IMG/VR virus record: IMGVR_UViG_3300017708_000814
Location: 1-20,461 of that record
From: a virus
Direction: 5' to 3' (one strand)
Length of the DNA stretch: 20,461 nt
Numbering within the stretch: the first letter of the stretch is position 1; each line of letters opens with the position of its first letter. Both the position numbers and the translations under genes were made by a program. The notes beneath the pieces were generated by a model. It ran no database searches and had not been told where the DNA came from. It saw nothing but the letters and a program-made list of their open reading frames with translations. Positions 1-20,461 of this stretch are shown here, piece by piece.

Positions 1-572
1 GATGTTTCAATAGTTGATGCTGTAATAAATGATGATGTTAAATGAGTAACATTCATTCTAAATGCTTCTATATCATTTGCAAATATAGTTGAACTAGCAC
101 TTATAATAGATGCAGTCATTGGTCCTATACTATTTAAACTTGAAAATGATTCTAATTGTAAAAATTTTCCAAATCCAGCTTTTATTCTAGTACGTCCTCC
201 AGCTGAATCTTGTACATTAAGTCCATTTTCAGAATCAAATTTTAATCTTCCAGTTTGTACACCTGTACTTTTATTTCTAAATTCGATAGTATCATCATCT
301 GTAATTATATGACTAAATGATCCAGTAGGAGCAGTAACTAATATGCTACTGGATATTATACTAGCAGATATAGAAGTATTAACATGTAATCCATTATCAG
401 GAGATATTGATGCAGTTGCAGATCCAGAACCAATTTGTGATAAATTTAATCCAACAATACCAGTAGCAGGAACATTTGTTAAGGAACTACCATCTCCTAT
501 AAATGATCCACTAAACGAACCAGATAATTGCAAATCGGTACGAAACTGTTTACTATCAAATAATCTTCCCAT
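1..572 (-). CDS. Fibre-type virion structural protein, 3' end beyond window
   Basis: An open frame starts at an ATG at 572-570 that overlaps the TAA of the preceding gene (TAATG) and runs without a stop to the left edge, giving about 190 residues. It begins MGRLFDSKQF and contains GDGSSLTNVPATG near residues 29-41, a motif common in phage tail-fibre and decoration repeats. It continues as Ser/Thr/Gly/Ile/Asn-rich sequence with NGLHV, TDDDTIEFRN and FDSENGLNVQD segments, typical of beta-rich fibre shafts. No catalytic motif is visible. The tight coupling to the gp15-like gene suggests a virion protein made with the tail module. The exact role (tail fibre, whisker or baseplate-associated fibre) cannot be decided because the C-terminus is outside the window. 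Confidence 0.72.
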   Translation of the reverse strand, partial: MGRLFDSKQFRTDLQLSGSFSGSFIGDGSSLTNVPATGIVGLNLSQIGSGSATASISPDNGLHVNTSISASIISSSILVTAPTGSFSHIITDDDTIEFRNKSTGVQTGRLKFDSENGLNVQDSAGGRTRIKAGFGKFLQLESFSSLNSIGPMTASIISASSTIFANDIEAFRMNVTHLTSSFITASTIET

Positions 573-1810
573 TACTCAGTGCTCCATCTTCCATTAACTA
601 CAATTGTATCAGAACTACTTAACGTATATCCTAATGATCCAGTATTAAAATTAATTGTTTGTGGGGATGTAATTATAGGTGTCCATGTATATAAATATTT
701 GTCAATATATTGTCCGTTAATATATACATCAAATTCGTTTTTAGTTGCTGGTTCAGAATTTATAGGATTCAATGCTGCAGAACCAGAAACTTCAATTGTG
801 TCAGCATCGTTAAATGATCCAGATTGATCTGATAAATTAGTTATATATAACATTGTTGATGCATCAATAGTAGTTCCGCTACCACCGCTACCAGCTGATC
901 CTAATATAACAGATCCACCAGAAAATACTTGTTGTTGTACATTTAATATTTGTTGTGGTATTTTGGTTGTGTTAAATATATCAATATCTGCATCAATAAC
1001 TTGTGCCCATTGTACTCTTTTCAATGAATATCTTTTTTGTATAGTTGATTTTCTATATTCTTGTTCTGCCATTAATGTACCATTAACAGTTAATGGCATT
1101 GTACATCTAACTAATCTATCTTCTCCAACTGTATTAATAGTTTCAAAACTTAAACTTCTAATAAATGTTCTATATTTATTAAATTCATTACCCCATGCAA
1201 ATGTTCCATATGGCATAATTTGTTCTACCAATGTATTTAATTGAGTAGTAAAATCTGTCCATATTAATAAGTCATATTCTACATCTACATATTCTGGTAT
1301 ATTAATTGCATATAATTCTTCTGAAAGCATTGGTTCATTTGTTGGAACTGGAAATAATTCGTCTCTGTATTTATTTTGTTTATTATAACTATTTTTATAA
1401 ACAATCTGATTTCCGTTTGCAGGCCTATTTATATCTAATTTTTTTAACGTATCTCGTTCTTGTAATGAGTTTCGTTTAATCATAATTAAAGGAGATTGTA
1501 ACATTCCCTTTTCATCACGTAAATATCCTAATCTTCTTACATTATCCCATTTTTCACCATTTGAAAATATTACAGGAACATCAATTAATTCTCCATTTGC
1601 ATTTACTTGTGGCTGTATTTCATTTTCTATAAACCACTTTATAGCATAATCAATATCATATACAGTACGCTTTGGAGTTTTAACAATATCATCATCTCTT
1701 CGTATTTCGTTAGCTCTATTTAATAATTGATCATTTCTAGAGGATTCAGTACTTTTTAAAGATGGTTTATTTGTTTTACGATCTATATTTTGTCTATTCT
1801 CTCTAGACAT
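572..1810 (-). CDS. Probable tail sheath stabiliser / tail completion protein (gp15-like)
   Basis: The product is 412 aa. It starts at an ATG sharing one base with the previous TAA (TAATG). After a charged, probably disordered N-terminus (about residues 1-45), the sequence resembles gp15-type tail terminators of marine T4-like phages: YDIDYAIKWFIENEIQP, then DVPVIFSNGEKWDNVRR and SPLIMIKRNS. A central region around ELYAINIPEYVDVEYDLLIWTDF fits a tail-terminator fold. T4 gp15 is 272 aa, so this version carries extra length. The extra C-terminal part (after about residue 295) is Gly/Ser-rich and then beta-rich. In T4, gp15 caps the tail and forms the connection to the neck. Placement just after the gp13- and gp14-like genes matches the T4 order 13-14-15. 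The assignment rests on remembered family patterns plus synteny. Confidence 0.58.
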   Translation of the reverse strand: MSRENRQNIDRKTNKPSLKSTESSRNDQLLNRANEIRRDDDIVKTPKRTVYDIDYAIKWFIENEIQPQVNANGELIDVPVIFSNGEKWDNVRRLGYLRDEKGMLQSPLIMIKRNSLQERDTLKKLDINRPANGNQIVYKNSYNKQNKYRDELFPVPTNEPMLSEELYAINIPEYVDVEYDLLIWTDFTTQLNTLVEQIMPYGTFAWGNEFNKYRTFIRSLSFETINTVGEDRLVRCTMPLTVNGTLMAEQEYRKSTIQKRYSLKRVQWAQVIDADIDIFNTTKIPQQILNVQQQVFSGGSVILGSAGSGGSGTTIDASTMLYITNLSDQSGSFNDADTIEVSGSAALNPINSEPATKNEFDVYINGQYIDKYLYTWTPIITSPQTINFNTGSLGYTLSSSDTIVVNGRWSTE

Positions 1811-2331
1811 TATTCAAATCCTTTATATGATGGTTCATTATCTGAACCAAATCTCATTTTTCTTATATTAGTTGGTGTTTGTCTAGTTACATGTGCATCA
1901 CATAAAACAGATACACTATATCCAAAGTCACTACCATTAGGCCATGTTTCAGGATTTTTACCAGCAAAATATTGATTTGCGTCGACATTATCTAATTCAT
2001 AAAATTCAGCATCCCATTTTACAATATCACCAACTTCTGGATAAAATCCTGCTTTTTCTATAATATCTCTTGAAATGCCAAATTGTGCAGTTCTGGTATA
2101 TGAATGCCCATAATCATCCATTGATCCATTTTTATTTTCTTTAGTTATTACAACAGGAATTAGTATAGAATCAAAATATGTTTTAGATGTAGATTCTCCA
2201 TATATATTTGAATTTGATTCTTCTACTACTAATTTGAAAAATTCTATTTCAGTATCTATAATAGAATTTATTAATTCTGAATTTATAGAAGCAAGAAATT
2301 TTGCATCCCGTTGTGTCCCAAATAATGCCAT
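1810..2331 (-). CDS. Probable neck protein (gp14-like)
   Basis: The product is 173 aa, shorter than T4 gp14 (256 aa). The N-terminal helix (DAKFLASINSELINSIIDTEIEFFKLVVEE) is followed by NIYGES, then a beta-rich core with FDSILIPVVITKEN, ISRDIIEKAGFYPEVGDIVKWDAEFYELDNV and NQYFAGKNPETWP. Marine T4-like phages carry proteins with this pattern between gp13- and gp15-like genes, where they act in head closure and the head-tail joint. It begins 3 nt after the gp13-like stop and ends in a TAATG overlap with the gp15-like start, so all three are likely translated together. No enzyme motif is visible. The product could instead be a different head-completion protein. Confidence 0.52.
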   Translation of the reverse strand: MALFGTQRDAKFLASINSELINSIIDTEIEFFKLVVEESNSNIYGESTSKTYFDSILIPVVITKENKNGSMDDYGHSYTRTAQFGISRDIIEKAGFYPEVGDIVKWDAEFYELDNVDANQYFAGKNPETWPNGSDFGYSVSVLCDAHVTRQTPTNIRKMRFGSDNEPSYKGFE

Positions 2332-2334
2332 AAT

Positions 2335-3558
2335 TTACCCTACGTATATTTTTGTTGGTATTCTAGATAATACTTCATTCATTGCATCATTTTCAGCTTG
2401 TTGTCTTGTCATCATACTCTCTTTAGTTAATTTGTCTAAAAATTCTCGTAATTGCGTAATTAATGCGTCTTTTTCTGTTTGTCCTTGTGTTACTAATTCA
2501 GATCCATTTAATGTTACTTCTGAATTTGGTATTGGTACTGTTGAATATTTTCCTCTAACGTATCCTAACATTTCTTTAATAATTGCCAATCCATATTTAA
2601 TAATCCAAGCCCTACCCATATCATTAATATGACTAAATTGCTGATATGTATATGGAATATTTGATGCATCACTTATTACATTATTCATTACTGCGGTATT
2701 ACCGAATAACACAGCTTGATCTGCTTTTTTCTCTTCATATACATATTCTACATAAAAAGAATCAAAATGTAAATCTGCTAACGATCCAGATACAGATGGT
2801 ACTGGAAATATTTTTATATCATCGCCATGTACTTCAAATGACCAATGAGATTTTCTTATTCTATCATTAAATTCGATAGTTTGAATTCTTAATAAGTCTT
2901 GATGTAATGGCATCATCATGAAATTAACAGATGGTGAAAATCCACCAAAATCCATTGAATCTAATAAATTTTGTGATCCTAAACCTGTTCCTACAAATGG
3001 ATCAAAATATCTTATAATTGCAGGTGGTACATTATGTAATACTCTTTTAATTTCAATTGAGCTAGATGCATCTAATGGTAACCCTGATTCAGATATAGCT
3101 GTTTTTATATTATAGTTTTGAACACCTGGCGATGTTTTTACTTTAGCTGTATACCATTTATCATGTCCTCCAGAATCAGCTTCTGCTCCATATGTTTTTG
3201 ATAATTTTGTAACATATGACAATGAAGATCCTACCAATGTATTTGATAAACTTTCGCTTACTAAAAAGTCAGATCCTGTTTGTATTCCTAATGTGCTTAA
3301 TAAATTATTTGTAATATTTACTTGATTTACTTGATTTGAGTATTCAATTACTGCTGATTCAAATGCTGTATAAAAATTTATGTCTATTAATTCAACATCC
3401 ATAATTGGATATCCAACATTTTGTGCTGCAAACTTTGCAAATGCATCTGATTGAGTTTGAAACATAGTATCATTGTCAAAGAACCCAAATGGTGTATTTC
3501 CTGCGGTAAAAGATGAACTTCCGGGCCAAATTGGCTTATTTTCACTATAATCTGCCAT
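2335..3558 (-). CDS. Probable neck / head-completion protein (gp13-like)
   Basis: The product is 407 aa, beginning with ATG and an AAAGGA ribosome site in the 21-nt gap. Recognisable stretches are YPIMDVELIDINFYTAFESAVIEYSNQ (about residues 50-76), a central beta-rich region with DDIKIFPVP, and a C-terminal part reading WIIKYGLAIIKEMLGYVRGKY, then PIPNSEVTLNGSELVTQG, a charged helix and IPTKIYVG. Marine T4-like phages carry this pattern next to gp14- and gp15-like genes, where it is usually annotated as a neck protein. T4 gp13 (309 aa) attaches beneath the portal after packaging. Being first in the 13-14-15 block supports the call. The exact equivalence to T4 gp13 is inference. Confidence 0.52.
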   Translation of the reverse strand: MADYSENKPIWPGSSSFTAGNTPFGFFDNDTMFQTQSDAFAKFAAQNVGYPIMDVELIDINFYTAFESAVIEYSNQVNQVNITNNLLSTLGIQTGSDFLVSESLSNTLVGSSLSYVTKLSKTYGAEADSGGHDKWYTAKVKTSPGVQNYNIKTAISESGLPLDASSSIEIKRVLHNVPPAIIRYFDPFVGTGLGSQNLLDSMDFGGFSPSVNFMMMPLHQDLLRIQTIEFNDRIRKSHWSFEVHGDDIKIFPVPSVSGSLADLHFDSFYVEYVYEEKKADQAVLFGNTAVMNNVISDASNIPYTYQQFSHINDMGRAWIIKYGLAIIKEMLGYVRGKYSTVPIPNSEVTLNGSELVTQGQTEKDALITQLREFLDKLTKESMMTRQQAENDAMNEVLSRIPTKIYVG

Positions 3559-3571
3559 GTATTCCTTTTAT

Positions 3572-3580
3572 TATAAATAT
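3572..3580 (-). promoter_or_regulatory. ATATTTATA intergenic motif upstream of gp13-like gene
   Basis: Read on the coding strand the site is ATATTTATA followed by ATAAAAGGA. It lies 13 nt before the ATG at 3558 and overlaps the stop of the 91-aa gene. The following sequence is nearly the same as at 3870-3878. It is the reverse complement of the T4 late promoter core TATAAATA plus one base, so orientation and function are uncertain. Confidence 0.4.
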
Positions 3581-3855
3581 TATTGGAGTTTAGTTAATGT
3601 AGTTTCTAATAACTGCATTTGCTCTAATGTTTCTATTTTACCTACTGATATTTTTCTTATTGCATGAAATGATTTAATTGCTGGATATGGAGTCATTATC
3701 TTAACTGTTATTAATTCTGCTCCTTTGCCTAAGTCTTGTTCAATGTGAACCATTAAGACCATTCTTATTGCTCTTATGCGATCTAAACAATCAACAAGAT
3801 TGCCTTTATAGCGTATACGCATTTGCATTGAATATTTTGTTCTAGGTACTGCCAT
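3580..3855 (-). CDS. Conserved small protein of unknown function
   Basis: A 91-aa basic protein starting MAVPRTKYSMQMRIRYKGNL. Alternating hydrophobic strands and helices (strand MQMRIRY, helix VDCLDRIRAIRMV, strand LITVKIMT, helix AIKSFHAIRKIS, C-terminal helix) suggest a small alpha/beta sandwich. I do not recognise the family. It lies between the major capsid gene and the neck genes, just downstream of the hairpin at 3892-3915, so it heads the neck transcription segment. Its TAA overlaps an ATATTTATA motif that sits upstream of the next gene. A head-joining or assembly role is possible from context only. Confidence 0.7.
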   Translation of the reverse strand: MAVPRTKYSMQMRIRYKGNLVDCLDRIRAIRMVLMVHIEQDLGKGAELITVKIMTPYPAIKSFHAIRKISVGKIETLEQMQLLETTLTKLQ

Positions 3856-3869
3856 AATACTTCTTTTAT

Positions 3870-3878
3870 TATAAATAT
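3870..3878 (-). promoter_or_regulatory. ATATTTATA intergenic motif upstream of the 91-aa gene
   Basis: ATATTTATAATAAAAG on the coding strand, 14 nt before the ATG at 3855, matches the 3572-3580 site over 16 bases. It directly follows the post-capsid hairpin (3892-3915), a sensible place for a new promoter. Function is inferred from repetition and placement only. Confidence 0.4.
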
Positions 3879-3891
3879 CAAAACAGTAAGA

Positions 3892-3915
3892 AAGGGATGA
3901 AATAAATCATCCCTT
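3892..3915 (-). terminator. Hairpin terminator after the major capsid gene
   Basis: A perfect 9-bp inverted repeat (AAGGGATGA / TCATCCCTT) with a 6-nt loop lies 43 nt beyond the gp23 stop. On the minus strand it is followed by a moderately T-rich stretch (TCTTACTGTTTTG). The U-tract is weak, so it may be an imperfect terminator or an RNA-stabilising 3' hairpin. Confidence 0.6.
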
Positions 3916-3957
3916 CCTAGTTTATGTTAAATAAAATTTAATTAGTTATTAAAACTA

Positions 3958-5637
3958 TTAAACTGTATCTAATCCAGCAACATATACTTTACCGTAGAAT
4001 TCTGGTCTAACCATTTTCTTAGCATATCTTGTCATTACACCTTTTCTTGGTGTGAAATTAACAGGATCGTATACTAGTGGAGTCATAATTAAAGGTACGT
4101 ATGGAGCATAAACTGCACCAGTTTCAAGGAATTGAGCTCCTCTATAACCCATAAGGATTACGTTCTCTTTCATGTATGGATTCTTATAAACTGTGTATCT
4201 ATTATTGATTGAACCAATTTTTTGAACACCAGCAGCAAATTCCATTTTAGTACCATCTGTGTCGGCAGCAAATCCAGGAATAGATTCTAGGATAGTTGCA
4301 ACAGCAGGTGATGTTACTAAGAAATTAGCGCCACCCCTTAGGGTTTTTTGATGAATTTTATTAGATACTTTTTGAAGTTTAGTTCCTAAAGTTTGGAACC
4401 ACTCTCCTTGAGTATTATAATATCCACCAGCATCAACAGCTTTTCCTTCGAATGCTGTTCCAGCGGCATTAATAAATTGATTAGATTGAGCTGACCAATA
4501 TTCAGTTGTTACTGCGCCATTGATTAACATATCTAAAATTTCAAGATCAATTTCCATTGATACATATTCACTTAACATTGAAGTTAATTCAGCTTCAGCG
4601 TCAATTGAGTGATATGCATTCAAATCTTGAGCAAATTCAGGAGTCCAAACAGCCTTTAACTTTCTAGTCTTAGCTACGATTGGGTCTGATTGCATTTCAA
4701 GATTTACTTCTGGAATATTAATGTCAGTACCATTATCGATACCAGTATTAACACTTGATCCAGCAAATGGGTTACTATCTTCAAAATCACCTCTAGTAGT
4801 ATCAGATGGTTGTTTGCTATATTTAACTGTGAATCCTCTATGGGTTCCATTAGCTAATAACGCACCTGATCCTGTTGCTACAAATATTACATTGTCACCA
4901 CTAACTTTTGTTAATGCTGGGAATATACTAATTGCAGTTGCACTTGATTGTGATTCAATTGTAAATGATCTTACAGCTGTTGCATCTGATCCTGATAATG
5001 ATGAAAGTGGTAAAGTTAAAGTTTTATGTTCAACTGTATTTTTACCTAATCCAATAATATCACCATCAAAATTTAATGAAGCTGATGTTGCACTTGCAAT
5101 TGTTACGTCTAAACCAAATCCACCAGCACCTGCAGCAGATGATGTTTCATTGATTGAATATCCAAATCTACCAGCACCATATAAACCACCAGAAGCGTCT
5201 GCAGCATCAGATGTTACACCAAACATAGAGTTGTTAGCATTTGGAGAACCAAATTTAAACTCATTAGATGTACCACCAGTTGTTTCAAAGCCTGGTTGAG
5301 ATGTACCGTATTTAAAATCTAGATAAAATACTAGTCCTGAAGGTAGGTTCATTGGTTGTACAGAAACGAATTCTTTTGCTGCAAATTCAGCAAATATTCT
5401 TCTTACCAATGGTAAAGCTACACCAGCCCACTCTTCAGAGTTAGCAGATGTACCAGTTGATGAAGCTTCTTTCACTAATTGTCTAGCTTGATTTTCAAGC
5501 AATTGAGACATACCAGATCTTTGAGTATCTCCATCTAATCCTTCAAGAAGTCCTGTTCTTTCCCATTTTGATACTAAACCTTTAGCAGCATTTCTTTGGG
5601 AAGGATTATTGTCTTCTAATAAAGATGAAATTTCCAT
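3958..5637 (-). CDS. 23: Major capsid protein (gp23)
   Basis: The 559-aa product builds the hexameric head shell. T4-type gp23 signatures are clear: RRIFAEFAAKEFVSVQPMNL near residue 80, a long variable insertion, then KLKAVWTPEFAQDLNAYHSI (about 327-346), the helix SMLSEYVSMEIDLEILDML, VTSPAVATILESI, and the C-terminal run YKNPYMKENVILMGYRG through APYVPLIMTPLVYDP to RYAKKMVRPEFYGKVYVAG. The length is close to T4 gp23 (521 aa). The N-terminus should be a prodomain removed by gp21: LLE|G at residues 30-33 fits the T4 (L/I)xE cleavage preference, but this site is inferred. It follows scaffold gp22 after 19 nt and is followed by a hairpin. The leader has AGAAAG rather than a strong Shine-Dalgarno sequence. 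Confidence 0.97.
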   Translation of the reverse strand: MEISSLLEDNNPSQRNAAKGLVSKWERTGLLEGLDGDTQRSGMSQLLENQARQLVKEASSTGTSANSEEWAGVALPLVRRIFAEFAAKEFVSVQPMNLPSGLVFYLDFKYGTSQPGFETTGGTSNEFKFGSPNANNSMFGVTSDAADASGGLYGAGRFGYSINETSSAAGAGGFGLDVTIASATSASLNFDGDIIGLGKNTVEHKTLTLPLSSLSGSDATAVRSFTIESQSSATAISIFPALTKVSGDNVIFVATGSGALLANGTHRGFTVKYSKQPSDTTRGDFEDSNPFAGSSVNTGIDNGTDINIPEVNLEMQSDPIVAKTRKLKAVWTPEFAQDLNAYHSIDAEAELTSMLSEYVSMEIDLEILDMLINGAVTTEYWSAQSNQFINAAGTAFEGKAVDAGGYYNTQGEWFQTLGTKLQKVSNKIHQKTLRGGANFLVTSPAVATILESIPGFAADTDGTKMEFAAGVQKIGSINNRYTVYKNPYMKENVILMGYRGAQFLETGAVYAPYVPLIMTPLVYDPVNFTPRKGVMTRYAKKMVRPEFYGKVYVAGLDTV

Positions 5638-5656
5638 TTTTATTTTTCTTTCTTGT

Positions 5657-6691
5657 TTAAAGCAACCCGGCTAATTTTTTCCATCTATTAGCTAATTGGT
5701 TGCCTTCATTAATAATTTGTTTAGTTGGTTCACTTGGAGCTGTTGTTCCTGAAGCTTTAGATGCGAAACTTTCTTTCACAATCTTTTTCTTTTTAACAGG
5801 AAGTTGAAAACTCTCAGCTAATGTACTAAACACTAATTTTACTTCTCTTGTATTACCAGCTCTATCAAAATTTTCAATTACTGTCATTTTTTGATTTTCT
5901 GATAATTCAAAATTTCTGAATAATTTATTGGTATAAAGAAGTTTTGCATTTAAAAGATTAACTTCATTAATTGTGTCTTTTAAAGAATGAATTGTATCAT
6001 ATGCTTCAGTTAGTTCTTCAGATAATTCGTCCATTTTTTCTTTTGGTTCTTCTTTATCTTCGTCTTCTTCTTCAGCTTCTGTTACTATTTCATCATCTTC
6101 AGAAAGAATTTCTTCGATAATTTCGTCAATGTTAAAGTCTTCCTCTATTTTGTCATCAGAATCTTTATCAGCTTTTGCTGGTTCTTCTTCGACTGCTTCA
6201 GGTAATACTTCTTCAGTTACGTCTTCATCTAGATCTTCTTCTAGTTCACGAATTATTGCTTCTAGTTCTAAGTCTTCTTCCGTTGGTGCCATTGAATTAG
6301 CGTCAGTTGGATCTTCATCTGCATCGTTCATATACATACCTTCCATTGACATATCGTCAGCAGGTGCTTCCATTTCTGGGGCAGGTGCTTCCATGTCCAT
6401 TTCGGCATCCATTTCTGGTGCAGGTGCTTCCATATCCATTTCAGCTGCAGCATCCATTTCTCCACCTTCTTCTGGCTGATACATTACATCATGCTCATCA
6501 ACTGGTGCAGTCATGTCTTCTGGGGCTTCCATTTCTTCTTCGGCTAAGTCTTCGGATATCTTTGCGGTTAACATACTTTGAATTCTAGGAGCAAAAGCTT
6601 CTTCTAATGCAATCTTTGCGTTTGCTAATGCAGTTTCTTTAACAGCTTTAGCATCTGCGATTGCTTCTTTAAGCAAATCAGATTTTGCCAT
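5657..6691 (-). CDS. 22: Prohead core scaffolding protein (gp22-like)
   Basis: A 344-aa, extremely acidic protein expected to form the internal scaffold on which gp23 assembles, before digestion by gp21. The N-terminal helix (LLKEAIADAKAVKETALANAKIALEEAF) and C-terminal segments (LNAKLLYTNKLFRNFELSE, NFDRAGNTREVKLVFSTLAESF, ending NRWKKLAGLL) match the gp22 pattern of marine T4-like phages. The middle (about residues 50-220) is low-complexity Asp/Glu/Met/Pro, with a tandem MDMEAPAPEM-type repeat at about 83-109. It has a good ribosome site (AAGGAG, 7 nt before ATG), a long structured leader, and an upstream terminator, so it probably starts its own high-expression unit with gp23. T4 gp22 is 269 aa; the acidic insert explains the added length. 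Confidence 0.88.
   Translation of the reverse strand: MAKSDLLKEAIADAKAVKETALANAKIALEEAFAPRIQSMLTAKISEDLAEEEMEAPEDMTAPVDEHDVMYQPEEGGEMDAAAEMDMEAPAPEMDAEMDMEAPAPEMEAPADDMSMEGMYMNDADEDPTDANSMAPTEEDLELEAIIRELEEDLDEDVTEEVLPEAVEEEPAKADKDSDDKIEEDFNIDEIIEEILSEDDEIVTEAEEEDEDKEEPKEKMDELSEELTEAYDTIHSLKDTINEVNLLNAKLLYTNKLFRNFELSENQKMTVIENFDRAGNTREVKLVFSTLAESFQLPVKKKKIVKESFASKASGTTAPSEPTKQIINEGNQLANRWKKLAGLL
6353..6457 (-). repeat. In-frame tandem repeat inside the scaffold gene
   Basis: The segment encodes residues about 79-113, in which EMDMEAPAPEM occurs twice, followed by a partial EAPADDM copy. At DNA level the plus strand shows repeated CAGGTGCTTCCAT separated by similar spacers. Such arrays change copy number by slippage; here the unit keeps the reading frame and the acidic/Pro character. 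Confidence 0.7.
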
Positions 6692-6698
6692 ATTGTTT

Positions 6699-6704
6699 CT
6701 CCTT
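6699..6704 (-). promoter_or_regulatory. Strong Shine-Dalgarno site of gp22
   Basis: AAGGAG on the minus strand lies 7 nt before the ATG at 6691. It is the best Shine-Dalgarno match in the window and fixes the gp22 start. It matters for the ribosome finding because the candidate hosts (Bacteroidota) normally make little use of such sites. Confidence 0.75.
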
Positions 6705-6720
6705 AAATTTATTTTGGAAA

Positions 6721-6740
6721 TAAGATTATTGTGAATCTTA
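6721..6740 (-). other. Inverted repeat in the gp22 leader
   Basis: TAAGATT (6721-6727) and AATCTTA (6734-6740) form a perfect 7-bp stem with a 6-nt loop, and a third TAAGATT follows at 6742-6748. It sits upstream of the AAGGAG site in the gp22 leader. It could be a small RNA hairpin or a protein-binding operator; there is no T-tract, so it is not a terminator. Confidence 0.4.
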
Positions 6741-6790
6741 ATAAGATTATATTGTTGTATGACGTTATATAGATTAATAACGTATTTTAA

Positions 6791-6798
6791 ATAAATAT
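6791..6798 (-). promoter_or_regulatory. ATATTTAT intergenic motif in the gp22 leader region
   Basis: ATATTTAT on the coding strand lies about 20 nt beyond the T-tract of the terminator at 6819-6849 and about 100 nt before gp22. It is one of seven intergenic copies. Its position right after a terminator would suit a promoter for gp22-gp23; this is inferred. Confidence 0.35.
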
Positions 6799-6818
6799 AG
6801 ATGAAGTAAAAAAACAGT

Positions 6819-6849
6819 AAAAAAGCCCTAACATTTCTGCTAGGGCCTT
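6819..6849 (-). terminator. Rho-independent terminator upstream of gp22
   Basis: On the minus strand AAGGCCCTA, a 10-nt loop, then TAGGGC and TTTTTT. The core stem is 6 bp (GCCCTA/TAGGGC, 6841-6846 with 6825-6830), extended by flanking A-T pairs with one bulge. A second T-run follows at 6808-6814. It lies 22 nt beyond the stop of the bS21-like gene, so transcripts from the portal side are expected to stop before gp22. Confidence 0.85.
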
Positions 6850-6871
6850 ATATAATAAAAATAAATACTAT

Positions 6872-7111
6872 TTAATCTCTATCATTTAATGATTGCATTC
6901 GTTGTTTATAACTAGCTTGAATCATTTGTTGTCTTTTTATAATACTAGGTTTAATATATTCTTTTTTATCTTTAAGAATATTTAACGTATCTGCAGACTT
7001 TAATTTTCTTTTCCAATTACGTAAGGCAAAATTTATATCTTTACCAACTACGCTTGATCCTATACTATGACCTGGAATAATTGTTTGATGTTGCTTTAAT
7101 TTTTTATTCAT
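6872..7111 (-). CDS. Ribosomal protein bS21-like protein
   Basis: A 79-aa, strongly basic protein. The stretch from about residue 24 follows the bS21 layout: KDINFALRNWKRKLKSADTL (compare the ALRxFKR core of bS21), then KDKKEYIKPSIIKRQQMIQASYKQRM, matching the ..Y.KPS..KR.....A.Y.. end of Bacteroidota-type bS21. A roughly 20-residue N-terminal extension (HQTIIPGHSIGSSVVG) is additional. bS21 is a small-subunit protein near the 16S rRNA 3' end that affects mRNA recruitment, and phage-encoded bS21 homologues are known. It overlaps the previous gene by ATGA and is followed by a terminator, so it closes the portal-to-gp21 transcription segment. Homology is judged by eye; an unrelated basic nucleic-acid-binding protein is the alternative. 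Confidence 0.68.
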   Translation of the reverse strand: MNKKLKQHQTIIPGHSIGSSVVGKDINFALRNWKRKLKSADTLNILKDKKEYIKPSIIKRQQMIQASYKQRMQSLNDRD

Positions 7112-7467
7112 ACTTGTGGGGGTTGAGGTGTAACTTGTTTTTGTATTGGTTTTAATGTAAATGCAAATTTTTCTACTTCTGGTAATTGACTTACAAATCC
7201 TTGTATTCGTTGTGACTCTTTAGCAGGATCTTCTCCTAATCTAACATAGAAAAAGCCTTTTCCAGCAGCATCATCAAATTTTGTTTTAATTACATGCATT
7301 CCTTTTTTATTTAAAAATGCTTGAATATCAGCTTTAACATTACCTGCAGTAGCAGGATCAATTAATTTATAAAGAAATCCTCCTTTATAATCTGATATTT
7401 TATTTAAAAGGTCAGCTTCTTTTATACTAACTCCGAAAAATTCATGATACATATTTTTATTTGGCAT
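7108..7467 (-). CDS. Conserved small protein of unknown function
   Basis: A 119-aa protein starting MPNKNMYHEFFGV. The predicted pattern is helix (KEADLLNKISDY), strand (FLYKLI), helix (NVKADIQAFLNKKG), strand (MHVIKTKF), strand (GFFYVRL), helix (SQRIQGFVSQL), strand (KFAFTLKPI), suggesting a ferredoxin-like alpha/beta fold, ending in a Pro/Gln tail. I do not recognise the family. It lies between a conserved 121-aa head-module gene and the bS21-like gene, to which it is joined by ATGA. The 42-nt gap upstream is the only gap over 20 nt without the ATATTTAT motif. Confidence 0.65.
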   Translation of the reverse strand: MPNKNMYHEFFGVSIKEADLLNKISDYKGGFLYKLIDPATAGNVKADIQAFLNKKGMHVIKTKFDDAAGKGFFYVRLGEDPAKESQRIQGFVSQLPEVEKFAFTLKPIQKQVTPQPPQV

Positions 7468-7509
7468 CTTATTCCTATATATTATAATAATTTTATTTTA
7501 ATAATCCAA

Positions 7510-7875
7510 TTATTTTATTTCAAAATATTTACTTAAACCTTGGCCGATATCTTCATATGCAGCTGACATTCTTTCTTGCAATTGAGAAATTTCCTTTGCT
7601 GTTTTTTCAAAGACTTTATATGATTCATTTAAGCCTTTCATATGTCTATTAATAGTAATACCATCAAACCAATCGCCTTCTGATAATGTCATTTGTTGAG
7701 CCATCTCTACCATATATCTAACACGCTCACATAATTCTTGAAGATTGCCTTTTCCATAAACTGATTCTCCTAAATTTGAATATCCTTTTACAGCTTCAAC
7801 AAATTCACGCTTTTGTTCTTTTGATAATTGTACAGGTTCTCTTTCTAATGCTTCTAATATTTCTTTTATTTTCAT
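7510..7875 (-). CDS. Conserved T4-like head-module protein of unknown function
   Basis: A 121-aa, largely helical protein. It begins with a short amphipathic helix (MKIKEILEAL) and LSKEQKREFVEAVKGYSNLG, then VRYMVEMAQQMTLSEGDWFDGITINRHMKGLNESYKVFEKTAKE and a helix ending MSAAYEDIGQGLSKYFEI. The DWFD...NRHMK..ESYKVFEKT pattern recurs in marine T4-like phages in this location near gp21, always without known function. It overlaps the protease stop by ATGA, so the two are likely co-translated. A role in prohead assembly is inferred from position only. Confidence 0.75.
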   Translation of the reverse strand: MKIKEILEALEREPVQLSKEQKREFVEAVKGYSNLGESVYGKGNLQELCERVRYMVEMAQQMTLSEGDWFDGITINRHMKGLNESYKVFEKTAKEISQLQERMSAAYEDIGQGLSKYFEIK

Positions 7876-8498
7876 GGTAAAATCCTACATTTTCCATCAT
7901 CACATAATATTGATGTAATAATTTCATTTACTTTTAAATAGTTATTTTGTTTGTTTTTATTAACTGACTCAGTCATTGGTCGAAGAAATGCTCCATGAGT
8001 CGATGGATTTGATACAAAATCAAAACATATTAATTCAAAGTCTTCTTGAACTTCTACTGCTGATTCTTTATATAATTCTTTAACAGATCCTAATCCTCTA
8101 CTTGATATTCCTAATGTAATACCAGCATCAAATAATGATTTTAATATTTTTCCGCTAGGTGTTTCTAATATTTGTACAGCCCCTTTTAAATCATCACCTT
8201 CCCACCACATTTTTAAAATATTATGAGATACATTATTTAAGTTAACAACTGATGATTCTGGATGATCTAATTCTCCTAATGCTCTATTTTGTTCAATATA
8301 TTCTTTTTGATACTTTTGTGCTTCACGATGAAGTATATTTTTTGGATATACTCTACCATTTTGATTTTTAGCCCCAGCACGTTGTAACACTCCTTGAACA
8401 ACTAATCCGCCTGGTACTCCAAATTGTGCACCTGATTGCTCATTAACTGGACCAATTGGTTTAAATGGCATATATTCAACTAATAGTGACTTACTCAT
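7872..8498 (-). CDS. 21: Prohead core scaffold and protease (gp21)
   Basis: The 208-aa serine protease is expected to process gp23, the scaffold and other prohead proteins in the assembling capsid. Herpesvirus/T4-type protease features are visible: an N-terminal strand (GGLVVQGVLQRAGAKNQNGRVYP), the catalytic His in GELDHPE (His79), the nucleophile in GITLGISSRGLGS (Ser132 or Ser133), and FDFVSNPSTHGAFL near 159-172. The length matches T4 gp21 (212 aa). The ATG is set by TAGGAG six bases upstream, inside the end of the previous gene. It lies between portal and scaffold/capsid genes, in T4 order. In this family the protease also cleaves itself. Confidence 0.94.
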   Translation of the reverse strand: MSKSLLVEYMPFKPIGPVNEQSGAQFGVPGGLVVQGVLQRAGAKNQNGRVYPKNILHREAQKYQKEYIEQNRALGELDHPESSVVNLNNVSHNILKMWWEGDDLKGAVQILETPSGKILKSLFDAGITLGISSRGLGSVKELYKESAVEVQEDFELICFDFVSNPSTHGAFLRPMTESVNKNKQNNYLKVNEIITSILCDDGKCRILP

Positions 8499-8499
8499 A

Positions 8500-9192
8500 T
8501 TATTCTCCTAAACTTCTTACTCTTTCTGAAATTTTTAATAATCTTTCTGAAATTTTATTTAATGCGTTATGAGTAGACTTTTTATATGTAGATCCAGCTA
8601 TACCAGATTCATTTTTTAATCTAGACGTATATCTAACTAATTGTTCTATTTCTTGTAATTTTTTTGCTACTTCTTTTATAGTTCCATTAACGGTTTGAGA
8701 AGGAGTAGACTTTGGGTTGCCAGTTGAAAATTTAGAATATGATTCAATTAAAGCAGCATATTTTGCATCCATTGCTTTTTGAACTGATTCATATTTCATT
8801 TTCTTTTTCTTTTTAGCTTGAGCTTTTGTTGAAAATGCATATGGAGTTTGATATCCAGCTACTCCACCAGTAGTACTCATTTCAGCTAATTCATCTTCTG
8901 TTAATTCAATTTCTGCATCTGGATCTTGTTTTTGTAAGTCCATTGCTGTTTTTGGATCTGAAGTTTTTATAGTTTCATTAGCAGCGTCTTTCATATCTTC
9001 TTCAGTATCTCCGTCACCATCTAAGTCTAAAAAGTCAGGTTTAGCATCTTCTTTTTTCATTGCTTTTTTGATAGCTTTGTCTTTGACTCCCATATATTCA
9101 TCTTTGTCAGACTCTTGTTCGCCATCGCCATCCCAATCACGTTCATTTATTTCTTGAAATTTAGATTCTATTTCTTTTAAAAAAGATTTCAT
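8500..9192 (-). CDS. Prohead-core-region protein with EF-hand-like Asp motifs
   Basis: The 230-aa product occupies the gp67/gp68 position between portal and protease. Two calcium-loop-like motifs, DWDGDGEQE (19-27) and DLDGDGDTE (56-64), have the DxDxDG half-loop seen in EF-hand and dockerin modules but lack the usual final Glu. An acidic stretch, the MSTTGGVAGYQTPYAFST segment (105-122), a Lys-rich patch (123-133) and helical segments follow, ending with coiled-coil-like SERLLKISERVRSLGE. Related PDFLDxDxDGD segments occur in head-region proteins of marine T4-like phages. It may be a core protein removed by gp21; that is inference from placement. It overlaps the 284-aa gene by ATGA. Confidence 0.75.
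   Translation of the reverse strand: MKSFLKEIESKFQEINERDWDGDGEQESDKDEYMGVKDKAIKKAMKKEDAKPDFLDLDGDGDTEEDMKDAANETIKTSDPKTAMDLQKQDPDAEIELTEDELAEMSTTGGVAGYQTPYAFSTKAQAKKKKKMKYESVQKAMDAKYAALIESYSKFSTGNPKSTPSQTVNGTIKEVAKKLQEIEQLVRYTSRLKNESGIAGSTYKKSTHNALNKISERLLKISERVRSLGE
8505..8510 (-). promoter_or_regulatory. Shine-Dalgarno site of gp21 inside the preceding gene
   Basis: TAGGAG on the minus strand lies 6 nt before the gp21 ATG at 8498 and encodes the last residues of the 230-aa protein. It supports this start and translational coupling. Confidence 0.65.
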
Positions 9193-10040
9193 TTATTTAC
9201 TTTCTTTAATTCAGTTATTAAATCATAATATCTTAATAATGATAAAATATGTGATTCTTTAACAATTTTAATTGTTTCAACATTACATAGCATTTTAGAT
9301 AATCCATCAATTTTTATTTTAGTTGCTTTATCTGTAACTAATGAAACTTGCTCTTTTAATTCGTTCTTAATAGATGGTATAACTTTTCTAAAATATTGTT
9401 TTAATTGTTCAGTATCATTAACGTGAGTAATATACTGATTTAAAAGATTTTTTTGACTTTCATTTAAACCTGAATATTTTTCGTTAAATTTATCTACTAA
9501 TAATTTATATGTTAATAATCGTGTGTCAGGACTTTGAGACTTATATGCTTCGATAATTTTATCTACCTTTGGTTGTGTTTCTTCTTTTATTAAAATATGT
9601 CCAACAATTTCGGTTTTGCATTCTAATAACTGTTTAGGATTATCAACATCATTATATTCAAATATTTTATATATAGATGCTAATGTTTTATAATTATTAA
9701 TTCTAATTTTAGAAATTTTTGTGAAATTAAAATTTTCTGAAATTTCTTTTACTAAATTATAACGTTGTCTCTTAAGCACGCTTTTGTTTAGATGATTATG
9801 TGCACTTTTACAAGTACGAATAAAATCTAATACAGACGCTTCTGATTTAAGTTGTTCTTTGATTAAAGAATTATATAATTGTAATTCTTTAGATAATTCT
9901 GTATTTTTTCCGAAGTATTTTTTTATAATATTAATTGTTAAAGATTTGTCTGTAGTCAATGACTCAGAAGTTAACTTTCTAACTAATATTTCAAAGAGTA
10001 TCGCTGTATTTTTATATTTTGAATGTTTTAAATTTTTCAT
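9189..10040 (-). CDS. Conserved portal-adjacent protein of unknown function
   Basis: A basic, mostly helical protein of 283 aa from the ATG at 10040; a GTG at 10043 would add one residue. The opening LKHSKYKNTAILFEILVRKLTSESL matches a conserved start (SKYKNT..LFE.LVR..T...L) seen in proteins next to the portal in marine T4-like phages. The rest is helical, with many Lys/Ile/Asn. No enzymatic motif is seen. It sits in the T4 gp67 position but is far longer than gp67 (80 aa), so homology is not implied. The start is unusual: the AAAGGA site lies directly before a two-codon ATG-TAT-TAA at 10053-10045, and the gene starts a few bases later. It ends in an ATGA overlap with the next gene. Confidence 0.78.
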   Translation of the reverse strand: MKNLKHSKYKNTAILFEILVRKLTSESLTTDKSLTINIIKKYFGKNTELSKELQLYNSLIKEQLKSEASVLDFIRTCKSAHNHLNKSVLKRQRYNLVKEISENFNFTKISKIRINNYKTLASIYKIFEYNDVDNPKQLLECKTEIVGHILIKEETQPKVDKIIEAYKSQSPDTRLLTYKLLVDKFNEKYSGLNESQKNLLNQYITHVNDTEQLKQYFRKVIPSIKNELKEQVSLVTDKATKIKIDGLSKMLCNVETIKIVKESHILSLLRYYDLITELKKVNK

Positions 10041-10064
10041 CACTTTAATACATAGTCCTTTTCA

Positions 10065-10073
10065 TATAAATAT
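10065..10073 (-). promoter_or_regulatory. ATATTTATA intergenic motif upstream of the portal-adjacent gene
   Basis: ATATTTATA followed by TGAAAAGGA on the coding strand, 24 nt before the ATG at 10040. It is one of five 9-base copies found in short intergenic gaps. A regulatory role is inferred from repetition. Confidence 0.4.
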
Positions 10074-10080
10074 GGTTTAA

Positions 10081-11904
10081 TTATAAAATATTATCTTCGT
10101 CTAATAAAGAAGAAGAATTATTTAATTTTTTGTCAGTTTCAGTTAATATTTTAGATTTTTTTGATGTTAATTTTTTAATAATATTAGCATTTTCCATTGC
10201 CGTTGCTTTAGTAACATTATTTTTCATTCTATCATTTGGCTGAAATGTTGATGTGAAATTTTTAGGATCTGTTCCTTGTTTTAATGTTTTTGCTCCGGTT
10301 GGATCCCATCCAAATTCATTATCATGTTGACCATATTTAATTCCTTCTGGAGGTCTTCCGCCTGTATCTTTGTTTTCTACATCATCTGTACTCATATGTA
10401 ATGAAGCTAAATCGTGAGGAGTACCATAAGATGTTCCAGTTAGAGTTGGATCATTTCCTTCTTGCTCAATTTGATTTTGACGGAATCTTAATTTTAGATC
10501 CTCTACTACGTTATTACGCTCTTCTAACCACTGTTCTTCAGACATATTAAATATAAACTCATAAATGTATTTGTCTGATAATAGTTTAGAATCTTTCATT
10601 GCTACTGCCAATTGAATCTTTTCATTCATTAATGCAACTTTTTGTTGATCATAAATAATTGATGGTGCAGTTAATTCTAATTCAAATCCTACTAAGTCTT
10701 CTCCTTCATATCCTTGCGAATATAAATGTATAATTCCTATTTTTACTAATTCAGAAACAACAATTTTTTGTATTCTTTCAATTGTTCTAGCAAATCTAAT
10801 ATCCATTGAAGCTAATGTAGTTTTTCCTTCAACGCCTTCATCATATCCTAAAAATGGCTTTGGTATTTTTAAAGCAGCCATCATTTTATTTTTTACGTAT
10901 TCGATATCATCTATACCTGTAAATTCCATTCCTGGCAATGTATCTATTTGTGTTTGACTATTACCTCCTCTTACAGGCAAGTAATAATCTTCTAACATAT
11001 TATTTAAATTAAACTTTAAATTATAATTACCAGTATTTTTATCTACATATGGAATTTTTTTCATTTTATTAATAATTGTTTCCATAAATGAATCTACTTC
11101 ATTTGGTGGAATATTACCAATATCAATTTTAAAAATTCTTTTTTCTGGCGCTCTCATTATTCTATGAATTAACATTGCATCTTCAAGCATCATTAATTTT
11201 TGAAATTCTTGTCTAGCTCCTTCTAACATTGATCTACCATATGGTAAAAAATTTGAATCAGATATCATTCTAAAATGAGCAATTTCAAAAACATCATATT
11301 CATCTAATTCAGAATAAGAATGTCTAAATTTAATTTCATACTCACCAGTTTCTTCATTAAATTCTTCTAATCGTTCTATTTCATATGCAGATAATGGTCT
11401 CGCATTTAATATTCCTAATCCGTCTGCTATATCCAATTTTAAATAAAAATCTCCATATTTACATAAATTTCTAATCCATGGCCACATATTAAAATCAATA
11501 TTTAATATATCATAATATAAGTTATGTAATACTTTCTGTATTGGAGTTTTGTTTGTTTTAATTGTTAGAATTTCTCCAAATTGATCTGCTAATGATGACT
11601 CATCTGAATATATATCTAATGCAGAAGATATAATAGGATCTTTGTCCATCATTTCATAATCTGTATATAATTGCATACGACTCTGTTGTGAATAATGATT
11701 TGAATCATATCCGCCATATGAACCTTGAGCATGTTTTCTAGACCCATGTAGTCTACTATATCTATCTGCTAATCTTGTTTGAGATAAATTTCCAGTAGAT
11801 TGTAATTTATTTGTATCAACTATTTTAAGTCGATCTTTGCCGTATTTACGAACTACTACATTAGTAGAGAATAAATTTTGTAAACGTTTTCTTAAAGACG
11901 CCAT
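10081..11904 (-). CDS. 20: Portal vertex protein (gp20)
   Basis: The 607-aa product forms the dodecameric ring that nucleates the prohead and through which DNA is packaged. gp20 features in order: YEMMDKDPIISSALDIYSDE, DQFGEILTI, the WPWIRNLCKYGDFYLKLDI segment, the conserved FRMISDSNFLPYGRSMLEGAR and LMMLEDAMLIHRIMRAPEKRIFKIDIGNIPP, then YVKNKMMAALKIPKPFLGYDE and GKTTLASMDIRFARTIERIQ. T4 gp20 is 524 aa; the additional length is a polar C-terminal tail (about residues 500-607) with LASLHMSTDDVENKDTGGRPPEG. The gene follows gp17 directly. Its 36-nt leader holds a perfect TATAAATA on the coding strand. Confidence 0.96.
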   Translation of the reverse strand: MASLRKRLQNLFSTNVVVRKYGKDRLKIVDTNKLQSTGNLSQTRLADRYSRLHGSRKHAQGSYGGYDSNHYSQQSRMQLYTDYEMMDKDPIISSALDIYSDESSLADQFGEILTIKTNKTPIQKVLHNLYYDILNIDFNMWPWIRNLCKYGDFYLKLDIADGLGILNARPLSAYEIERLEEFNEETGEYEIKFRHSYSELDEYDVFEIAHFRMISDSNFLPYGRSMLEGARQEFQKLMMLEDAMLIHRIMRAPEKRIFKIDIGNIPPNEVDSFMETIINKMKKIPYVDKNTGNYNLKFNLNNMLEDYYLPVRGGNSQTQIDTLPGMEFTGIDDIEYVKNKMMAALKIPKPFLGYDEGVEGKTTLASMDIRFARTIERIQKIVVSELVKIGIIHLYSQGYEGEDLVGFELELTAPSIIYDQQKVALMNEKIQLAVAMKDSKLLSDKYIYEFIFNMSEEQWLEERNNVVEDLKLRFRQNQIEQEGNDPTLTGTSYGTPHDLASLHMSTDDVENKDTGGRPPEGIKYGQHDNEFGWDPTGAKTLKQGTDPKNFTSTFQPNDRMKNNVTKATAMENANIIKKLTSKKSKILTETDKKLNNSSSLLDEDNIL

Positions 11905-11917
11905 ATTGTTTCTTTTT

Positions 11918-11933
11918 TATTTATATATAAATA
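11918..11933 (-). promoter_or_regulatory. T4-type late promoter box in a 16-bp palindrome upstream of portal
   Basis: TATTTATATATAAATA is a perfect palindrome, so the exact T4 late -10 box TATAAATA is present on both strands. The coding-strand box (11925-11918) ends 13 nt before the portal ATG, which would give a very short leader. The other half, together with base 11934, is the ATATTTATA motif found in other gaps. Promoter activity is inferred from the match. Confidence 0.55.
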
Positions 11934-11940
11934 TAACTTA

Positions 11941-13518
11941 CTACAGAAGCCATGTTAAATTTTCATCATTTTCGCCATTATGCCAATTCCATGCATCAGA
12001 TGGACGAGTATCATTTCCAGTATAAATTGTAGTATCAGTCTTTTGTACTTTGGATAATGCTCGTTTATTTAAGTCAATACCATGTTGTCTTAATTTTAAA
12101 CTAGTATCTCGCAACCACAATCCTATTGCATAAGCCATTACTAAATCATCATTATATCCTACTTGTGCTTGAGCTTTTCCGTTCAACCAAACAAATACAA
12201 ACAATTCTTGTATTAATCTTTTTGATTTTATTATTGGAGTTCCTTCACGCATATACATTTCTAATGCTGATATCATTAATGGTCTAGTTCTAGATGTAGT
12301 TGATACGCCTGGTACCATTTTTGTTTTATCTTTTATATCATATCCTTTTAATAATTGAACTTCTAAATCAACATATCCATCATCTTTATATGTATAAAAT
12401 ATATTTTCATAATTTCTATCCAATGCTGGTTGTATTGCAGCCCATCCAATGTTTGCATTCTCTATTGCTAATAATGCATTATTCCATTCAGTTGCAACCG
12501 TTACTAACATATTTCCAAAATCTTTTGGAGGTAGTTTACCTTTATATTCTGCAACTTGTGTTATTGTTTCTACATCTAAAACATGAAATGTAGACCAATC
12601 AGCTCCATCTCCACGAGCAACATCAGCTACAATTATATAATTTTTTGTATAGTCTGGATATTCCCATATCCAATATCCATTATCAAAACCTCTTTTTTCA
12701 ACTGGGTCTTGACATTTTAATTCAAACTCTTGTAATATTAATCCGTCTACAACAGTATGGCCAGAAGATATAAAGTCACAATCACATTCTTGAGCTGCTC
12801 CTCTTTCGCCTAATAGTTTTGTTTGATCATTTCTCCAAGATTGATCTCTTTCTGGATGCAAATTCCATTGCAGTTTAATTGTTTCAAATCCATTAATACC
12901 ATTTTCAGCATCTACCCATGTTTGATGAAACCAATTACCAATACCATTAGGAGTTGATAATACAATTGCACCACCACCAGTAGATAATGTAGCTTGAGAT
13001 GCTACCCATATTTCTTCAATATTTCTAATAAATGCTGCTTCATCAACTATTAATAATGACAATGCTTCAGAACGTGCGCCTGTTGACGAACTAGATATTG
13101 CTTTAATTTCAGATCCATTTGCAAATTTTAATGATAATTTATTATTAGTAACAATTTGTGTTTTTAACCAACTTGGTAAATTTTCATTCATTATTTGAAC
13201 TTTACTTACTAAGTTTTTTGCTACGTCTTGAGTGGTTGCAATGACTAAAACGTTAAAGTCTTCATTGAATAACATTGACCATAATGCATACCCAGCTGAT
13301 AATGTTGATATACCTAATTGACGTGATTTAAGAATTACATTATAACGATTATTTTGTAAAGTAGATAATGATTCTTCTTGGAATGGAAATAAATTAAATT
13401 TTATTTTTCCTCTGATAGGATGTTGTATATAACAAAATTTACGCATAAAATATACGGGATCATTCGCACATTTTAAATATTGCTCTTGTACTATCTGTTT
13501 TATATTTTTTTCACTCAT
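11941..13518 (-). CDS. 17: Terminase large subunit (gp17)
   Basis: The 525-aa product is the packaging ATPase-nuclease that docks on the portal. The ATPase domain has an adenine-binding-type FPFQEE (44-49), Walker A KSRQLGIST (64-72), Walker B LLIVDEAAF (155-163, with Asp159-Glu160) and coupling motif STPNG (188-192). The RNase-H-like nuclease has Asp299 in IIVADVARGDG, Glu353 in AIENANIG and Asp457/Asp458 in GYNDDLVMAYAIG. The length is slightly below T4 gp17 (610 aa). Walker A has Ile in place of the usual lysine before Ser/Thr; a lysine lies at the front of the loop, as in other terminases. It starts by ATGA overlap after a small membrane protein and is directly followed by portal. No recognisable gp16 precedes it. 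Confidence 0.96.
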   Translation of the reverse strand: MSEKNIKQIVQEQYLKCANDPVYFMRKFCYIQHPIRGKIKFNLFPFQEESLSTLQNNRYNVILKSRQLGISTLSAGYALWSMLFNEDFNVLVIATTQDVAKNLVSKVQIMNENLPSWLKTQIVTNNKLSLKFANGSEIKAISSSSTGARSEALSLLIVDEAAFIRNIEEIWVASQATLSTGGGAIVLSTPNGIGNWFHQTWVDAENGINGFETIKLQWNLHPERDQSWRNDQTKLLGERGAAQECDCDFISSGHTVVDGLILQEFELKCQDPVEKRGFDNGYWIWEYPDYTKNYIIVADVARGDGADWSTFHVLDVETITQVAEYKGKLPPKDFGNMLVTVATEWNNALLAIENANIGWAAIQPALDRNYENIFYTYKDDGYVDLEVQLLKGYDIKDKTKMVPGVSTTSRTRPLMISALEMYMREGTPIIKSKRLIQELFVFVWLNGKAQAQVGYNDDLVMAYAIGLWLRDTSLKLRQHGIDLNKRALSKVQKTDTTIYTGNDTRPSDAWNWHNGENDENLTWLL

Positions 13519-13895
13519 TGAACAACTTCAACGATCATCTTTCCGGTGAATAGCGTGGTTAATATACCTGTTCCAAACCATATTACTTTATGATCGTACC
13601 ATTTTGGTTTTAAATATTTTTCTCGCTGTATATACAAATCTATATTTTCATTTAATAGTTTTACTTTTGTATTTGTATATATTAATTCTATAGAATCTAA
13701 TCTTATAACTGTTTCTAAATCAGATATTAATGTTTCTTGTTGAGAAATTATTTCGTTATTAATAGAATCCATATAATATAATGAATCTAATGTTTCTGAA
13801 ATATCAATAATTTCTTTACTAGTAAAACATGTATCTGCCATTTGTCCAAAATATATTAATGGACATATAAATAATATAATAAAAATATTTTTCAT
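13515..13895 (-). CDS. Small protein with signal peptide and C-terminal membrane segment (possible spanin-like)
   Basis: The 126-aa product has a hydrophobic N-terminus (about residues 3-17, IFIILFICPLIYFG) that looks like a signal peptide or anchor. A predicted helical, coiled-coil-like middle follows (about 27-95, rich in Ser/Leu/Glu/Ile), then KPKWYDHK and a hydrophobic segment (about 104-125, VIWFGTGILTTLFTGKMIVEV). Two membrane ends joined by a coiled coil resemble the unimolecular-spanin layout, though no clear lipobox is seen around Cys11. It overlaps both neighbours by ATGA: the Lys-rich membrane protein before it and the terminase after it. A lysis role is inferred from topology only. 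Similar arrangements near W-F-G-x-G membrane segments are familiar from phages of Bacteroidota. Confidence 0.55.
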   Translation of the reverse strand: MKNIFIILFICPLIYFGQMADTCFTSKEIIDISETLDSLYYMDSINNEIISQQETLISDLETVIRLDSIELIYTNTKVKLLNENIDLYIQREKYLKPKWYDHKVIWFGTGILTTLFTGKMIVEVVQ

Positions 13896-14227
13896 TTCCT
13901 AGTTCTTTTTCTAATATTTGCTGCTGCTGATTTAACTGCTTCTTCTTTAGACTTTACTACTTTAGGTTTTTTTGGAACTGGTTGTTTTTTTTGTTCTTTT
14001 GTTTTTTCTATTTTCTTTTTTGTTGTTTCAACTTTTTTCTTAGCAACTTGTTTTTGTTTTTTAACTTCTTCAAGTTGTCCATCTAATTTATCAATTGTTT
14101 TATTATTATTGTCAATTTTCTTTTTTGCTTCATTAGCTTTTTTAGAGTTATTTTTTGATAATATAAAAAATATTCCAACTATTCCAGTTAAAATACCTAA
14201 TATAATTTTCCAATATTTTTTAATCAT
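13892..14227 (-). CDS. Lys-rich membrane-anchored coiled-coil protein
   Basis: The 111-aa product has an N-terminal membrane segment at about residues 7-24 (KIILGILTGIVGIFFILS), then a strongly charged heptad-like region (about 28-80, repeated KK/KV/KKK with Leu/Val/Ile positions), a Pro/Lys stretch and a basic tail (ANIRKRTRK). It overlaps the Cys-cluster gene by 8 nt and the next membrane gene by ATGA, so the two membrane proteins look like a translated pair. Possible roles are an inner-membrane spanin component or a holin-like or membrane-tethered assembly factor. I do not recognise a family, and the low complexity limits homology. Confidence 0.6.
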   Translation of the reverse strand: MIKKYWKIILGILTGIVGIFFILSKNNSKKANEAKKKIDNNNKTIDKLDGQLEEVKKQKQVAKKKVETTKKKIEKTKEQKKQPVPKKPKVVKSKEEAVKSAAANIRKRTRK

Positions 14228-14855
14228 TATTTGCCTTTTCTTTATTTAAATTTTCTAAAAAGTTTTCTTTAAACTTTGCAAATTGTGTTTCTACTTTTTC
14301 TTCAAATTCTTCTGGAGTCATTTGTGCGTCCCACGTTTCCATTAATCCATCTGAATTTGTTACGTATTGTTGTTGTTCAGTATATGCTATTTTTAAAGCT
14401 TTAACATCTTCTTCTGCTCTTTTTAACCACGCTTCTGCATTATTTTGTATACGTTTCTTTTCATATTCTTCATATTTACCAGTAACACGAAGTTTATGTT
14501 CCATTTCTATAACACAATCATAACACATACCATGAATACGTTGCATTTTTTTATCTAGGTGATTATAAGTAGATTTACAACAATCTTTTTTACAATTTGG
14601 ATATGAGTTAAGATGTTCTCTAACTTCTTGTGCTATTGAGTTAGCTGGTTGTTTAACTCTAAACCCATTTTTTTGTTCTATTCGATACAGAGTATTACCA
14701 ATTTTTTCTTCCCAAACATCTCCAATTTCTCGGCGTTTATTTTTTTCTGCTTTTTGTTTAGCATCAGAAAATCCAATTGTTTTTTTAGTTTGGAACTTGT
14801 GCGTCCCGGCAATCATTTCTTTGACTGCTTTTATATTTTGTAACTTTTTTGACAT
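14220..14855 (-). CDS. Unknown protein with a possible zinc-binding Cys cluster
   Basis: The 211-aa, charged product starts MSKKLQNIKAVKEMIAG. A short conserved-looking core reads IGDVWEEKIGNTLYRIEQKNGF (44-65). Five cysteines are clustered: CKKDCC (88-93) and CYDC (111-114), with His99 and His108 between them. This CxxxC...CxxC arrangement could bind a zinc ion. The C-terminal half is long and helical, with an acidic tail. It stands two genes before gp17, roughly where T4 has small terminase gp16, but I see no real gp16 similarity. DNA or RNA binding is possible from the Cys cluster; function is unknown. Confidence 0.65.
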   Translation of the reverse strand: MSKKLQNIKAVKEMIAGTHKFQTKKTIGFSDAKQKAEKNKRREIGDVWEEKIGNTLYRIEQKNGFRVKQPANSIAQEVREHLNSYPNCKKDCCKSTYNHLDKKMQRIHGMCYDCVIEMEHKLRVTGKYEEYEKKRIQNNAEAWLKRAEEDVKALKIAYTEQQQYVTNSDGLMETWDAQMTPEEFEEKVETQFAKFKENFLENLNKEKANND

Positions 14856-14859
14856 AATT

Positions 14860-15687
14860 TTAATTTATTTGAGCGACTGCTTTGTCAATTGCTCTTTTTA
14901 ATAACATTAGTTTTCCAATTTGTCTTTTTCTATCATCGTCTGCAGTTATTTTATTAATAACAGACATAATTGTTTTCATTTGTTGTACAATATTTGGTTT
15001 TTGTTCTAGTGCTTGTATAAACTTTGCAATTCTATCATCTGACCCAGATGGAGCATCTGTTGGTGCTTCTGGAGCTGGTTCTGGTTCTGGAGCTGGTTCT
15101 GCAGTTGGTTCTGGAGTTGCTTCTGGTTCTGTAGTTGCTTCTGGTTCCGGAGCAGGTTCTGCAGAAGGTGCTGGTTCTGCTGGTGCTTCTGGAGCTGCAG
15201 GTGGTTCTGGTGTATCAGCTACTGGTTCTTCTTCTTCTTGCTCATTTGTAATTGTGTTTAAAGCTTGTTCAGATAGAAATTTAGTTACTTTTCTTTTAAC
15301 AATTTCACGAACTAATTTTTCTTTTTGTTCTTTTGTTAATTTTTTTATTTGTGACATATATCCTCCATCTTTTTGAGCTAATGTATCAATTAACTCTTCT
15401 GCATCTTCTTCTTGATTTTTAACAAATACTTTTAAAGTGTTAGCAGGACGTTTATCATCTCCGTCTTCCATTTGTTTTGTAACATATGTATTATCAGCGT
15501 CTTTTACATCTGGTACCATTGTTTCGTTATCAAGTATGTCATCATACTCTACTTTTCTTTCTACATTTGGCATTGGTTCGCCAGATGCATTTGGTACCAT
15601 ACCTTCTACGTCTTTATCTAACGTATAATCTTTTAAATCTTTTCTAGATTTGTGTTTTTCATTTTTTGGTTGTTTATATTTAGCCAT
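14860..15687 (-). CDS. Pro/Glu-linker protein of unknown function
   Basis: A 275-aa protein in three parts: a charged N-terminus (about 1-100) with Asp/Glu-rich, probably disordered sequence; a helical segment SQIKKLTKEQKEKLVREIVKRKVTKFLSE (112-140); a Pro/Glu/Ala low-complexity linker (about 151-213); and a final helical domain (DDRIAKFIQALEQ to the end). There is no signal peptide and no known catalytic motif. The flexible-linker layout recalls phage scaffold or virion-internal proteins, but that is only a shape argument. It follows the nucleotidyltransferase-ligase fusion after 31 nt and precedes the Cys-cluster gene by 4 nt. Confidence 0.65.
   Translation of the reverse strand: MAKYKQPKNEKHKSRKDLKDYTLDKDVEGMVPNASGEPMPNVERKVEYDDILDNETMVPDVKDADNTYVTKQMEDGDDKRPANTLKVFVKNQEEDAEELIDTLAQKDGGYMSQIKKLTKEQKEKLVREIVKRKVTKFLSEQALNTITNEQEEEEPVADTPEPPAAPEAPAEPAPSAEPAPEPEATTEPEATPEPTAEPAPEPEPAPEAPTDAPSGSDDRIAKFIQALEQKPNIVQQMKTIMSVINKITADDDRKRQIGKLMLLKRAIDKAVAQIN
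15049..15230 (-). repeat. Low-complexity Pro/Glu/Ala-coding repeat tract
   Basis: The plus strand shows recurring GGTTCTGGAGCTGG/GGTGCTTCTGGAGC-type units that encode PAPEP, EPEA and APEAP runs on the minus strand. It forms the linker of the 275-aa protein. Copy number is likely variable through slippage. Its locally raised G+C stands out from the AT-rich surroundings. Confidence 0.75.
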
Positions 15688-15711
15688 TTTTATATGTCCT
15701 ATTATTTAATA

Positions 15712-15719
15712 ATAAATAT
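15712..15719 (-). promoter_or_regulatory. ATATTTAT intergenic motif upstream of the Pro/Glu-linker gene
   Basis: ATATTTAT on the coding strand overlaps the TGA of the 720-aa gene and lies 24 nt before the ATG at 15687. It is one of seven intergenic copies. Confidence 0.35.
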
Positions 15720-17881
15720 CATCTAGAATACTTTAACGTTCCTAATATCTGATTTATAGGTGCAAATGCACCTGTTAACTTATATGTATTTCCGCCGTAC
15801 GTAAATACAATTCCTTCTACTGGCACTATTTTTTCAAATCCACCAAGTCTTTTAATTCGTTCTATTTGTTGTTTTACTAATTCCATTTTAGATATATCGC
15901 CAGTAGATCTAAGTTCACGTATTATTTGTGCAATTTCTTTTCTTATTGATTGTACTGCTGCTGCTGGATTTGCTGCTAAAAAGTTAGATGCATTCTTCAT
16001 TATTTCTGCACCTAGTTTTAAAAATATAGATTCAAATGGCTCAAGATTTTGTTTTTGATATACTTTAAAATCTTTTTTATCAAATAATGTAACCCATTCT
16101 ACAAATTCTGGATTAGTTATTTGTTTTTTAATTTTAACAATTGAATTTGATTTATCATTAAATGACCATCTAGTAACTAATTGATCTATAATTTCTTCTG
16201 GAATGTCATATCCTACATTAGATGCTTTTTCTTTTATAACGTCTCTCCACCAAGCTTTATGATATGTTGATACAGAATCAGTATCTTTTAAATTATACTT
16301 ATCTCGTAATTGATCTAATTCATTAAATAATGCATCTTGATAATCTTGAAAATTTTCTACAGCTCCTATTTTAATTTTTTGAGGAGGTATTAAATTAAAT
16401 GTGTTTTGCATATCTGCATTTGCATCTGTTACAGCTTTTTGTACTATATTTCCTCCGTCTAGATCTGTTTGCACTACATTTCCATTTTCATCATATTCAA
16501 CTAAATTATGAAATTGTAATACTGCTATTTCATATGCTATTACATTTTTTGTATCTGGATATATAATTTCCATATTTGCAAATACTTTTCCATTTTGAAA
16601 AATATTTTGTAATTGTTCTGGACTAATTTTTTGAAATGCAGCTGCTAAATCATTTCCTGCTTCACCAAATGCTGCAGATATAGGTCCTCTATTAGCAAAC
16701 TTAGCTTGTAATCCTTTTACTGATAATGGATTTTTTCGTTCTGTTTTATTTCTAGCAAATTTAACTTCACCATCTTTGAATGTCATAAATATATTTTGAC
16801 CGTCTGTTTTTTCAGTAACAGCTGATTCTATATCTAATCTACCTTGTAATCCACGCTGAATCATTTCTTTGAAATCTGCAAATGATAATGATTGTGATCT
16901 GTTTTTATCAAATGGATGTGACATATGTCCACCTAATCCACCTTCATTTAAATATTTTGTACCAAATACTGTTTTAGGATATTTATCAAAATTATAAACA
17001 AATCCATCTTCAGTGTCTTGTTTGTCTAATGCTTTTCTTAATTTTTTAATTTTTTTAGCATGTGCTTGAGAACCTTTTGGTGTCATATATCCACCATCCT
17101 CAAATAATTCATTTACATCTGCTTCTAATTCTTGCAAGAACCATTCTTGTATACCAATAGATTCTTTATTTATTTTATCTCCAGCTTTCTTTGCTGCTTT
17201 ATATGCTTTAGATCCTTTTTTAGCTGGTGTACCTCCACGTTTTCTTTTTGCACGAATATTGGCCCATAGACCATCACCTTCTCCCATTACATCTCCATAT
17301 GTCGGAGCTCCACCAAGCATTTGCCAAATATTTTTTATTATAGATTCATCATAATTAGGATAACTTGCTTTAAATTTACTATATGCATCTGCATTTAATG
17401 CTGCTCTTACAGTGGATGCAGATATTGCATTACCATCTTTATATTTTAAAGGATCAACAGAAACTGTTAATTCAATAGCATCTACGCCAGCTGGAATTTT
17501 TCTGCCTGATCGATCTCCAACTGTTTTATATTTGTCTATATTTGGTAAAAATGATTTAACACGAACATAATCATCATCTTTTTCAGATGCAGCTAATGCA
17601 AATTGACCTTGAGTATTTTCTGGCAATTCAAATAGATATTCATATGCAGCCATTATAGGAGAATTAAAATTGGTAGGTTGTATTTCAATGTTTGTATTTT
17701 TATTTAATAAATTAAACATTTTAATACTTGTATCTCTAGTTATACCATCTCTTTCTTTTGGGCCTATTAACATGATAACTTTATCAACATTTGGATTTTG
17801 AGCATATCGTTGTGCAAGAGCCATATGCGCTCCTGTAATTGGCTTAAAGCCTCCTGGAAATAATACTGTTACATTCTTCAT
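15719..17881 (-). CDS. NMNAT-like nucleotidyltransferase fused to DUF6267-type ligase-like domain
   Basis: A 720-aa two-domain protein. The N-terminal domain (1-190) has the HIGH-superfamily nucleotidyltransferase pattern: GGFKPITGAH (10-19, equivalent to GxFxPxTxxH) and ISASTVR (153-159, equivalent to ISxTxxR), as in NMN adenylyltransferases. A basic linker (GLWANIRAKRKRGGTPAKKG, about 204-223) and a helical part follow. The second domain contains motifs like covalent nucleotidyltransferases (RNA/DNA ligases): EKTDGQ with candidate Lys358, NMEII (436-440), EGIVF (689-693) and KLTGAF with Lys701. Preceding GGHMSHPFD and LQGRLDIES resemble DUF6267 proteins of marine T4-like phages. NAD+ metabolism or RNA/DNA end joining are possible; neither is shown. 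It has an AAAGGA site and lies after the methyltransferase. Confidence 0.8.
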   Translation of the reverse strand: MKNVTVLFPGGFKPITGAHMALAQRYAQNPNVDKVIMLIGPKERDGITRDTSIKMFNLLNKNTNIEIQPTNFNSPIMAAYEYLFELPENTQGQFALAASEKDDDYVRVKSFLPNIDKYKTVGDRSGRKIPAGVDAIELTVSVDPLKYKDGNAISASTVRAALNADAYSKFKASYPNYDESIIKNIWQMLGGAPTYGDVMGEGDGLWANIRAKRKRGGTPAKKGSKAYKAAKKAGDKINKESIGIQEWFLQELEADVNELFEDGGYMTPKGSQAHAKKIKKLRKALDKQDTEDGFVYNFDKYPKTVFGTKYLNEGGLGGHMSHPFDKNRSQSLSFADFKEMIQRGLQGRLDIESAVTEKTDGQNIFMTFKDGEVKFARNKTERKNPLSVKGLQAKFANRGPISAAFGEAGNDLAAAFQKISPEQLQNIFQNGKVFANMEIIYPDTKNVIAYEIAVLQFHNLVEYDENGNVVQTDLDGGNIVQKAVTDANADMQNTFNLIPPQKIKIGAVENFQDYQDALFNELDQLRDKYNLKDTDSVSTYHKAWWRDVIKEKASNVGYDIPEEIIDQLVTRWSFNDKSNSIVKIKKQITNPEFVEWVTLFDKKDFKVYQKQNLEPFESIFLKLGAEIMKNASNFLAANPAAAVQSIRKEIAQIIRELRSTGDISKMELVKQQIERIKRLGGFEKIVPVEGIVFTYGGNTYKLTGAFAPINQILGTLKYSR

Positions 17882-17885
17882 TTTA

Positions 17886-17894
17886 TATAAATAT
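17886..17894 (-). promoter_or_regulatory. ATATTTATA motif just upstream of the 720-aa gene
   Basis: ATATTTATA lies only 4 nt before the ATG at 17881, immediately after AAAGGA. At this spacing it cannot act as a simple upstream promoter for this gene unless the mRNA is leaderless, so it argues for another role or an antisense promoter. Confidence 0.35.
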
Positions 17895-17914
17895 TCCTTT
17901 AAAATAATTCATGG

Positions 17915-18520
17915 TTAATTATAACTTTTGGTTATTAGTTTGTAGTTAAATAGATCTTTAGAAGTGTTATAATATTTTTGATTTGATGCTATATAATCTA
18001 ATTTTATAGTATCTTCTTCTACTTTATAATTATTTGATTTAAATACAGAATGTACTTCTAGATCTGCAGGTGCCCAATATGTGTATTTACCGCCAGGCTT
18101 TAATATATTAGGTACTATTTCATGAAATGGGTTTAACGACTCTTTCCAAGTGTCAAAATAAATACCATCAAATTTAGGTAATTTATTTAATACATTTTGC
18201 CATTTATCAAATAGACAGGTAACATTGTATTTTTGATCCCAACCATCCTTTTTCATTTTATTTTGTACATCAGGGTGTGCTTCTATAATCCAATGTTCTT
18301 GTACTCGATGAGATTGAATATAAGTATCTATAAGACCTAACCCAAATCCTACATTAAGTATTCTTCCTTTGTTATGGCATATTAATTCTGCAGATCTTTT
18401 CATTATAGGATCTTCCCAGCCCATCATAACTGGTTGAGCATTAGGAGTTAACAGTCTGTTATCTTTTGTAAAATAAACTTTGTTATTTAAATATTCTGTA
18501 TGTTTATTTAAGTTATTCAT
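17915..18520 (-). CDS. Rmt2/GAMT-like SAM-dependent methyltransferase
   Basis: The product is 201 aa from the ATG at 18520; an in-frame TTG at 18526 is less likely because the ATG forms a TAATG overlap with the previous stop. In order it shows VMMGWEDPIM (31-40), the SAM-binding motif ILNVGFGLGLIDTYIQ (54-69), the acidic-loop segment WIIEAHPDV (77-85), MKKDGW (89-94), FDGIYFDTW (117-125) and LKPGG (140-144). These match guanidinoacetate methyltransferase and yeast protein-arginine methyltransferase Rmt2. Glu36 and Asp123 align with the GAMT residues that hold the guanidino group, which suggests a guanidino or arginine side-chain substrate. It sits between fibre genes and the nucleotidyltransferase fusion. 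The substrate is unknown. Confidence 0.78.
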   Translation of the reverse strand: MNNLNKHTEYLNNKVYFTKDNRLLTPNAQPVMMGWEDPIMKRSAELICHNKGRILNVGFGLGLIDTYIQSHRVQEHWIIEAHPDVQNKMKKDGWDQKYNVTCLFDKWQNVLNKLPKFDGIYFDTWKESLNPFHEIVPNILKPGGKYTYWAPADLEVHSVFKSNNYKVEEDTIKLDYIASNQKYYNTSKDLFNYKLITKSYN

Positions 18521-19245
18521 TAACAAATTCCGCTGCTAGCAGTTTGGCCATCTTCTAACTCTATTGCTTTATTTGCTCTACCAGCATCAACTCTAAAGTA
18601 TCCGTCTGGTGCATCTTCTGTACCTCCACTATTTGTATATACATTGTCACCAGTATTTTCAGGAAATGTTCCTGTGCCATCATGATACCATGTCTCTATG
18701 GCTACTTCTTCTGCTGCACATGCAGCATTTGCAGAACTAAAAGTGCCACCTTCAGCATCTAAAAGAGCTGAAAAAGATGTTAATGAAGGAGATGATGTTG
18801 CTTGAGATACCGTTGAGCCTTGTCTTTCGCCTAATGCATTTTCAGCAAATGATGTTATATAATATGTTGTGCCAGCAGTTAAACTTGTTCTTGATAATGT
18901 ATATGCTCCTGTAGAAGTACCTGATGCTACGACTCGAGTGTTTGATGAATAACTTGCATTTGTTCCAAAATAAAACCCTCTTTGTGTTATTCCTCCAATT
19001 ACGCCACCGTCAGCAGTAACATTCCCATTACACGTCATACTGGTAGTAGTTACTGAAGATGCTGCAGATGTTGTTACTGTTGGATAGTCTTTGTTTGCCA
19101 TAGAATTTAAGTTTAAATTTCCACTTGATGGATTTCCTACTGCATAGGTGTCAATTATAGTAAATAAACTTAAATTAGTTTGAACTTCAAAACTTCCGGA
19201 GACTGCAATTTGTTGCATTGATATATTATCACTACCTACTGGCAT
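18520..19245 (-). CDS. Fibre-type protein with FN3-like repeat, Bacteroidota-like
   Basis: A 241-aa protein starting at TAATG after the S74 fibre. Residues about 55-150 form one FN3-like module: YPTVTTSAASSVTTTSMTCNG, then NVTADGG, RGFYFGTN, and LTAGTTYYITSFAENALGE. This TVTTS..TSTT..GNVT.DGG...RG..... and TTYYV.. pattern is common in secreted Bacteroidota proteins. The C-terminal 80 residues (CAAEEVAIETWYHDGTGTFP, DNVYTNSGGTEDAPDGYFRV, TASSGIC) resemble tail-fibre ends from phages of that phylum, with paired cysteines. It probably binds or decorates the tail fibre, or recognises a host surface. No enzyme motif is visible. It ends in a TAATG overlap with the methyltransferase. Confidence 0.68.
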   Translation of the reverse strand: MPVGSDNISMQQIAVSGSFEVQTNLSLFTIIDTYAVGNPSSGNLNLNSMANKDYPTVTTSAASSVTTTSMTCNGNVTADGGVIGGITQRGFYFGTNASYSSNTRVVASGTSTGAYTLSRTSLTAGTTYYITSFAENALGERQGSTVSQATSSPSLTSFSALLDAEGGTFSSANAACAAEEVAIETWYHDGTGTFPENTGDNVYTNSGGTEDAPDGYFRVDAGRANKAIELEDGQTASSGIC

Positions 19246-20461
19246 TATTTAATCTTCTTTTTTAATTCGTCTATTTGTGTTTGTTGATCTTTAACTGCTT
19301 CTACAAGTACTGCAATAATTTTTTCATAGTCAATAGTTTTATATGTTTCATCTGGTTCTGCACCTTCCATTAATGGCATCTTTTTATCTTTAACTATTTC
19401 TGGTATTACTTCTTCTACTTCTTGTGCTATTAACCCTATATCTTGTTTGCCTTTTTTCTTGCCGGCATTCCATGTATATGAAACTCCTCTTAAAGATTTT
19501 ATTTTGTCTAATGCTCCACCAATTGGAATTATATTGTCTTTTAGTCTAATATCAGATACAGAAGTTGATGATGCTATAACATCTCCATCAGCATGAAAGT
19601 CGCCATCTGTTTCAAATCTAAATTCTTCAGTACTACCAAAATATACCGGTATATTAGCTGATGATGCTAATCCTTGTGCAAATGGAAAATTATCGCTCAC
19701 AGTTTCATCAATAGTAGGTAAGCTTGTTACAAAACTAATTGTCCAACCATCATCATAAACATCTACATCTGATGAATATCCTACTTGTACATCTCTGACT
19801 GTAACTTGTGGATAGCTCCATGTTGAAGTAGTTTCACCAATTAACACGCAATGAGAAGTACTATCATGTCCGAATCTAACTGTGAAGTTTTTTAGATGAT
19901 TTGTGGTTAATACCTGTGCTGTCTGATTAACCCATTCATTAGAACCTGCTTGCTGATAAGCATATCCTGCTACAAAAACACTAAAAGATTCATTTGTTGT
20001 GTAATCAAATATATCTACCCAGAAACTTAACATATCCGCAGGAGCTGTTCCAGCTGCAGATGGAATTGCTATTTTAATTGCACCAGTATGAGCATTAGTG
20101 CTGGTTCTCCACATACCACCGCCAGGAAATATAACTTGTCCTCCATATGCTGCATTGGAATTTTCTATAAATATTCCATCACCGCTTCCAAGTTTAATAT
20201 TTCCATTTACATCTATACCAGTATTATTAACTGTTAATCTTCGAGTTGAACCATATACAAATTGTAAGTTACCTGCAGAGTTTGTTGTTAAATCATTTGG
20301 TGATTCATATATTTTTGTGTTACCACCAGTCCAACTTAGTCCTTCGTTTGGTCCTGGGTCATTAAATGACATTTGGCCTACATTACTTATTGTATTGTTA
20401 TTTAAATTTAATGTACCACTCATAGTACCGCCAGCTAAAGGCAATGCATTTGCTGTATAAC
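19245..20461 (-). CDS. Tail fibre with C-terminal S74 chaperone domain, 5' end beyond window
   Basis: The frame stays open through the right edge (YTANALPLAGGTMSG), so the true start is outside and an apparent TTG start at 20444 is internal. LPLAGGTMSGTLNLNNN is a shaft motif of many tail fibres. The middle is beta-rich with receptor-binding-type sequence. The C-terminal about 105 residues form an intramolecular-chaperone S74 domain: VSDIRLKDNI (catalytic Ser297 in SDIR, Lys302, counting from 20444), the LRGVSYTWN strand, QDIGLIAQEVEEVIPEIV and a terminal coiled-coil helix. This domain trimerises the fibre and then cleaves itself off, typically before the Ser. The stop overlaps the next ATG by one base. 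Confidence 0.9.
   Translation of the reverse strand, partial: YTANALPLAGGTMSGTLNLNNNTISNVGQMSFNDPGPNEGLSWTGGNTKIYESPNDLTTNSAGNLQFVYGSTRRLTVNNTGIDVNGNIKLGSGDGIFIENSNAAYGGQVIFPGGGMWRTSTNAHTGAIKIAIPSAAGTAPADMLSFWVDIFDYTTNESFSVFVAGYAYQQAGSNEWVNQTAQVLTTNHLKNFTVRFGHDSTSHCVLIGETTSTWSYPQVTVRDVQVGYSSDVDVYDDGWTISFVTSLPTIDETVSDNFPFAQGLASSANIPVYFGSTEEFRFETDGDFHADGDVIASSTSVSDIRLKDNIIPIGGALDKIKSLRGVSYTWNAGKKKGKQDIGLIAQEVEEVIPEIVKDKKMPLMEGAEPDETYKTIDYEKIIAVLVEAVKDQQTQIDELKKKIK

Follow-up and report, generated by a model that had tools for sequence, protein, structure and literature searches.

A bS21 gene in the head module of a T4-like phage

The window, by which we mean the whole stretch of 20,461 bases that was analysed, is an IMG/VR fragment of a marine T4-like phage whose head genes all lie on the minus strand, in the order terminase, portal, protease, two small genes, bS21, scaffold and capsid protein (Table 1). 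The original prediction had placed a 79-aa bS21-like protein at 6872-7111, with no strand stated, in a late head operon; the position and the length are correct, the reading frame is on the minus strand, and the gene lies between the prohead protease and the scaffold of a T4-like module. No RNA family and no tRNA was found in the window. Elsewhere in it, a 720-aa protein (15719-17881, minus strand) displays an adenylyltransferase-like start (FPGGFKPITGAHMALAQRY) and a ligase-like motif, EKTDGQN, and gave no Pfam or PDB match, and a tail-fibre-like protein (19245-20444, minus strand) carries a C-terminal Peptidase_S74 chaperone domain.

Table 1. Coordinates of the head-module genes and of the elements surrounding bS21 in the window
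Feature	Position	Strand	Basis or remark
Large terminase, gp17	11941..13518	minus	phrog_2, E 1e-47
Portal protein, gp20	10081..11904	minus	phrog_213, E 3e-62
AGGAG before the protease start	8505..8509	minus	
Prohead protease, gp21 family, Peptidase_S77	7872..8498	minus	PF03420, E 1.4e-33
p121, 121-aa protein, conserved in this slot	7510..7875	minus	Locus comparison
p119, 119-aa partner gene	7108..7467	minus	Overlaps the bS21 start
ATGA overlap of p119 stop and bS21 start, without SD	7108..7111	minus	Shared by all window-clade loci listed
Phage bS21 gene, 79 aa	6872..7111	minus	PF01165 and TIGR00030 above cut-off; 7jil match; 33 viral relatives
Codons 1-14, extension beyond F. johnsoniae bS21	7070..7111	minus	Constant alignment offset
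Codon of Tyr68 (F. johnsoniae Tyr54)	6908..6910	minus	Gapless alignment
Intrinsic terminator directly after bS21	6822..6849	minus	-17.8 kcal/mol, z -4.9
Conserved leader element ATAATCTTATTTCCAAAA / ATAATCTTATTTCC, preceding the SD of the scaffold in clade members	6712..6729	minus	
AAGGAG before the scaffold start	6699..6704	minus	
Scaffold, gp22-like	5657..6691	minus	Assigned from position and acidic composition
Major capsid protein (MCP), gp23	3958..5637	minus	PF07068, E 4e-77

The search for a close relative among sequenced phages returned nothing significant, and among cultured phages Microcystis phage Mel-JY01 (56%) and Flavobacterium phage immuto (53%) come closest by terminase. bS21 occupies the same slot in Mel-JY01 and is absent from immuto; the latter has, at a place similar to that of the 720-aa protein, a longer protein annotated NadR. 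The terminase tree takes the form (immuto clade; (intermediate clade; (Mel-JY01; window clade))). Carriers of bS21 comprise 33 viral loci, plus another 26 found by way of the terminase, and the gene is absent from immuto-clade records of 126-167 kb and from intermediate-clade records of 266 and 136 kb. Wherever a window-clade locus spans the slot, bS21 is accompanied by p121 and p119 (short contigs aside) and its ATGA-overlap start lacks an SD; it is co-directional with the head genes wherever this can be judged.

p119 tracks with bS21 in the window clade and is missing from the immuto clade and from Mel-JY01. Its AlphaFold model corresponds to a predicted ferredoxin-like fold (beta-alpha-beta-beta-alpha-beta), and it contains an invariant Glu-Ala, preceded by a variable residue and usually by [ILV]x, which resembles the cleavage site of T4 gp21. 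We considered p119 as a second ribosomal protein, bS6: bS6 chains were among the top Foldseek hits, though weak ones (E ~1e-3, TM mostly ~0.5), hhalign gave a probability of 0.2%, and p119 had no Pfam, PDB or profile match. The fold being very common and a profile match lacking, this homology is rejected for now.

With 34.2 bits against PF01165 (cut-off 27; E 2e-8) and 29.5 bits against TIGR00030 (cut-off 28.95), the 79-aa product lies above the threshold of both families. Its best solved relative is the bS21 of Flavobacterium johnsoniae (7jil), with which residues 23-73 align without a gap over 51 residues (9-59 of the latter), so that Tyr68 is the equivalent of Tyr54, in agreement with the alignment of this residue to a Flavobacterium tyrosine proposed originally. 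In F. johnsoniae bS21, Tyr54 stacks on A1534 of the 16S rRNA. The site holds Tyr in 37, Phe in 8 and His in 1 of 46 distinct window-clade phage proteins. A profile of 45 members of the phage family scores 51.7 bits against 7jil and 49.6 bits against 9i5v, all other bS21 of the PDB remaining below 35 bits. The C-terminus had been described as Bacteroidota-like, and sequence comparison confirms the product as a bS21 homologue with the Bacteroidota signature. The reading frame is not a chance one, since it is retained in 33 related viral loci and comparison with close relatives gives a dN/dS well under 1, low in both the extension and the core.

The AlphaFold model (pLDDT 85) has helices at 26-40, 42-48 and 55-78, the places expected for bS21. 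When used as a Foldseek query, its best match has an E of 1.3, below significance, and the top matches are small-subunit mitoribosome chains, which we take to be bS21m. This is perhaps to be expected, because the helices of bS21 are isolated, without a tertiary core, and offer Foldseek little tertiary signal. The lack of a significant structural match would also suit a DNA-binding or virion protein that merely resembles bS21, but the scores above two curated thresholds and the strong profile match to solved bS21 make such an identity extremely improbable.

The N-terminal extension and the start of the gene

Beyond the F. johnsoniae protein, the phage product carries additional N-terminal residues that are absent from host bS21. 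An unusual extension of about 20 residues had been predicted: its presence stands, its length is 14, and phage S21 extensions are not unique, since Al-Shayeb 2020 (PMC7162821) also reports them. The conserved phage-only block reaches about residue 24 (MNKKxKQHQSIIPGxxxGxxVV), with M1, K3, K6, H8, G14 and V21 invariant across 45 distinct phage sequences. Among 396 sampled Bacteroidota genomes, 302 match the phage profile, nearly all from position 22 or later, in the range 22-26, and a few from positions 11-18; the extension is absent from host bS21 in the approximately 300 genomes covered by this profile search. Known bacterial lineages were considered as the source of extended bS21, and pattern searches in 85k genomes confirmed no relative. 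The conservation of a 14-residue phage-only extension in this clade appears to be new here.

The overlapping start of bS21 is not preceded by a strong Shine-Dalgarno (SD) sequence of the kind found in the autoregulated host rpsU; a GGAGG-type SD precedes most of the rpsU genes among those listed from the best-matching Bacteroidota. The ATGA start without a strong autoregulatory SD likewise appears to be a new observation. Downstream of the gene, the hairpin and T run of the terminator are conserved in 19 of 21 relatives, and the conserved element at 6712-6729 may be a late promoter or a leader element.

Shine-Dalgarno motifs in the phages and in Bacteroidota

Bacteroidia mRNAs are normally devoid of SDs and the ribosomes hide their anti-SD, rpsU being an exception with a very strong autoregulatory SD (PMC9976891). 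After de-duplication, we scored as SD any AGGA, GGAG or GAGG in the 17 bases preceding ORFs that begin with ATG and have 80 codons or more. In the bS21-bearing clade, 38.6% of 505 genes carry an SD (34-44% by bootstrap over contigs), against 11.7% after shuffling and 3.8% in an upstream control stretch, and the position peak lies at -11 from the ATG. The frequency is 6.4% of 327 genes in the bS21-less immuto clade, 11.1% of 440 genes in the mostly bS21-less intermediate clade and 3.3% in Flavobacterium loci. All 31 distinct scaffold leaders of the bS21-bearing clade are G-rich at the SD site (AGGAG in 28, variants in 3), whereas the true scaffold leaders in the bS21-less clade never are; for the protease, the same contrast gives 81% of 32 leaders versus 0 of 18. 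In partial genomes of the window clade, SDs precede 40 of 77 late-gene homologues versus 5 of 26 early ones (Fisher p 0.005, an indicative value, the genomes being related and non-independent). The strength of the phage SDs is moderate, about -8 kcal/mol versus -19.8 for host rpsU, and none of the 505 genes has an SD below -13, the strength reported for rpsU. A figure of 85% for the MCP was set aside, as it depends on taking the first ATG as the start and the MCP of the window itself lacks an SD. In immuto and its sister phages, SD motifs occur at 6% right before the starts and at 22% in the stretch 33-50 bases upstream, and Flavobacterium loci display the same pattern, as if the motif were avoided near start codons.

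The association of bS21 with SDs has exceptions on the tree. One subclade of the intermediate clade has SDs (48%), and its records G407 and G408 carry bS21, with Arg at the Tyr54 site in G407. In LR756508 (LR756508.1 164000-176000), bS21 is present and SDs precede 0 of 26 genes in the pieces examined; this 484-kb huge-phage record has a related terminase and a bS21 of a different type. The window-clade member G426 carries bS21 and SDs on 2 of 13 late genes. These last two cases rule out a perfect pairing, and suggest that bS21 may permit the use of SDs and does not require them. Furthermore, the gains of bS21 and SDs are few and nested in one tree, so that the correlation rests on few independent events.

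The host of the window clade probably belongs to the Bacteroidota, and a search for a direct link to a host found none. Of 40 Bacteroidota genomes, 35 have Tyr54 with SDs at 27 of 522 genes, four have Arg with SDs at 15 of 63, and one was unparsed; the sampled Bacteroidota with the best bS21 match show SDs at background (5.6% versus 5.7%). Compared with sister phages, Flavobacterium loci and Tyr54 Bacteroidota, the SD enrichment of the bS21-bearing clade is, on these sequence counts, apparently new here. A Tyr54-type bS21 in an SD-bearing phage constitutes a conflict: either the ribosome is changed by the phage or the host is unusual. A Polaribacter MAG (G011) contains two PF01165 matches on separate contigs, the second of which could be viral or a paralogue.

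A model for phage bS21 and its relation to known systems

The model we favour starts from the late production of phage bS21 alongside the head proteins. Host bS21, loosely held on the 30S platform, would be replaced by the phage protein, thereby generating a pool of phage-type ribosomes. The core and the aromatic residue 68 would preserve the way in which Bacteroidia bS21 contacts the 16S 3' tail, and the basic N-terminal extension, lying on the side where the SD/anti-SD region meets the incoming mRNA, would be the changed part of the protein, favouring phage late mRNAs and tilting initiation towards those with SDs. A phage bS21 is incorporated into E. coli ribosomes (PMC6375957) and, according to Chen 2022 (PMC9723584), the bS21 N-terminal helix sits where mRNA would bind. 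We infer incorporation into ribosomes and an altered choice of mRNAs for the present protein, and a late replacement of host bS21 that biases initiation towards phage late mRNAs seems to us a serious possibility, a little short of probable. Since the late mRNAs of the clade carry moderate SDs that ordinary Bacteroidia ribosomes would be expected to disregard, the likeliest bias would be a restored or tolerated SD recognition. More tentatively, the N-extended bS21 might turn SD-blind Bacteroidia ribosomes into SD-reading ones late in infection, a switch that the phage late SDs would exploit; a viral orthogonal translation switch acting through one swapped ribosomal protein would be part of this same tentative proposal. 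In F. johnsoniae, the loss or C-terminal alteration of bS21 increases the translation of SD mRNAs (PMC9976891). On the other hand, the retention of the aromatic residue that hides the anti-SD argues for occlusion and against release, and the moderate strength of the phage SDs and the separation of bS21 from SDs in LR756508 and G426 also count against the model.

The enrichment could also be an effect of the host, if the hosts of the clade use SDs, the phage SDs match them and bS21 is an ordinary supply gene. Indeed, SDs and bS21 co-occur in the Lys/Arg-site relatives Mel-JY01, whose listed host is Microcystis, and L410, the Arg-site Bacteroidota use SDs where the Tyr genomes do not, and host changes plainly occur among the phages of the terminase tree. 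We nevertheless hold this explanation doubtful in view of the Bacteroidia signature at the Tyr54 site in all 46 window-clade proteins, of the match to F. johnsoniae bS21 far above most other solved bS21, and of the background SD level in the best-matching Bacteroidota. A host-like phage bS21 that leaves the anti-SD hidden and simply tops up the late ribosomes, its extension aiding the competition for the site, would account for the conserved core and residue 68; F. johnsoniae requires at least the N-terminal part of bS21 (PMC9976891), and the phage gene, having no SD, would be free of host autoregulation. This role is unlikely, for it leaves the near-invariant SDs before the scaffold and the protease of the same phages unexplained. 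A role in the virion, raised for phage bS21 by Chen 2022 (PMC9723584), would have the protein packaged in the head, injected and active at once in the next cell. Its gene has head-core genes as neighbours and shows translational coupling to p119, with its protease-site-like Glu-Ala, but an [LI]xE cleavage site is missing from the bS21 extension, which is also, by eye, unlike the N termini of p119 and of the scaffold; we consider such a role improbable.

The purpose of phage bS21 has been a question since 2019, and steering towards phage mRNAs was proposed with no known mRNA feature to steer by. The clade described here offers a candidate for this feature, the SD, which is missing in the presumed hosts and in the bS21-less sister phages. 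SD reading by phage-type ribosomes is directly testable, because F. johnsoniae strains with SD and SD-less reporters exist (PMC9976891). Should the host prove to be an SD user, what remains is a new clade within an already known kind of phage bS21.

Earlier papers already describe bS21 in phages, its place in the head module, the Tyr54 and the N-terminal extensions (PMC9723584; PMC7162821; PMC6375957). An altered mRNA choice during infection was proposed by Mizuno 2019 (PMC6375957), Al-Shayeb 2020 (PMC7162821) and Chen 2022 (PMC9723584), and McNutt 2023 (PMC9976891) discusses such a change by phage bS21. In the literature searched, which leaves most subscription journals outside its coverage, we found no report on SD use in bS21 phages; Al-Shayeb 2020 contains a genome-wide prediction of SD sites related to rpS1, not to rpS21, and the available part of Chen 2022 holds no phage SD analysis that we could find.

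The jumbo myophages of Chen 2022 (PMC9723584) infect Bacteroidetes, express bS21 late and, like the window, carry it in the terminase/portal/protease/MCP region with Tyr54 or another aromatic residue kept. Their bS21 lies on the strand opposite to the head genes with a neighbour, bS21_CN, whereas that of the window is co-directional and ATGA-coupled to p119, and their jumbo genomes of 293-331 kb set them apart by description. F. johnsoniae bS21 (7jil; PMC9976891) shares the core and the tyrosine equivalent, but has 64 aa, no extension, and its gene is autoregulated and has a very strong SD. The bS21 of the Pelagibacter phage HTVC008M (Mizuno 2019, PMC6375957), likened by description and shown to enter ribosomes of E. 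coli, is of alphaproteobacterial type according to that paper. The rpS21 of the huge phages of Al-Shayeb 2020 (PMC7162821) has a basic N-terminal extension, proposed to aid ribosome binding or initiation; by description, the MNKKxKQHQSIIPG... block and the T4-like head module distinguish the window clade, which is undescribed there. Finally, the RpsU of Mel-JY01 (PP395634) lies in the corresponding slot of a related head module, on the same strand, and differs by a Lys at the Tyr54 site, a different N terminus and the absence of p119.
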